Shown here: positions 1-64,000 of the stretch, piece after piece
Layout of the letters: each line of letters starts with the position of its first letter
Numbering within the stretch: position 1 is the first letter of the stretch
DNA from: Methylophaga nitratireducenticrescens
GTDB lineage: Bacteria; Pseudomonadota; Gammaproteobacteria; Nitrosococcales; Methylophagaceae
Direction of reading: 5' to 3'
NCBI RefSeq assembly: GCF_000260985.4
Contig: NC_017857.3
Span: 2,108,001 to 2,172,000, forward strand
Length of the DNA stretch: 64,000 nt
Position numbers and translations under genes: made by a program
Notes under the pieces: model-generated
Databases searched by the model: none
Told to the model about the DNA's origin: nothing
Seen by the model: only the letters and a program-made list of their open reading frames with translations

Positions 1-1337
1 AAACTGCGATCCAGAAAACCTGCCGCTGTCATCGGCCCGGCATGAATCACAAGCGTTTGCTGTTTGGCAAACTGTTCCTGTGCCAGCCAGCGCACATTGG
101 GTGGACGTTCGGCTTTATCCTCATCGAGAAACAGCGCCATAAAATCAATCAGATAACCAAAAATATTCTGTACCGTTCCCACCTGTGGTAGCAGTGCTTC
201 ACCGACTTTATTACTTAACTGGGTTTTCTCCAGTCCTTCTTTAATCCATTTGCCAATCAGCGAAAAATGTTTATAGATGGAATTGGCGTGCTGTAACAGC
301 TTCTGGCAGGGAATAAACAAGGCATTAAGTAATGGACTGCCCCAGAAAATACGTGGCTCACTGATACGACCTTCCAGCATTTCATTTACTGTGGCATCAC
401 TGCCAAGGATATCCAACAGCTGTTGCAGCAGATTGATGATGGCAGGTAAATCCTGACGAATTTCCTTAAACATATAGCCAAAATCATGTTGCCGGAAAGC
501 CAAAGCAGTGGGCAGCTTTTTCATTAGACTGTCAGCGGTTTCGACGGTTTGATATAGCTGGACAAAGTTCAAGGCTTTGGCAGCATGTCCCAGCGCCTTT
601 TGTGGCAGATTATGTGCTTCATCAAACACCAGGATCAGCTCTTCAGGATTGGGCAAAACCAGCCCGCCGCCCAAATCAGCATCACTGAGCAATAAATCGT
701 GATTGACCACTACAACCTGCGCCAGCTGCATTTCTTTACGCAGCAAATAATAAGGACAGCTTATAAAATACCGACAACTCTTACCTGCACAGCCTTCTGA
801 ATCAGTGGATACTTCATGCCAGAGAGCCGGATCAATGGCATCGGTACGGCTATCCCGATCACCATCCCAGCGATGTTCATCCCAATCCTGGAACAGATTC
901 TTCGCTTGGGTTTGCCTCAATACCTGCTGATACTTTTGATCCACATCCAGCGTTAAATCCTGCTGTTCTGGTGTGGTCGCCAGTTGTGCCAGTTTACTCG
1001 GACAGACATAACGGCGACGGCCTTTGATCTGCATAAAACGGATCGGTTGTGGCAAAGCCGCTGAAAACTGTGGCAGATCTTTCTGAATCAATTGCTGTTG
1101 CAGATTAACGGTTGCGGTACTGATAACCAGCAATTTTTTACTGTTCAAAGCTGTTTCGATTGCACCGCTGAGATATGCCAGCGTTTTCCCCACGCCGGTT
1201 GGTGCTTCCACTACCGCCATTCTATTTTGCGACTGTTGCAGCCGCTGATGGATAAAGCGACTCATTTCGACTTGTTGCGGTCTGGCTTTAAAATCCGGCA
1301 TCAACTTATTGATGCTGGTGAAGATTTCATCAATCAC
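1..1337 (-). CDS. dinG: ATP-dependent DNA helicase DinG (partial, runs off left edge)
   Basis: Predicted ATP-dependent 5'-3' DNA helicase of the Fe-S DinG/XPD superfamily 2 class, acting on forked DNA, D-loops and R-loops. About 445 N-terminal residues are inside the window. Seen: Walker A APTGVGKT at residues 45-52; four cysteines placed as in the DinG iron-sulphur domain (one in VCPSK near 110, three in GCAGKSC and the following ISC near 180-192); and a DEAH box (FDEAHN) near 237. The start is inferred as GTG at 1337, directly after the TAA stop of the upstream dehydrogenase, so the two are probably cotranscribed. In-frame ATGs follow at residues 13 and 25. The half that would best separate DinG from its paralogue YoaA is not visible, so the symbol is likely rather than certain. 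Confidence 0.85.
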   Translation of the reverse strand, partial: MIDEIFTSINKLMPDFKARPQQVEMSRFIHQRLQQSQNRMAVVEAPTGVGKTLAYLSGAIETALNSKKLLVISTATVNLQQQLIQKDLPQFSAALPQPIRFMQIKGRRRYVCPSKLAQLATTPEQQDLTLDVDQKYQQVLRQTQAKNLFQDWDEHRWDGDRDSRTDAIDPALWHEVSTDSEGCAGKSCRYFISCPYYLLRKEMQLAQVVVVNHDLLLSDADLGGGLVLPNPEELILVFDEAHNLPQKALGHAAKALNFVQLYQTVETADSLMKKLPTALAFRQHDFGYMFKEIRQDLPAIINLLQQLLDILGSDATVNEMLEGRISEPRIFWGSPLLNALFIPCQKLLQHANSIYKHFSLIGKWIKEGLEKTQLSNKVGEALLPQVGTVQNIFGYLIDFMALFLDEDKAERPPNVRWLAQEQFAKQQTLVIHAGPMTAAGFLDRS

Positions 1338-2339
1338 TTAACGTATGTCCACGCGGTTTTTCAGTGCATTACCCGTCATAAAATCATCAATGTTCTGCAA
1401 AGTTGTCTGAGCGATATGCTGCAATGCTTCCCGGGTGAAATAGGCCTGGTGACCGGTAACCAGCACATTCGGAAAGGTCAATAAACGCTGGAATATATCG
1501 TCCTGAATAATATCGGTGGAATGATCTTCAAAAAACAGACTGCCCTCCTGTTCGTAAACATCTATTCCCAGATAACCAATATGCAAAGCTTTCAGGGCAT
1601 CCAATACGGCAACTGTATCCAATAAGGCTCCACGACTGGTATTTATCAGCATTACGCCTGGTTTGGTCAGCCTGAGACTGGCAGCATTGATAATATGATG
1701 CGTTGCATCATTTAATGGACAATGGAGGCTGATAATATCGCTTTGACCGAGCAAGCTGTCGAGTGTCACTACGTCAAAACCTGCTTGTTTGGCCAGTATA
1801 GCGTTATGTGGTTCATAAATTAAAACCTGGCAACCAAATGCCCGCAATCGCTCAGCGACCAATAAACCAATTTTACCGCCACCGATAATGCCCGCGGTTT
1901 TACCGAAGAAATCAAACCCCAGCAAACCATCCAGAGAAAAATTACCATCGCGAACCCGATTATATGCCCGCGGTATTTTGCGACTTAATGCCAACATCAG
2001 CGCAATGGTATGTTCCGCGACAGCATAGGGTGAATAGGCTGGCACATTGACGACGGTTATACCAAGCTTGTCAGCAGCCGTTAAATCAACCTGATTAACC
2101 CCGGCACAGCGTAACGCGATTAAACGGGTACCGTTTTCTGCCAAGATTTTAAGCGTTTCAGCCGAAATATCGTCATTAACAAACGCACTGACCACTTCTG
2201 CATCTTTGGCCAATGCTGCCGTCATTGGATTTAATACCATTTCATAAAAACATAAAGACACTCGCTCATCGGCCATTTGCGTGAGATAGGCCTGATCATA
2301 GGGTTTTGCGCTAAATACCGCGACATGAGTTGGTTTCAT
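1338..2339 (-). CDS. ldhA: D-2-hydroxyacid dehydrogenase, D-lactate dehydrogenase type
   Basis: NAD-dependent D-isomer-specific 2-hydroxyacid dehydrogenase, 333 residues, closest in pattern to fermentative D-lactate dehydrogenase (pyruvate + NADH to D-lactate), cytosolic. Seen: the Rossmann glycine motif IIGGGKIG near residue 153 and the three catalytic landmarks of the family in order, Arg in NTSRGALLD, Glu in YEQEG and His in GHQAYF. A purine-rich site (AAGGCTCC) lies just upstream of the ATG at 2339. The gene is divergent from the PfkB kinase across an 82-bp gap that must hold both promoters, and its stop abuts the dinG start. The LdhA assignment over another D-2-hydroxyacid dehydrogenase rests on overall similarity to the E. 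coli enzyme. Confidence 0.82.
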   Translation of the reverse strand: MKPTHVAVFSAKPYDQAYLTQMADERVSLCFYEMVLNPMTAALAKDAEVVSAFVNDDISAETLKILAENGTRLIALRCAGVNQVDLTAADKLGITVVNVPAYSPYAVAEHTIALMLALSRKIPRAYNRVRDGNFSLDGLLGFDFFGKTAGIIGGGKIGLLVAERLRAFGCQVLIYEPHNAILAKQAGFDVVTLDSLLGQSDIISLHCPLNDATHHIINAASLRLTKPGVMLINTSRGALLDTVAVLDALKALHIGYLGIDVYEQEGSLFFEDHSTDIIQDDIFQRLLTFPNVLVTGHQAYFTREALQHIAQTTLQNIDDFMTGNALKNRVDIR

Positions 2340-2421
2340 TTGGAGCCTTTATCAGAAATGCAGTTTACTATTTGAGCCTGGATAGCATTTTATCGAACAA
2401 ATCATTTTAACGGAGACTGTA

Positions 2422-3372
2422 ATGACGCCTTCATCGGGAAACATTCGTGTTTTATGTCTAAACCCTGCGTTGGATGTGACCTATCATGTCAAAAAGTTAA
2501 TTCCCGACCAAAAGTCACGTTCCGATGCTGCCCGCCATGATCCGGGGGGTAATGGTATCAATATTGGCCGGGCTTTGTTTCGTATGCAGGTGGATGCAAC
2601 AACGTACTGTGTCATTGCCGGTTCAGTTGGCGAAATTCTGCAAGACATGCTTGTTGAACAGCTGCCCCATGTCATGTTTCATCCTGTCTCAGGGCAGACG
2701 CGCATTAACAGCACGGTCATTGAACTTGATACACAATCTCAATTTCAAATCACTGATGCCGGCACCCCCGTCCCGGCAGCCCAGTTAACTCAATTGGTGG
2801 AAAATTTTGCCGATGCTGTAGGGAATGGTTATGGCATTCTGAGCGGTTCCTGCCAACCACATATACCTGTCTCTCTTTATGCTGATTTGGTCAATAAAAT
2901 CCAACAGCAAGGTGGGTGTGCTGTCGTTGACAGTCACGGAGAAACACTACGTTTGGCCATTGAAGCGAAACCGTTTTTGATTAAACCCAATCTGTATGAA
3001 CTGGAAACCCTGCTGCAAATAAAACTCAACACTATAGAAGCTATAGCCGAATGCGCCAGACAACTGCAGTTATCCGGGGTCACTCACGTCTGTGTTTCAT
3101 TAGGCGATCAAGGTGCCTTATTAGTCAGCCCGAAAAACAGTTTTTATGCGAAAGCGTTATCGGTACCAGTGAATACTACTGTGGGTGCAGGTGATTCTAT
3201 GGTGGCGGGTCTGGTGGCCGGTTTTAGTTTTGATGAACAACCCGAAACAGCACTTCGTTATGGCATTGCCTGTGGGGCTGGAACCGTAATGCATGCCGGA
3301 ACGGAATTATTTCAAGGCCATGAACTGGCCGATTTCCGACAACAGGTGATGATCCAAACTCTGGATATTTAA
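2422..3372 (+). CDS. pfkB: PfkB-family sugar phosphate kinase (1-phosphofructokinase / 6-phosphofructokinase II type)
   Basis: Ribokinase-fold kinase of 316 residues in the hexose kinase/1-phosphofructokinase group, expected to phosphorylate fructose-1-P or fructose-6-P with ATP. Seen: the N-terminal substrate motif GGNGINIGRAL (PfkB signature 1) and the C-terminal GAGDSMVAG motif with the catalytic Asp and anion hole (signature 2). GGAG lies 8 nt before the ATG. Substrate cannot be decided from sequence alone; tagatose-6-phosphate kinase is a possible alternative. It is divergent from ldhA, a sensible pairing of glycolytic and fermentative steps. Its stop codon overlaps the convergent recJ stop by 4 bp. 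Confidence 0.8.
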   Translation: MTPSSGNIRVLCLNPALDVTYHVKKLIPDQKSRSDAARHDPGGNGINIGRALFRMQVDATTYCVIAGSVGEILQDMLVEQLPHVMFHPVSGQTRINSTVIELDTQSQFQITDAGTPVPAAQLTQLVENFADAVGNGYGILSGSCQPHIPVSLYADLVNKIQQQGGCAVVDSHGETLRLAIEAKPFLIKPNLYELETLLQIKLNTIEAIAECARQLQLSGVTHVCVSLGDQGALLVSPKNSFYAKALSVPVNTTVGAGDSMVAGLVAGFSFDEQPETALRYGIACGAGTVMHAGTELFQGHELADFRQQVMIQTLDI

Positions 3373-5093
3373 CTGGGCAAAAGGTTATCAACCAGCAACT
3401 GTAGCGATTTGGTTTGTCGAAACTCATTCACATCCAAGCGATAATGCAAACCAACCATCTGACCGAGCTTTAGCCATTTTGGTGCAGTCTGGCGGAATGC
3501 CATCGCCGTGATTTCACGCCCATCATCCAGTTTTACGGTTAAACGCAAATGGTCCGATTGCTGACCGACATGACGATAATTCTGCAACACAAAATGGCCA
3601 TGAAACTGTGGTTCCGGAAAAGCCTGACCCCATGGCGCCAGAACCGGTAATTGCTCAGCCAGGTGCATGTTCAGTTCCTGCGTCGATAATTCACCATCAG
3701 AATACAAAGCGCGTTCAAATACAGTGGGATCGGCTGTATGTTCTACAGCTTCCCTGAATGCCTGCTCAAACAATGAAAAATCGTTCTGCTTTAATGTTAA
3801 GCCTGCTGCCATCGCATGTCCACCAAAGCGCAAAATTAAATCAGGATATTTAGCAGCAACATTAACCAGGACATCACGAATATGAACGCCTGTTATGGAG
3901 CGTGCCGAACCTTTAATTTCACCAGGTTCGCCCGGTGCAAACACAATGACCGGCCGATGCAGTTTTTCTTTAATTCGAGAGGCGAGTAACCCGATTACCC
4001 CTTGATGCCAGCTTTCTTCATATAAGCAATAAGCAGCTGCTTGGCTGATTTCATTAAGCTGAAGTTTTTCCAGCATCGCCAAAGCTTCCAGCTGCATACC
4101 TTGTTCAACCGAGCGACGCTCAAGATTAATCTGATCCAGCAACTGAGCAGCTTGCTGAGCCATGGCAACGTTATCTGTCAGTAAGGTATCAATGCCCAGC
4201 CCCATATCTTCCATACGACCGGCGGCATTTAACCTCGGCGCTATGGCAAAACCCAAATCCTGAGCAGATAATCGACTGATGTCCTTACCGGCAATTTGTA
4301 ATAAAGCGCTGATACCTGCACAGGCGCGTCCCTGCCGCATACGTTTCAATCCAAGATCCACCAATGTGCGATTTAGCCTGTCTAAAGGTACGACATCTGC
4401 GACAGTTCCCAGTGCTACCAGGTCCAGCAACTCCACCAGCCGTGGTTCCGCCAGTTGCTGTAATTCAAACCAGTTACTATCGCGTAAACCTTGCCGTAAA
4501 CCAAGCAGCACATAAAACGCTACCCCAACACCGGCCAACATTTTGCTGGGAAAGTTATCCCCTGGTTGATTAGGATTAACAATGGCGTCGGCTTGTGGCA
4601 ATTGTTCTGCCGCAAGATGATGATCAGTGATCAACACTTGCATACCACGTTGTTTGGCGAGTGCAACGCCATCCAGACTGGCAATGCCGTTATCCACGGT
4701 AATCAATAAATCCGGTTGATTATCTATGGCAATTTCGCTTAATAACTCAGTGGTTAAACCATAACCGTGGACAAAGCGATTCGGCACAATAAAATCAGTC
4801 TGTTGCAACCCCATCATTCGTAAACCACGCATCATCACGGCACAGCTGGTCGCTCCATCACTATCAAAATCCGCCACAATCATCACTCGCCATTGCTGTT
4901 GCAATGCCTGAATCAATAAGGAAACGGCGGCCTCCATGCCCAGCATTTGCGAGGGTTTGGGTAAATCAGTCAAATCAAAGGTTAAGTCACTGGCATTTTT
5001 GATACCGCGGGCTGCCATTATTCTCCGAATACATGCGGACCAATCATTGGGTAATTCACTAACATCACCCATATTTCGCTGTTGAATTTTCAT
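3369..5093 (-). CDS. recJ: Single-stranded-DNA-specific 5'-3' exonuclease RecJ
   Basis: DHH-family exonuclease degrading single-stranded DNA 5'-3' in recombination and mismatch/base-excision repair. 574 residues, normal for RecJ. Seen: motif with two aspartates in VADFDSDGATS near 82-92, DNGI, the ITDHHLA signature near 145-151, VNPNQP, and the DHHA1 substrate motif RFGGHAMAAG. I chose the ATG at 5093 (MKIQQRN) rather than the upstream in-frame ATG, because it forms a 4-bp ATGA overlap with the stop of the preceding RpfE-like gene, as elsewhere in this genome. The pair is translationally coupled. Confidence 0.93.
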   Translation of the reverse strand: MKIQQRNMGDVSELPNDWSACIRRIMAARGIKNASDLTFDLTDLPKPSQMLGMEAAVSLLIQALQQQWRVMIVADFDSDGATSCAVMMRGLRMMGLQQTDFIVPNRFVHGYGLTTELLSEIAIDNQPDLLITVDNGIASLDGVALAKQRGMQVLITDHHLAAEQLPQADAIVNPNQPGDNFPSKMLAGVGVAFYVLLGLRQGLRDSNWFELQQLAEPRLVELLDLVALGTVADVVPLDRLNRTLVDLGLKRMRQGRACAGISALLQIAGKDISRLSAQDLGFAIAPRLNAAGRMEDMGLGIDTLLTDNVAMAQQAAQLLDQINLERRSVEQGMQLEALAMLEKLQLNEISQAAAYCLYEESWHQGVIGLLASRIKEKLHRPVIVFAPGEPGEIKGSARSITGVHIRDVLVNVAAKYPDLILRFGGHAMAAGLTLKQNDFSLFEQAFREAVEHTADPTVFERALYSDGELSTQELNMHLAEQLPVLAPWGQAFPEPQFHGHFVLQNYRHVGQQSDHLRLTVKLDDGREITAMAFRQTAPKWLKLGQMVGLHYRLDVNEFRQTKSLQLLVDNLLPS

Positions 5094-6028
5094 AACGTCC
5101 AGGGTTTCCATACATCCCAGCAGCGCCACTGATATTGGCCATGTTGCGGAATGATTAAACGTAACTGTTGTATTTGATAACGACGTAATTTTTGTTTTAA
5201 AGGCAAAATTTGTTGTGTCGTCGCGAGCTGCAAGCGTTGTTGCCAGTCATTCTGCAAATCCAGTTCCGGTAACAACAGTAATTGCTTTCCACTCCCCAAC
5301 TGATCAGGTTTCCACTCAGACAAAGAGTTAAAGCTGACATAGCACGCAGAGGACAGTAACTTTAATAAAGCCGAATCGCCATAAACCTGATCCCATGCAT
5401 TGGCAGACGGTTGCCAATCTCCCTTACCCCAAAACCAGAGACTATTCACAGGCAATTTGCCAGCTGACTGTCTTTGTTGATTCACTGGATGTTCAAATAA
5501 CGCCATTTGAATTTCATTATTCAATCGTAACCAGGCATTTTGTTCTTGCCCACCAGGCAAGGCTGAAGCTACCGACTTACCAATCAGCGATGGCAATGCC
5601 GTCAGTGAGATATCCGGCATGTTTTCCAGCCAAATTGACCAATGGTTTAAATCATTTGGTACCAGTTGAGCATCAAAATCATTTAATAGGGGTTGAATAC
5701 ATTCTCTAAGCAAAGTGCCCTCTTCCATTGTTAAGTCATTGATTGAAAATAATAAAAGACGATCTCGATCAGCATGCAGATAACACGGATCAGCGCAAAG
5801 GCTTAGTTGGCCAGGATTTCGTAATGCCGAAGTGGGTAAATCAGCACCTGTGAGGGGCTTGGCACTAAAAAGCTGAATTAATGCTTTTTCTAACGTATGG
5901 TCGTTGGCAGTGAAATGTGATTTTTTTAGTAATTTTTTCAGTTCTTCAGGTAATAAAGACTGATTAATTTCCTGCATCGCAGTTGCTAAACCGGGCCAGA
6001 TAATTGTCACTGATGGCTTTTCAGCCAC
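5090..6028 (-). CDS. RpfE-like conserved protein upstream of recJ
   Basis: Conserved protein of 312 residues resembling the RpfE/COG4255 family that sits next to recJ in Xanthomonas and other gammaproteobacteria; the biochemical role is unknown. Seen: a central block with ADPCYLHADRDRLLLF near 78-94 and LWFWGKGDW near 198-206, both typical of this family. No signal peptide and no membrane segment, so probably cytosolic. It overlaps recJ by 4 bp (ATGA) downstream and hda by 8 bp upstream, giving a coupled hda-rpfE-recJ group. Such proteins are sometimes labelled phosphoglycerate mutase, but I see no phosphoglycerate mutase active-site signature and would not use that name. Confidence 0.65.
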   Translation of the reverse strand: MAEKPSVTIIWPGLATAMQEINQSLLPEELKKLLKKSHFTANDHTLEKALIQLFSAKPLTGADLPTSALRNPGQLSLCADPCYLHADRDRLLLFSINDLTMEEGTLLRECIQPLLNDFDAQLVPNDLNHWSIWLENMPDISLTALPSLIGKSVASALPGGQEQNAWLRLNNEIQMALFEHPVNQQRQSAGKLPVNSLWFWGKGDWQPSANAWDQVYGDSALLKLLSSACYVSFNSLSEWKPDQLGSGKQLLLLPELDLQNDWQQRLQLATTQQILPLKQKLRRYQIQQLRLIIPQHGQYQWRCWDVWKPWTL

Positions 6029-6728
6029 GTTGTATTACTTCCCGGACAAACGGAATGGTTAAACGACGTTGTGCCTGTAATGACGCTTTATCGAGACGTT
6101 GCAAGACTAACATTAGTGATGGCATATCACGGCTGTAATTACGTAATAGATATTGGGCTACTTCTTCAGGCAAAATCAATCCTCTACTCTGTGCATGACT
6201 GATCAACGCCTGTTGTTTCAATGCATCGGTCATTGAAGGCAATTGATATATCAATCCCGTTGCCAATCTCGATCGCAGATCAGGCAATTGAATGGCTAAT
6301 TGTGCCGGGTTCTGATCGGCGCAAATCAGTAATTTATGTTCTTTCTCACGTAAACGGTTAAAACAGTGAAACAATGCTTCTTCCCATTCAGCATCGCCAC
6401 AGATTGCCTGGAGATCATCCAGACAGACAACATCGCTCTGAACTAATGAAGCTAATACATCAGCATCTGCTGTATCACGAATTTCCTGCAAATTGATATA
6501 ACTTACCGGATGACCATGATTCTGCAGGCGTTCGGCAATTGCCAGATTTAAATGGGTTTTGCCCACTCCGGACTCTCCCCAAAGATAGAGAAAATCAGGC
6601 TTTTTTTCCAGGCAGAACGCCTCAACAACAGAGGCTAACTCATCGCTTTCAAATATAAAATTGTCTATCGTAAAGATTTCCTGCGGTGTTAACCGCAGCG
6701 TCAACTGTATTTCCTGCTTAATCATCAC
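6021..6728 (-). CDS. hda: DnaA regulatory inactivator Hda
   Basis: DnaA-homologous AAA+ protein that works with the DNA-loaded beta clamp to stimulate ATP hydrolysis by DnaA and prevent re-initiation of replication. 235 residues, the usual Hda length, and lacking the DNA-binding domain of DnaA. Seen: an N-terminal QLTLRLTP segment resembling the clamp-binding region of Hda, Walker A GESGVGKTH near 51-59, Walker B-like VVCLDDLQ near 100-107, and sensor motif DLRSRLATG. It lies 8 bp beyond the perM stop codon and overlaps the following RpfE-like gene by 8 bp. The pgsA-perM-hda neighbourhood next to purM is typical of gammaproteobacteria. Confidence 0.9.
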   Translation of the reverse strand: MMIKQEIQLTLRLTPQEIFTIDNFIFESDELASVVEAFCLEKKPDFLYLWGESGVGKTHLNLAIAERLQNHGHPVSYINLQEIRDTADADVLASLVQSDVVCLDDLQAICGDAEWEEALFHCFNRLREKEHKLLICADQNPAQLAIQLPDLRSRLATGLIYQLPSMTDALKQQALISHAQSRGLILPEEVAQYLLRNYSRDMPSLMLVLQRLDKASLQAQRRLTIPFVREVIQRG

Positions 6729-6735
6729 CTGCTGC

Positions 6736-7782
6736 TCAGGTATACAGATGACTGTTCAGGTAACGATGGTGAGCATGGCGTAACAAGACCATTACCACCG
6801 CGGCTACTGGAAGCGCCAGCAATACACCGACAAACCCGAATAACGTTCCGCCTGCCATCACTGCGAAAATAACTGCCACGGGATGCAGACCAATCCGTTC
6901 GCCCACAAATCGTGGGGTCAGAAACATCCCCTCAATCGTCTGTGCAAAACCGAATATCAGAACGACCCACAGAATGGGTAACCATTCCTGAAACTGTAAA
7001 TAGGCGGCAAGGCCGGCAAGCAGAATACCGATAAATAAACCAAGGTAGGGTACAAAGCTCACAATACCGGCAATCACCCCTATTAACAAAGCCAGATCGA
7101 GTCCAATGAAAGTTAGACCGATACAATACATAATTGATAAGGCCAGCATCACCATCAATTGCCCGCGTAAAAAGCCTGCCAGCATATCGTCACATTCACC
7201 GCTGATCTTAATGATTTTGTCGGCATGTTTACGAGGCAGTAATTCGCGAAACCTGGCCACCAGATCATCCCAGTCTCTTAACAGATAAAACGTCAGTACC
7301 GGGATAAGGATCAGATTGGTTAACCATTGCAATATGACAAGGCCTGAACGGGTCATATAGCCAAAAACATCACCGGCCATTTTGCCAGCTTCTGACCAGT
7401 AATCCTGCAGCGCGGTTTTAACGGTATTAAGATCGATCATATCGGTTGATAAGCCAACTCTTTGCAACAAATGCTCCAACGAGCTTTGCAATTGATCCAG
7501 GTAAGCTGGCAGTTTTTCAAACAAAGATGCGAGTTGAGCGCTAAGCATTGGAATAAAAATAAGTAATAAAATCATTCCCGTCAGCACAAATATAGCGAAA
7601 ACCACACACACCGATAACGTGCGGGACAAACGATAGTTTTCCAACCTGTCTACCAGAGGATCTCCCAGATAAGCCAGCAAGGCCGCAATAAAAAAAGGCG
7701 TTAAAACAGAAGATAACTCCATCATTAGCCAGCCAGATAAAATCAATATCCCTAGCAACAGGAATTTATTGGTATCACTCAT
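6736..7782 (-). CDS. AI-2E family transporter / PerM-like permease
   Basis: Inner-membrane protein of the AI-2E/PerM family, 347 residues. Family members include TqsA (AI-2 export) and ion/proton antiporters; the substrate here is unknown. Seen: about eight hydrophobic segments, two near the N-terminus, a long amphipathic stretch (about 80-150), then a cluster ending in GFVGVLLALPVAAVVMVLL. The family motif GLFIGILLA/PILWVVLIFGFAQTIEG is present. I chose ATG 7782 (MSDTNKF), which overlaps the pgsA stop by 4 bp (ATGA); an upstream in-frame ATG at 7821 lies deep in pgsA. It sits in the DUF2066-pgsA-perM-hda chain. Confidence 0.82.
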   Translation of the reverse strand: MSDTNKFLLLGILILSGWLMMELSSVLTPFFIAALLAYLGDPLVDRLENYRLSRTLSVCVVFAIFVLTGMILLLIFIPMLSAQLASLFEKLPAYLDQLQSSLEHLLQRVGLSTDMIDLNTVKTALQDYWSEAGKMAGDVFGYMTRSGLVILQWLTNLILIPVLTFYLLRDWDDLVARFRELLPRKHADKIIKISGECDDMLAGFLRGQLMVMLALSIMYCIGLTFIGLDLALLIGVIAGIVSFVPYLGLFIGILLAGLAAYLQFQEWLPILWVVLIFGFAQTIEGMFLTPRFVGERIGLHPVAVIFAVMAGGTLFGFVGVLLALPVAAVVMVLLRHAHHRYLNSHLYT

Positions 7783-8336
7783 GAGCTTTTTTTCATCTGA
7801 CGCCACGCGCTTGTCCCCCATACCACTATGTATTCACTACCGCTTATGATGACACTTGCTACCACTAACCAGATTAAGGTTGTACTCCATGTCGCTACTT
7901 GCGGAAGCAATTCTTGCTGCAAAATTACAAGCAACACTAAAGCAATCTGAAAAACTGTATTGATTTTACTGCTCCAGAGCGGAGACAGTTCATATTCACC
8001 GAATTTGAAATGATAAATCAAAGCACCACAAACAATCAGCAAATCTCGACCAAACACCAGCAATAATAGCCACAAGGGCAAGAGTTGCATATAGGTCAAT
8101 GTGGTAAATGTTGCGACCAGCAGAAATTTATCTGCTAGCGGGTCCAGAATAGTTCCCAGACGGCTTTGCCAACGAAAATGGCGGGCCAGAAAGCCATCCA
8201 CACCATCTGAAATACCGGCGATTGCCACCAGAATCAATGCCGTGGAAAATTTTTCTTCAATCATCAGCCAGACTATAGGTCCAACTAATAGAATTCGAAA
8301 TACACAAATGAGATTGGGAATATCCCGTGGACTCAA
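7779..8336 (-). CDS. pgsA: CDP-alcohol phosphatidyltransferase (phosphatidylglycerophosphate synthase-like)
   Basis: Membrane enzyme of the CDP-alcohol phosphatidyltransferase family, 185 residues; PgsA transfers a phosphatidyl group from CDP-diacylglycerol to glycerol-3-phosphate in phosphatidylglycerol synthesis. Seen: the complete family signature DG-x2-AR-x8-G-x3-D-x3-D in SDGVDGFLARHF and GTILDPLADKF near 43-72, followed by four hydrophobic segments. It overlaps the DUF2066 gene by 4 bp upstream and perM by 4 bp downstream. The E. coli housekeeping PgsA is of the same size; a second copy elsewhere in the genome is possible, and a cardiolipin synthase of this superfamily cannot be excluded. 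Confidence 0.8.
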   Translation of the reverse strand: MSPRDIPNLICVFRILLVGPIVWLMIEEKFSTALILVAIAGISDGVDGFLARHFRWQSRLGTILDPLADKFLLVATFTTLTYMQLLPLWLLLLVFGRDLLIVCGALIYHFKFGEYELSPLWSSKINTVFQIALVLLVILQQELLPQVATWSTTLIWLVVASVIISGSEYIVVWGTSAWRQMKKSS

Positions 8337-9373
8337 GGCAATAACCTGTATTGAGAGCTGCTATCATCCGTGGCATCGGGCACAATTACCCGTCCCATCG
8401 CCAGTAATTGTCGAAATTTTTCCGGCTCAGCCTGAATAAGTAAAACCAAATCCAGCTTCTCTCCGCCTAAGCTGCCGACCTTAATATCCGAAACAACCTG
8501 TAAGCTCCCCAGATAATCCATTAGTCGACTGTAACCATTGTAGTCTTCAATACCAGTGACATGAATTTCCATTTCAGTATTACCTGAGGCACTGAATGAG
8601 ATATTCAGCCTTCTACCCAGCCGATCAGCAAACTCATCCACCCCGCTTTGAATGGCTGTTTTAACATTACCCTGACTTGACCAGCGCTCAACCTCTTCCC
8701 CGAGCAAAGCCTGCCAGCTTATTTCGACTGATTCTTCATTACCTCGTAAACGAGCTGACACAATGACAGAAGAACCATATCGCTCGGATGCCTGTTTTAC
8801 GGCTATATTATTCCCCGTGGCAACATCGTTAAAAGTCAGCTGAGTCTGGTCCTCAAGATCCATCAATGGCAACAATAATGGAATACCACGTTTTTTCGCC
8901 GCCTTTTCAATATAGAAAAGTAATGAGTCTTCATCACCTTCCCCTATCAACTGCTGTTTCCCTGCATACTCTATAGCCACCCAGAACAGTGTCTCAGATC
9001 GGATTTTATCCCATACTGGTAAACCGATTCGCTGTAAGGCGTTATTGATACCCTCGGCATTAAATTCGAGCGTTAAAGCCAATTGTTGTTCCGCAGAATC
9101 GCCGTCAGAACTTGGAATTTGCTGATAATAGAATTGATCGATATAACGTTCGGCATCAGTTACCAGAGCAGAAATGTCTGCCTGCTCCACCGCGCGACGA
9201 TCACCAACGACTTTTATTACAACCTGTTTGAGCAATTCCGGCGCAAGACGCTGACGATCTTCTTCACTCTGCGATGCAACAGATGATTGAGCTTGATATA
9301 AATCAGTAACTTCCGCGGCGGAGACAATCGACGCAGCGAAAACGAAAATCAGTGAGAAAAATAATCTAGGCAT
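8333..9373 (-). CDS. DUF2066 domain-containing exported protein
   Basis: Conserved protein of 346 residues of unknown function, of the DUF2066 family commonly found beside purM and hda in gammaproteobacteria. Seen: a signal peptide (hydrophobic LFFSLIFVFAASIV, cleavage likely after ASIVSA near residue 19), then the DUF2066 core from about 20 to 330 with VTDLYQAQ near the mature N-terminus. It is divergent from purM over 58 bp and heads the chain running through pgsA, perM, hda, the RpfE-like gene and recJ. Probably periplasmic or envelope-associated; no enzymatic motif recognised. Confidence 0.78.
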   Translation of the reverse strand: MPRLFFSLIFVFAASIVSAAEVTDLYQAQSSVASQSEEDRQRLAPELLKQVVIKVVGDRRAVEQADISALVTDAERYIDQFYYQQIPSSDGDSAEQQLALTLEFNAEGINNALQRIGLPVWDKIRSETLFWVAIEYAGKQQLIGEGDEDSLLFYIEKAAKKRGIPLLLPLMDLEDQTQLTFNDVATGNNIAVKQASERYGSSVIVSARLRGNEESVEISWQALLGEEVERWSSQGNVKTAIQSGVDEFADRLGRRLNISFSASGNTEMEIHVTGIEDYNGYSRLMDYLGSLQVVSDIKVGSLGGEKLDLVLLIQAEPEKFRQLLAMGRVIVPDATDDSSSQYRLLP

Positions 9374-9431
9374 TGTGGTATTCTAACACGCTGTTTTTTG
9401 TGTGTGATGTCCAAATAATCAGGAAGCCAGC

Positions 9432-10493
9432 ATGACCGATCCCGTCGTTCCACCAACCCAATCAAACCAAGCCCTCAGTTACCGCGATGCCGGTGTTGAT
9501 ATTGAAGCCGGAAATGCGCTTGTCGAGCGTATCAAACCCTTAGCAGCCAAAACCCGTCGTCCTGGTGTGATGGCTGGACTGGGTGGATTTGGCAGCCTGT
9601 TTGAACTACCGCTCGATAAATATAAACAACCGGTACTGGTCTCTGGAACAGATGGCGTCGGCACCAAATTAAGACTGGCTATCGAGGCTGGAATACATGA
9701 CACCATTGGTATTGACTTAGTTGCCATGTGCGTCAACGATATCGCGGTTCTTGGCGCGGAACCCCTGTTTTTCCTTGATTATTATGCCACCGGAAAACTG
9801 AATATTGATGTAGCAACGGATGTGGTCAGCGGTATTGCTGAAGGTTGTTTGCAATCAGGCGCTGCATTGGTAGGTGGCGAAACAGCTGAAATGCCCAGTA
9901 TGTATCAGGAAGGTGATTTTGATCTAGCGGGATTCTGTGTCGGAATTGTTGAAAAAGACAACATTATTGATGGCTCTCAGGTAAAAGCTGGTGATGCCAT
10001 TATCGGTATCGCTTCTTCCGGACCACACTCAAATGGCTATTCGTTGATTCGCAAAATTATTGAAGTCAGTAAAGCTGATCTGAATATGTCATTTGATGGT
10101 GCGACATTAGGTGAAAAACTGTTGGCACCGACCAGAATCTACGTTAAGTCATTACTGCAACTACATGAAAAAGTTAATATTCACGCATTATCTCATATTA
10201 CAGGTGGTGGTTTATTGGAAAACATTCCCCGTGTATTACCAGAAAATGTAACGGCAATCATTGATAGCAAAAGTTGGCAAAGACCGGCCGTTTTCGACTG
10301 GCTGCAACAGCAGGGAAATGTGGTTGATCGTGAGATGTATCGCACTTTCAACAACGGTATTGGCATGGTGGTTTGTGTGGCTGAGCAGGATGCCGATGCG
10401 ACCGTACAGATTCTGACTGCACTGGGTGAGACGGCTATGCGCATTGGCCATATTGAAAATAGTGACTCTGAAGAACAAGTCATTATTAAATGA
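9432..10493 (+). CDS. purM: Phosphoribosylformylglycinamidine cyclo-ligase (AIR synthetase)
   Basis: Fifth step of de novo purine synthesis: ATP-dependent closure of FGAM to aminoimidazole ribonucleotide, cytosolic. 353 residues, normal for PurM. Seen: [14 protein letters not shown] near 15-28, the ATP-binding loop [13 protein letters not shown] near 73-85, and [13 protein letters not shown] near 196-208, all PurM/PurL signatures. An AGGAAG site lies just upstream of the ATG. Its stop overlaps purN by 4 bp (ATGA), the classical purMN operon. It is divergent from the DUF2066 gene. Confidence 0.96.
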
Positions 10494-11074
10494 CTGCTGC
10501 TTTGAAACCCAAATTGGTGATCCTGATTTCAGGACGTGGCAGCAACATGCAATCCATTGTTAAAGCGATACAGGCAAATGAGTTGGATGCTGAGGTTGCT
10601 GCTGTAATCAGTAATTGTCCAAATGCAGCTGGGCTGAAATTTGCTCAGCAATCTGACATTGCCACCAGAACACTGGATCACAAGAATTTCGCTAGCCGGG
10701 AAGCATTTGATGAACAGCTGATGAAGCTGATTGATTCTTTTACTCCGGATTATGTTGTCTTGGCTGGCTTTATGCGTATTTTGAGTGCAGGATTTGTTAA
10801 GCACTATGCGAATAAATTAATTAATATTCATCCCTCGCTGTTACCTAAATTCAAAGGCATGCATACCCACAAACGGGCCATCGAAGCCGGCGAAAAAGAA
10901 CATGGTGCAACGGTACACTTTGTTACCGAAGAACTGGATGCCGGACCGGTGATCTTACAGGCCAAAGTACCCGTACTGGAAAATGATACTGAAGAAGCTC
11001 TGGCAGCAAGAGTGCTGATTGAGGAACATAAACTTTATCCTGATGCCTTAAGGTTGTTAATACAACAGAACTGA
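10490..11074 (+). CDS. purN: Phosphoribosylglycinamide formyltransferase (GART)
   Basis: Third step of purine synthesis: transfer of a formyl group from 10-formyltetrahydrofolate to GAR. 194 residues, slightly shorter than E. coli PurN. Seen: the nucleotide loop ISGRGSNMQ near 13-21, the catalytic Asn/His in [12 protein letters not shown] near 109-120 and the catalytic Asp in EELDAGPVI near 145. Translationally coupled to purM through an ATGA overlap. Immediately followed after 6 bp by the DUF3108 gene, a pairing that recurs in gammaproteobacteria. Confidence 0.95.
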
Positions 11075-11080
11075 TTATTC

Positions 11081-11824
11081 ATGCGCTATTTCTCCTACCT
11101 CGTGTTGCTGTTTATGTCTGCTACGGTTTGTGCTCAAGACCTGGCTGATTACTCTGCACAATATGAAATTCAAATGAATGGTTTGCAGGCTGGCGAGCTG
11201 AACCAGCAGCTGGAAACCTTAACAGATGGTTTGCATCGCTTTCGTTCAGCGACTAAGGCCAAAGGTGTAGTTGCTCTATTCAAACGCGATACGGTCAAGG
11301 AAACCAGCTTATGGAGCCTTTCCCAACAGAAGATTAAGCCCCGTCAATATCTTTATCAGCGCAATGGGGGGAAAAAAGATAAATATTTACGCATGGACTT
11401 TGATTGGCGTAATCGCTCAGTACATATTGATGATAAGGTTCATCCATGGGATCTTGAAATTGAAAACGGTACATTGGAAAAACATGTTTATCAGGTACAA
11501 CTGAGACTGGATTTGCTGCAGAATCCCCAACAGAAAACCTTTAATTATTTAATTGCAGATGGCGGCCATCTCAAACATTATCAGATTAAAAGACTTGAGC
11601 AGGAAACGATAACTACTCCCCTTGGCAGCATAAACACTGTTAAATTTAAAAGACAACGTGATAGAGACAGCGACAAGGATCGGGAAACCACTTTGTGGTG
11701 TGCACCTGAGCTGAATTATTTACCGGTCAAACTGGAGCACATTGAAAAAGATGGCACCAAATTTATTGCGGTATTGCGTCGTGTAGAGGGTATATCAAAA
11801 TCAGCATTTACCCCTGTCGAATAA
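11081..11824 (+). CDS. DUF3108 domain-containing exported protein
   Basis: Conserved secreted protein of unknown function, 247 residues. Seen: signal peptide with hydrophobic core and cleavage after TVCAQD (about residue 18), then a single DUF3108-type beta-rich domain beginning with YSAQYEIQMNG. No catalytic motif recognised. It lies 6 bp after purN and is likely in the purMN transcript. The predicted location is periplasmic. Confidence 0.75.
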   Translation: MRYFSYLVLLFMSATVCAQDLADYSAQYEIQMNGLQAGELNQQLETLTDGLHRFRSATKAKGVVALFKRDTVKETSLWSLSQQKIKPRQYLYQRNGGKKDKYLRMDFDWRNRSVHIDDKVHPWDLEIENGTLEKHVYQVQLRLDLLQNPQQKTFNYLIADGGHLKHYQIKRLEQETITTPLGSINTVKFKRQRDRDSDKDRETTLWCAPELNYLPVKLEHIEKDGTKFIAVLRRVEGISKSAFTPVE

Positions 11825-11849
11825 CACCGCTGATATGTAAGGAAAACTG

Positions 11850-12452
11850 ATGAGCAAAAAACAGTTTGAAATCATTGAAGAAACAACCGCTTATAGCGGT
11901 TTTTTTAGTTTAAAAGTTGTCTCTTTAAAACATACACTATACAAAGGTGGCTGGAGTGCACCGCTAACCCGAGAAGTCTTTCATCGTGGAAGCTGTGTTG
12001 CGGTATTACTCTATGATCCACAAAAAGATGCATTAGTTATTATCGAACAATTTCGTCCCGGCGCCTTACAACTAAATGATGAACGTGTATGGCTACTTGA
12101 AATCGTGGCAGGTGCAATTGAACCAGACGAAACACCAGAATCCGTGGCCTATCGCGAAGCCGTTGAGGAGTCTGGATGTGAAATACTGGAAATGATCAAA
12201 ATAAATGAGTTTTTTACCTCTCCCGGCGGCACATCCGAGCTGTTACACCTGTTTTGTGGACGCATAGATAGCACCCATATTGGTGGTTTACATGGCCTGG
12301 ATGAGGAAGATGAAGATATCTCAGTCAGTGTATTATCATTTGATGAAGTGTATGCCTTGCTGGAAGCAGGTAAAATTATCTCGGCGATTCCGATTATCGC
12401 TATCCAATGGCTGGCTTTACATCGTGATGAATTACGTCAGCGCTGGGCTTAA
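11850..12452 (+). CDS. nudF: ADP-ribose pyrophosphatase, Nudix family
   Basis: Hydrolyses ADP-ribose and related nucleoside diphosphate sugars, limiting accumulation of reactive ADP-ribose; cytosolic. 200 residues, similar to E. coli NudF (209). Seen: a complete Nudix box from GAIEPDE to REAVEESG near 90-111, matching G-x5-E-x7-RE-x2-EE-x-G, and FRPGA upstream as in ADP-ribose pyrophosphatases. TAAGGA lies 8 nt before the ATG. It follows the DUF3108 gene by 25 bp and is probably the last gene of the purMN transcript. Confidence 0.9.
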   Translation: MSKKQFEIIEETTAYSGFFSLKVVSLKHTLYKGGWSAPLTREVFHRGSCVAVLLYDPQKDALVIIEQFRPGALQLNDERVWLLEIVAGAIEPDETPESVAYREAVEESGCEILEMIKINEFFTSPGGTSELLHLFCGRIDSTHIGGLHGLDEEDEDISVSVLSFDEVYALLEAGKIISAIPIIAIQWLALHRDELRQRWA

Positions 12453-12495
12453 GCAAGCTCTATATCGTTTATAGCTGACCATAGAGTGTCGCTTT

Positions 12496-13404
12496 CTACC
12501 CCAATGGCATGATTCTGTAACCAGCTGAAATCGTATGCGATTCGCCCGGTGCTAAACTGATACTGTTATTGGCTGCATTGGCAGTTTCAACACAGACAAA
12601 GTACTGATACGAGTCATCAGTCATATCTTTTAATGTCGACACCCTATCCCACGGATTCCATACTATTGTGGTATTAGAACCTGAACTTTCCACCACAATG
12701 CGTCGTGCCCAGTCAGAATCCTCAATAAACAGCTTGTCAGGACTATTCAGATATACCCTGTCTGTTTCCCCGTCAAAAACGATCTCACCAGCCTGAAGTT
12801 TCTCACGGAAATTTTCTACCTTGTCGAGATAATGATGATTGCTCAACCCCCTCACCTGAGTTTTTTCGATATTTCCCACCGCAAAATACGTATGCAATGC
12901 CTGCGAGATAACAAAACTTTCTTTATCGAGGTTTTCGGTAGTCAGTGAGAGTGTCAACTGCTCTCCAATCACGATTTCCATTTTCAAACTATAAGCACAA
13001 TGCCAAAGCGGTTCGTCCCTAGGATCCGGTGCTAATGACAGAATCAATTTAATGCCATCATTTTCAGTCTGTTGCACATCAATCAGATCCCAAACACGGT
13101 TACGTGCAAAACCATGAGCAGGACGGCCCTTACCACTGGGATCAACACCAAACCATGGCCAACAGACAGGGACGCCTCCACGAATTGCCCGTCGATCACC
13201 ATAACGGCTCAATCGACTCAAAAACAATAGATCATGTAATGCATCTGCAGAGCGGTAAGATAATACCTGCGCACCCTGTGTTGTTATTCGCGCCTTGGCA
13301 TGAGGCGTATTGATATTTATCATCACACATTCTGAAGGGCCCATAGAAAAATCCAGGCGATCAGCAATAGCAAATTGTTGTTTTAGTTGTTCTATAGTTT
13401 GCAT
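12496..13404 (-). CDS. D-hexose-6-phosphate mutarotase (YeaD family)
   Basis: Galactose-mutarotase-like protein of the YeaD/YMR099c family that interconverts anomers of glucose-6-phosphate; cytosolic. 302 residues. Seen: ARITTQGAQVLSYR near 35-48, RAIRGGVPVCWPWFG near 73-87, the catalytic-histidine region SQALHTYFAVG near 167-177, and VVWNPW. Convergent with nudF and preceded by the slyD terminator, so it has its own promoter. Sugar preference is inferred from the family. Confidence 0.85.
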   Translation of the reverse strand: MQTIEQLKQQFAIADRLDFSMGPSECVMININTPHAKARITTQGAQVLSYRSADALHDLLFLSRLSRYGDRRAIRGGVPVCWPWFGVDPSGKGRPAHGFARNRVWDLIDVQQTENDGIKLILSLAPDPRDEPLWHCAYSLKMEIVIGEQLTLSLTTENLDKESFVISQALHTYFAVGNIEKTQVRGLSNHHYLDKVENFREKLQAGEIVFDGETDRVYLNSPDKLFIEDSDWARRIVVESSGSNTTIVWNPWDRVSTLKDMTDDSYQYFVCVETANAANNSISLAPGESHTISAGYRIMPLG

Positions 13405-13423
13405 GAAATTCTACGTCTGAAAC

Positions 13424-13447
13424 AAAAAGACGGGCACAATGCCCGCC
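13424..13447 (-). terminator. Rho-independent terminator of slyD
   Basis: On the minus strand an 8-bp GC-rich stem (GGCGGGCA and TGCCCGTC, one G-U pair) with a 3-nt loop is followed by TTTTTGTTT. It ends the slyD transcript before the mutarotase gene. Confidence 0.8.
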
Positions 13448-13474
13448 TTTGAGACTAAATATAAGTTTTAGTTT

Positions 13475-13957
13475 TTAGTGCTGGTGACCGCCTTCACCAT
13501 GAACATGTCCATGTTCAAGCTCTTCTGCACTTGGTTCACGAACTTCACGGATTTCAACGTCAAAGTTCAAATGTACGCCAGCCAGAGGATGATTGCCATC
13601 GACGGTAACAGTTTCATCATTAATTGCTACAACAGTGACCAAAACCGGGCCTTGCTCAGTTTCTGACTGAAATTGCATACCAACTTCAACTTTTTCTACA
13701 CCACTGAATAATTCAGCAGGCACATCTTGTTTTAACGCATCATGGCGCTCGCCATAAGCATTCGCAGGTTCAATACTGGCTTGGACTTTATCGCCTGTTT
13801 CTTTACCCGCAAGCGCGTCTTCCAAGCCAGGGATAATGTTACCAGCACCATGCAAATACGCCAGCGGACCAGCGCCTTCACTACTGTCAATAACGGTGCC
13901 ACTGTTGTCGGTGAGCGTGTAGTCGATAACAACTACTTTATTGTCTGCAACTTTCAT
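13475..13957 (-). CDS. slyD: FKBP-type peptidyl-prolyl isomerase SlyD
   Basis: Cytosolic prolyl isomerase/chaperone with an IF (insert-in-flap) domain and a metal-binding tail; SlyD delivers nickel in hydrogenase maturation in E. coli. 160 residues. Seen: FKBP N-terminal strand VVVIDYTLTD, the LAYLHGAGNIIPGLEDAL loop near 27-44, the flap insert about 65-125, and a short His-rich C-terminus (HGHVHGEGGHQH), shorter and without the cysteines of E. coli SlyD. GGAG lies before the ATG. Transcription ends at the hairpin just downstream. Confidence 0.9.
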   Translation of the reverse strand: MKVADNKVVVIDYTLTDNSGTVIDSSEGAGPLAYLHGAGNIIPGLEDALAGKETGDKVQASIEPANAYGERHDALKQDVPAELFSGVEKVEVGMQFQSETEQGPVLVTVVAINDETVTVDGNHPLAGVHLNFDVEIREVREPSAEELEHGHVHGEGGHQH

Positions 13958-13966
13958 GGAATCTCC

Positions 13967-14660
13967 TTACATGTTTTGAATAACAGCTGCAGCATAATCA
14001 CTACAACTCAACGCATCGACGCCAATAGCCTGAGCTAAATTACCGGTGACACGCGCATTTGAAATAACGCCTGAGGCGCCTGAAACGACATGATCTGCCG
14101 CTTCAACCCAACCTAAATGTTGTATATGCATTTGGCTGAAAGAAATAATGATGACGGATTTGCACTATTTTTTCCAGCCAAAACTAAAGCAGTCACTTGT
14201 GTTACTCCGAACATAACAATTGAATTCGCCGAAGAAAGCCCCGATTAGATGACGATTTACTCAGCCTTTACAGCCAAAGCCCCAGAAATATAAAAACTTT
14301 TTTCGAGTCAACATAGCATTCACATCATAAGCCTTAGCATGCCATGAAATTTACTGTAAAAGCGCATCGATTATCGAGTCTTTGATAATATTTTTGTTAT
14401 TGGCATTTGAGTTTTAACCATTTTTTTAAGAACGTAAATCATCCATTTCGTTCTCAGCAGAAACATGACGCCACTTCAATGAAAATTATGATGATATGCT
14501 TCTGCAGCAAAAACAATTTAGCACCATGATTGTTAATACCGATTTGAACAGCCTTATGGTCCAGGAATTCAATTCTCGTTTTTAAAACGGCTATCATGCC
14601 AACCTTCGGAGTGGATAGGGAACGGATTTTATTTGCGCACCTAACTTTGATCAAAGACAT
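13967..14660 (-). pseudogene. icd: Decayed isocitrate dehydrogenase gene (icd remnant)
   Basis: Remnant of an E. coli-type NADP isocitrate dehydrogenase. The best-preserved piece is an open 54-codon C-terminus at 13967-14131 (HLGWVEAAD ... CSDYAAAVIQNM, stop TAA). Directly upstream, in another frame, 14131-14211 reads FGVTQVTALVLAGKN and NPSSLFLSAK, matching the family's FEATHGTAPKYAGQD and NPGSIILSAE; losing one A at about 14131 explains the shift. 14354-14392 reads IIKDSIIDALLQ (family IVIKDVIADAFLQ). 14454-14660 holds NKIRS and DHKAVQIGINN, matching KKIRF and RKAIEYAIAN. Several frameshifts and in-frame stops separate these blocks. Location and strand, divergent from rluE, match icd in E. 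coli. The 5' third, if it survives, would lie above 14660 but I cannot align it. Confidence 0.85.
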
Positions 14661-15247
14661 GATGATTTGTATTTACGTTGTATCGGTTGCCCTTTAATGT
14701 TGCGCAACTATCATCTTCGATTTTTTTGTGGATAATAACTATCAATAATCTTTTTCAGCTGTTTCGCCATAGTCTGGCATAAGCGGGTCGGTTAATCTTT
14801 ACATCGCCATCACTGCTAAAGCGGCATATCGTCCAACAAGTTGAAATCAATATAGCGTCGCTGTTCTACTTACATTAAGTTATTTCCAAAACACTGTGAG
14901 GAGGGATAAGTGCTGCTCCAATGTGTTATGACTAAAAACTCATCCTTCCGCTTAGCCGACATGGATTGAGATCAGATCTCGGTGCAGGATACAAAAGCGT
15001 TGCTCGTCAATTAGTTAAAGTGATTACAAACGTCTCAGGGCAAGCACTATTCCAGACATTGCCACCATTCATGGAGAGAAGCCTTTTTTGGGTGTAGGCC
15101 CTAACAAAGTGAGCGACATGGAGCGATCTCAAAAACGGCTCCTGCACCTGCGTTATACGTTTTGAATCACAACACTGGCAGCGATGAAAGGACAGCGGAT
15201 TTGAAGTTAAAAAAACTTTTTAAATGGCTTGTAGCACGGATATAACC
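14661..15247. other. Intergenic stretch without a recognisable gene
   Basis: About 590 bases between the aligned part of the icd remnant and rluE. No open frame with family resemblance, no tRNA and no terminator was seen. Its length and position are what the degenerate 5' part of icd plus the rluE promoter region would need, but I could not align it convincingly. Confidence 0.4.
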
Positions 15248-15946
15248 ATGACGAAACTAATTGCCTTCAATAAACCATACAACGTGTTGACTCAATTCAG
15301 CGATAACGACGGTCGTAAGGCACTGAAGGACTACATTGATATACCGGACATCTATCCGGCGGGTCGGTTGGATCGGGACAGTGAAGGATTATTATTGCTG
15401 ACCGACGATGGTCAATTACAACATCATATCAGCGATCCACGACATAAATTAAGCAAAACTTACTGGGTTCAGGTGGAAAATATTCCGGATGCTGCTGCGC
15501 TTGAACAATTGCAACAGGGTGTCATGTTAAAAGATGGTCTGACCAAACCGGCTAAGGCCAGACTTATCGATGAACCTGATTTGTGGGAAAGAGTTCCACC
15601 GGTACGCTTTCGACAATCGATTCCGACCCAATGGTTGGAACTGCAAATCAGTGAAGGCAAAAACCGACAGGTACGCCGTATGACTGCTGCAGTTGGCCAT
15701 CCAACATTAAGATTGATCCGTGCCGCCATTGGTCCATGGCAATTAAATGATCTGCAACCCGGACAATGGGGCGAAGTTAATTTTCAGACCGTGATAAAAT
15801 ACGCGGATGATCTGGACTCCAAGAACCACCGTAGCCGCCGTAATAAAACGCGACCAGCAATTTCTGATGGTCGAAGAAATGATCGGCAGCGAACTCAAAC
15901 TCAACCAGCCAGCCGGCCATCTCGAAGACGGAGAAAGCCTGATTGA
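15248..15946 (+). CDS. rluE: 23S rRNA pseudouridine synthase RluE-like (RsuA family)
   Basis: RsuA-family pseudouridine synthase; RluE modifies U2457 of 23S rRNA in E. coli. Seen: AFNKPYNVLTQFSD at the N-terminus, catalytic-Asp motif GRLDRDSEGLLLL near 39-51, and GKNRQVRRM near 137-145. There is no S4 domain, as in RluE. I prefer ATG 15248, preceded by GGA; ATG 15224 lacks a ribosome binding site. The enzyme core ends near residue 185 (GEVNFQ). The frame then continues about 47 codons as an Arg-rich tail wholly inside nudJ, an unusual 140-bp overlap that suggests loss of the original stop. First gene of rluE-nudJ-mnmA-hflD. Confidence 0.88.
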   Translation: MTKLIAFNKPYNVLTQFSDNDGRKALKDYIDIPDIYPAGRLDRDSEGLLLLTDDGQLQHHISDPRHKLSKTYWVQVENIPDAAALEQLQQGVMLKDGLTKPAKARLIDEPDLWERVPPVRFRQSIPTQWLELQISEGKNRQVRRMTAAVGHPTLRLIRAAIGPWQLNDLQPGQWGEVNFQTVIKYADDLDSKNHRSRRNKTRPAISDGRRNDRQRTQTQPASRPSRRRRKPD

Positions 15947-16244
15947 AGCGGTTATCCGGGAAACACTGGAAGAGACAGCCTGGCAATTTACGCCTGAGTC
16001 GTTGATTGGTATCTATCGCTGGCGACATCAGCAAACTAAAAACACCTATATTCGTTTCTGTTTTAGCGGAAGTCTGGGTGAAAAGCTGGATAGACCATTG
16101 GATACTGACATTCATCAGGCTGTCTGGCTGGATGCTGAGACTATTCAACAGCGTCGCTCTCAGTTTCGCAGCCCTTTAGTCGAGCAATGTTTACAGGATT
16201 ATCTGGCTGGAAAACGCTATCCACTTGATTTATTAACTGATTAA
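15807..16244 (+). CDS. nudJ: Nudix hydrolase NudJ (phosphatase)
   Basis: Nudix protein of 145 residues matching NudJ, which hydrolyses nucleoside di- and triphosphates and HMP-PP in E. coli. Seen: [13 protein letters not shown] at the N-terminus aligning with the start of E. coli NudJ, and [12 protein letters not shown] leading into a Nudix box with RETLEETA; the final Gly of the box consensus is Ala. The alignment fixes the start at 15807, inside the rluE frame. mnmA begins 2 bp after its stop. NudJ action on HMP-PP would link it loosely to the thi operon in this window. Confidence 0.88.
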
Positions 16245-16246
16245 TT

Positions 16247-17350
16247 ATGTCTGAACACAAAAAAATAGTCGTCGGCCTGTCCGGCGGCGTGGACTCCTCT
16301 GTCGCAGCGTTGCTGCTTAAACAGCAAGGCTTTGATGTTGAGGGTCTGTTTATGAAAAATTGGGTCGACTACGCGGATGAAAGCGAATGTACTGTCGAAG
16401 ATGATCGCAAAGATGCTCAATCCGTTGCTGATAAAGTGGGCATCGTTTTTCATGAAGCCAATTTCGCTATGGAATACTGGGATTATGTATTCAAGCATTT
16501 CCTTGATGAATACAAAGCGGGGCGCACGCCGAATCCCGATATTCTGTGTAATCGTGAAATCAAATTTAAAGCCTTTCTGGATCATGCTATGGAATTGGGT
16601 GGCTATCTGATCGCCACCGGGCATTACGCACGAGTGCGCGAACATGATGGTAAGTTTCAGTTATTAAAAGGCCTGGATAACAGCAAAGACCAGAGTTACT
16701 TTCTTTATACCCTTGGTCAGGCGCAATTATCACGTACCCTGTTCCCGTTGGGCGAATTACCAAAAACTGAAGTGCGTCAGATTGCCGAAAAAGCAGGCTT
16801 TATCAATCACGACAAAAAAGACAGCACTGGCATCTGCTTTATCGGTGAGCGACGCTTCCGTGAATTTCTGGGACGTTATATCCCGGCTCAACCTGGCGAA
16901 ATGCGCACCCCGGAAGGCGAAAAAATTGGCGAACATTCAGGGTTAATGTATTACACCCTCGGCCAACGCCAGGGCCTTGGCATTGGTGGTCGTAAAAACA
17001 GCAGCGGTGAACCGTGGTTTGTCGCTGGCAAGGATATGCAAAAGCGAATTTTATATGTTGTTCAAGGTGAACATGAGTGGCTTTACAGCACTAAACTGAC
17101 CGCTGAACAACTCTCGTGGGTGGCAGGCGATGCCCCGGAATTGCCATGTCGAGCCAGTGCAAAAACCCGCTATCGTCAACCAAATCAGCCCTGTCTAATC
17201 ACTCAGGATCAACAGGGCAATATTCAGGTTGAATTTGATGAGCCACAACGCGCCGTCACCCCAGGACAATCTGTGGTGTTCTATCAGGATGATGTCTGTC
17301 TGGGCGGTGGCATTATTATCGATACCAACGCTCCGGGGATGCATCCATGA
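16247..17350 (+). CDS. mnmA: tRNA-specific 2-thiouridylase MnmA
   Basis: Catalyses 2-thiolation of U34 in tRNA-Lys, -Glu and -Gln using sulphur relayed by the Tus system; cytosolic. 367 residues, normal. Seen: the PP-loop [15 protein letters not shown] near 9-23, catalytic Cys in ILCNREIKF near 99-107, second catalytic Cys in [12 protein letters not shown] near 192-203, and [11 protein letters not shown]. Starts 2 bp after nudJ and overlaps hflD by 4 bp (ATGA). Confidence 0.96.
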
Positions 17351-17979
17351 ATCAGAAAACAATTATTCATGATCGGGTCATCGCCCTCTCCGCTTTGATG
17401 CAATCTGTGACTTTGGTCCAACAGATTGCTGAAACAGGTCAGGTCGATAATGATGATATGCAGACCATGCTGCAGAGTTTACTGGTGATGGATGCACCTG
17501 ATACCGAATCGGTTTATGGTGAAATCAGTAAATTAAAAACCGGTATTCGTCAGTTCAATAATCAGCTATCGAAACGTAAACAACCTGGCGATATTGTGGT
17601 GTTACGCTATGCAATCGGGATTTTGCATTTGCAACGCAAACTGTCAAAGCACCCTGCGATGCTGGATCTGATTACCCGTGAACTGGATCAGATTCCTCAA
17701 CAAGTTGAGTATTTTGGTAGCATCACCAGCCCTCAGGTCATTGCCCGTTTTGCCGATATTTATCAGCGTACCGTCAGTGAACTTACACCGCGTATTCAGG
17801 TTTTTGGTGATTCAGGCTTTTTGCAACAGGCCGACAATGTCAATCGCATTCGAGCGTTATTATTAACCGGCATAAGAGCCGCGGTTTTATGGCGACAGAA
17901 AGGTGGCAGACGCTGGCAGTTTTTACTGCAGAGCAATAAATTATTACAGGCAGCATCAGAGTTACACACTCAAACCTAA
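17347..17979 (+). CDS. hflD: High frequency lysogenization protein HflD homologue
   Basis: HflD is a peripheral membrane protein that binds lambda CII in E. coli; its normal cellular role is unclear. 210 residues, the usual length, mostly helical. Seen: [19 protein letters not shown] near 10-28 and a C-terminal [17 protein letters not shown] motif characteristic of the family. Coupled to mnmA by ATGA overlap. A strong bidirectional terminator follows 26 bp after its stop. In E. coli purB follows hflD; here the IS element and acnB lie between. Confidence 0.9.
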
Positions 17980-18004
17980 TAAGGCTTCACCAATAATAGT
18001 CATA

Positions 18005-18033
18005 AAAAAAGGGCTGTAAAAACAGCCCTTTTT
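18005..18033 (+). terminator. Bidirectional rho-independent terminator between hflD and acnB
   Basis: A 7-bp stem (GGGCTGT and ACAGCCC) with an AAAA loop is flanked by an A tract on the left and a T tract on the right, so it works on both strands. It would have ended both hflD and the convergent acnB transcript before the IS insertion; now the IS separates acnB from it. Confidence 0.9.
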
Positions 18034-18091
18034 GGTTTCTGTGAGTTATCAGTTTAACTAACCTGAACTCGGGATAAGAAAATGAACTAAG

Positions 18092-18152
18092 TGCCTGCTT
18101 ACGGATCAGATCTTTCGAGCAAGAATAATTTGATCACAAAGGTAAGCAGGCA
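18092..18152 (+). promoter_or_regulatory. Hairpin over the transposase ribosome binding site
   Basis: Perfect 11-bp inverted repeat, TGCCTGCTTAC at 18092-18102 and GTAAGCAGGCA at 18142-18152. The right arm holds the GGTAAGCAGG region and reaches the first base of the transposase ATG. In readthrough RNA from hflD it would fold and hide the start; a promoter inside the loop would give RNA lacking the left arm. Known for IS10 and IS50; inferred here. Confidence 0.6.
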
Positions 18153-19051
18153 TGGACAAGTTAGTTGAAATTTTCTGTGACGTCGATGATTTTTGTCGTG
18201 TGTTTATTCCAGAATGGGAAAAAACGCTACTCCAATCGGGGCAACGTCAACGACGACGTCAGGGGCGAATGACGCCAGCGGAGATCATGACCATCATTAT
18301 CGAGTTTCATCGCTCCAACTATCGCAATTTCAAAAGCTTTTATCTGCATCATGTGGCAAGACACCTACGCGATGCCTTCCCCGAACTGCTCAGCTACACC
18401 CGGTTTTTAGAGGTTATGCCAGGCGTACTGGTGCCACTGTGTGCGTACTTCACGCATCTGAAAGGCTCGGCAACGGGGATAGCCTTTGTCGATTCCACCA
18501 GCATCAAGGTTTGCCACAACCTGCGGATCCCTCGCCACAAGGTCTTTGACGGTGTGGCCACCCGGGGCAAGAGCACTATGGGCTGGTTTTACGGCTTTAA
18601 GCTACATCTGCTTATCAATCATCGCGGTGATATTCTGGATACCAAGCTCACACCGGCTAACGTCGATGACCGTGAACCCGTTCCAACAATGGTCAAAGGC
18701 TTGTTCGGTAAGCTCTATGCCGACAAGGGCTATATCAGTCAGGCGCTCTCCGGAAAGCTCTATGACCAGGGCATTGAACTCATCACCAATGTTCGTAAAA
18801 ACATGAAACCGAAGCTATTATCACTCTGGGACAGGATATTACTCAAAAAGCGTTTCATCATTGAAACCATCAACGATCAGTTGAAGAATATCTCTCAAAT
18901 CGAGCATTCCCGGCACAGAAGCCTGCATGGCTTCATGTTGAACCTCATGGGTGGGCTTATCGCCTATTGCCTGAAAGAAGATAAACCCTCCATCATGCTC
19001 TCTGAACAAGATATGAACTCACTTCACAGGCTCGCTTTGACGTCTGCTTAA
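18152..19051 (+). CDS. IS982-family transposase
   Basis: DDE transposase (DDE_Tnp_1-like) of 299 residues, full length for the family and without frameshift, so potentially active. Seen: the N-terminal PAEIMTIIIEFHRSNYRNFKSFY near 42-64, first catalytic Asp in FVDSTSIKVCHN near 112-123, second Asp in LYADKGYIS near 187-195, and catalytic Glu in RFIIETINDQLKN near 234-246. The start codon is partly covered by the upstream hairpin. Confidence 0.95.
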   Translation: MDKLVEIFCDVDDFCRVFIPEWEKTLLQSGQRQRRRQGRMTPAEIMTIIIEFHRSNYRNFKSFYLHHVARHLRDAFPELLSYTRFLEVMPGVLVPLCAYFTHLKGSATGIAFVDSTSIKVCHNLRIPRHKVFDGVATRGKSTMGWFYGFKLHLLINHRGDILDTKLTPANVDDREPVPTMVKGLFGKLYADKGYISQALSGKLYDQGIELITNVRKNMKPKLLSLWDRILLKKRFIIETINDQLKNISQIEHSRHRSLHGFMLNLMGGLIAYCLKEDKPSIMLSEQDMNSLHRLALTSA

Positions 19052-19063
19052 ACCGATCTCAGG

Positions 19064-21601
19064 TTAACTAGCTTTAGCACGTTGATAGTGCTCCAACTCG
19101 TTAAAATTCAGATAACGATAGATTTCATGCGCCATCGGCTGAATACCAGCGACTTTCTCCAGATATTCGGCAACCGTTGGAAGGCGTCCCATACTGGCAA
19201 CCACCGCCGCGAGTTCTGCAGACGATAAATACACCTCGGCCCCATTACCCAGACGATTGGGGAAGTTACGGGTAGAGGTTGAAACCACCGTGGCATTATC
19301 AGCTACCCGTGCCTGGTTACCCATACACAACGAGCAACCCGGAGTTTCAGTGCGGGCACCAACACGACCAAAGATACTGTAAATTCCCTCTTCCGTTAAT
19401 TGATGCTGATCCATTTTGGTCGGTGGAGCAACCCACAGTTTAACAGGCAGATTACCCATTTTTTCCAGCACTTTACCGGCTGCTCGATAGTGACCGATAT
19501 TGGTCATGCAGGAACCGATAAACACCTCATCAATATGAGCACCAGCGACTTCGGATAATGGCTTGATATCATCCGGGTCATTCGGACAAGCCAGTAATGG
19601 CTCTTTGATTTCATTCAAATCAATCTCGATAACGGCAGCATACTCTGCATCAGCATCCGGCTTGAGCAATTGCGGGTCAGCCAGCCAGGCACGCATTGCG
19701 TCAATGCGGCGTTGCAGCGTTCTGGCATCTTCATAGCCTTCAGCAATCATCCATTCCATTAACGAAATATTTGAGGTGAGAAACTCAATAATCGGTTCTC
19801 TATTTAACCTTACCGTACAGCCATTGGCACTGCGTTCAGCAGAGGCATCAGATAATTCAAACGCCTGCTCGACTTTTAAATCAGGTAAACCTTCGATTTC
19901 CAACACGCGGCCATTAAAGATATTTTTCTTACCTTTCTTTTCAACCGTCAGCAACCCTTGCTGAATAGCGGCATAGGGAATGGCATTAACCAGATCACGT
20001 AAAGTAATACCCGGCTGCATTTCGCCTTTAAAACGTACTAATACTGATTCCGGCATATCCAATGGCATTACGCCAAGCGCAGCGGCAAACGCAACTAAAC
20101 CTGACCCAGCAGGGAAACTGATACCAATCGGGAAACGGGTATGTGAATCACCACCGGTACCGACGGTATCCGGCAAAATCATACGGTTTAACCATGAGTG
20201 TATAACGCCGTCACCCGGGCGTAATGACACACCGCCACGGGTACTGATGAATTCAGGTAATTCATGCTGAAGTTTAATATCAACAGGCTTTGGATAAGCT
20301 GCTGTATGACAGAAAGACTGCATCACCAAATCAGAGGAGAAACCGAGACAGGCTAATTCTTTCAGCTCATCACGAGTCATTGCACCCGTCGTATCCTGAG
20401 AACCGACTGTAGTGACTTTTGGTTCACAATAAGCACCTGGGCGTACACCTTCCACACCACAGGCCACACCGACCATCTTCTGCGCCAGCGTAAAGCCTTT
20501 ATCACTATGAACGGGTTCGACCGGACGTTTGAAAACATCTGATGGTGGCATACCCAATGTTTCACGGGCTTTATCGGTTAAACCACGACCTATAATCAAA
20601 GGAATACGACCACCGGCACGCACTTCATCAGCAATAGTGGTAGGCCGTAAAGTGAACTCAGAAACGACTTCACCGGCTTCGTTGTAAATTTTGCCTTCAT
20701 AGGGCTTGATGGTAATCACATCACCCGTTTCAAGCTGATCGACATTACATTCTATTGGCAAGGCACCAGAGTCTTCCGCAGTATTAAAGAAAATAGGCGC
20801 AATGTTGTTACCTAAAATAACGCCGCCCTGACGTTTGTTCGGGACGTAAGCCACATCATGTCCCATATGCCAGAGCACAGAATTGATCGCAGATTTACGT
20901 GAAGATCCGGTACCAACCACATCTCCCACATAAGCTAATGGATGCCCTTTTTCTTTCAGCGTAATAATCTTGTCTAGCGCATCTGGCATTTTACTGACCA
21001 GCATGGCTTTTGCGTGCAATGGAATATCAGGACGGCTCCAGGCTTCTGTCGCTGGCGATAAATCATCGGTGTTAGTTTCACCAGGAACTTTTAATACTGT
21101 AAGCGTAATCTCTTCGGCTAATGGCGGACGGGATAAAAACCATTCGGCTTCCGCCCAAGACTGCAGAATCCGTTTTGCATAAGCATTTGTTTCGGCTTTT
21201 TCCACGACATCATGATAAGCGTCATAAACCATGACGATTTTTGACAGTGCTGTTTCTGCTGCCTCAGCGGTTGCATCATAATCCAGTAATTCGATTAGAG
21301 GTTGGATGTTATATCCCCCCATCATGGTACCAAGCAGTTCAGTCGCATAAACCGGTGTTATCAAATCACATTGTGTTTCCTGTTTGGCAATCGCCGCCAG
21401 AAAGCCCGCTTTAACATAAGCTGACTTATCCACGCCGGGAGGAACGCGGTGAACCAGTAGATCAATCAGTGCTTCTCTATCAGTGTTTTGAGGTTGTGTA
21501 AGTCCTTCAATGATGTCAGATACCTGTTTTGCATCTAACGGCAGAGGCGGTAAACCCTCTGCGGCACGCTCTTCAACATGTGTTTGATATTCTTGCAGCA
21601 C
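19064..21601 (-). CDS. acnB: Bifunctional aconitate hydratase 2 / 2-methylisocitrate dehydratase
   Basis: Aconitase B of the TCA cycle and methylcitrate pathway, a [4Fe-4S] cytosolic enzyme. 845 residues (E. coli 865). Seen: the N-terminal HEAT-like domain (about 1-155), swivel domain with [15 protein letters not shown] near 226-240, and the cluster ligands, one in [12 protein letters not shown] near 693 and two in [12 protein letters not shown] near 754-757. The stop TAA at 19064-19066 is made of the terminal base of the IS plus the duplicated target, so the protein is unchanged by the insertion. Divergent from purB across 138 bp. Confidence 0.96.
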
Positions 21602-21643
21602 GAAAACGCTCCGAAGTTGAAACTAAGATGGCCGTTATTTTAA

Positions 21644-23107
<1,464 letters not shown>

Positions 23108-23614
23108 ATGACTGATAATTCTAACCAGGCCGAAACTAATCAAATCATCGCATTTGATGGAAAACATGAGGCAGCTGCGGCTGTCTTGGCCCTGGTGGAA
23201 ACCGCCCAGCGGGAAATCTGTTTTCTGGGCAGTGATCTGGATATGGTTTTACTTGATAATCCGGCAGTAATCGACTGTTTGAAACAACTTTGCATCAATA
23301 GCCGCCGTACCCAAATAAGAATATTAGTTGATGAAACCCAGAGTAGCATCATGAATTCCCATCGACTGCTACCGTTAATATCTAAACTCACCAGTTCGAT
23401 CAGCGTGCATATTCTCTCGGAAAAACAACAACGACCCAAAAATATAGTGATGTTGGTGGATCATTCCGGCTATTTACGCTGTCTCAACAATCAACGCTAT
23501 CAAGGTCAGGCCAATCTGCATGATCCCTTGACAGTCCGGGAACTCAAACAACAATTTGAAGAATGCTGGAATCACAGCTTTGCAGATGTTGCGACAAGGC
23601 GGTTAAATTTATGA
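23108..23614 (+). CDS. Conserved hypothetical protein, phospholipase D-like fold (possibly DUF7931)
   Basis: A 168-residue cytosolic protein without signal peptide. The pattern AREICFLGSDLDMVLLDNPAV followed by IRILVDE, and the YLRCLNNQ segment, resemble the N-terminal part of phospholipase D-like domains of the DUF7931 type, but the catalytic HxK motif is absent, so it is probably not an active phospholipase. It starts at the base after the purB stop and overlaps the next gene by 4 bp (ATGA). Function unknown. Confidence 0.55.
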   Translation: MTDNSNQAETNQIIAFDGKHEAAAAVLALVETAQREICFLGSDLDMVLLDNPAVIDCLKQLCINSRRTQIRILVDETQSSIMNSHRLLPLISKLTSSISVHILSEKQQRPKNIVMLVDHSGYLRCLNNQRYQGQANLHDPLTVRELKQQFEECWNHSFADVATRRLNL

Positions 23615-24393
23615 AAATTATCTATTCGATACTATTTTTATTATTAGCATTACCTGCAGTTGCTGATCAGATAAGAACCATTGAATTGCAACACCGTCTT
23701 GCGTCCGAAATATTGCCAATGATTGAGCCTATGATAGACAACTACACGACTATTAATGGCCACGATAACCTGTTGATTATCAAAAGTTCGTCGCAAAGTT
23801 TTCAGGAGATCGAACGACTGGCCAAACAGCTGGACAGCAGACAGCAGAGCCTTACCGTCACCGTGCTGCGTGCCCAGCAACAGCTCAATGATGAACAGTA
23901 TGCTGACGATCGATTTAATATCGATTTAGAGAACCCGAAAAATTCATCGGTGGAAATAAATCGCTGGTCCACCAAAGACAGTCGAGAAAGGGATCAGCAA
24001 TATCAGGCAAGGGGTATTGCCGGTCAGCCTATTGATATACAAATGGGCCGTGCTGTCGCTGATAATCAGCAACAGCTTATTTTTTACCCTCATGGTGGTA
24101 TTGCGGTTCAGGAAACGACCCAGTACATTCAACTGGATAATGGCTTTCAGGCAAGAGTGAATATTCTCGGCAATCAACAGGCCCGTGTCGATATCCTGCC
24201 CTTATTCTCTAAGATGCAGCGTAATGGCGATATCTCAACAACCAGCTTACTAACTACTGTCAATGGTCCGCTAAACCAATGGATTTTAATTGGCCAGATT
24301 GGTGAACAACAACGCCAGCAAACTAATACAACAACCTATCGCAGCCATCAGGATGAACAACAATGGCTGTATCTGAAAATCGAACTAAACTGA
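23611..24393 (+). CDS. Exported secretin N-domain-like protein
   Basis: Exported protein of 260 residues. Seen: signal peptide with core ILFLLLALPAVA and cleavage after AVADQ (about residue 18); then RTIELQHRLASEILPMIEPM and NLLIIKSSSQSFQEIERLAKQLD, the typical N1-type fold of type II/III secretin periplasmic domains; a low-complexity Gln/Arg/Asn-rich middle (about 100-160) and a C-terminal beta-rich region. The membrane-channel secretin domain is lacking, so it is not a pore by itself. Start ATG 23611 gives an ATGA overlap with the preceding gene; an in-frame upstream ATG at 23563 would destroy the signal peptide. Confidence 0.6.
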   Translation: MKIIYSILFLLLALPAVADQIRTIELQHRLASEILPMIEPMIDNYTTINGHDNLLIIKSSSQSFQEIERLAKQLDSRQQSLTVTVLRAQQQLNDEQYADDRFNIDLENPKNSSVEINRWSTKDSRERDQQYQARGIAGQPIDIQMGRAVADNQQQLIFYPHGGIAVQETTQYIQLDNGFQARVNILGNQQARVDILPLFSKMQRNGDISTTSLLTTVNGPLNQWILIGQIGEQQRQQTNTTTYRSHQDEQQWLYLKIELN

Positions 24394-24410
24394 GTAGCAT
24401 TCCAAAACTG

Positions 24411-25013
24411 ATGGATATAAAAGAAGCGATTCAAACTCGTCGCTCGGTCAAACACTATGACCCGGCACATCAAATGACTGAAGCAGAAGTGAATGAGTTG
24501 ATGGAACATGCCATCCTGTCACCCACCGCATTTAATATTCAACACTGGCGATTTGTCAGAATACAGGATACTGAAAAGCGTCAGCAGATTTTGGAGGCGG
24601 CCTGGGGGCAGGCCCAGGTGGTAGATTCCTCTTTATTGCTGGTACTCTGTGCCGATTTAAATGCTTGGGAAAAACAGCCTGAACGTTATTGGCAACATGC
24701 ACCACAGGCTGCACAAAATGCCATACTGCCAGCAATCGAAAATTATTATGCCAATCACCATCAAGGTCAGCGTGATGAATGCGTTCGCTCGGCCAGCATT
24801 GCAGCCATGAATATTATGTTGATGGCAAGAGGCATGGGGTATGACACCTGCCCGATGGATGGTTTTGACTTTGATAAAGTCGCTCGCATCATTAACCTGC
24901 CCCATGATCATATTATTGTAATGATGATTACCGTTGGGAAAAAGCTGGAAGATGCGCGCCCCCGAGCAGGGCAATTGCCACTCGAAGAAGTTTATTTTAC
25001 TGATAGTTTTTAA
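24411..25013 (+). CDS. Nitroreductase family protein
   Basis: FMN-dependent NAD(P)H oxidoreductase of the nitroreductase fold, 200 residues from ATG 24411; physiological substrate unknown. Seen: IKEAIQTRRSVKHYDP at the N-terminus (FMN phosphate-binding RRSxRxY motif), SPTAFNIQHWRFV near 38-50, and a C-terminal MDGFDFDKV/VGKKLEDARPR region. Family members usually begin at this Met; however ATG 24363, overlapping the previous gene by 31 bp, has AGGA in position and would add 16 residues, so the true start is open. The gene is convergent with the diguanylate cyclase without any gap. Confidence 0.8.
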   Translation: MDIKEAIQTRRSVKHYDPAHQMTEAEVNELMEHAILSPTAFNIQHWRFVRIQDTEKRQQILEAAWGQAQVVDSSLLLVLCADLNAWEKQPERYWQHAPQAAQNAILPAIENYYANHHQGQRDECVRSASIAAMNIMLMARGMGYDTCPMDGFDFDKVARIINLPHDHIIVMMITVGKKLEDARPRAGQLPLEEVYFTDSF

Positions 25014-26051
25014 TCAGATAATTGGCGGCGGTGCGTCTGAGACATTGTTGCGTCCACTGCGTTTTGCCAGATAAACCGCTCGATCAACACGTTGTAGGAA
25101 ACTATCAACACCTTCACCAGGAACATAACGCGCCACACCAAATGACATGGTGATAGTGCCAAGTGGTTCACGGGTATCCTTGCGTTGAATCCGTTTCCCG
25201 GCAATATCCTGTCGAATACTTTCAGCAAGTTGACGGGCGTTTTGCATGCTGGTGTTGGGTAAAATAACAGCAAACTCTTCACCTCCATAACGAGCGACTA
25301 AATCACGTCCTTTCAGCGATTTCCTCATCAACTCAGCAATCACTCTTAAGACCTGATCACCTACTAACTGCCCATGTTTTTCATTGATAACACTGAACAT
25401 ATCCACATCACAAAAAATCACTGACACATCGATGCCGTTCTGATCAGCATCACGGATCATCTCGCTGATCAACTCATCAAAATGTTTACGATTGGCTAAT
25501 CCAGTCAAACTATCTGTGATTGATTCTCGACGGGAATCGCTTAGTTCTTTTTTCAGTGCAGCAACTTCTACCATTGCACCATTTAACTGCTCGTTGAGTA
25601 ATTCACCCGACGAAACTGCCAGTCGGGTTTCAATAAGCACCTCTTCGATGAGTGTATGCAATTGCTGACGATTTAAATCTGGTTGCAAGCGCGTCAGCAT
25701 ACTTTGTAAATGGCTGTTACTACGATCGGTTGTAGTCACACCGGTATAAATATAGTTCAAAGTCTGTTTGAGAAGACGGGCAAGCTCTTGACGCATTTCA
25801 AACATCGCAGCCCTATCTTTATCATCATCAAAGAATTGTTCATGCAACAAGCGTACTTGCTGTTCAGTTATTTTCCCTGTTAGTTCAATTTCACTGTCTA
25901 CGGCTTCTACCAACGCTAGATTTGTACCGGAAACGTACTCAAACCAAAGCGCATAATTTACTGGTGTGGGAGGAATCTCATATTGTTTCATTTTTGAGAG
26001 CGCTAGTCGCATCCATTCAGCAGTTCGCTCTTCATGTTCACTATGTTTCAT
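25014..26051 (-). CDS. Diguanylate cyclase (GGDEF domain)
   Basis: Makes c-di-GMP from two GTP. 345 residues. An N-terminal helical region (about 1-175, EERTAEWMRLALSKMKQY and EYVSGTNLALVE) resembles the sensor part of many soluble cyclases; no membrane segment. The C-terminal GGDEF domain (about 180-340) has the active-site motif RYGGEEFAVI near 254-263 and DSLTGLANRKHF at its start. The residue expected to be Arg of an RxxD inhibitory site is Lys (KGRD), so product inhibition may be weak. Convergent with the nitroreductase; 24 bp downstream of argG. Confidence 0.9.
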   Translation of the reverse strand: MKHSEHEERTAEWMRLALSKMKQYEIPPTPVNYALWFEYVSGTNLALVEAVDSEIELTGKITEQQVRLLHEQFFDDDKDRAAMFEMRQELARLLKQTLNYIYTGVTTTDRSNSHLQSMLTRLQPDLNRQQLHTLIEEVLIETRLAVSSGELLNEQLNGAMVEVAALKKELSDSRRESITDSLTGLANRKHFDELISEMIRDADQNGIDVSVIFCDVDMFSVINEKHGQLVGDQVLRVIAELMRKSLKGRDLVARYGGEEFAVILPNTSMQNARQLAESIRQDIAGKRIQRKDTREPLGTITMSFGVARYVPGEGVDSFLQRVDRAVYLAKRSGRNNVSDAPPPII

Positions 26052-26075
26052 AAATACTCCGGCAGATCCGTATGC

Positions 26076-27284
26076 CTATTTCTTCTTCCCTGCTATTTTT
26101 AACCTTAGGGCATTTAATTTGATAAAGCCTTCTGCATCTTTCTGATTGTAGGCACCAGCATCATCTTCAAATGTAGCAATAGATTCATCGAACAGACTAT
26201 CGGTGGCTGACTGTCTACCAACAACTATGACGTTACCTTTATAAAGTTTAATTCTGACATCACCGTTCACAGATGTCTGTGATGCATCTATCATTGTCTG
26301 CATCATCAAACGTTCCGGTGCCCACCAGTAACCGTTGTAAATCATGCTGGCATAACGTGGCATCAGTTCATCTTTCAAATGAGCGACTTCACGATCCAGT
26401 GTTAATGACTCAATAGCACGATGGGCTTTAAGCATAACTGTACCGGCTGGTGTTTCATAACAACCTCGGGACTTCATACCGACATAACGGTTTTCAACAA
26501 TATCTAGGCGACCAACACCATTTTCACCGGCAACCTTGTTTAGATAAATCATCACCTGAGCAGGGGTTAAACGTTCGCCATTAATCGCTACAATATCGCC
26601 TTTTTCATAGCTTAGTTCAAGATAAGTGGCTTTATCAGGAGCATTTTCCGGTGACACCGACCAACGCCACATGCTTTCTTCTGCTTCAGCCCATGGATCT
26701 TCAAGAATGCCACCTTCATAAGAAATATGTAACAGATTGGCATCCATCGAATAAGGTGATTTTTTACCCTGTTTCATTTCAACCGGAATACCGTGTTTCT
26801 CGGCGTAATCCAATAGTTTTTGACGGGATAACAAATCCCATTCACGCCACGGAGCAATCACTTTAATATTTGGATTCAGGCCATAAGCGCCCAATTCAAA
26901 ACGTACTTGATCATTGCCTTTACCAGTAGCGCCATGTGAGACAGCTTCTGCACCGGTTTGAGCCGCGATCTCAACCAGACGTTTGGCAATCAAAGGACGG
27001 GCAATTGATGTACCTAAAAGGTATTCACCTTCATAGATGGCATTGGCACGAAACATTGGGAACACATAATCACGAGCAAATTCTTCACGTAAATCTTCAA
27101 TATAAATTTCTTTAATGCCCAGCGATTTTGCTTTTGCTCGTGCCGGCTCAACTTCTTCACCCTGACCCAGATCAGCTGTAAAGGTCACCACTTCACATTG
27201 ATATTTATCCTGCAGCCATTTAAGAATAACGGAAGTATCCAGACCGCCAGAATAGGCAAGAACGACTTTTTTGATGTCAGACAT
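26076..27284 (-). CDS. argG: Argininosuccinate synthase
   Basis: Condenses citrulline and aspartate with ATP in arginine synthesis; cytosolic. 402 residues, the short type I form. Seen: the PP-loop [15 protein letters not shown] near 10-24, [14 protein letters not shown] near 117-130 and [17 protein letters not shown] near 266-282. It lies upstream of the diguanylate cyclase on the same strand, with a 24-bp gap. Confidence 0.96.
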
Positions 27285-27335
27285 GGGGGGAAGAAATCCT
27301 GTATCGAAGAATGTAAAAAAGAATCTGTTATTGTA

Positions 27336-28121
27336 TCAAAATCCGCGCAAAGCAAGCACTTCTCTTGCAGCCTGCCGTTTATCACCTTTGCAGCTTATTG
27401 TTCGGGGTGCATCAAGAAATTGCAGGGTAAACCCCAAATCACGATAGAGTTTTTTTATTTTATCTGTTGCCTGATTTGACAGCACCACTGGTCCGTCGTG
27501 CTTTGCCAGCCACTCGGCTAATCGGACCTGGTCATCCCAGTCAAACCCCTGCTGGGAATATTGCCGAAATGGCACATCGTAGGGCGGATCAGCATAAATA
27601 AAATCATTCTGTCGAATATCCAGCTGGGCAAAATCCATATTGCTGAATTCCCACTGATTTAATACCGACTGGTAAGGTGCAAAATCGCTTACATAATTGA
27701 TTGTTTTGTAACGGCCAAATGGCACATTGTAACCACCCGTTTTGTTAAAACGACACAGGCCGTTATAACCAGTACGATTAAGATAATAAAATAATTGAGC
27801 ACGTTCAGCGTCTGTATGGGCTGAAATATCATTGAACTGTTTACGGTATTGATAATAGAGCTGCTCATCATTTGCAAGGGGCAAATCAATTGTCAGGCCT
27901 TGCTGCAGTTGTTGATAAAAATTGATTAAAGCCGGATTCAGATCATTTAACAATGCTTTATCGGGATTTAATCCCAACGCTACCGACAAGCCACCACAGA
28001 ACGGCTCGACAAGACGATAATCCGGAAACTGTTTCCATAGTTTCAACAGTCTGGAAATTAACCAGCGTTTGCCACCAGCCCATTTTAGCGGGGGTTTAAG
28101 CAAAGTAGCTTCTCTGGTCAT
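27336..28121 (-). CDS. dam: DNA adenine methylase, Dam type
   Basis: N6-adenine methyltransferase of the alpha (Dam/DpnM) class, expected to methylate GATC and support mismatch repair and replication control. 261 residues. Seen: the AdoMet-binding PPLKWAGGKRWL near 10-21, VEPFCGGLSVALGL near 38-51, and catalytic motif IYADPPYDVPF near 175-185. No restriction endonuclease gene is next to it, so it is an orphan or housekeeping Dam. It lies between argG and the pdh operon, same strand. Confidence 0.9.
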   Translation of the reverse strand: MTREATLLKPPLKWAGGKRWLISRLLKLWKQFPDYRLVEPFCGGLSVALGLNPDKALLNDLNPALINFYQQLQQGLTIDLPLANDEQLYYQYRKQFNDISAHTDAERAQLFYYLNRTGYNGLCRFNKTGGYNVPFGRYKTINYVSDFAPYQSVLNQWEFSNMDFAQLDIRQNDFIYADPPYDVPFRQYSQQGFDWDDQVRLAEWLAKHDGPVVLSNQATDKIKKLYRDLGFTLQFLDAPRTISCKGDKRQAAREVLALRGF

Positions 28122-28194
28122 AGCTAATTTATCACCGGTCGGTTTCGCTGCATGAAAAGCAGTTCATTACTGATTGCTAAAGTGAGGTTATTTA

Positions 28195-28222
28195 TCCGTT
28201 CGAGACAAAAGTCTCGAACGGA
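28195..28222 (-). terminator. Strong hairpin downstream of lpdA
   Basis: Perfect 12-bp inverted repeat TCCGTTCGAGAC / GTCTCGAACGGA with a 4-base loop, 10 bp beyond the lpdA stop. In the lpdA direction it is followed by AT-rich sequence but not a T run, so it may terminate weakly or protect the mRNA 3' end instead. Confidence 0.55.
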
Positions 28223-28232
28223 TTGCCTGTTT

Positions 28233-30026
28233 TTACTTGGAATGTAATGTTTTACGTGGAGGAATCAGATCCGTGATATTGCCTTCGGCCATTTCCGCTG
28301 CAAAGGCAAACGTTTCTGACAAAGTCGGATGAGGATGAATGCTTAATCCGATATCTTCTGCATCGGCTCCCATTTCCAGTGCCAATACCGCTTCAGCAAT
28401 TAATTCACCGGCATTTGGTCCGACAATACCCGCACCTAATAAACGTCCTGTTTCCTTATCAAACAAAGCTTTAGTCAGACCTTCATCACGATCGACACTC
28501 AAACTACGACCGCTGGCAGCCCATGGGAAAGCACCTTTAACGTAATCAATGCCCTGCTTTTTCGCTTCATCTTCACTGAGACCCATCCAGGCAACTTCAG
28601 GATCGGTATAAGCGACTGAAGGAATGGTCATCGGATCAAAGGCCACTTTTTTTCCGGCAATATGCTCTGCAGCCACTTTACCTTCATGTGTTGCTTTATG
28701 GGCCAGCATCGGTTGACCGACAATGTCACCAATTGCATAGATGTGCGGCATATTGGTCTGCATCTGCTGATTGACCTTAATAAAGCCATAATCATTTACA
28801 TCCACACCAGCAGCTTCTGCATTGATCAGTTTACCGTTGGGTGAACGGCCCACTGCGACCAGAATCTTGTCGTAGGTTTGTGGATCTGGCGCATTATCAC
28901 CTTCAAAGGTGACCTTCAGGCCAGATTTTAACGCATCGATTTTGCTGACTTTGGTTTTCAGATAAATCGCTTTGTATTGTTTCTGGATATGGTTATGCAA
29001 AGGTTTAACCAGATCCTTATCGGCACCGGGGATCAGGCTGTCCTGTAATTCGACAACACTGATTTCAGAACCCAGAGCGTTGTAAACGGTCGCCATTTCA
29101 AGGCCGATAATACCGCCACCAATGACCAGCAGCTTCTTCGGAATATCCTCGAGCTCCAGTGCATCGGTAGAATCCATCATCCGTGGGTCATCATTCGGAA
29201 ACACCGGGATTTTTGTTACCCGTGAACCAGCAGCAATAATGCAGTTTTCAAAACTGATGGTTTTATCGCCTTCTTCTGTCTTGACCTGCATTAAATTAGT
29301 ACCGGAGAACTGTGCTTCACCATGTACCACAGTCACTTTACGTTGCTTGGCCAACGCTGATAATCCACCGGTCAGCTTAGAAACAATTCCGTCTTTCCAA
29401 TCTGCGACTTTGCGAATATCAATTTTTGGGGCGCCAAAGGTCACACCATTTTCAGCAATATGTTTTGCTTCATTAATAACGTGTGCTGTATGCAATAGAG
29501 CTTTTGAAGGAATACAACCAACATTCAGACACACTCCACCAATTCGTTGGTGACGTTCAATCAGAATCACCTGTTTGCCTAAATCAGCAGCACGAAATGC
29601 TGCCGTGTAACCACCAGGACCGGAACCTAAAACCACTAGCTCAGCATGCATGTCAGCATCAGTTGGAATTTCTGCTTTAGCAACAGGTGCTGCTTTGGAT
29701 TTTTCCGCAGGCTTTTCTGTTTCAGCAGGTTTTGGCTTATCTGCTTCTGGTTTGGGTTCAGCTGGTTTTTCCTCAGCTGCAGAGTCTGCCTCACTTTCAA
29801 CTGACAGAATCACATCACCCTGTGCAACTTTATCACCTACTTTGACATTTATTGACTTGATGATGCCAGCAGCTGAGCTTGGAATCTCCATTGCGGCTTT
29901 GTCAGATTCAAGCGTAATAATGTCCTGATTTTCGCTAACTGAATCACCTTCAGCAACCAGAATTTCAATAATTTCAACCGTATCAAAATCGCCGATATCC
30001 GGTACTTTGACTTCAATCAAACTCAT
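28233..30026 (-). CDS. lpdA: Dihydrolipoyl dehydrogenase (E3) with N-terminal lipoyl domain
   Basis: E3 of pyruvate dehydrogenase: reoxidises dihydrolipoamide with FAD and passes electrons to NAD. 597 residues, longer than classical E3 (about 475) because an N-terminal lipoyl domain (1-80, Lys in ESDKAAMEIP) and an Ala/Pro/Lys/Glu-rich linker (about 85-120) are fused to it, as in Neisseria and some other proteobacteria. Seen in the E3 part: FAD motif VLGSGPGGYTAAF, redox disulfide GGVCLNVGCIPSK, NAD motif IGGGIIGLEMA, and C-terminal active-site HPHPTLSE. Overlaps aceF by 4 bp. Last gene of the operon. Confidence 0.95.
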   Translation of the reverse strand: MSLIEVKVPDIGDFDTVEIIEILVAEGDSVSENQDIITLESDKAAMEIPSSAAGIIKSINVKVGDKVAQGDVILSVESEADSAAEEKPAEPKPEADKPKPAETEKPAEKSKAAPVAKAEIPTDADMHAELVVLGSGPGGYTAAFRAADLGKQVILIERHQRIGGVCLNVGCIPSKALLHTAHVINEAKHIAENGVTFGAPKIDIRKVADWKDGIVSKLTGGLSALAKQRKVTVVHGEAQFSGTNLMQVKTEEGDKTISFENCIIAAGSRVTKIPVFPNDDPRMMDSTDALELEDIPKKLLVIGGGIIGLEMATVYNALGSEISVVELQDSLIPGADKDLVKPLHNHIQKQYKAIYLKTKVSKIDALKSGLKVTFEGDNAPDPQTYDKILVAVGRSPNGKLINAEAAGVDVNDYGFIKVNQQMQTNMPHIYAIGDIVGQPMLAHKATHEGKVAAEHIAGKKVAFDPMTIPSVAYTDPEVAWMGLSEDEAKKQGIDYVKGAFPWAASGRSLSVDRDEGLTKALFDKETGRLLGAGIVGPNAGELIAEAVLALEMGADAEDIGLSIHPHPTLSETFAFAAEMAEGNITDLIPPRKTLHSK

Positions 30027-31342
30027 AACAAGACCTTTCTGATATCTGACAACATCTGATTCAGCATTACAGTGAATCGTGCACCGGCAGCGCCATCAAT
30101 CACCCGATGATCATAAGAAATGGATAATGGCAACATCAGTCGAGGCTCAAATTCTTTTCCGTTCCAGACTGGTTTCATCTGGTGACGACTGACGCCCAGA
30201 ATAGCGACTTCAGGTGCATTGACGATTGGCGTGAAGAATTGACCGCCAATACCACCCAGGCTGGAAATAGAGAATGTTCCGCCCTGTAAATCCTTGGCCG
30301 TTAAGGTTCCTTCACGGGCACGGGCACTGATTTCGCCCAATTCACCTGCCAAGTCCAGGAAGCCTTTTTTATCAACATCACGGATGACCGGCACCATCAG
30401 GCCATTTGGCGTATCAACGGCCACACCGATGTTGTAATACTTTTTATAAATCAGACTTTGCTTGTCTTCACTTAATGAAGCATTAAATTCCGGATACTGT
30501 TTCAGACAGGCAACCACGGCTTTCATAATGAACACCAATGGCGTCAGGCTGACACCTTTCTTGGCAGCCATATCTTTATTTTCCTGACGGAATTCTTCCA
30601 GTTCGGTGATATCGGCTTCATCAAACTGTGTTACATGTGGAATATTCAACCAGCAGGCGTGCAGATGTTTGCCGGAAATTTTCTTGATTCGTGATAATTC
30701 TTTGCTTTCGATTTCGCCAAACTGTTCAAAGTTGATCACTGGAACAGCTGGAATTCCGGCGCCTTCAGCAGATTTTGGTACGGGTGTGTTCATCACCTGT
30801 TTAACAAAATTCTGCACATCTTCTTTGGAAATACGTCCTTTTTGACCACTACCCACTACGGCAGCCAGCGGAACACCCAATTCACGAGCGAACTGTCTTA
30901 CCGAAGGGGAAGCGTGTGATAGCTTTTTGGACGATCCTGTATCAGGTGCATATGGAAGTGTTTCTGCTCTTTCAGCCTCAGGGTTGGCAAGCGTAGGAGC
31001 TGGCTCCGGTTTGCTCTCAGCCGCAGCAGGTTTTTCTTGTTCTACTGGTTTGTTTTCAACTGTTTTTCCAGTCGGTTTATCATTTTTTTCGACGTCATCG
31101 TCAGCTGACTCAATCAAAGCGATAACCGCTCCTTCACTAACTTTATCGCCGACTTTGACTTTTACTTCCTTAATCGTGCCACTTAACGATGATGGGATTT
31201 CCATCATCGCTTTGTCAGACTCAATAGTGATCACTTCCTGATTGGCACTGATTGAATCACCTTCGGCAACTAATACTTCGATAATTTCAACATTGTCAAA
31301 ATCACCGATATCCGGAACTTTTAATTCGATTAAATCTGCCAT
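30023..31342 (-). CDS. aceF: Dihydrolipoyllysine acetyltransferase (E2 of pyruvate dehydrogenase)
   Basis: Transfers acetyl groups from lipoamide to CoA and forms the core of the complex. 439 residues with a single lipoyl domain (about 1-80, Lys in ESDKAMMEIP), a flexible Pro/Ala/Glu linker, a peripheral subunit-binding domain (ASPSVRQFARELGV ... GRISKEDVQNFV, about 145-180), and the catalytic domain with His/Asp motif SYDHRVIDGAAGARF near the C-terminus. E. coli AceF has three lipoyl domains. Its lipoyl domain is nearly identical to that of lpdA downstream. Starts 3 bp after aceE. Confidence 0.95.
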   Translation of the reverse strand: MADLIELKVPDIGDFDNVEIIEVLVAEGDSISANQEVITIESDKAMMEIPSSLSGTIKEVKVKVGDKVSEGAVIALIESADDDVEKNDKPTGKTVENKPVEQEKPAAAESKPEPAPTLANPEAERAETLPYAPDTGSSKKLSHASPSVRQFARELGVPLAAVVGSGQKGRISKEDVQNFVKQVMNTPVPKSAEGAGIPAVPVINFEQFGEIESKELSRIKKISGKHLHACWLNIPHVTQFDEADITELEEFRQENKDMAAKKGVSLTPLVFIMKAVVACLKQYPEFNASLSEDKQSLIYKKYYNIGVAVDTPNGLMVPVIRDVDKKGFLDLAGELGEISARAREGTLTAKDLQGGTFSISSLGGIGGQFFTPIVNAPEVAILGVSRHQMKPVWNGKEFEPRLMLPLSISYDHRVIDGAAGARFTVMLNQMLSDIRKVLL

Positions 31343-31345
31343 GTT

Positions 31346-34000
31346 TTAGACCTTCACTGGATTTGCTGCTTCGACATCAATCTTATATTGTTTGATAGCC
31401 TTAGCAACCACATCATATTTAATTGTGCCTTCATCAGCCAGCGCGCTGAGTGTAGCAACTACCACATGATAACGATCCACTTCAAAAAAGCTGCGTAATT
31501 TTTCACGGGTGTCACTACGACCAAATCCATCAGTACCCAATACGGCATAACGTTGTTTTATCCATGGGCGCAATTGCTCGGCATAAAGACGCATATAGTC
31601 CGTAGAAGCCACCACAACGCCTTGTTGATCATCCAGACACTGTGAAATGTAGCTACGTTTTTTCTCAGCAGTTGGATGCAGGCGGTTATAACGGTCAACA
31701 TCCATACCTTCACGCACCAGTTCGTTCACACTGGTCACACTCCACACATTGGCGGAGACATTCCAGTCTTTTTCCAGCATTTCAGCTGCAGCTTCAACTT
31801 CACGTAGAATCGTACCACTGCCTAAAAGTTGGGCTTTTATATTATGTTTGCCACCAGACTTCAGCTGATAAAGCCCCTTGATGATGCCATCTTCGACGCC
31901 TTTAGGCATAGCGGGATGTCCATAATTTTCATTCATTACAGTTAAGTAATAAAACACTCCTTCCTGGTTTTCATACATACGCCGCATGCCTTCATGAACA
32001 ATAACAGCGATTTCGTAAGCGTAAGTTGGATCATAGCTAATACAATTAGGAATAGTATTTGCCAGAATCAGACTATGTCCATCCTGATGCTGCAATCCTT
32101 CGCCGTTCAAAGTTGTACGACCAGCAGTACCTCCAATCAAAAAACCTTTAGCCTGAATATCTCCCGCCAACCAGCATAGGTCACCAACCCGCTGAAAACC
32201 AAACATCGAGTAATAAATGTAGAAAGGAATCATATTGACGTTGTAGTTGGAATATGCAGTGGCCGCAGAAACCCACTCAGCCATTGATCCAGCTTCGTTA
32301 ATACCTTCCTGGAGAATCTGGCCTTTAGTATCTTCGCGATACCACATGACCTTGCCGGAATCTTCCGGTTCATATTTCTGGCCCGAAGATGAATAGATAC
32401 CAATTGAACGAAATAGGCCTTCCATACCAAAAGTTCGAGCTTCATCAGGAACAATTGGTACAACATTTTTACCGATTTTCTTATCACGTATTAATGCCGT
32501 TAATACACGCATGAAAGCCATGGCCGTAGACAATTCGCGGTCACCACTGTCTTTAAGCACCGCATCGAAGATGGTGAGAGAAGGAATTTCCAGAGCCGGA
32601 GCATTATTATTACGTTTTGGTATAAAACCACCTAACTCATTACGTCGTTCCAAGAGATATTTTTTCTCATCACTGTCATCATCAAGTTTGACGTAAGGAA
32701 TTTCTTCAATTTCATCGTCAGAAATAGGAATATTGAAACGGTCACGGAAACGTTTCATATGCTCCAGCCCCATTTTCTTTTGCTGGTGGGTAGTATTTTG
32801 ACCTTCACCTGCTTGTCCGAGACCGTAGCCTTTAACCGTTTTCGCCAATATGACTGTAGGTTGGCCTTCATGATCTACAGCACGTTTATAAGCAGCATAG
32901 ATCTTGCGTGGGTCATGTCCACCACGGCTGAGATGCCAGATGTCTTCATCAGTCATATCCGAAACCATATCCAGTAATTCCGGATATTTGCCAAAGAAAT
33001 GCTCACGAACATATGCTCCATCTTTGGCCTTATAATTCTGGTATTCGCCATCGACAACTTCTTCCATGCGCTTCAGCAGTAAGCCTTTGGTATCACGTGC
33101 CAGTAATTGATCCCAGCCACTACCCCAGATAACTTTTATGACATTCCAGCCAGCACCACGGAATAATGCTTCCAGCTCCTGAATGATTTTGCCATTACCG
33201 CGGACCGGGCCATCAAGTCGTTGCAGATTACAATTTACTACAAATATCAGGTTATCAAGTTTTTCGCGTCCGGCCAGGGTAATGGCACCTAATGATTCTG
33301 GCTCATCCATCTCACCATCACCCAGATATGCCCATACGTGACGTCCATCTGTTTTAGCAATATCACGATGATGCATGTACTTCATGAATCGTGCCTGGTA
33401 AATAGAAAGAATTGGGCCAAGTCCCATAGACACCGTCGGGAATTGCCAATAATTTGGCATTAACCATGGATGCGGGTAGGAAGAAAGTCCTTTCCCATCG
33501 ATTTCAAAACGGTAATTATTCAGTTGTTCTTCAGTCAGTCGGCCCTCAAGAAATGAACGGGCATAGATACCTGGAGCAGAGTGGCCTTGCAGAAACACTA
33601 AATCGGCGCCATGTTCATGATTGTCGCCTCTGAAGAAATGGTTAAATCCGACATCATAAAGTGTTGCGGCTGATGAGAACGTAGCGATATGACCGCCGAC
33701 GGAGCCAGGCTTCATATTGGCTTTAACCACCATCGCCATAGCATTCCATCGAATGTATGAACGGAGTTTATGCTCCATCGCCTGATCACCAGGAATGCGC
33801 TCCTGCTGATCGACCGGAATAGAATTTACATAGGCTGTGTTGGCACTGTAAGGAAGGTTTACACCGCTTCGGCGGGCCTTATCAATAAGCTTTTCAATAA
33901 TAAAGTGGGCTTTTTCGTCACCGGCTGCTTGAAGCACGGACTCCAGGGCGTCCAACCATTCTTGCGTTTCTTGTGGATCGTGATCGACAAAATCAGTCAT
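31346..34000 (-). CDS. aceE: Pyruvate dehydrogenase E1 component, homodimeric type
   Basis: Thiamine-diphosphate enzyme that decarboxylates pyruvate and acetylates lipoamide. 884 residues, the gammaproteobacterial single-chain alpha2 type. Seen: NAMAMVVKAN near 50-59, VGGHIATFSSAATLYDVGFNHFF region, the ThDP motif GDGEMDEPES near 228-237, and the C-terminal GTDGFGRSDTREKLR. AGAAGG precedes the ATG. First gene of the operon; no pdhR-like regulator is adjacent. The 179-bp upstream region probably holds the promoter. Confidence 0.97.
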   Translation of the reverse strand: MTDFVDHDPQETQEWLDALESVLQAAGDEKAHFIIEKLIDKARRSGVNLPYSANTAYVNSIPVDQQERIPGDQAMEHKLRSYIRWNAMAMVVKANMKPGSVGGHIATFSSAATLYDVGFNHFFRGDNHEHGADLVFLQGHSAPGIYARSFLEGRLTEEQLNNYRFEIDGKGLSSYPHPWLMPNYWQFPTVSMGLGPILSIYQARFMKYMHHRDIAKTDGRHVWAYLGDGEMDEPESLGAITLAGREKLDNLIFVVNCNLQRLDGPVRGNGKIIQELEALFRGAGWNVIKVIWGSGWDQLLARDTKGLLLKRMEEVVDGEYQNYKAKDGAYVREHFFGKYPELLDMVSDMTDEDIWHLSRGGHDPRKIYAAYKRAVDHEGQPTVILAKTVKGYGLGQAGEGQNTTHQQKKMGLEHMKRFRDRFNIPISDDEIEEIPYVKLDDDSDEKKYLLERRNELGGFIPKRNNNAPALEIPSLTIFDAVLKDSGDRELSTAMAFMRVLTALIRDKKIGKNVVPIVPDEARTFGMEGLFRSIGIYSSSGQKYEPEDSGKVMWYREDTKGQILQEGINEAGSMAEWVSAATAYSNYNVNMIPFYIYYSMFGFQRVGDLCWLAGDIQAKGFLIGGTAGRTTLNGEGLQHQDGHSLILANTIPNCISYDPTYAYEIAVIVHEGMRRMYENQEGVFYYLTVMNENYGHPAMPKGVEDGIIKGLYQLKSGGKHNIKAQLLGSGTILREVEAAAEMLEKDWNVSANVWSVTSVNELVREGMDVDRYNRLHPTAEKKRSYISQCLDDQQGVVVASTDYMRLYAEQLRPWIKQRYAVLGTDGFGRSDTREKLRSFFEVDRYHVVVATLSALADEGTIKYDVVAKAIKQYKIDVEAANPVKV

Positions 34001-34179
34001 ATTTACCTTCTTAAATCATAACGCGATGAAAACTAGTCGCACATTGTAACAGTTTTTGTTTAATTCACACTCCGGAACTCCGACAAAAGCACGCTACAGC
34101 AGCATTCTGACAGGAAAATCAAAACCTTATGGAAAAAGCTAATAACGAAAAACTATTGCGAGATCTGGTTAATCGGGAT

Positions 34180-34782
34180 TTATAAAGCGGTAGATTGATT
34201 ACGTCGGTGTTGAATGAATAATCTGAATCCCAACAATAAAAAAGTAATGAGCAGATAAATTAATGGTTCAGTTTTATCTTGCTTAACCAGCATATAAAAA
34301 TGCACACAAGAAAGCACGACAATAAGATAAATTAAATAATGTAATTTTTTCCAGCGACGGCCACCTAGCCGTTTCATCATCTTGTCGGTAGAAGTAATCG
34401 TCAATGGAATCAGCAAGACAAAGCTGATAAAGCCAATGGTTATAAAAGGACGTTTCACAATGTCCAGCCATATCTCGTGTACATCAAAAAACTGGTCCAT
34501 TCCAAGATACAACAGCATATGCACGCTGGCATAAAAGAAGGCAAACAATCCCAGCATTCGGCGAAACCGGATAAATTGGTTGATACCCGTCAGTTTACGT
34601 AGCGGTGAAATCAATAATGTCACCATAATAAACCGTAACGCCCACACGCCGGTATCTCGGGTCACCGCTTCGATAGGATTAGCACCCAACTGATCGGTCA
34701 GTAACGCATAAATCAGCCAGCTAAGTGGTAATAGCGAAATAATAAAAACCAGCCGTTTCAGACTGGTGATATGTTTTTGCAT
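34180..34782 (-). CDS. msrQ: Protein-methionine-sulfoxide reductase haem-binding subunit MsrQ
   Basis: Inner-membrane b-type cytochrome that feeds electrons from the quinone pool to periplasmic MsrP. 200 residues with six hydrophobic segments. Seen: conserved histidines in YASVHMLLYLGMDQ (near 86), KLHYLIYLIVVLSCVHFYML (near 148-162), typical of the YedZ/ferric-reductase fold, and RFRRMLGLFAFFYA. Its start overlaps the last base of msrP, so the pair is coupled. Last gene of the hvfA-doxX-msrP-msrQ group. Confidence 0.9.
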   Translation of the reverse strand: MQKHITSLKRLVFIISLLPLSWLIYALLTDQLGANPIEAVTRDTGVWALRFIMVTLLISPLRKLTGINQFIRFRRMLGLFAFFYASVHMLLYLGMDQFFDVHEIWLDIVKRPFITIGFISFVLLIPLTITSTDKMMKRLGGRRWKKLHYLIYLIVVLSCVHFYMLVKQDKTEPLIYLLITFLLLGFRLFIQHRRNQSTAL

Positions 34783-35738
34783 CAGAAATATCGTTTAAGA
34801 TCCATGCCGCTATACAGCTCTGCGACTTCGTCTCCATAGCCATTGAACATCAGCGTTTCTCGTTTAAGAAACTCACCAATGCGTCTTTCCCGTCGCTGGC
34901 TCCAACGTGGATGGTTCACATCCGGGTTTACATTAGAATAAAAACCATACTCGCCGGCATTGGCCTGAACCCAGGCAGTTAATGGCATTTCTTCAACAAA
35001 ACGGATTCGCACGATTGATTTGATGCTTTTAAAACCATATTTCCACGGAACCACCAGACGAATCGGCGCCCCATTCTGTCCCGGCATTTCACGGCCATAC
35101 AAACCAACGGCCAGCAATGTTAAAGGATGCATCGCTTCATCCATACGTAGTCCTTCCCGATAGGGCCAATCGAGCACGCGACGACGTTGCCCTGGCATTT
35201 GTTCAGGATCATACAACGTCGTAAATTCAACAAATTTGGCTTTGGAGTTGGGTTGAGCCTGCTTTAACACCTCGGCTAAAGGAAAGCCTACCCAGGGAAT
35301 AACCATTGACCAGCCTTCAACACAACGCAGCCGATAAATCCGCTCTTCCAAGGTCTGCGTTTTTATCAGCTCGTTGTAATCATATTGCCCCGGTTTATCG
35401 CACTCGCCATCAACAGTAATCATCCATGGCTTGCTACGATCAGGAAAATCGGCGGCTAATGCAGAAGGAGATTCCTTGTCAGTGCCAAATTCATAAAAAT
35501 TGTTATAGGAGGTAATAGATTCATAGGTCGTAAGTTTTTCTTCAGTAGAAAAGTCACTGGGTTGAAGGTCAGCATAAGCTTCCCCTGAGGGGGCTTTAGC
35601 AGCAAAGCTAAGCGGTATTGTGCTTGCGGCAGCCAAACCCGCCGCACCATTAATAAATTGTCGGCGATTCAAATAGACCTGATAATCCGTGACTTCTGAC
35701 TCAGGAATATCCCAGGGATGTTTTTTACGAATCCACAT
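34782..35738 (-). CDS. msrP: Protein-methionine-sulfoxide reductase catalytic subunit MsrP
   Basis: Periplasmic molybdopterin enzyme that repairs methionine sulfoxide in envelope proteins, for example after hypochlorous acid or copper stress. 318 residues. Seen: a twin-arginine signal ([16 protein letters not shown], near 28-43) preceded by an unusually long N-terminal stretch typical of YedY, the molybdenum-ligand Cys in [15 protein letters not shown], and [15 protein letters not shown]. Overlaps doxX by 14 bp upstream and msrQ by 1 bp downstream. Confidence 0.93.
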
Positions 35739-36360
35739 GATTCACCTCATTAGGCATGTAACGTTTGGCTAACCAGTAATCAACACTGATATATCGACCA
35801 GCCCCGATAAAGAACAATGCCAGCAACATCACAAAATAAGTTGCGGCAAACTCTATACCATTATTGAGTACAACAAAGTTGCCATGTTCCGTAAGCCAGC
35901 TATAATTTCCATATTCTTGAAGTATTGATTTGGCTCGGTCCAAACGATCTATTGCTTCCCCAGCATTCTCAGCAGCAAAAGCGCTCATCGGATCATGAAT
36001 TGCTTGCCAGCCATTTTTCCAATGCACACTGAACGCAGCAACCAGCATGGTAATCATCAGTGGAATACTGACCCAGCGTACAGCCAGTCCCAGCAATAAT
36101 AAAATAGCACCAAAATACTCAGCCCCCCAGGCCATATAAGCCATCAGCTCGGGAAACGGTAACCCCAATCCCCAGTCCGGATTGGCAAACCAGTCTATGG
36201 TGTTTTGTAATGAACTCTCGGGATTGAAGGGATTCCATTTGTTATTGGCAGCTACCCAGAAAACCGGTATCAAGTAAGCTCTCAATAATAAAGGTGCCAA
36301 AAAATCCACTTTTCGGATGATATTTATTAGCCACTGCACACTTTTAAGCAACTGAATCAT
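35725..36360 (-). CDS. DoxX family membrane protein (HvfD-like)
   Basis: Inner-membrane protein of 211 residues of the DoxX family. Seen: [19 protein letters not shown] near 24-42, segments around [16 protein letters not shown] and [16 protein letters not shown], a polar insert of about 55 residues (116-170), and a final helix. DoxX proteins are regular members of HvfABCD/bufferin operons, where HvfD is a DoxX protein, which fits the cysteine-repeat peptide encoded upstream. Expression relative to hvfA is probably reduced by the hairpin between them. The 14-bp overlap with msrP indicates coupling. Confidence 0.82.
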
Positions 36361-36378
36361 AATAGTTATTCCCAGAGG

Positions 36379-36404
36379 AAAACAGAGGCCGAGGCCCCTG
36401 TTTT
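36379..36404 (-). terminator. Terminator/attenuator between hvfA and doxX
   Basis: On the minus strand a 12-bp stem (AAAACAGGGGCC with GGCCTCTGTTTT, one G-U pair, 2-nt loop) ending in TTTT lies 21 bp after the hvfA stop and 19 bp before doxX. It should let most transcripts end after hvfA, giving more peptide than membrane protein. Confidence 0.75.
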
Positions 36405-36425
36405 TTCGCTTGCTTAAACAAATGT

Positions 36426-36719
36426 TTATTTATTTCCACACTTAGCTTCGCCACATTTGCCTTCAGCATCTTTTTTGCTGTCTTCACCACACTTGGCTTC
36501 ACCACATTTACCTTCAGCATCTTTTTTAGTGTCTTCACCACACTTGGCTTCGCCACATTTGCCTTCTTCGTGATGTTTAGCCAGTTGCATGTAACCACTA
36601 CTTAATTCAGTTGATTGGAATGGGTTGCTATCTGCAGCAGCAATGGGTGAAAAAGCCAGACCTGCAGTCATTGCTGCACTGGCAGCCAACGCGATAGAAG
36701 TTTTTTTGTTCATAGTCAT
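36426..36719 (-). CDS. hvfA: HvfA-like secreted cysteine-repeat precursor peptide (predicted RiPP copper-binding)
   Basis: Predicted 97-residue precursor. Seen: Sec-type signal (NKK, then hydrophobic IALAASAAMTAGLAF, cleavage near AAA-D at 29-30), a short spacer, and three exact EGKCGEAKCG units at 52-61, 69-78 and 86-95, separated by EDTKKDA and EDSKKDA. Cys 55, 60, 72, 77, 89 and 94. Known of the family: EGKCG cysteines of HvfA are converted by the MNIO enzyme HvfB with HvfC into oxazolone/thioamide copper ligands. HvfB/C homologues are not in this window. Start 36719 is preceded by AAGGA at the right distance; a second ATG at 36713 follows. Faces an ECF sigma gene. Confidence 0.85.
   Translation of the reverse strand: MTMNKKTSIALAASAAMTAGLAFSPIAAADSNPFQSTELSSGYMQLAKHHEEGKCGEAKCGEDTKKDAEGKCGEAKCGEDSKKDAEGKCGEAKCGNK
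36435..36566 (-). repeat. Tandem 51-bp repeats encoding EGKCGEAKCG units
   Basis: Two and a half copies of a 17-codon unit inside the hvfA-like gene, nearly identical at DNA level. Such repeats can gain or lose copies, changing the number of modifiable cysteines. Confidence 0.85.
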
Positions 36720-36783
36720 GTTTAAATTCCTTATGTATTGGGTCACATTATTAACCCGACTTTCATAACCGGGCTTGTTGACA

Positions 36784-36811
36784 TAGACTGACCAGCAAAT
36801 CATTTGTTACA
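36784..36811 (-). promoter_or_regulatory. Candidate ECF-sigma promoter of hvfA
   Basis: On the minus strand TGTAAC (36806-36811) and GTCTA (36784-36788) are separated by 17 bp, the AAC / GTC arrangement of ECF promoters, about 65 bp before the hvfA start. It lies between hvfA and the divergent sigma gene. A looser AAC-N19-GTC pair lies before the sigma gene itself. Confidence 0.4.
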
Positions 36812-36913
36812 AAATTTTATGCATTTCCCTGAAAAACATATCCATCCAGTAAAAGAAGCATTATTTGGTTGAAACATTTGGCTAAACCGTAGGCGTCAGG
36901 ATTCATTAACACA

Positions 36914-37534
36914 ATGATAGACAAGCATGCTTCACACTATTTTGAGAATGATGCCGCATTAATTGCCGCCATGCTTGAAGGTGACTCAACTGCTTTTGAA
37001 GCGGCTGTAGCGCTATATCATCCAAGAATGGTAACCATCGCCAAAGCCATTATCGGGGAAGCCTTCGCAGAAGAAATTGCTCAGGATGCCTGGATATCAG
37101 CCATTCGTTCATTGAGTGAATTTGCCGGTCGCAGCAGCCTGAATACATGGCTGATTCAAATCACAGCCAACGCCGCCAAAACCAGACTTCGCAGAGAAAA
37201 ACGTCAGGTCTCGCTGGATGAAAATTGGCAAAAAAGCGAAACAGATGATCGTTTTGATCATAGTGGGCATTGGCAAGAACCGGTTGCTCAATGGGAACTG
37301 GAAACCCCAGAAGCTATTCTGGCCAATAGTGAACTCAGCGACATCATCAGCCAGACCTTCGATCAACTTCCACCACAACAGCAAGCTGTATTGAGCCTTT
37401 ACGATCTGGAAGGCGAATCAATGACAGAAATTTGTAATATTCTCGACATCTCTGCGTCCAATGCAAGAGTATTGCTGCATCGTGCGCGGTCAGCAATTCA
37501 ACAGAAAATCGCTCAATATCAGGATAATGATTAA
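36914..37534 (+). CDS. ECF RNA polymerase sigma factor
   Basis: Group IV (RpoE-like) sigma factor of 206 residues. Seen: region 2 with EIAQDAWISAIRSLSEFAGRSSL near 55-77 and NTWLIQITANAAKTRLR, an acidic linker (about 100-135), and region 4 with LPPQQQAVLSLYDLEGES and helix-turn-helix SNARVLLHRARSAIQ near 178-192. The next gene is a zinc-finger anti-sigma factor, and the divergent genes encode the HvfA-like peptide, DoxX and MsrPQ; these are its most likely targets. A weak AGGA is 13 nt before the ATG. Confidence 0.92.
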   Translation: MIDKHASHYFENDAALIAAMLEGDSTAFEAAVALYHPRMVTIAKAIIGEAFAEEIAQDAWISAIRSLSEFAGRSSLNTWLIQITANAAKTRLRREKRQVSLDENWQKSETDDRFDHSGHWQEPVAQWELETPEAILANSELSDIISQTFDQLPPQQQAVLSLYDLEGESMTEICNILDISASNARVLLHRARSAIQQKIAQYQDND

Positions 37535-37535
37535 C

Positions 37536-37775
37536 ATGCTTAAATGCCGCGAAATTGAACAACTTGCCAGTGACTATCTGGATCAAGATCTGTCATTTGG
37601 GCAACTTATGGCATTCAAAATGCATTTATTTATTTGTCATAACTGCCGTAATTACGTGCGCCAGCTCAAGATAACTATCACCAGCATCAAATTGATGCCA
37701 GCAAACCAAATCATTGTGGATGACAAAACCAAAGAACTGGCGAAACTGCTTAGAGAAAATGCCAGAAAACATTAA
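37536..37775 (+). CDS. Zinc-finger anti-sigma factor
   Basis: Small soluble protein of 79 residues with the anti-sigma zinc motif HxxxCxxC (MHLFICHNCRNY), an N-terminal Cys in LKCREIEQLAS, and no membrane segment, so it is a cytoplasmic ZAS-type anti-sigma, possibly redox- or metal-sensing through its cysteines. The start may be ATG 37527 (8-bp overlap with the sigma gene) or ATG 37536, which matches the usual family N-terminus; I use the latter. Cotranscribed with the ECF sigma gene and convergent with the DUF1244 gene. Confidence 0.8.
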   Translation: MLKCREIEQLASDYLDQDLSFGQLMAFKMHLFICHNCRNYVRQLKITITSIKLMPANQIIVDDKTKELAKLLRENARKH

Positions 37776-37807
37776 TCTGTTGGCTGGCAACTTGCCATGT
37801 TCTAATT

Positions 37808-38053
37808 TTATTTCTGATATTTCTCTTTCCATTCGTCATAAGACATTCCGTATACATGCTCGCGGGCTGCATCATAATCCATTTCCACACCGTGTTCTTC
37901 TGCGGCAGCCAGATACCATTTGGACAGGCAGTTTCGGCAAAATCCAGCCAGGTTCATCAAATCAATATTCTGCACATCTTTTCGTTCCTGTAAGTGCGCA
38001 ACTAATCTGCGAAAAGCGGCAGCTTCAAGTTCAGTTTGTGTCTGTTTGTCCAT
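37808..38053 (-). CDS. DUF1244 domain-containing protein
   Basis: Small cytosolic protein of 81 residues, function unknown. Seen: AAAFRRLVAHLQERKDVQN near 12-30, the invariant NLAGFCRNCLSKWY with CxxC, and VYGMSYDEWKEKYQ at the C-terminus, all DUF1244 signatures. I chose the ATG at 38053; it overlaps the yejF stop by 23 bp, and upstream in-frame ATGs at 38059 and 38068 are possible. Last gene of the gyrA-to-yejF series. Confidence 0.82.
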   Translation of the reverse strand: MDKQTQTELEAAAFRRLVAHLQERKDVQNIDLMNLAGFCRNCLSKWYLAAAEEHGVEMDYDAAREHVYGMSYDEWKEKYQK

Positions 38054-40064
38054 CTTCATTCTCTTCATATAAAAAACAATTAACCTGATGCCCGTTTTCC
38101 AACACGCTAGTTGGCGGATAGTGCTCATGGCAAATGGGCATGACCTGTGGGCAGCGCTGATGAAAGTGGCATCCCACAGGAGGGTTGGCAGGTGAAGGCA
38201 ATTCGCCTTTTACCGTAACCTGCATGGTCTGCTTACCAATCTCTGGAACCGCCGCCAATAAAGCCTGCGTATAAGGATGTTTGGGCGAATCCAGTACCTG
38301 TTGGCGACTGCCCTGCTCCACTATTCTACCCAGATACATCACTGCTACGCGATGCGCCAGATAGTCTACGACCCCGATATTATGGGTAATAAACAGAAAT
38401 GACAGGCCAAATTCATGCTGAATATCGCGCAGTAAATTCAGGATCTGTGCCTGAACAGATACATCCAGCGCGCTGGTTGGTTCATCACAGATAATCAATT
38501 CAGGCTCCGTCGCCAAAGCCCGGGCAATACATATCCGTTGGCGTTGCCCGCCGGAAAACTCATGCGGATAGCGGTGTCGAATATCTGCCCTTAACCCAAC
38601 TCTTTCCAGTAAAGAATCTATATGCTTGGACTTGGCCTTTGGATCTTTTCGAAGCTCAGTAGCACTGATCGCCTCTTCAATAATCTGCTCAACGGTCATC
38701 CGCGGGTTCATTGAGGAAAACGGATCCTGAAAAATGATCTGCAGCTCACCACGATAGGGTTTTAATTCACGTTGCGAGAGTCGGTTTAACACTTTCCCCT
38801 GAAAACGCACTTCACCTGCAGTCACTCTAACCAGTTGCAGAATGCCTTTTCCTACCGTGGTTTTGCCACAACCGGACTCCCCGACTAACGCCAGTGTCTC
38901 AGCATTATGTATGCTGAGATTAACCCCATCCACAGCTTTAACCTGACCGACCTGACGTTGCAGGATGCCTTTACGAATTGGAAAATGCACTTTCAATCCT
39001 CTGACATCAAGCGCATGCACCTGCGAAGGAACCACATCAGACAGATGAGAGGCATGTAATGGTTTAATTGTCTCGATTTTTGATGAAACCACAGCGGAAT
39101 CATATAAGTGACATCGAACCCCGGCTTGATTGGCCTCAATCCACCTTGGTTCATGTTGCTGACAATGCTCCCAGGCATGATCACATCGATCAGCAAAACG
39201 GCAGCCAACAAAATGCTGATTCAATGGCGGTACATTGCCTTTGATTACCGTCAGCCGTTGTTCACGTTTCTGCTCACTGGGTAAAGCTTCAAATAGTTTC
39301 TGTGCATAGGGATGCTGAGGATTGGCAAAGAAGGTCTGCCTGTCCGCCTGTTCAACGATTTGTCCGGCATACATAACAGCAATCTGATCGGCCATCTGTG
39401 CTGCCACACCGAGATCATGAGTGATTAGCAAAATCGCCATACCGGTATCCCGCTGGATTTGTTTAAGTAAATCCAGGATCTGTGCCTGAATTGTTACATC
39501 TAATGCTGTCGTTGGCTCATCAGCGATCAATAATTCGGGTTCACCAGCCAGCGCCATCGCAATCATTACGCGTTGTTTCATCCCACCGGATAATTGATGC
39601 GGATAATCTTTCAAACGGCGTAATGGGTCTGGAATTCCTACCGAATCCAGTAATTTCAGGCTTCTCTGCTGCACTTCTTGTGAAGAGAGTTTGAAATGCC
39701 ATCGTAGCGTTTCACCTATTTGTTGACCAATTGTTAAAACCGGATTCAACGAGCTTTGCGGCTCCTGAAAAATCATCGCAACACGTCTGCCCCGAACGGA
39801 TTCCATGTTCGCTTCAGAAAGTTTAAGCAGATCCTCTCCATCTAACTTGACTTCACCTGCCACAATGCGGCTGGCGGGATAGGGATTTAGCCGCATCAAA
39901 GATAATGCACTGATGGATTTACCACAGCCTGACTCACCTAATAAGGCGAAGGTTTCGCCCTGATGAATACGAAAATCAATACCATCAACCGCTTTATATG
40001 GCTGTTCTTTGCTATCAAACCAGGTTTTAAGGCCAGTAACTTCTAATAAGGCTGGTGAGTTCAT
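38031..40064 (-). CDS. yejF: ABC transporter ATP-binding protein, fused double NBD (YejF type)
   Basis: ATPase for a peptide/microcin-type importer, with two nucleotide-binding domains in one 677-residue chain, each of OppD/OppF type. Seen: first domain Walker A GESGCGKS near 41-48 and signature LSGGMKQR near 158-165; second Walker A GESGCGKT near 390 and signature FSGGQRQR near 505; each followed by an oligopeptide_HPY tail with cysteines (VGCRFADRC and VGCHFHQRC). Overlaps the permease gene by 4 bp. Only YejE precedes it; YejA and YejB are not in the window. Confidence 0.88.
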
Positions 40065-41470
40065 CGTGCTTTCTGCATTCGTGGGTCAAAGGCATCGCGT
40101 ACCACATCAGCAAACAGATTGGCTGCCAGTACCAGTATAAACATTGATATAAATGCAGCAGTTAACGACCACCAGACCACCGGTTCTCTGGCCATTTCCA
40201 GTCTGGCACTGTTAATCATATTGCCCCAGCTAATCATGGAAGGATCAACACCTACCCCGACATATGACAGCACAGCTTCAGCCAGTACCAGACCACTGAA
40301 ATCCAGTACCACGGTAATCAGCACAATATGCATAAGATTTGGCAGAATATGTCGATGCAGGATATTGAAACCACTGACACCCAACGACCTCGCAGCCAGT
40401 ACATATTCAGCTTCACGCAGTTTCAAGGTTTCACCGCGCAGAATTCGACATAAACCTGTCCAGCTGGTGACACCAAGAATCAGACAGAGAAACAGTAACC
40501 GCAGATCGGCTCGCTCGGCCACGGTGGCAAAATTTTCAGGATGGTTATTGATATAAACCTGCAGCATCAATACAGCTGCCGCAATTAATAACACGCCAGG
40601 AATGGAGTTCAATGTGGTGTAAATATACTGGATAACATCATCAATCCAGCCTTTGAAATAGCCGGCGCTGATACCGAGAAAAATCGCCAGTGGCAACATT
40701 ATCAAGGTCGTCAAGGTACCTATAGCCAGACCGGTTCTGATACTTTTCAATGCCTGATAAAGCACGCTCTGGCCAACCTTATCGGTTCCAAACACATGAT
40801 AATTCTGGCTTAAAACAATTAACGCAATACTCAGCCAGCTAAGCAAAAAAATCATCAGATAAAAGGTACGTATCGGGTAATCCGAATCGCCGCGTATTAT
40901 TCGTTTCAGCTCTGCAAAAATATCTCTCTTGTAACGTGTTTTCCGATAAAAGATGTAACAGGCCATGATCAGCAGTGTTAACACAACCGCAGCTGCTGTA
41001 CTGCCTGCCACGCTTGAAGTGATGTCTGTCCACTTCTCCGTTTCAGACTGCAGATGCTGTGCAGAATATTTCAGTTTTGGATAACTGTATTCCAGTTGCC
41101 CTCCCGAAATAATCTGCATTTCTTTGACAAATAAATGTGTGGCAAACGGGGCGGAATAGGTTTTTTCAACCTGGGTACGAATCGGCGTAACCATCAAGTC
41201 AAGCACACTCAGCACTTCGGTTGAATAATGTTGCTGGGCCGGGTTTTCCGATTCAAGTGCAGTTCGAAAATGTAATGAATCCAAAAACCCAATGGTCACA
41301 TAACTGAGCAGAATAATAATGGAGATAACACCCCGTTTACGCTGCATCACCATGATCCAGGGTGAACGTAAATGCGGTTTACTACGAAGATAGAATATGC
41401 CGGCAGTAATAACAGCTAGCAGAAGAAAAATCAGAATGTCGGTCCACAGGAATACCGGCAGAAAGGGCAT
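40061..41470 (-). CDS. yejE: ABC transporter permease, YejE/OppC type with long N-terminus
   Basis: Inner-membrane permease of a peptide-type importer. 469 residues, longer than E. coli YejE (341): the N-terminus has an additional hydrophobic helix (LPVFLWTDILIFLLLAVITAG) before PWIMVMQRKRGVISIIILLSYV, then a large periplasmic part (about 65-155). The C-terminal half carries the permease core with the EAA loop EYVLAARSLGVSGFNILHRHILPN near 355-378. Follows ispH by 8 bp, overlaps yejF by 4 bp. Neither YejB nor a binding protein is adjacent. Confidence 0.82.
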   Translation of the reverse strand: MPFLPVFLWTDILIFLLLAVITAGIFYLRSKPHLRSPWIMVMQRKRGVISIIILLSYVTIGFLDSLHFRTALESENPAQQHYSTEVLSVLDLMVTPIRTQVEKTYSAPFATHLFVKEMQIISGGQLEYSYPKLKYSAQHLQSETEKWTDITSSVAGSTAAAVVLTLLIMACYIFYRKTRYKRDIFAELKRIIRGDSDYPIRTFYLMIFLLSWLSIALIVLSQNYHVFGTDKVGQSVLYQALKSIRTGLAIGTLTTLIMLPLAIFLGISAGYFKGWIDDVIQYIYTTLNSIPGVLLIAAAVLMLQVYINNHPENFATVAERADLRLLFLCLILGVTSWTGLCRILRGETLKLREAEYVLAARSLGVSGFNILHRHILPNLMHIVLITVVLDFSGLVLAEAVLSYVGVGVDPSMISWGNMINSARLEMAREPVVWWSLTAAFISMFILVLAANLFADVVRDAFDPRMQKAR

Positions 41471-41478
41471 AATTGTCC

Positions 41479-42441
41479 TTACGTTGATTTTCTGAGGCTG
41501 GAAATATCCACTTTAAGTGCTTTTGGTAATGAAAAAGCAATGTTTTCAATCTGACCTTTATCTTCAGTAACGGCTTCCACACCCAGCATTTTGAGTTTAT
41601 TCACCACTGCCTGTACTAATGATTCCGGTGCTGAGGCCCCGGCAGTCAAACCGATTTGTTTTTTATTGACCAACCAACTCGCATCAATTTCATCGGCATT
41701 ATCAATAAGATAAGCCTCCGTACCAAGTTTGGTCGCCAACTCTTTGAGTCGATTGGAATTTGAACTATTGACCGAGCCTACGACCAACACCAGATCACAA
41801 TTTTCGGCCAGCCGTTTTACTGCGTCCTGACGATTCTGTGTGGCATAACAAATATCATCTTTTCCGGGCCCAATGATGTTAGGAAAACGTTCACGCAATG
41901 CATCAATAACCAACTTGGTATCATCCACAGATAATGTGGTTTGGGTGACAAATGACAGATTATTGGGCTCATTCACCTGTAGTTTGGCAACATCTTCAGG
42001 TGATTCGACCAAATGCATCGCTGTCGGATCAGCAGTATATTGCCCCATTGTGCCTTCCACTTCCGGATGGCCGGCATGGCCAATCAGAATACATTCACGG
42101 GCAACTTTTTCATGTTTGGCTACTTCGAGATGCACCTTAGTCACTAACGGACATGTTGCATCAAATACTTTCAGGCCACGTTGTTTGCCCTCTTCCTGCA
42201 CGGCTTTGGAAACACCATGCGCACTAAAGATTAATGTGCTGTTATCTGGCACATCGGCTAATTCTTCAATGAAAATAGCGCCTTTATTGCGTAAGTCTTC
42301 GACCACGGTACGATTATGCACAACTTCATGACGAACATAGATCGGCGCCCCGAACAACTCCAGAGCACGCTCTACAATCTCAATGGCGCGATCCACACCA
42401 GCACAAAAACCTCGTGGATTGGCTAATACCAGTTTGGTCAT
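41479..42441 (-). CDS. ispH: 4-hydroxy-3-methylbut-2-enyl diphosphate reductase
   Basis: Last enzyme of the MEP isoprenoid pathway, converting HMBPP to IPP and DMAPP with a [4Fe-4S] cluster. 320 residues, normal. Seen: cluster Cys in [12 protein letters not shown] (near 12), [11 protein letters not shown] (near 96) and [11 protein letters not shown] (near 197), and the proton-relay TQTTLS region. Begins directly after pheA and is followed by yejE. Confidence 0.96.
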
Positions 42442-43530
42442 TTATAAAACTGCCTTTGGATAAGAACCTAAAACGCGGAAAACAGAAGATTCCGACTCCA
42501 GTTCCTGTAATGCGCTGGCAACCGTCGGATCCTGACAATGACCTTCAATATCAATAAAAAACACGTATTCCCAAATACCTTTACGTGATGGTCGGGATTC
42601 AATCCGGCTCATACTTATTCCTTTGTCAGCCAAAGGCTTCAGTAAGTTTTGTAATGCGCCTGGTTTATTTTTTGTAGACACCAATAATGCGGTTTTGTCT
42701 TCGCCGGAAGGCTCGACTAATTGGGTACCAATCACCAGAAACCGCGTCGTATTGCCGACTTCATCTTCAATGTTATTTGCTAATACTGACAAGCCATAAA
42801 TTTCTGCTGCCCGATTACCGGCAATTGCCGCACAATCCAAGCCGTTTTCAGCAACCAGTTTTGCAGCTTCAGAATTACTGTTTACAGGAATCTGCACACT
42901 GTTAGGCAAGTTTTCAGTTAACCAATGTCTGCATTGTGCCAAGGCCTGAGGATGAGCATAAACCGTTTTAATTTGTGATAAATCGGCGCTTTTACTCAGC
43001 AAATAATGATGAATGCGTATAGTTACTTCACCGTTAATTTTTAACGAAGAGCTGACAAATCTATCCAGCGTATGGTTAACCATGCCTTCAGTAGAATTTT
43101 CCACAGGAACAACACCGTAACATGCCTGACCTGTTTCAACCGCATGAAAAACATCGGCAATGGTTGCCATAGAGTGCAGTTGTACTGAACCACCAAAATG
43201 TTTCAATGAAGCGGCTTGGGTAAACGAACCTTCAGGGCCAAGATAGGCAACCTGTAATGGTTTTTCGGCGGCCAGACAGGCCGACATGATTTCACGAAAT
43301 AATCTGGCCATTTCCAGATCGGATAACGGCCCGTTATTACGAGCCATCACTTGGCGCAAAATCATCGCTTCACGTTCAGGGCGATAAAAATCTGCTTGTT
43401 CACCGGATTGCTGTTTTATTTCTGCAACCTGATGGGCTAATGCCGTACGTTCGTTTAATAAATCCTGAAGTTGCTTATCGACTTTATCAATCTGTTCACG
43501 AACGGCTTGAAGAGCTTTTTTCTCGGACAT
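42442..43530 (-). CDS. pheA: Chorismate mutase / prephenate dehydratase (P-protein)
   Basis: Bifunctional enzyme of phenylalanine synthesis. 362 residues: chorismate mutase AroQ domain at 1-90 (QIDKVDKQLQDLLNERTALA), prephenate dehydratase about 93-265 (VAYLGPEGSFTQAA, STEGMVNHTLD), and a C-terminal ACT domain with GALQNLLKPLADKGIS and the ESRPSR regulatory motif for phenylalanine feedback. Starts 2 bp after serC and is immediately followed by ispH. No leader-peptide attenuator is seen, consistent with its position inside an operon. Confidence 0.95.
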   Translation of the reverse strand: MSEKKALQAVREQIDKVDKQLQDLLNERTALAHQVAEIKQQSGEQADFYRPEREAMILRQVMARNNGPLSDLEMARLFREIMSACLAAEKPLQVAYLGPEGSFTQAASLKHFGGSVQLHSMATIADVFHAVETGQACYGVVPVENSTEGMVNHTLDRFVSSSLKINGEVTIRIHHYLLSKSADLSQIKTVYAHPQALAQCRHWLTENLPNSVQIPVNSNSEAAKLVAENGLDCAAIAGNRAAEIYGLSVLANNIEDEVGNTTRFLVIGTQLVEPSGEDKTALLVSTKNKPGALQNLLKPLADKGISMSRIESRPSRKGIWEYVFFIDIEGHCQDPTVASALQELESESSVFRVLGSYPKAVL

Positions 43531-43532
43531 GT

Positions 43533-44612
43533 TTAACCAAACCTGCGCTCAAATTCAGACATAAACCCGATTAGTTTATCAACCCCGGCTTCAGGCATGG
43601 CATTGTAAATACTGGCACGCATTCCGCCCAAATCACGATGCCCCTTAAGTGTGAGTAAGCCTTCTTTGGCTGCATCCGCCAGAAACTGTTTATCCAGATC
43701 GCTGTTTGCCAGTGTAAACGGAATATTCATCCATGACCGATAGCGTATATCAACCGGATTGGCATAAAAATCACTGCCATCAATCGTGGCATAAAGTTTA
43801 GCGGCTTTTCGCTGATTGATTTCAGCCATGCCCTGTAAACCACCCTTCTGTTTCAGCCATTGAAACACTAAACCAGCAAGGTACCAGCTGTAAGTAGCGG
43901 GGGTGTTATACATTGAGCCATTGTCCGCATGAATTTTGTAGTCAAACATCACAGGTGTTCCCGGCAAGGTTTTACCAATCAAATCTTTACGCACAATAAC
44001 AATACACAGTCCTGCCGGCCCAATATTTTTTTGAGCACCAGCGTAAATCAACCCAAAACGATTCACATCAACCGGACGCGACAGAATGGTTGACGACATA
44101 TCCGCAATTAATGGGGTATCCCCTACTTCAGGAATGTTAGCAAACTCGATTCCGTGAATCGTTTCATTTGGCGTGTAATGCACATAGGCCGCATTATCAG
44201 ATAACTGCCATTCAACCTTATCCGGTATGGTCCGATAATGTGATGGTTTGGCATCAGCCACCACATTTACTTTGGTGTAACGACCGGCTTCTGTAATGGC
44301 TTTTTCCGACCAAGCGCCGGTATTAAAGTAATCCGCATGTGTTTTGCCATTCAGCAGGTTCATCGGAATCATCGAAAACTGGCTGGAGGCACCACCCTGT
44401 AAGAACAGCACGGCATAATCATCCGAAATACCCATTAATTCACGTAAGTCGGCTTCAGCCTGTTCAGCAATCGAGGTATATTCCGGACCTCGGTGACTCA
44501 TTTCCATCACCGACATACCGGTACCATGCCAGTCCAGCATTTCCTGTTGAGCAGTCAGCATTACATCGTCCGGCAACATCGCTGGGCCGGCACTAAAGTT
44601 ATAGGCTCTCAA
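43533..44612 (-). CDS. serC: Phosphoserine aminotransferase
   Basis: PLP enzyme of serine (and pyridoxine) synthesis. 359 residues. Seen: NFSAGPAMLPDDVM at the N-terminus, GGASSQFSMIPMNLL near 75-89, and the PLP-lysine motif YAGAQKNIGPAGLCIV near 191-206. It lies 5 bp downstream of gyrA and 2 bp upstream of pheA, the widespread gyrA-serC-pheA arrangement. Confidence 0.96.
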   Translation of the reverse strand: MRAYNFSAGPAMLPDDVMLTAQQEMLDWHGTGMSVMEMSHRGPEYTSIAEQAEADLRELMGISDDYAVLFLQGGASSQFSMIPMNLLNGKTHADYFNTGAWSEKAITEAGRYTKVNVVADAKPSHYRTIPDKVEWQLSDNAAYVHYTPNETIHGIEFANIPEVGDTPLIADMSSTILSRPVDVNRFGLIYAGAQKNIGPAGLCIVIVRKDLIGKTLPGTPVMFDYKIHADNGSMYNTPATYSWYLAGLVFQWLKQKGGLQGMAEINQRKAAKLYATIDGSDFYANPVDIRYRSWMNIPFTLANSDLDKQFLADAAKEGLLTLKGHRDLGGMRASIYNAMPEAGVDKLIGFMSEFERRFG

Positions 44613-44617
44613 AGTGC

Positions 44618-47197
44618 TTATTCTTCCGTTAAATCATCAGTGTGTGGCAGATCTTCAATATCTTGATCTTCGTCTTCAATAACGCGTTCCAGACCCACCA
44701 GTTTTTCTTCATTACTGAGATTAATCAGACGTACGCCCTGAGTATTACGTCCTACCAGAGAAACATGTTTAACAGGTGTACGAACCAGCGTACCGCCATT
44801 GGTAATCAACATGATCTGATCTTCGTCACAGACTTGTACGGCACCGACCACCTGACCATTACGGGCAGAAGTCTGGATTGAAATAATGCCCTGACCACCA
44901 CGACCTTGTACACGGTATTCTTCCAGGTTGGTGCGTTTACCGTAACCGAACTCAGTTGCGGTCAGAATGGCACCTTCCTGCTGCGCAATAATCAACGAAA
45001 TAATCTGCTCACCATCCGCCAGCCGCATACCACGAACACCACGGGATACACGGCCCATTGAGCGAACATCGGTTTCAGGGAAACGAATAACTTTACCGTT
45101 GCTGCTAAACAGCATGACATCAGACTCACCATCCGTTAATGCCACACCAACCAGTTTGTCATCATCTTTCAGATCGACCGCAATAATACCGTTGGCGCGT
45201 GGACGAGAATAATCGACTAATGGGGTTTTCTTGACCGTGCCGCTGGCAGTCGCCATAAAGATAAATTTATCGGCTTCAAATTCACGGATTGGCAATACCG
45301 CATTGATGCGTTCATTTTCTTCCAGTGGCAGCAAGTTCACAATCGGTTTACCACGGGCGGTACGACCACCTTGTGGTAATTCATAAACTTTTTTCCAGTA
45401 AACCTTACCGGTACTGGAGAAACACAATAAAGTGTCATGCGTATTGGCAATAAACAGATGTTCAATGAAATCTTCATCTTTCATTGAAGTGGCTGCTTTA
45501 CCCTTACCGCCACGGCGTTGGGCCTGATAGGTATCCAATTGCTGTGTTTTGGCATAACCGGCATGCGATAAGGTGACCACCATTTCTTCTTCGGTGATCA
45601 GATCTTCCAATGTCAGATCCAGATGTGTATCCAGAATTTCGGTACGACGGTTATCACCATACTCATCATTAATCGCTACTAATTCCTGACGGATAACAGC
45701 CATCAGATTGTCTGGATCACTCAAAATAGCCAGCAAGTCACGGATTTGATCAAGGACCTCACGGTATTCCTGCAGGATTTTGTCTTGTTCCAGACCAGTC
45801 AGTCTATGCAGACGCATATCCAGGATAGCCTGAGCCTGAACCGGCGATAAATAATATTGACCTTCCACCAGGCCAAATTCAGCGGCCAAATCTTCCGGAC
45901 GTGAAGCCTGGGCACCAGCAGCGCCAAGCATTTCCAGAATCATTTCGCTGCGCCAGCCTTGCGATAATAAAGCTTCTCTGGCTTCAGAAGGGCTTGGCGA
46001 AGCTTTAATCAGCTCAATAACTTCATCAATGTTCGCCAGTGCAGTGGCCAGGCCTTCCAAAATATGGGCACGGTCACGGGCTTTACGCAGTTCATAAATC
46101 GAACGACGGGTCACTACCTCACGGCGATGACGAATAAAGGCTTCAAGTATCGGTTTCAGGCCCAACGTGCGTGGCTGACCATCTACGATCGCCACCATAT
46201 TGATACCAAACACCGTTTGTAACTGGGTTTGCTGATACAGGTTATTCAGAATAACTTCTGGCACATCACCACGTTTGATGACCACTACCATGCGCATGCC
46301 ATCTTTATCAGATTCATCACGCAGTGCAGAAATACCTTCGATTTTTTTCTCTTTGACCAGTTCGGCGATTTTTTCCAGTAAACGGGCTTTGTTCACCTGA
46401 TATGGAAGCTCGTGGACGATAATACTTTGCTGACCAGTGGCTTCATTGGTTTCGATTTCGGCGCGAGCACGCATATAAACACGGCCACGGCCGGTTTCAT
46501 AGGCTTCGGCAATGCCGTTGGCACCATTGATAATACCGGCTGTCGGAAAGTCCGGGCCCGGAACAAATTCCATCAACTCACGAGTAGTAACACTCGGATC
46601 ATCAATAATCGCAATACAGGCATTCAGGATTTCAGTCAGATTATGTGGCGGAATATTGGTCGCCATACCCACAGCAATACCCGAAGAACCATTGACCAAT
46701 AACGCTGGGAATTTAGTGGGTAAAACAGCTGGCTCGGATTCGGATTCATCATAGTTAGGGATGAAATCAACCGTTTCCTTGTCCAGATCGGCCAGCATTT
46801 CGTGGGCGATTTTCGCCATACGCACTTCGGTATAACGCATCGCGGCAGGTGGATCACCATCGACTGAACCAAAGTTACCCTGACCATCAACCAGCATATA
46901 ACGCATCGAGAACGGCTGAGCCATACGAACCATCGTGTCGTAAACAGCAGTATCACCATGCGGATGATATTTACCGATAACGTCACCGACGATACGAGCA
47001 GATTTTTTGTATGGGCTGTTCCAGCTGTTTCCTAATTCACGCATGGCATATAAAACACGACGGTGAACAGGTTTCAGGCCGTCCCGGACATCCGGTAAGG
47101 CGCGTCCTACGATAACGCTCATGGCGTAATCGAGGTAGGACTGTTTCATTTCATCTTCGATACTGATCGAGTCCAGTTCCAGAGCAATCTCAGACAT
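44618..47197 (-). CDS. gyrA: DNA gyrase subunit A
   Basis: Breakage-reunion subunit of gyrase. 859 residues. Seen: the quinolone-binding region [13 protein letters not shown] near 77-89, catalytic Tyr122 in MRYTEVRM, six-bladed C-terminal DNA-wrapping domain with the GyrA box QRRGGKGKA (about 560) and repeated GKV/GTV strands. Position 83 is Thr where E. coli has Ser, a natural state in some gammaproteobacteria. Head of gyrA-serC-pheA-ispH-yejE-yejF; the 150-bp upstream gap presumably contains the promoter. Confidence 0.97.
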
Positions 47198-47347
47198 TTA
47201 ATATTCTTCCAAAATGAACAAAAGCAAGCCTAGCTTGTTGAAGTTTCAGACAAAAATTTCAGCTGCCAAAACCCGAACAGATGCTAACCATCACAAAGGA
47301 GTAATCCTACCACTCTGAGCGATTTCCTGCACGTTTATAAGATACTG

Positions 47348-47989
47348 CTAGGGTGTACCAGCTTTATCAAAATAATCGCTCAAATCCTGCTCCAACGTCG
47401 CGAGAATTTCTTCCAACGCATTTTGCCAGCCAGTTACAACGGTTTGCGGGGTTGTTTCATCAATCGATGCATCAACACGAAAACCGGTTTGAAACAGCAT
47501 CTTGCTGCGATCAGCATCGCCAGGGCTCATGAAAAACTGCATTTCTAAAACAGCCTGCGGCGGATACTCAGCGCGCTCATCACCATAAAGTTTGGTGACT
47601 GCCGCTTCCAGTACCAAATCCGCTGGTTGAGAATCATCGGTAATGACATCGCTGAATAAACCACTCTTGGATAACCAGCGTTGTAATTGGGAAGTAAACA
47701 TCACTTGCGGATCGGTGAGTAACAAATGCCCCGCCTGTGGTTGATATTCATTGTCGCCAATACGAAACACAATATTCTCGGTACGATAATGGGGTGCTAT
47801 ACGAATGGGTTTAATACGCAAAACCCTGTTCTGGGCAAACTGCGCAGCAACATTACCTCGATCGACATCAACAATATAAAACCGCGGTTGCATATCGTCA
47901 GCTTCTTTATCTCCACCACCAAAGCCAAAACAACCGGTCAATAAACTGAACAGAACGAAAACCAGCACTCTCTGCCATCTGTGAATCAC
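47348..47989 (-). CDS. PqiC-like ABC-transport auxiliary lipoprotein
   Basis: Outer-membrane-type lipoprotein of 213 residues. Seen: after a GTG start at 47989 a signal peptide HRWQRVLVFVLFSLLTGC with lipobox LLTGC (Cys about 20), then the PqiC/ABC-type transport auxiliary fold with RFYIVDVDRG, RIKPIRIAPHYRTENIVFR and LQRWLSKSGLFSDV. Family members work with MCE/ABC lipid transport systems, but no Mla/Pqi partner genes are adjacent. An in-frame ATG at 48082 would add a non-signal extension, so the GTG preceded by GGAG is preferred. Divergent from apt. Confidence 0.75.
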   Translation of the reverse strand: MIHRWQRVLVFVLFSLLTGCFGFGGGDKEADDMQPRFYIVDVDRGNVAAQFAQNRVLRIKPIRIAPHYRTENIVFRIGDNEYQPQAGHLLLTDPQVMFTSQLQRWLSKSGLFSDVITDDSQPADLVLEAAVTKLYGDERAEYPPQAVLEMQFFMSPGDADRSKMLFQTGFRVDASIDETTPQTVVTGWQNALEEILATLEQDLSDYFDKAGTP

Positions 47990-48098
47990 GAAATGTTGTA
48001 CTCCTGAAGATTTCTGGGAAATTGCATTACAGATCTTGTAATTGGTGTCGTTATAATACTGGTGGTGACCATCCCTTCTCAAATAATTTAGGCGTCAG

Positions 48099-48614
48099 AT
48101 GGACGAGATAAAAAACAAGATCCGCGATATCGCAGATTTTCCCGAACCCGGTATTTTATTCAAAGACATCACACCATTAATGCAATCCCCTGTCTTACTG
48201 CGTCAGGCCGTTGAATTGCTGATTGCACCCTATCAAAATTCCAATGTAACTGCCGTCGCTGGTATGGAAGCACGGGGCTTTATTTTTGGCTCACTCGCCG
48301 CCTCAATGCTAGAGGTCGGATTCATTCCGCTGCGCAAACCCGGCAAACTTCCTCACACGACCCATAAGGTCGAATACCAATTGGAATATGGTGAAACCAG
48401 CCTTGAAATTCATGCCGATGCGCTGGCTGAAAATGACAATATTTTAATTGTTGATGATGTACTGGCCACCGGTGGCACGGCCAAGGCCAGTTGTGAATTA
48501 ATCCAATTACTGGGTGGTAATGTGGTTGGCTGTGCATTCCTGATGGAAATTACAGGACTGAATGGCCGTTCTTTACTGACTGACGTTAACGTACACAGCG
48601 TAATCCAATACTGA
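48099..48614 (+). CDS. apt: Adenine phosphoribosyltransferase
   Basis: Salvages adenine to AMP with PRPP; cytosolic. 171 residues, normal. Seen: IRDIADFPEPGILFKDITPL at the N-terminus, GMEARGFIFGSLAA near 57-70, and the PRPP motif ILIVDDVLATGGTAKA near 123-138. It is overlapped by one base with the downstream motY-like gene, so the two are coupled. Confidence 0.96.
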   Translation: MDEIKNKIRDIADFPEPGILFKDITPLMQSPVLLRQAVELLIAPYQNSNVTAVAGMEARGFIFGSLAASMLEVGFIPLRKPGKLPHTTHKVEYQLEYGETSLEIHADALAENDNILIVDDVLATGGTAKASCELIQLLGGNVVGCAFLMEITGLNGRSLLTDVNVHSVIQY

Positions 48615-49456
48615 TGAAGTTTTTACTGTTTTTATTATTTGCCTCTCCCGTTGTCGCTGACACGGTCTATCAATCTGCTGTGCACGAAGCAACATGGCAA
48701 ACTGAAGCATCCCCGCTTTCCTGCGCGATAAGTCATGATATCACTGACTTTGGTAAAACCGTTTTTCACCGCGAAAATGGTGAGCCGCTTCAACTTTCAA
48801 TATCCACTGCAGATCACCGTGCTTCCCAGAACACTGCTGAATTGATGATCATTAATACGCCCTGGCAATTCGACCAGGTCAGCCAAAAGTTAATGACTCT
48901 GCCAGTAACTTATGGACAACGCGAGTTTATCGTAGAAGGCAATGCAGCGAGAAAAGCCCTGGCAGCCTTGCAGCAAGGTCAGTTTGTTCAACTAAAGTAT
49001 GCCTCGCAAAGCAGTGTTCAACCGGTCAGTGTAATTCTGACTAATGTGCAATTCCTGCCCGCCATGCGTGAGTTTCAGGAATGTTCAGACAAAATGCATC
49101 CTGATAGCTTTAATGATTTACAGCAATTCAGTGTCTATTTTGAATCGGAAAAAGCTATCCTCGACAATAGTGCCTCCCAACGGATGAAACGGTTGGCTGA
49201 GTACCTTAAAGTGGATGAAAGTATCTCGCGAATCATTATCGAATCACACACCGACAGCTTTGGTCGCCGAGAACTGAATACCGAGCTGTCAGATAAACGG
49301 GCGCAAGTGGTGAAAAACTTTCTGATAGAACAGGCTGAAATCGACGAAGCCATTATCGAAACGCATTCTTATCGTGATAACAAACCTATTGCAAGCAACA
49401 AAACACCAGAGGGTCGCGCCCAAAATCGCCGCACGGAATTACGTTTAATTCGCTGA
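48614..49456 (+). CDS. motY: MotY-like flagellar motor protein, OmpA C-terminal domain
   Basis: Predicted T-ring component of a sodium-driven flagellar motor, periplasmic. 280 residues. Seen: signal peptide ending near SPVVADT (about 16); N-terminal MotY-specific domain with PLSCAISHDITDFGKTVF (compare PLECQLVHPIPSFGDAVF in Vibrio MotY) and Cys pair; C-terminal OmpA-like peptidoglycan-binding domain (about 170-280) with IIIESHTDSFGRRELNTELSDKRA and RAQNRRTEL. No flagellar genes are adjacent; motY is often isolated. A plain OmpA-family protein is the alternative. Confidence 0.75.
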   Translation: MKFLLFLLFASPVVADTVYQSAVHEATWQTEASPLSCAISHDITDFGKTVFHRENGEPLQLSISTADHRASQNTAELMIINTPWQFDQVSQKLMTLPVTYGQREFIVEGNAARKALAALQQGQFVQLKYASQSSVQPVSVILTNVQFLPAMREFQECSDKMHPDSFNDLQQFSVYFESEKAILDNSASQRMKRLAEYLKVDESISRIIIESHTDSFGRRELNTELSDKRAQVVKNFLIEQAEIDEAIIETHSYRDNKPIASNKTPEGRAQNRRTELRLIR

Positions 49457-50914
49457 ATCACGCCATAAAGTCAGTAAATCATGGGTGACTTGTTGATAAT
49501 CAGCGGCTTTGGTAATCGCCGAGATCATTGCCACTGAACCCACACCGGTTTTATGTAACGCTGTGGCACGCGGCAGATCAATGCCACCAATCGCCACTAA
49601 TGGCGTATGCCCATGTAATAAACGTATCCATTCTGCTAAGCGATCAAAGCCTTGTGGCTGCCACGGCATCTGTTTGCTGTCTGTTTCGAAAATGGGACCT
49701 AAAGCAATATAACTGGGGTTCACCGCTAACGCTCTGGCCAGTTCCCAATATGAATGGGTTGAAATCCCCAGCCGCAACCCGGCCTGTTCAATTTCCAGCA
49801 AATCAGCATCATGCAAATCTTCCTGCCCCAGATGCACACCGTAAGCGCCATTATCGATCGCCATACGCCAGTGATCATTCACAAAAAACTGAATATCACT
49901 ATATTGATTCGAGATATCCACTGCGCTGGCAATTTCTGCATTGAGAAAAGCGTTATCTGATTGTTTTAAACGTAATTGGAGGGTTTTGATGCCAATGGTT
50001 AATAAACGATTAACCCAATCCGCACTATCGACCACCGGATAGATTCCCAATCGATGCGGACAATCCGGAAAACTGAAGCTTTTACCAATCAGATCCGGGG
50101 TGTAACTCAGCCTGGGGATGTCGCGAAGCTCAAAGGGTTGCCGTTGGTGGGAAAACAACTGATAAGGGCCCAGTGACTGTGATTCTCGAATCCCGCGATT
50201 AATATAACTACGCGATAAAATCACCGCATCACGGATATCTTCGCCCTGGGCCAGATAACACGCCAGACTCGATGCCAGCACACAACCGGTACCGCGAACA
50301 TTTTTATTCAGTCGTGGCTGATAACAATAAAATTGACTAAACGCATTGGCAAAATAATCTGATACAAAGCTTTGATCACCATGGCCACCTTTGACCAGGC
50401 AGGCAGATAAACCATCCTCAATCAACTGACGAACCTGCTTCTCCACTGACCAAGCTGAATTCGCTGAGATATACTGCATCTCTGGCAGGTTTGGCGTCAG
50501 CAAAGTGATCTTCGGTAACACTGAATTGCGAACAAAATCCATTACTTCAGGTGCAGCCTGTTCTCCACCACTTGTTGCAGCCATCACTGGATCCATCACC
50601 ACCGGCACATCATGAATTGTCAGAATCCGTTCAATCGCCTCGGCGATCTCAAGATTTGGAATCAAACCGATTTTGATTGCTGCAATTTCAAAGTCAGCAA
50701 TACAGCTTTCGTATTGCTTGAGAAATTTCTCAGCAGATAATGGATTTAGCGCCCGCATACCAGTTTGGGTCTGTTCGGTCACACAGGTCATCAATGGCAC
50801 CGGATGAAAACCATGATGGCTGACAGTTTGAATATCCGCCGTCAGCCCAGCACAGCCTTGTGGATCCAGTCCACCAATTAATAAGATTGCAGTTTGCGGT
50901 ATTTGCTCAGCCAT
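49445..50914 (-). CDS. thiDE: Bifunctional HMP-phosphate kinase / thiamine-phosphate synthase (ThiD-ThiE fusion)
   Basis: Makes HMP-PP and joins it to thiazole phosphate. 489 residues: ThiD about 1-265 ([30 protein letters not shown], and the anion hole [17 protein letters not shown]), then ThiE about 290-485 ([32 protein letters not shown], [11 protein letters not shown], [10 protein letters not shown]). Start ATG 50914 overlaps the thiG stop by 8 bp; the frame is open upstream to 51010, but that would be inside thiG. Overlaps motY at the 3' ends by 12 bp, convergently. Last gene of thiC-thiO-thiS-thiG-thiDE. Confidence 0.92.
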
Positions 50915-51704
50915 GTTGCTGCCAGATAGGTTGATCCAGAATCGGTGTACTGGGCTTGGCAGAATCACGCTTTGGCATAATGCCCGCTTCATACGCCAGA
51001 CGTCCGGCATTGATGGATTGTTTAAAGGCTTCGGCCATTAACACCGGTTCCAGCGCTTCGGCCACGGCGGTATTTAACAGAATGCCGTCATAACCGAGTT
51101 CCATCGCCTGCACAGCATCAGAAGGTTTGCCGATGCCAGCATCAACCAGTAAGGTGATTTCTGGCAGGCGTTCTCTTAATGTTCTCAAGGCATAGGGATT
51201 GAGCAATCCTTGACCTGTGCCAATCGGCGCGCCCCAGGGCATTAATACTTCACAGCCAGCATCAGCCAGTTTCTGACAGAGCACCAAATCATCGGTGCAA
51301 TAGGGAAATACCTTAAAACCATCGGCAATCAGAATTTTAGTGGCTTCCAGCAAGGCAAACGGATCAGGTTGCAGATTAAAACTGTCGCCCAGCACTTCCA
51401 GTTTAATCCAGTCTGTTTGAAACAGCTCTCTAGCCATATGAGCAGTTTGAACAGCCTCTTTAACGCTATAACAGCCCGCCGTATTAGGCAGTAAATGCCG
51501 GTTCAACGCTTCTATCAGATGCCAGAACTGTTCACCATTTTTTGACTGCGAGAGCGTTTGTCGACGCAACGATACTGTAATAACGTCAGCATTCGAGGCA
51601 CGAATCGCATCTATCATAACGTGTGGTGACGGATACAAAGCCGTACCAATCAATAATCGGCTTGAAAGTTCCTGGCCATATACTTGCCAACTTGATGCTT
51701 GCAT
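50907..51704 (-). CDS. thiG: Thiazole synthase ThiG
   Basis: Forms the thiazole ring from DXP, dehydroglycine and ThiS-thiocarboxylate. 265 residues. Seen: [18 protein letters not shown] at the N-terminus, [17 protein letters not shown] (catalytic Lys), [17 protein letters not shown] near 170-186, and [20 protein letters not shown] near 205-224. ATG 51704 is preceded by GGAGGT at 5 nt, a site made by the two Gly codons that end thiS. Neighbours thiS and thiDE confirm the assignment. Confidence 0.94.
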
Positions 51705-51705
51705 T

Positions 51706-51921
51706 TTAACCTCCACTAATGGGTGAAATAATATTAACTTGGTCACCCGGATTAATTTTCCGCTCAGCCCAATAAGACTTGGGCACAATTTCATCATTGA
51801 GCAGCACAACAAAACGACTGTTGGCCATTTTTTGTTGTTGCAGAAAAGCGGCGATCGTTTGATTGTTGTCAATCGCAACAGATTCGCCGTTAAACTGAAT
51901 CTGTAGCTGTTCAGACGCCAT
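51706..51921 (-). CDS. thiS: Sulphur carrier protein ThiS
   Basis: Ubiquitin-like carrier of 71 residues, thiocarboxylated at its C-terminal Gly-Gly and used by ThiG. Seen: [21 protein letters not shown] at the N-terminus, [14 protein letters not shown] near 38-51, and the C-terminus ISPISGG. Start ATG 51921 overlaps the thiO stop by 11 bp. Its last two codons (GGA GGT) form the thiG ribosome binding site. Confidence 0.93.
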
Positions 51922-52990
51922 ACAATGCCCCGAAATGAACTTGCTGTTTATTGCCAGCCAACAAAGTAAGCAGATCATCAACCAAGGCGGGCCCGAACAA
52001 ATAACCATGGCGGTATAAGCCGTTGATGTGATAACCCCATTCGGTCTGCTTGATAGTCGGCAGATTATTGGGTAATCCGGGACGACAATGAACAGACATT
52101 TCCAGAATTCGTGCTTCGGCGAAGCCTTTATGCAAGCTATATAACGCTGACATCAATTCCAGACCACTACGCAAGCTGACAGGGGACATATCATCGCTTT
52201 CAATCATTGTCGCCCCGAGAATATATTCATGATCAGCTCGGGGAGCGATATAAAAGGGATAACGGGGATGCATTAACCGAACGGTATGTTTGAGATTAAC
52301 CTCTGGTGCATGCACTCGTATCACTTCACCACGTACACTTCGCAGTTGTTTCAAATCAGCTCGTGCACCATTACCACGGCAGTCAATCACGGCATCAAAA
52401 TGATCTGCCGGTTTACCAAAATAGCGTTGGCATAAACTGTCGATATTTTTCTTAGTAAGCTGTTCAATCGCTTCACATTGATACCACTCACAGTTTTTTT
52501 CCAATAAAGCGGTGATGTGACGATAAAACTGTCTGTTATTCAGACCGGCTTCCTGCTCGAACAAGATTGCCTGGTCAAATGTGTCTGCAAGCTCAGGCTC
52601 ACGTTGTGATATGCCATCATGATCCAAAGCAATATATTCAGAAGCACCGAGAACATGATCCGCTCTTCGCCGGAAGCGTGACATTTCAGCCTGATCTCCC
52701 GCATAGGCGACCACTAAAGTACCCGTTTCTTGATAAAACACCGGCTCTGGTAAATCCTTTAACCAGCGCGGCCATAACTCATATGATCGCTGTCCAATTG
52801 TTTTAACCAACGCTTCAGAACCAACCGCTTCACTCGAAGGTGAAACCATACCTGCAGCGACATAACCGGCACTATCACGACCTTCACGATCATCCTTGGA
52901 TAAAATTGCTACTTCATGGCCGGCTTGAAGTAAACGCCAGGCAGTCAGCCGTCCAACCAGACCACTTCCAATTACCAGATAATGACTCAT
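51911..52990 (-). CDS. thiO: Glycine oxidase ThiO
   Basis: FAD enzyme that oxidises glycine to dehydroglycine for thiazole synthesis. 359 residues. Seen: N-terminal FAD motif [24 protein letters not shown] near 4-27, [11 protein letters not shown] near 45-55 and C-terminal [21 protein letters not shown]. It lies 12 bp downstream of thiC and overlaps thiS. Confidence 0.93.
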
Positions 52991-53002
52991 CTCTTATTTT
53001 CC

Positions 53003-55019
<2,017 letters not shown>

Positions 55020-55074
55020 GTGGAAATTATCTTAATCCACTAAATTGCCATTAAGCAAATCAGTGATTGAAAAA

Positions 55075-55287
55075 TCAGATCATGGGATAGAGAAAAAAGC
55101 CCGCACAGCCTAGAACAACCAGAAGAAATAAGTATTTTGCAAAAGAAACTCTGGACATCATGTCCAGCAAATCCGGCGGTTGGTTTGCTGTACCAATGGG
55201 TCTACTGGCGCGTTTTAATCGCGAAGGTTTAGCCTTGGCGTTACTCTGCTGCTTTTCCCAATAGTAGTCCCGATCCTGTAAGCCCAT
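55075..55287 (-). CDS. Small single-span membrane protein
   Basis: Predicted protein of 70 residues with a basic, polar N-terminus (GLQDRDYYWEKQ, KAKPSRLKRASRP) and a C-terminal transmembrane helix (YLFLLVVLGCAGFFLYPMI). The RDYYWEK start recurs in small proteins of unknown function in gammaproteobacteria. ATG 55287 has GAGGGA upstream; the frame is open to 55323. It lies just upstream of the thi riboswitch on the same strand and divergent from smr. Confidence 0.6.
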   Translation of the reverse strand: MGLQDRDYYWEKQQSNAKAKPSRLKRASRPIGTANQPPDLLDMMSRVSFAKYLFLLVVLGCAGFFLYPMI

Positions 55288-55412
55288 AGCTAATCCCTCA
55301 TTTGAGCGGTAAATAAAAATCAATATCGTTTGAATCGTATCTCAGATGTTATGATTTTGATGTAAATGATTAGGCTAATTAACGAACCGTTTCTCAAAAC
55401 ACAGATATTGAT

Positions 55413-55961
55413 ATGAGCAAAGATAAAAACATTGATGAGGAACTGGAATTATTTCGTACTGAAATGAGCGACGCCGAGCCTATCAAGCACGATAAATTAC
55501 TGCATATCAAACCACCGCCTCAACCCAAAGTCAGAAAACATATCCCTAGCGATTTGGTAAATGATCAAAGTGAGTTTTCCAGTTTATTCGCCCCCGAAAC
55601 GGTGGGGAACGAGGAATATCTGGAATACCGAGGCGACGGCATTCAAAACCGTCAATTCGCCAAACTCAAAAGTGGCAGAGTGCATCTCGAAGCCGAACTT
55701 GATTTACACGGCCTCACCTTAGCCAAAGCCGAACCCACCCTCTCCCATTTTCTCGAACAATGTCAGGAACAAAAGATCCGCTGCGTACGAATCATCCACG
55801 GCAAAGGCTGGGGCTCCCGTGATAACAAACCGGTTTTAAAAAGCAAACTCAATCACTGGCTCAGACAAAGTGATGCCGTACTGGCGTTTTGTAGTACAAC
55901 GATTGAAGATGGGGGGACTGGGGCTTTGTATGTTTTGTTGAAAAGACAGTTTGAAAGATAA
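55413..55961 (+). CDS. Smr domain protein (SmrA/SmrB type)
   Basis: Smr-domain nuclease of 182 residues, of the size of E. coli SmrA and SmrB (SmrB cleaves mRNA at collided ribosomes). Seen: an acidic/basic N-terminus (about 1-85), then the Smr domain with AELDLHGLTLAKA near 90-102, RIIHGKGWGSRDN near 129-141 and GGTGALYVLLKR at the end. The catalytic DxH and HGKG motifs are intact. Which subtype it is cannot be settled here. Confidence 0.82.
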   Translation: MSKDKNIDEELELFRTEMSDAEPIKHDKLLHIKPPPQPKVRKHIPSDLVNDQSEFSSLFAPETVGNEEYLEYRGDGIQNRQFAKLKSGRVHLEAELDLHGLTLAKAEPTLSHFLEQCQEQKIRCVRIIHGKGWGSRDNKPVLKSKLNHWLRQSDAVLAFCSTTIEDGGTGALYVLLKRQFER

Positions 55962-55994
55962 GTTTACAACCCTCCTTTTCAATTCATTAATTTT

Positions 55995-56010
55995 TGGCCA
56001 TTGGCCTTTT
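55995..56010 (+). terminator. Possible weak terminator after smr
   Basis: GGCC-ATT-GGCC followed by TTTT, 33 bp after the smr stop. The stem is only 4 bp. A similar GGCC-AAC-GGCC lies at 56122-56132. The rest of the gap up to 56163 is AT-rich. Confidence 0.3.
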
Positions 56011-56163
56011 AATTATCATTAAACTTTTGTTTATACGTTTTTTTATATACTATTCAAACACTTAGACAACTTGATCAAGCCTCGTTCAAATTAAATAGCC
56101 GCTTGATAATAATTATTATGTGGCCAACGGCCTTATTACCATACTGTTAACTCAAAAATATTT

Positions 56164-56940
56164 ATGATCGAACAAGTTGTTAAAGAAGCGATCCTTTCCA
56201 GAATAGAGAAAGCTGAAAAAAAGCATGGGGTGCGAGTGCTCTATGCTGTTGAATCAGGTAGCCGCGCTTGGGGATTCGAATCGCCCAATAGTGACTACGA
56301 TGTTCGCTTTATATATGCCCATCCCAAGGACTGGTATGTGGCTATTGATTTGGAAGATAAGAGAGATGTTATTGAATATCCGATTGTCGACGAAATCGAC
56401 ATCAATGGATGGGACATCAGAAAGGCTTTGAGGCTCTTTTCCAAATCTAATCCTGCGTTTGTGGAATGGCTGCAGTCACCTATTGTGTATATCGAGCGTG
56501 GCAATTTTGCTCAGCGAGCGCGAGAGCTTCTCTCTAAAGTGTATTCCGTTGAAAAAGGAATACACCACTACCACAGCATGGCGAAGACGAATTACAGGGG
56601 CTATCTCCGCGAAGAACGTGTTCCTATAAAGAAGTATTTCTATGTGTTGAGGCCACTGCTTTCAATTATGTGGCTGGAAGAATATCGGGACCCAGCACCA
56701 ATTGAATTTGAGAAGCTTCGAAAAATGGTCAAAGATAGAACTGAGCTAGATGGCCTGATTTCAAAATTATTGCAAAGAAAAAAGAGAAGTTTGGAAAAGG
56801 AGTTGGCGCCGCCGATCACTGAGCTAAACGAATTCATTGAATCTGAGCTACAGCGCTTGGAACCTTTTTCTGAGAGCCCTGAGAAAAAGGGGCAAATCAT
56901 GAACGACCTAAACTCTTTGTTCCACGAGATATTGAGTTAA
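56164..56940 (+). CDS. Nucleotidyltransferase, RlaP-like (PF10127 type), possible gene cassette
   Basis: Predicted nucleotidyltransferase of 258 residues of the DNA polymerase beta superfamily, RlaP group (RNA-ligase-associated). Seen: the nucleotidyl motif ESGSRAWGFESPNSDYDVRFIY near 30-51 with GSRAWG and DYDV aspartate, DINGWDIRKALRLFSKSNPA near 80-99, and NYRGYLREERVPIKKYFYVLRPLL. No RNA ligase is nearby. No clear ribosome binding site. Its stop codon lies inside an attC-like site, and the gene is AT-rich compared with neighbours, all suggesting an acquired cassette. Confidence 0.8.
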   Translation: MIEQVVKEAILSRIEKAEKKHGVRVLYAVESGSRAWGFESPNSDYDVRFIYAHPKDWYVAIDLEDKRDVIEYPIVDEIDINGWDIRKALRLFSKSNPAFVEWLQSPIVYIERGNFAQRARELLSKVYSVEKGIHHYHSMAKTNYRGYLREERVPIKKYFYVLRPLLSIMWLEEYRDPAPIEFEKLRKMVKDRTELDGLISKLLQRKKRSLEKELAPPITELNEFIESELQRLEPFSESPEKKGQIMNDLNSLFHEILS

Positions 56941-56979
56941 CAAGGGGCTCAAACCGGCGGCTTAGCCCTGACGTTAGCA
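56935..56979 (+). repeat. attC-like site after the nucleotidyltransferase gene
   Basis: Starts with AGTTAAC, which contains the stop codon, and ends with GTTAGCA. Between them GGGGCT and AGCCCT can pair, giving the nested AAC/GTT plus inner-stem layout of integron attC sites. At 45 bp it is short and its end boxes are imperfect. Confidence 0.45.
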
Positions 56980-57007
56980 ACCAAATCCTCAAGCATAAGG
57001 AATTTAT

Positions 57008-57628
57008 ATGAACGAGAAAAATCATTGGGAAAAGGTTTATACAACAAAAAGAAGCGATGAAGTGAGCTGGTTCCAGCCTCACGCTGCGGCTTCGATTGAT
57101 ATTATAAGAAAACTTGAAAATAACACTGAAGCGCACATTCTTGATGTTGGTGGTGGTGCTTCAACACTCGTGGACGATTTACTTTCACTAGGTTACTCAA
57201 ACATAAAAGTACTTGATATATCATCTGCTGCTTTAGAAGTTGCGAAAACAAGGCTCGGAGAACGGGCGAATGCCGTTGAATGGATTGTGGAGGATGTAAC
57301 AAAATTCAGTGTTCCAAAGCATTCCATAGATGTTTGGCACGATAGAGCTGTATTTCATTTTCTTAACGATCAGAAGCAAAGAGAAAAGTACGTAAAAGCT
57401 GTCCTAAATGCGGTTAAGCCTGGTGGTCATGTCATTGTTTCTACTTTCTCTTTAGATGGGCCAGAAAAATGTAGCGGGCTGCTAGTGCAAAGATACGACG
57501 CTGAATCGTTACATGATCAATTTGGTGAGCCGTTCGTACTACTGGGTCATGAGTACGAAAGGCATAAAACGCCTTTTGGCACCAACCAAAATTTTATTTA
57601 TTGTTATTGTCGAGTTGCAAATGCCTAA
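57008..57628 (+). CDS. Class I SAM-dependent methyltransferase, possible gene cassette
   Basis: Methyltransferase of 206 residues, substrate unknown. Seen: NEKNHWEKVYTTKRSDEVSWFQ at the N-terminus (family of small methyltransferases often found in cassettes), AdoMet motif I ILDVGGGASTLVDDLL near 44-59, and the motif IV region WHDRAVFHFLN near 113-123. AAGGA lies before the ATG. Same strand as the nucleotidyltransferase, 67 bp apart. The stop TAA lies in GCCTAAC, a canonical left attC box. Confidence 0.82.
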   Translation: MNEKNHWEKVYTTKRSDEVSWFQPHAAASIDIIRKLENNTEAHILDVGGGASTLVDDLLSLGYSNIKVLDISSAALEVAKTRLGERANAVEWIVEDVTKFSVPKHSIDVWHDRAVFHFLNDQKQREKYVKAVLNAVKPGGHVIVSTFSLDGPEKCSGLLVQRYDAESLHDQFGEPFVLLGHEYERHKTPFGTNQNFIYCYCRVANA

Positions 57629-57658
57629 CAAACACCTCACGCGCGACCTGCGTTACAC
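57623..57658 (+). repeat. Possible truncated attC site after the methyltransferase gene
   Basis: GCCTAAC fits the 7-bp R'' consensus exactly and contains the stop codon; GTTACAC 22 bases later fits poorly as its partner. Only a few bases can pair inside, so it may be a damaged site. Confidence 0.35.
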
Positions 57659-58187
57659 AACAAGGTATTGGAAATTTAGGTGATAGAAAAATGTATCAAG
57701 TGGTCATAAAACTTGAATTTGGTTTAAAAAAGTCCGTTCCCACGCAGGAGCGTGGGAACGAGAAATACTGCAACGGGAATGTGAATATAAATCCATTACT
57801 CGACAGAGAAAAAGTGTTTGGGAAACGGTCTGGTACAGCGACTTTTGTAAATTTTTTGAGATTTCTAATGGTGGTTGTGTTGCCGAGGATGTTGTCTTCA
57901 TTGCTGAATAACTCGCAATATGAATTTGGATAAAAGCTGTTACGACATTGCTACTTCAATCAAAGGAAATAACGCGTTACGCTTGCTGCAGTTGTGACAT
58001 TACTTTATTGGTATCAAGAAAAAATCATGTAAATTCTGACGAGACAATACCTTTTTCTTTAAAAATATGACATTTTATAGTTTGATGTAAAGATAACGAA
58101 AACCATCATCCATTCGCCATAAATGTGTAACAATAAACGTGCTGTTAGGTATGTAATACTGCTCTTATATAGATGGACATTTAGCTC
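57659..58187 (+). other. Gap of about 530 bp with one palindrome
   Basis: No convincing gene. It holds the 26-bp palindrome at 57735-57760 and AT-rich sequence; it presumably contains the promoter of the globin-sensor gene. Confidence 0.5.
57735..57760. repeat. REP-like palindrome
   Basis: Perfect 11-bp inverted repeat CGTTCCCACGC / GCGTGGGAACG with an AGGA loop. It is the type of sequence spread as interspersed palindromes in many bacterial genomes; this is the only copy noticed in the window. Confidence 0.7.
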
Positions 58188-61121
58188 ATGCAAGCAATGG
58201 AAGTCATCTTCAAACATCTAGCACTAGATGAAACAAGTTTTCACCATCGTAAGGATCTGATCCGCCTGCATAGTGAAGATATTGGGCTACTTCGCGCCCT
58301 GCATGGTCCATTGCAATCCTATGAAACTGAGTTGATCGATGCCTTTTATGATCATTTGAAGACATTTGATTTTGCACAAGATTTTCTGGCGGATCCTCAA
58401 ATCGTCGCTAAGTTAAAAACCACTCAAAAAGCTTACTTTCGAAGGCTGACTGCCGGAATATACGACCTGGATTACGCAAAGGATCGCATCCGTGTCGGTA
58501 TAGCCCATGAACGTGTGGGTCTCACCACGCAGTGGTATATTGGCTCGTATGCTATTTATCTTGAATTGACGAGTCACTATGTTGCCAAAATTCTCTCTCA
58601 TACACCGGCATTAATCGAACCCTCAATCCACGCACTTTACAAGGTTGCCTTATTGGATATTACGCTGGCCTTTGATGCGTATATGTATGCCAGTCATGAG
58701 TCAATCCAGGTTGCAAGGCAAGAGGTATCTGATAAATATGATGAACAATTAAGATTACAACAAACAATTGATCGCATTCAAAAAGCTTTTATCCTTGATG
58801 CCTCGTATGACAGCGCATTGGAACTGCTATTAAACGAGCTTATTGATTTTACAGATAGCGCTTTCGGCTTGATTGGAGATGTTCGTTATGATGCAAACCA
58901 AGCCCCTTACCTGAAAGTGCGAGTATTGACTGATATCCAATCCAATGGCAAAAACCAAGCTTTGTACAAAGTCAATCAAACAAATCCACTTGATTTCCAT
59001 AATCCGCATAATCCGCATAATCTGCTTGATAGCGTGATGGCCTCTGGAAAACCAGTAATTAACAATTCACCAAATACGAATAGCCATTCAGATGAAGCAC
59101 AACCATGCCAGCCAAAATTCACTTCGTGTCTTGGGCTTCCCTTTTCACATAATGGCAATGTCGTCGGTATGATAGAGCTCTCGAAAACTAATGGCGCTTA
59201 TAACGAGAATACCATCAAACGTCTTAGTCCTATCCTTGCAACCCTTGAGAGCCTTTATGAGGCAAGGAAAATGCGTGATCGTTTAAGCGAAACGCTAATT
59301 GAAAATGATCGACTGCGTCGACAAAATGAGTCACAGATTGCGGTTTTATTACAAAGATCGGCCGATGCAATGGGTATTATCGGTAAAGAAATGATCATTA
59401 CCGAATGTAATGATGCGGCAGCCAAACTTTATGGTTTTGCAACTCGGCAGGAGTTGATTGGTCTATCGCCTCTCGACATTTCGCCGGTTTCTCAGCCTGC
59501 TGGTTATAGTAGTGATCTTGCAAAGCAATACATAAGTAAAGCTTTGACCGAAGGTTATCAACGGTTTGAATGGCTTCACCACACCGCACAAAGTGAGAAT
59601 ACGCCAATCGAAGTAACGTTGACGCCAGTTATATTTCATGATGAAACCTGCATTCAGGTAGTCTGGCGGGACTTGACGGATATTAAAGCTAAAGAGCACC
59701 GAATCAAGCAATTGGCGTATTTTGATGAACTAACCGGACTGGCAAATAAAAATCTATTTGCTGATCGAGTTAAACACCTTCTGCAACTTTCCAAGCGCTA
59801 CAACTATACCATTGCTGTTGTTTACCTTGACCTTGTTAATCATGAAGATATTCAAGAAACGCTCGGCTATATTGCTGGTGATACGTTGCTGCATGCTGTC
59901 GGCCAACGAATAACCAGTATTATAAGAAGTACAGATTCACTGGCTCACTATGTTTTTAATGATGATTCAAAAAATTTCGATATCGATCATACGATAATTG
60001 ATCGCGAGTTTGACTCACTTGCCAGAATCAATGGTGATGTATTTGCTCTGGCAGCAGTAGTAAGCTCCGTTGATGCAGTCGAAATAATGGTAACGCGACT
60101 GCAGAATACGTTAAAAGCACCTTTTTCTATTTCCGATTCAAAGGTGATGGTGAATACCAGAACTGGTATTGCCTTATATCCACAAGATGCCGACAACTTT
60201 GACGCACTGACGAGAGGAGCCGCTATCGCATTGCATATTGCAAAAGAAAAATTGCTGTCCAGTTATTTTTTCAATGTACGTTTAGGCGAAGAAATACATC
60301 GACACTCCCTTATCGCAAAAAGGCTGGAGTACTCATTAAAATTTGATCCCAATAGCTTTTCCATCAGGATTCAACCACAAGTTAACTTACAGACAATGAA
60401 CCTTTCAGGGGCCGAAATATTGTTACGTTGGGATGACAGCTCATTGGGTAGTATTCCCCCCAATATTTTTATCCCTATCGCCGAGGAGCGTGGCTTAATC
60501 AATGAAATTACAAAATTAGTGATTCAGCTTACCAGCCACGCTCTGCTCTCCTGGAAAAAACAAGGTTACGCATTAGTAACCGATCGGGATATTCGAATGG
60601 CAATCAATATTTCTGCCAAAAGTTTTAATAACCTGATCTTTGTTGAAGAGTTTATAGCAGATATCAAAGATTCTGGTTTAACCCCGGAAGATTTTGAATT
60701 GGAACTGACCGAAACAGGGATAATGCATGATCCTGAGCTCGCGATAGAAATCATTAAACAACTCAAACTGGAAAAATTTGTTCTGGCGATAGATGATTTT
60801 GGCATGGGCCATTCATCACTCAGCTACCTTCGAAATATTGAGGCTGACATTCTAAAAATCGACATGTTTTACATTAAAAATATGTTGACTGATAAAAAAA
60901 ATATGGCCATTGTCAAAACGATCATTTCAACGGCCCAGATTTTTGACATGAAAACACTGGCCGAAGGAATAGAGGATCAAGAAACGCTTACGGAATTAAA
61001 GCGGTTAGGCTGTGATTATGCCCAAGGTTATTTTGTCTCTCATCCTCTCACTATTAATGACTTTGAAGAAGAATGGATAAAACAAAAACAGGGAACTTCG
61101 AGTGGCCTAACGATTCACTGA
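58188..61121 (+). CDS. Globin-coupled sensor with GAF, PAS, degenerate GGDEF and EAL domains
   Basis: Predicted haem-based c-di-GMP phosphodiesterase of 977 residues, soluble. Domains: globin-coupled sensor about 1-175 with proximal-His motif IAHERVGLTTQWYIGSY near 105-121; GAF about 195-355; PAS about 385-500 (NDAAAKLYGF, VVWRDLTDIKAKE); GGDEF-like about 510-680 in which the active motif reads NGDVF instead of GGDEF, so cyclase activity is unlikely; EAL about 690-970 with EILLRW (EAL is EIL), NISAKSF, ELTETG, AIDDFGMGHSS and AEGIED, so the phosphodiesterase residues are largely kept. Convergent with the next cyclase. Oxygen or NO sensing is inferred from the family. Confidence 0.88.
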   Translation: MQAMEVIFKHLALDETSFHHRKDLIRLHSEDIGLLRALHGPLQSYETELIDAFYDHLKTFDFAQDFLADPQIVAKLKTTQKAYFRRLTAGIYDLDYAKDRIRVGIAHERVGLTTQWYIGSYAIYLELTSHYVAKILSHTPALIEPSIHALYKVALLDITLAFDAYMYASHESIQVARQEVSDKYDEQLRLQQTIDRIQKAFILDASYDSALELLLNELIDFTDSAFGLIGDVRYDANQAPYLKVRVLTDIQSNGKNQALYKVNQTNPLDFHNPHNPHNLLDSVMASGKPVINNSPNTNSHSDEAQPCQPKFTSCLGLPFSHNGNVVGMIELSKTNGAYNENTIKRLSPILATLESLYEARKMRDRLSETLIENDRLRRQNESQIAVLLQRSADAMGIIGKEMIITECNDAAAKLYGFATRQELIGLSPLDISPVSQPAGYSSDLAKQYISKALTEGYQRFEWLHHTAQSENTPIEVTLTPVIFHDETCIQVVWRDLTDIKAKEHRIKQLAYFDELTGLANKNLFADRVKHLLQLSKRYNYTIAVVYLDLVNHEDIQETLGYIAGDTLLHAVGQRITSIIRSTDSLAHYVFNDDSKNFDIDHTIIDREFDSLARINGDVFALAAVVSSVDAVEIMVTRLQNTLKAPFSISDSKVMVNTRTGIALYPQDADNFDALTRGAAIALHIAKEKLLSSYFFNVRLGEEIHRHSLIAKRLEYSLKFDPNSFSIRIQPQVNLQTMNLSGAEILLRWDDSSLGSIPPNIFIPIAEERGLINEITKLVIQLTSHALLSWKKQGYALVTDRDIRMAINISAKSFNNLIFVEEFIADIKDSGLTPEDFELELTETGIMHDPELAIEIIKQLKLEKFVLAIDDFGMGHSSLSYLRNIEADILKIDMFYIKNMLTDKKNMAIVKTIISTAQIFDMKTLAEGIEDQETLTELKRLGCDYAQGYFVSHPLTINDFEEEWIKQKQGTSSGLTIH

Positions 61122-61126
61122 TAGCG

Positions 61127-62410
61127 TCAAAAAATACAGTTTTTACCACGCTTTTTGGCTTTGTACATGGCTTCATCAGCGGCAGCGACCAATCGAGGAA
61201 TGTGATCTCCTTGTTCGGGAAACAATGAGATACCAATACTGACAGAAAGCGCTATGTCGTTTCCTTGCCATTGGAAGTGTTCGCAAAGCGCCAGACGAAT
61301 TTTTTCAGCGACAGTAAGCGCGCCTTGTCGGTTATCAATACTATCGAGTAACACCACAAATTCATCACCACCAAATCGCACCACAGTATCTGTATCACGA
61401 ACACAAGCGACAATACGCCGTGCTGCTTCTTTTAATAAAAAGTCCCCTGCGGCATGTCCAAAGGTATCGTTGGCCTCTTTAAATTTATCCAAATCCATAT
61501 ACATCAGAGCAAAGCAATTTTTTTCACGCTTTGCTCTTAAGAGCGATCTTTGAACGCGATCTTCAAACAATTCACGATTAGGCAAACCGGTCAAAGCATC
61601 ATATAAAGCAAGGTGTTGCAGTCTCTCAATGCTTTGGTAGCGTTCAATAGCGGTAGCCACCTGCAAAGCCGTAAAGGTTAATAATGTTCGGTGGTTTTCA
61701 GTAAGCAAATAATCCTGTTCCATTAATGCCAGCGCAAGTACTCCATAACATGCTTCACCAAAAAGCAGTGGCACCAGTAACACTGATCTAGCATCATTTT
61801 TTTCCAGAGCAATCTCACTCTGACTGGCTATGCGAAACATCGCTTCATTGGCCAGGATCCTCATACAACCACCAACGCTTTCAAAAACAATCTGCCATGT
61901 TTCATTATTTTTCGGAAAGATTGCCACGCCGAATGTAGCTACAGAGAGATGCGTGTCGATGTGAAACAAAATTTGCTGACAAATTTGTTTTATGCCATTC
62001 GTTCGATGCGCTGTATCAGAAATTGCAACCAAGGTTTTTTGCATTGCCTCAGCAGCTTTGATACTGGTGATGTCACGCGCAACCCCGATGCGCATTTTAT
62101 GTTGATCTGACCAACTGGTGGACCAAAGCAGATGGGTGATTTGACCGTCTTTACGAATATAGCGATTTTCAAAGTCCAGTACCTGCTTGTCCTGCATAAC
62201 TGAAGAAATACTTTGCTCAGTTATTTCTTGATCGTCTGGATGCAACAAATCCAGCATTCTTTTGCCGATCATTTCTTCAGGTGGATACCCAAATACACGC
62301 TGTGCTCCGTCACTGATATAGATAATGCGGCTATCTTCATCTACAACACAAATAGCATCCAATAATAAATGTACATATTCGCTAAAGGAATCAAGAAAGG
62401 GTTTATCCAT
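61127..62410 (-). CDS. PAS-GAF diguanylate cyclase
   Basis: Diguanylate cyclase of 427 residues, soluble. Domains: PAS about 10-120 (DAICVVDEDSRIIYISDGA, WSDQHKMRIGVARDIT), GAF about 130-255, GGDEF about 265-427 with DALTGLPNRELFEDR, MYMDLDKFKEANDTFGH, the active motif FGGDEFVVL and an RxxD inhibitory site (VRDTD) just upstream. Lies 5 bp from the 3' end of the convergent globin sensor; the two may act as opposing cyclase and phosphodiesterase. Confidence 0.92.
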   Translation of the reverse strand: MDKPFLDSFSEYVHLLLDAICVVDEDSRIIYISDGAQRVFGYPPEEMIGKRMLDLLHPDDQEITEQSISSVMQDKQVLDFENRYIRKDGQITHLLWSTSWSDQHKMRIGVARDITSIKAAEAMQKTLVAISDTAHRTNGIKQICQQILFHIDTHLSVATFGVAIFPKNNETWQIVFESVGGCMRILANEAMFRIASQSEIALEKNDARSVLLVPLLFGEACYGVLALALMEQDYLLTENHRTLLTFTALQVATAIERYQSIERLQHLALYDALTGLPNRELFEDRVQRSLLRAKREKNCFALMYMDLDKFKEANDTFGHAAGDFLLKEAARRIVACVRDTDTVVRFGGDEFVVLLDSIDNRQGALTVAEKIRLALCEHFQWQGNDIALSVSIGISLFPEQGDHIPRLVAAADEAMYKAKKRGKNCIF

Positions 62411-62862
62411 ATTTCAAATTTTCACCCGTTGGAAAGCATATGACAAGCTTATTGCTATTGGTTAATGAACAACAAATGGTTTTGTTGTCAAAATCCATTT
62501 GCAACATTTTCTGCATCAATTTGGGTTATCCACCTGAACGTCAACAGGAAAGCTCATAAATCCATTTATCGCCAGCGTCACCCATACAATCCTGTTCACT
62601 TTTTTTCTTTGAAACATCCACTAAAACCATTAATTTTGAGATTATTATTTTTGTTACTTTATTGATTGATCTGGTCAGTTTTAACATTGATTATCGGATG
62701 ATTGAAATAAGCAGCGTAGCAGAAGTCCATAAATAAACAGATACGATTGAATATGAAAATAACCCAGATCAGAAAAACCAGCTCTCGATAGGAACAAAAG
62801 CGTAAGCAATCACGTTAAAAACACCATGACGAGCTTTAGTCCGACACGTCATTTTCAAAAAA
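62411..62862. other. Gap of about 450 bp without a recognisable gene
   Basis: AT-rich sequence between two minus-strand c-di-GMP genes. A short plus-strand open frame at 62465-62665 has no recognisable features. It probably holds the promoter of the PAS-GAF cyclase. Confidence 0.4.
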
Positions 62863-64000
62863 CTAACCCAATTGCAGCTTACCAAATCCAAATCGTTTTT
62901 CCAGCTCATCCGCCGGCATTGGTTTTGCGAACAAATAGCCCTGAATTTCATCACATTGATGTTTCTTAAGAAAATCGCACTGGGCCTGGGTTTCCACGCC
63001 TTCGGCTATGACCGTTAAACGCAATTGACGCGCCAGAATAATGGTTGTCTGCACAATGCTCATATCATCAGCATCATCTGGGATCCCATCAATAAATGAC
63101 CGATCAATTTTAAGCCGATCAAACGGGAAACGTTTTAGATAAGCCAGGCTGGAGTAACCCGTTCCGTAATCATCAAGTGCCAGGCAAATACCCATTTCAT
63201 GAAGCGAGTTTAAGATAACAATAGCCTGTTCCGGATTCTGCATGGCACTGGATTCAGTGACTTCCAGTTCCAGTAGATATGCCGGACATTCTGTCTCATC
63301 CAGAATTCGTTTTATATCTGTGGCTAAACCGGCATTATCCAATTGTCTGCGTGACAGGTTAACTGCCATCCGAAAATTTGTGATACCCGCCTCAAACCAT
63401 TTTTTTGCCTGAATACAAGCGGTTCGTAGAACCCAGTCGCCAATCGGTAAGATCAGCCCCGTTTCTTCAGCAACCGGAATAAAATCCCCTGGTGAGATAG
63501 AACCTATCTCGGGATGTAACCATCTCAATAACGCCTCTGTGCCAATGCATTCGCCCGAGTTCAAATCCATCAATGGTTGATAATGCAAATACAGTTCATT
63601 GTTTTCTAAAGCAACGCGTAAATCATTTTCCAATTGCAGTCGTGCATGAACGCGATCATCCAGCTCGGGGCTGAAAAAACGGAAAACGCCCCGGCCCTGC
63701 TCTTTCGCCAGATACAACGCTGTATCAGCATATTTCACTAATGTTTCGGCGTTTACGGCATCACGGGGACACAAACTTATGCCAATACTGGCATTAACAT
63801 GTAACTGATAGCTCATTACCATAAAAGGCGGAGATAATACGTCGAGAAGCTTATTAGCAACATGTGCCGCATCGTCAGGCGAGTTAATACTGGGGAGCAG
63901 AATCAGAAACTCATCCCCTCCCACCCGACCGATAGTATCTTCTTGTCGCAAGACCTCGAGCAGACGTGAACCGACTTGTTGCAACAACAAATCACCGGCT
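62863..64000 (-). CDS. GGDEF-EAL protein (partial, runs off right edge)
   Basis: C-terminal part of a c-di-GMP turnover protein; the start is beyond the right edge, because the reading frame continues to the last base (AGDLLLQQVGSRLL is the usual GGDEF context). Seen: GGDEF with intact GRVGGDEFLILLP near the left of the protein and RQEDTIG instead of a full RxxD site, then an EAL domain with TEALLRWLHPE, NLSRRQL, LEVTESS, LDDYGTGYSSLAYL and AEGVETQAQ, all catalytic positions intact. So it is a likely phosphodiesterase, possibly bifunctional. An N-terminal sensor is expected outside the window. Confidence 0.9.
   Translation of the reverse strand, partial: AGDLLLQQVGSRLLEVLRQEDTIGRVGGDEFLILLPSINSPDDAAHVANKLLDVLSPPFMVMSYQLHVNASIGISLCPRDAVNAETLVKYADTALYLAKEQGRGVFRFFSPELDDRVHARLQLENDLRVALENNELYLHYQPLMDLNSGECIGTEALLRWLHPEIGSISPGDFIPVAEETGLILPIGDWVLRTACIQAKKWFEAGITNFRMAVNLSRRQLDNAGLATDIKRILDETECPAYLLELEVTESSAMQNPEQAIVILNSLHEMGICLALDDYGTGYSSLAYLKRFPFDRLKIDRSFIDGIPDDADDMSIVQTTIILARQLRLTVIAEGVETQAQCDFLKKHQCDEIQGYLFAKPMPADELEKRFGFGKLQLG

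Follow-up and report, generated by a model that had tools for sequence, protein, structure and literature searches.

The genes for an HvfA-family peptide, HvfX, MsrP and MsrQ in the window (the whole stretch of 64,000 nucleotides of Methylophaga nitratireducenticrescens DNA that was analysed) quite probably encode the precursor side of an HvfABCX-type RiPP pathway that is split in two, and would belong to a regulon under an ECF/anti-sigma pair that answers oxidant and metal stress of the envelope. Precursor and modifying enzymes are kept apart family-wide, yet they are joined by one promoter-like motif. Since the distant hvfBC pair carries the same on-switch sequence as hvfA, the whole resembles a single stress response with dispersed genes, best read as a regulon in which a copper-binding peptide, modified in trans, would be linked with protein repair in the envelope. 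An earlier note on this DNA had proposed such a co-controlled regulon, and both the position of hvfBC elsewhere in the genome and the motif that it shares with the hvfA operon argue for it.

Genes and signals of the locus

Gene identities were assigned with Pfam and NCBIfam profile models and their cut-offs. On the minus strand, the gene of the HvfA-family EGKCG peptide is followed by hvfX, msrP and msrQ, with the ECF and ZAS anti-sigma factor genes in divergent orientation:

36785..36811 (genome 2144785-2144811), minus strand: promoter-like motif TGTAACA-N16-GTCT upstream of hvfA, which recurs at hvfA and hvfB loci of the family
36426..36719, minus strand: hvfA-type precursor; HvfA-family domain model NF050137, 73.2 bits (cut-off 19.5)
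36361..36425, minus strand: hvfA-hvfX gap with a strong hairpin, its 3' arm running into T's, seen in the window and in relatives
35725..36360, minus strand: hvfX, DoxX-family membrane protein; NF050144 (HvfX family) 234.8 bits (cut-off 80), PF07681 70.4 bits
34782..35738, minus strand: msrP, periplasmic molybdopterin methionine sulfoxide reductase; NF003767 472.1 bits (cut-off 207)
34180..34782, minus strand: msrQ, haem-binding membrane subunit; NF003831 188.3 bits (cut-off 130)
36914..37534, plus strand: ECF sigma factor; Sigma70_r2 and r4_2 matches, TIGR02937 above cut-off
37536..37775, plus strand: ZAS-type anti-sigma factor; NF052368 67.5 bits (cut-off 50), C-x25-H-x3-C-x2-C
G000:C1:2244378-2245953 (own genome, outside the window): hvfB and hvfC; NF003818 and NF050145 matches

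Every part named in the earlier note (peptide, DoxX protein, msrP-msrQ, ECF sigma factor and HxxxCxxC anti-sigma factor) was recovered by the profile models and the ZAS pattern. MsrP is also known as YedY. The hvfX and msrP genes overlap by 14 bases and msrP and msrQ by 1 base, and the pattern check places the anti-sigma factor, encoded next to the ECF gene, within the ZAS form C/H-x23-26-H-x3-C-x2-C.

The precursor comprises 97 residues with the start at 36719 and 95 residues from the next ATG, the mechanical open reading frame beginning further upstream. It contains a Sec signal peptide (by eye), an NPFxSxELSxGYMQLA stretch and three EGKCGEAKCG repeats with a period of 17 residues, and thus shows the signal peptide, repeated EGKCG and family-model match of HvfA-family precursors; against NF050188, the HvfA equivalog model, it scores 56.8 bits and misses the cut-off of 95. 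After the signal peptide, it holds one Met and six Cys, and it does not have the Met-rich repeat of MrpX/BcrX-type peptides.

Separation of precursor and enzymes in the family

In the own genome, hvfBC lies approximately 100 kb from hvfA. HvfB is the sole MNIO match found there (NF003818 446.6 bits, cut-off 360; best solved-structure match 3bww), and the adjoining HvfC scores 295.9 bits with NF050145, above its cut-off, and matches the solved structure 3dee. The earlier note had considered HvfB and HvfC absent and MsrPQ to take their place. The absence holds at the locus, where no MNIO and DUF2063 partner share the cluster as in hvfABCX, and does not extend to the genome, which encodes both; MsrPQ takes their place as regards position, and position is all that this phrase describes. 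The whole-genome search for DUF692, DUF2063 and EGKCG that had been suggested yielded this one HvfB and HvfC, and the EGKCG-coding DNA of the genome amounts to three sites, all inside the window's HvfA. Upstream of hvfBC, a 249-aa protein has no Pfam or NCBIfam match above cut-off, and the matches of its structural model (pLDDT 75.5, pTM 0.56) are mostly generic beta-sandwich with low TM-scores.

The family sample comprised 57 Methylophaga-family genomes, with a good-quality subset of 36 (completeness of 90% or more, contamination of 5% or less). Above the cut-offs, hvfA was found in 48 genomes, hvfB in 51 and msrP in 49; the ECF gene was found in 48, including one fragment. The comparison of related loci, also proposed earlier, gave a consistent picture: hvfA adjoins msrP on the same strand in 47 of the 48 hvfA-bearing genomes, so that their linkage is not due to chance, and in none of the 46 genomes with both does hvfB lie within 10 kb of hvfA (on the same contig in 8, the nearest at 48.8 kb). 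Moreover, hvfC adjoins hvfB in 30/30 loci examined, and in 46/48 genomes an ECF gene transcribed away from hvfA lies within 3 kb of it, in one of them (G022) as a fragment only. The separation of precursor and enzymes is, therefore, a trait of the Methylophaga family. Among the good-quality genomes, hvfA, hvfB and msrP occur together in 35/36, the exception (G003) being devoid of all three and of the ECF gene; hvfBC is present in every one with hvfA, and ECF matches above 160 bits occur in 32/36 vs. 35/36 for hvfA, hvfB and msrP.

The shared promoter-like motif

The form common to hvfA and hvfB loci is TGTAAC-N18-TC, with fixed spacing. It precedes hvfA in 46/48 family loci (29/30 and 17/18) and hvfB in all 50 (30/30 and 20/20); in 100 shuffles, it appeared on average at 0.07 of 30 loci, with a maximum of 1. 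The exact motif also precedes dsbD in 29/55 family loci, and the dsbD upstream region carries, in addition, a sigma-70-like element (by eye). In the comparison sets, the motif was found at 1/28 hvfA loci of other families and at 4/48 HvfX loci without MsrP. It resembles, by eye only, the published consensus of the meningococcal sigma-E promoter, GTMAGBWTT, 12-13, CGTCTAAH (PMC2893595).

The motif could be read by a different sigma factor, in which case the adjoining ECF would have other targets or merely tune the operon. This is rather unlikely given the ECF match divergent to hvfA in nearly all genomes, although three genomes without an intact ECF gene keep the motif at hvfB: G014, where ECF was not found, G022, where it is split into pieces in different frames, and G027 (99% complete), with no ECF at the locus. 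Since the motif persists in them, and in G014 and G027 also at hvfA, it may be recognised by a different sigma factor, or loss of the ECF gene may be recent. Locus L282, from another family, has HvfX together with a ZAS match and a weakly matching ECF (51 bits) but no motif before hvfA, which fits a different reader; L194, in contrast, is the only one of the 48 MsrP-less HvfX loci with an ECF/ZAS match and carries, 55 bases upstream of hvfX, the motif in exact form, despite having neither MsrP nor hvfA. Recognition by the adjoining ECF sigma factor also agrees with G003, which is without the ECF, hvfA, hvfB and msrP genes and without the dsbD motif as well, a gap at dsbD shared by G017, G022 and G056.

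A broader motif search in the own genome returned 11 sites, fewer than the reversed control (53), and among the sites inspected only those of dsbD, slp and hvfA stand at promoter position before a gene. The slp lipoprotein gene, which in the own genome is preceded by the motif at a distance of 56 bases, was rejected as a regulon member, as the motif occurs in 2/20 readable upstream regions (own genome and G041; 10 of the 30 loci being unreadable). A motif-like site was also observed at L066, 60 bases before a gene that we take to encode P-II.

Known systems and the proposed mechanism

A functional link between peptides of this kind and envelope protein repair is already known from Neisseria, Haemophilus, Caulobacter and Brucella. 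In nontypeable Haemophilus influenzae, hvfABCX (oxazolin) consists, as here, of an EGKCG precursor, MNIO, DUF2063 partner and DoxX protein. This four-gene operon needs the ECF sigma factor of the RpoE2/HrsE regulon, which has a small anti-sigma factor and governs methionine sulfoxide reductase as well (PMC7907618, PMC13419390); under HOCl, RpoE2 is described as controlling both the hvf operon and msrAB (PMC7907618). The Haemophilus hvf genes are contiguous and the reductases are MsrAB and MtsZ, whereas in Methylophaga the precursor operon includes msrPQ and lies apart from the enzyme genes. In the Neisseria sigma-E/MseR operon NMB2140-2145, the genes of sigma-E and a ZAS anti-sigma factor are accompanied, as here, by a DoxX-type gene, and also by hypothetical genes; sigma-E likewise controls a methionine sulfoxide reductase, and its promoter consensus is similar (by eye) to the present motif. 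However, its sigma genes lie within one operon and msrAB is unlinked. In Caulobacter, SigF/NrsF is reported to place MNIO-RiPP operons and YedY under one ECF sigma factor, but with DUF2282 precursors, a membrane anti-sigma factor (NrsF) and an unlinked YedY gene (PMC3511200). Brucella bcrXQP and Azospira MrpX resemble the locus in an ECF/anti-sigma pair adjoining a small repeat peptide and MsrPQ (PMC8315932), whereas the peptide is Met-rich and no EGKCG RiPP; DUF692, DUF2282 and DoxX do not occur in the text of the Brucella paper.

Because the association of EGKCG peptide, Msr and ECF/small anti-sigma factor was known in Neisseria and Haemophilus, the locus is less new than the earlier note supposed; what is new is the split, msrPQ-linked and promoter-tied layout. 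Among the papers listed in searches of an open-licence library, none combined the word Methylophaga with MNIO, HvfX, EGKCG or DoxX. The MNIO landscape reports small numbers of EGKCG clusters that include PF00174 and ferric-reductase genes, and it was gathered around MNIO genes, so that a layout without a nearby MNIO falls outside it (PMC12452194). Precursors of such split pathways escape searches anchored on the modifying enzyme.

The earlier note had also considered that the peptide works unmodified. HvfA would then be a largely unmodified oxidant sink repaired by the adjoining MsrPQ, as proposed for MrpX/BcrX, a reading that appears unlikely and is weakly placed by the co-occurrence of hvfA, hvfB and msrP in the good-quality genomes and by the motif that hvfBC shares with hvfA. 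The substrate of MsrP is methionine sulfoxide, yet the mature peptide is poor in Met and rich in Cys, and no Met enrichment of MsrP-linked over HvfBC-linked peptides is apparent by eye, GYM occurring in both groups. On the other hand, the GYMQLA Met is kept in the compared MsrP-linked peptides, L139 excepted, and the similar Brucella genes for ECF/anti-sigma, small Met-rich peptide and MsrQP are described as HOCl-induced (PMC8315932). Action of hvfBC on another, unrecognised precursor, with an independent hvfA-hvfX-msrPQ operon, is highly improbable: many MNIO genes do lie near uncharacterised small precursors (PMC12452194), but no evident precursor adjoins hvfBC among ORFs of at least 70 aa, a profile search found no DUF2282 peptide in the own genome, nor does it hold a further EGKCG site, and hvfA and hvfB are matched in presence and in promoter motif.

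In the proposed regulon, the ECF sigma factor would be set free when stress acts on its zinc-thiol anti-sigma factor. It would then read the TGTAAC-N18-TC promoters in front of the hvfA-hvfX-msrPQ operon and of the distant hvfBC pair, and probably that of dsbD too. Modification would be in trans: ahead of Sec export, HvfBC would alter in the cytoplasm all six cysteines of the EGKCG units in HvfA, presumably into 5-thiooxazoles, to judge by the pathways of Haemophilus and Neisseria, and the mature peptide would bind copper in the periplasm, while MsrPQ would mend oxidised methionines and DsbD could serve as a source of thiol reductant. It is quite unlikely that HvfA has a redox cycle of its own in which MsrPQ and HvfX take part, with electrons fed in by MsrQ and passed through MsrP or HvfX to restore oxidised sulfur in the metal-loaded thiooxazole peptide; metal buffering and repair would then be one reaction system and not two co-regulated ones. 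As a compact regulon (hvfA-hvfX-msrPQ, hvfBC and probably dsbD), the system can be tested in cultivable methylotrophs and bears on why copper-binding thiooxazole peptides accompany methionine repair.

A GGGCTC/GAGCCC or similar stem is found in the hvfA-hvfX gap in 29/30 relatives. This hairpin is missing from the list of a terminator scan, which needs five T within eight bases past the stem, and it is possibly a partial terminator that may hold the peptide above HvfX and MsrPQ levels.

The hvfA–msrPQ locus and the distant hvfBC genes

The layout described in the earlier note, with an EGKCG peptide, a DoxX gene and msrP–msrQ facing an ECF sigma/anti-sigma pair, was borne out, and curated models name its parts:

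36426–36719, minus strand: secreted EGKCG peptide of the HvfA family, over the cut-off of domain model NF050137
35725–36360, minus strand: DoxX gene, hvfX (NF050144)
34782–35738, minus strand: msrP (passes NF003767)
34180–34782, minus strand: msrQ (passes NF003831)
36914–37534, plus strand: ECF sigma factor
37536–37775, plus strand: small anti-sigma factor (NF052368) with the ZAS pattern C-x25-H-x3-C-x2-C

The minus-strand genes run in the order peptide, hvfX, msrP, msrQ, and the last three are read as a single unit because their ends overlap (hvfX/msrP by 14 bases, msrP/msrQ by one base). The peptide, which falls below the cut-off of the narrower HvfA equivalog NF050188 in the curated-model search, is classed as an HvfA-family precursor. 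The whole is classed as a split variant of hvfABCX whose parts are probably co-regulated, set apart from the standard hvfABCX cluster.

HvfB and HvfC had been considered absent, which holds at the locus but not in the genome, where both are encoded about 100 kb from hvfA:

G000:C1 2244378–2245953 (own-genome contig): hvfB–hvfC

The genome search proposed earlier for MNIO and partner genes and for other EGKCG peptides recovered a single MNIO (PF05114, 363.9 bits), which is HvfB (NF003818, 446.6 bits), with HvfC (NF050145, 295.9 bits) encoded next to it, and no second EGKCG peptide; the EGKCG codon pattern occurs at three genome sites, every one inside the window's peptide, and DUF2282 had no match in this genome. 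Thus, no substrate other than this peptide and no enzyme pair other than HvfBC is recognised. The top solved-structure matches of HvfB and HvfC are 3bww (262 bits) and 3dee (47.8 bits), a pair tied to RiPP clusters in PMC13097082. Since HvfBC favours HvfA with its signal peptide still on, according to PMC13419390, modification would precede export and enzymes from another locus would be able to act. PMC12452194 already proposes that precursors distant from MNIO genes may be modified by enzymes from other loci or remain unmodified.

Upstream of hvfB (own-genome locus L005, 5549–6298) lies a gene whose 249-aa product is secreted and contains an invariant CGC stretch. The gene precedes hvfBC in 24 of 30 hvfB loci; its product has no family match over cut-off, and the predicted structure is largely beta.

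Conservation of the split in Methylophagaceae, and loci outside the family

Comparison with loci from named genomes puts the window in or close to Methylophaga. The split of hvfA from hvfBC is a family trait. hvfA occurs in 48 of 57 family genomes, and the suggested comparison with relatives upheld its pairing with msrP, which is encoded on the same strand and no more than 3 kb away in 47 of the 48 (in the exception, G014, hvfA is close to a contig end). An ECF match divergent from hvfA lies within 3 kb in 46 of 48, one of these being a fragment (G022). hvfB was never within 10 kb of hvfA in the 46 genomes holding both over cut-off, the two being on separate contigs in 38 and at least 48.8 kb apart on the same contig in 8, and hvfC directly followed hvfB in all 30 loci looked at. 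hvfA without hvfB was seen in two genomes and hvfB without hvfA in five, and none of these seven genomes is more than 86% complete. Among 36 good-quality genomes (at least 90% complete, at most 5% contaminated), hvfA, hvfB and msrP are each present in 35; the ECF tally of 35/36 takes in a second, weaker ECF, and with matches above 160 bits only, this ECF is found in 32, the exceptions being G003, G014, G022 (fragment) and G027. G003 (1.1 Mb, rated 100% complete) is without hvfA, hvfB, msrP and the ECF. At two loci, L139 and L182, an anti-sigma-like match lies on the opposite strand to the ECF gene, unlike other listed family loci.

Among the best 80 of 219 relatives in the HvfX scan, MsrP without HvfB was nearby at 32 loci, HvfB and HvfC without MsrP at 23, and HvfC alone at 2, while MsrP, HvfB and HvfC were all missing from the stretch covered at 23 (e.g., L176, L193, L199 and L213). 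The hvfA model matched in 52 of 203 genomes of a class sample, and HvfB stood beside hvfA in 20 of the 28 hvfA loci fetched from other families. One of these 20, L303, has msrP–msrQ–hvfA–hvfB–hvfC in a row; thus, the MsrPQ linkage is also found with modifying enzymes present, in agreement with PMC12452194, which notes PF00174 and ferric-reductase genes in a small number of EGKCG clusters.

A promoter-like motif common to hvfA, hvfB and probably dsbD

The motif TGTAAC-N18-TC, mostly TGTAACA-N16-GTC, lies 86–100 bases upstream of hvfA and 56–64 upstream of hvfB (first locus set, 30 each). It is exact at hvfA in 29/30 and 17/18 family loci and at hvfB in 30/30 and 20/20, a count that leaves out G009, where hvfB begins at the contig end. 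At hvfA, only G008 and G022 fail to match. In G008, hvfA is duplicated in tandem, the copy read was the second one, and the motif is visible further upstream; in G022, the second element is altered and the ECF is broken. The next best spacing, N14, gave 10/30 at hvfA and none at hvfB, and 100 shuffles gave a mean of 0.07 matches per 30 (maximum 1). In the comparison sets, the motif was found in 2 of 20 readable slp upstreams (of 30 loci), 1 of 28 hvfA loci of other families, and 4 of 48 HvfX loci without MsrP. The sole ECF/ZAS match among these 48, L194 (an Aeromonadales MAG), has the exact motif 55 bases upstream of hvfX; in this locus (4069–5606), the ECF/ZAS pair is divergent to hvfX alone, and no hvfA was seen. 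A counter-example is L282 of the class sample, in which HvfX is accompanied by a ZAS match and a weak ECF match (51 bits) but not by the motif.

Judged by eye, the motif agrees with the sigma-E consensus that PMC2893595 gives for the meningococcus. Against control by this ECF, the locus lacks the ECF/ZAS pair in G027, the region upstream of hvfA yielded no ECF in G014, and the ECF is split between frames in G022, while the motif is retained at hvfA in G027 and G014 and at hvfB in all three. Recent loss of the ECF in these genomes, or a different sigma factor able to read the motif, would account for this. In 19 of 28 listed loci, the ECF frame has its first Met no more than about 110 bases from the start of hvfA, near the motif.

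A search of the own genome for the motif with TCT gave 9 sites versus 4 in a reversed control, and one copy lies 58 bases before dsbD, which was tested because the motif search picked it out. Over the dsbD upstreams of 55 of 57 genomes (fragmented G004 and G043 left out), the motif is exact in 29 (23/30 and 6/25) and within one mismatch in 47 (26/30 and 21/25), the latter a raw count; it is missing in G003, G017, G022 and G056, the last of which does have the ECF. As most of the variants have TGAAAC and, by eye, the site shares bases with a sigma-70-like element, membership is probable, not certain, and dsbD would be the third target of the motif-bearing set. A gene for a Slp-family outer membrane lipoprotein (L067, own genome 774643) also has the motif 56 bases upstream; among 30 slp loci, this was seen in the own genome and G041 only.

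Known systems and the hvfA–hvfX hairpin

The functional association of such peptides or operons with Msr under ECF control is already known. RpoE2 and a small anti-sigma factor control msrAB and a four-gene hvf operon after HOCl in Haemophilus (PMC7907618); in Neisseria, msrAB and an operon that includes a DoxX-type gene are under sigma-E and the ZAS protein MseR (PMC2893595; PMC3240639); two DUF2282–MNIO operons and YedY are under SigF in Caulobacter (PMC3511200); and a Met-rich peptide with MsrQP is controlled by an ECF/anti-sigma pair in Brucella (PMC8315932). Within the open-licence literature searched, what is new is a precursor–MsrPQ operon without local enzymes, kept across the family, the promoter motif linking this operon with hvfBC, dsbD as a probable further member, and a conserved hairpin between hvfA and hvfX.

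This hairpin, present in the window and relatives, is a strong stem with its 3' arm running into T's; it is not among the hits of the terminator scan. Of 30 relatives, a subset of the 32 MsrP-type loci with L135 and L161 left out, all but L169 (29 of 30) have a GGGCTC/GAGCCC stem or one like it. In the simplest reading, it would act as a partial terminator, so that more of the peptide is made than of HvfX and MsrPQ.
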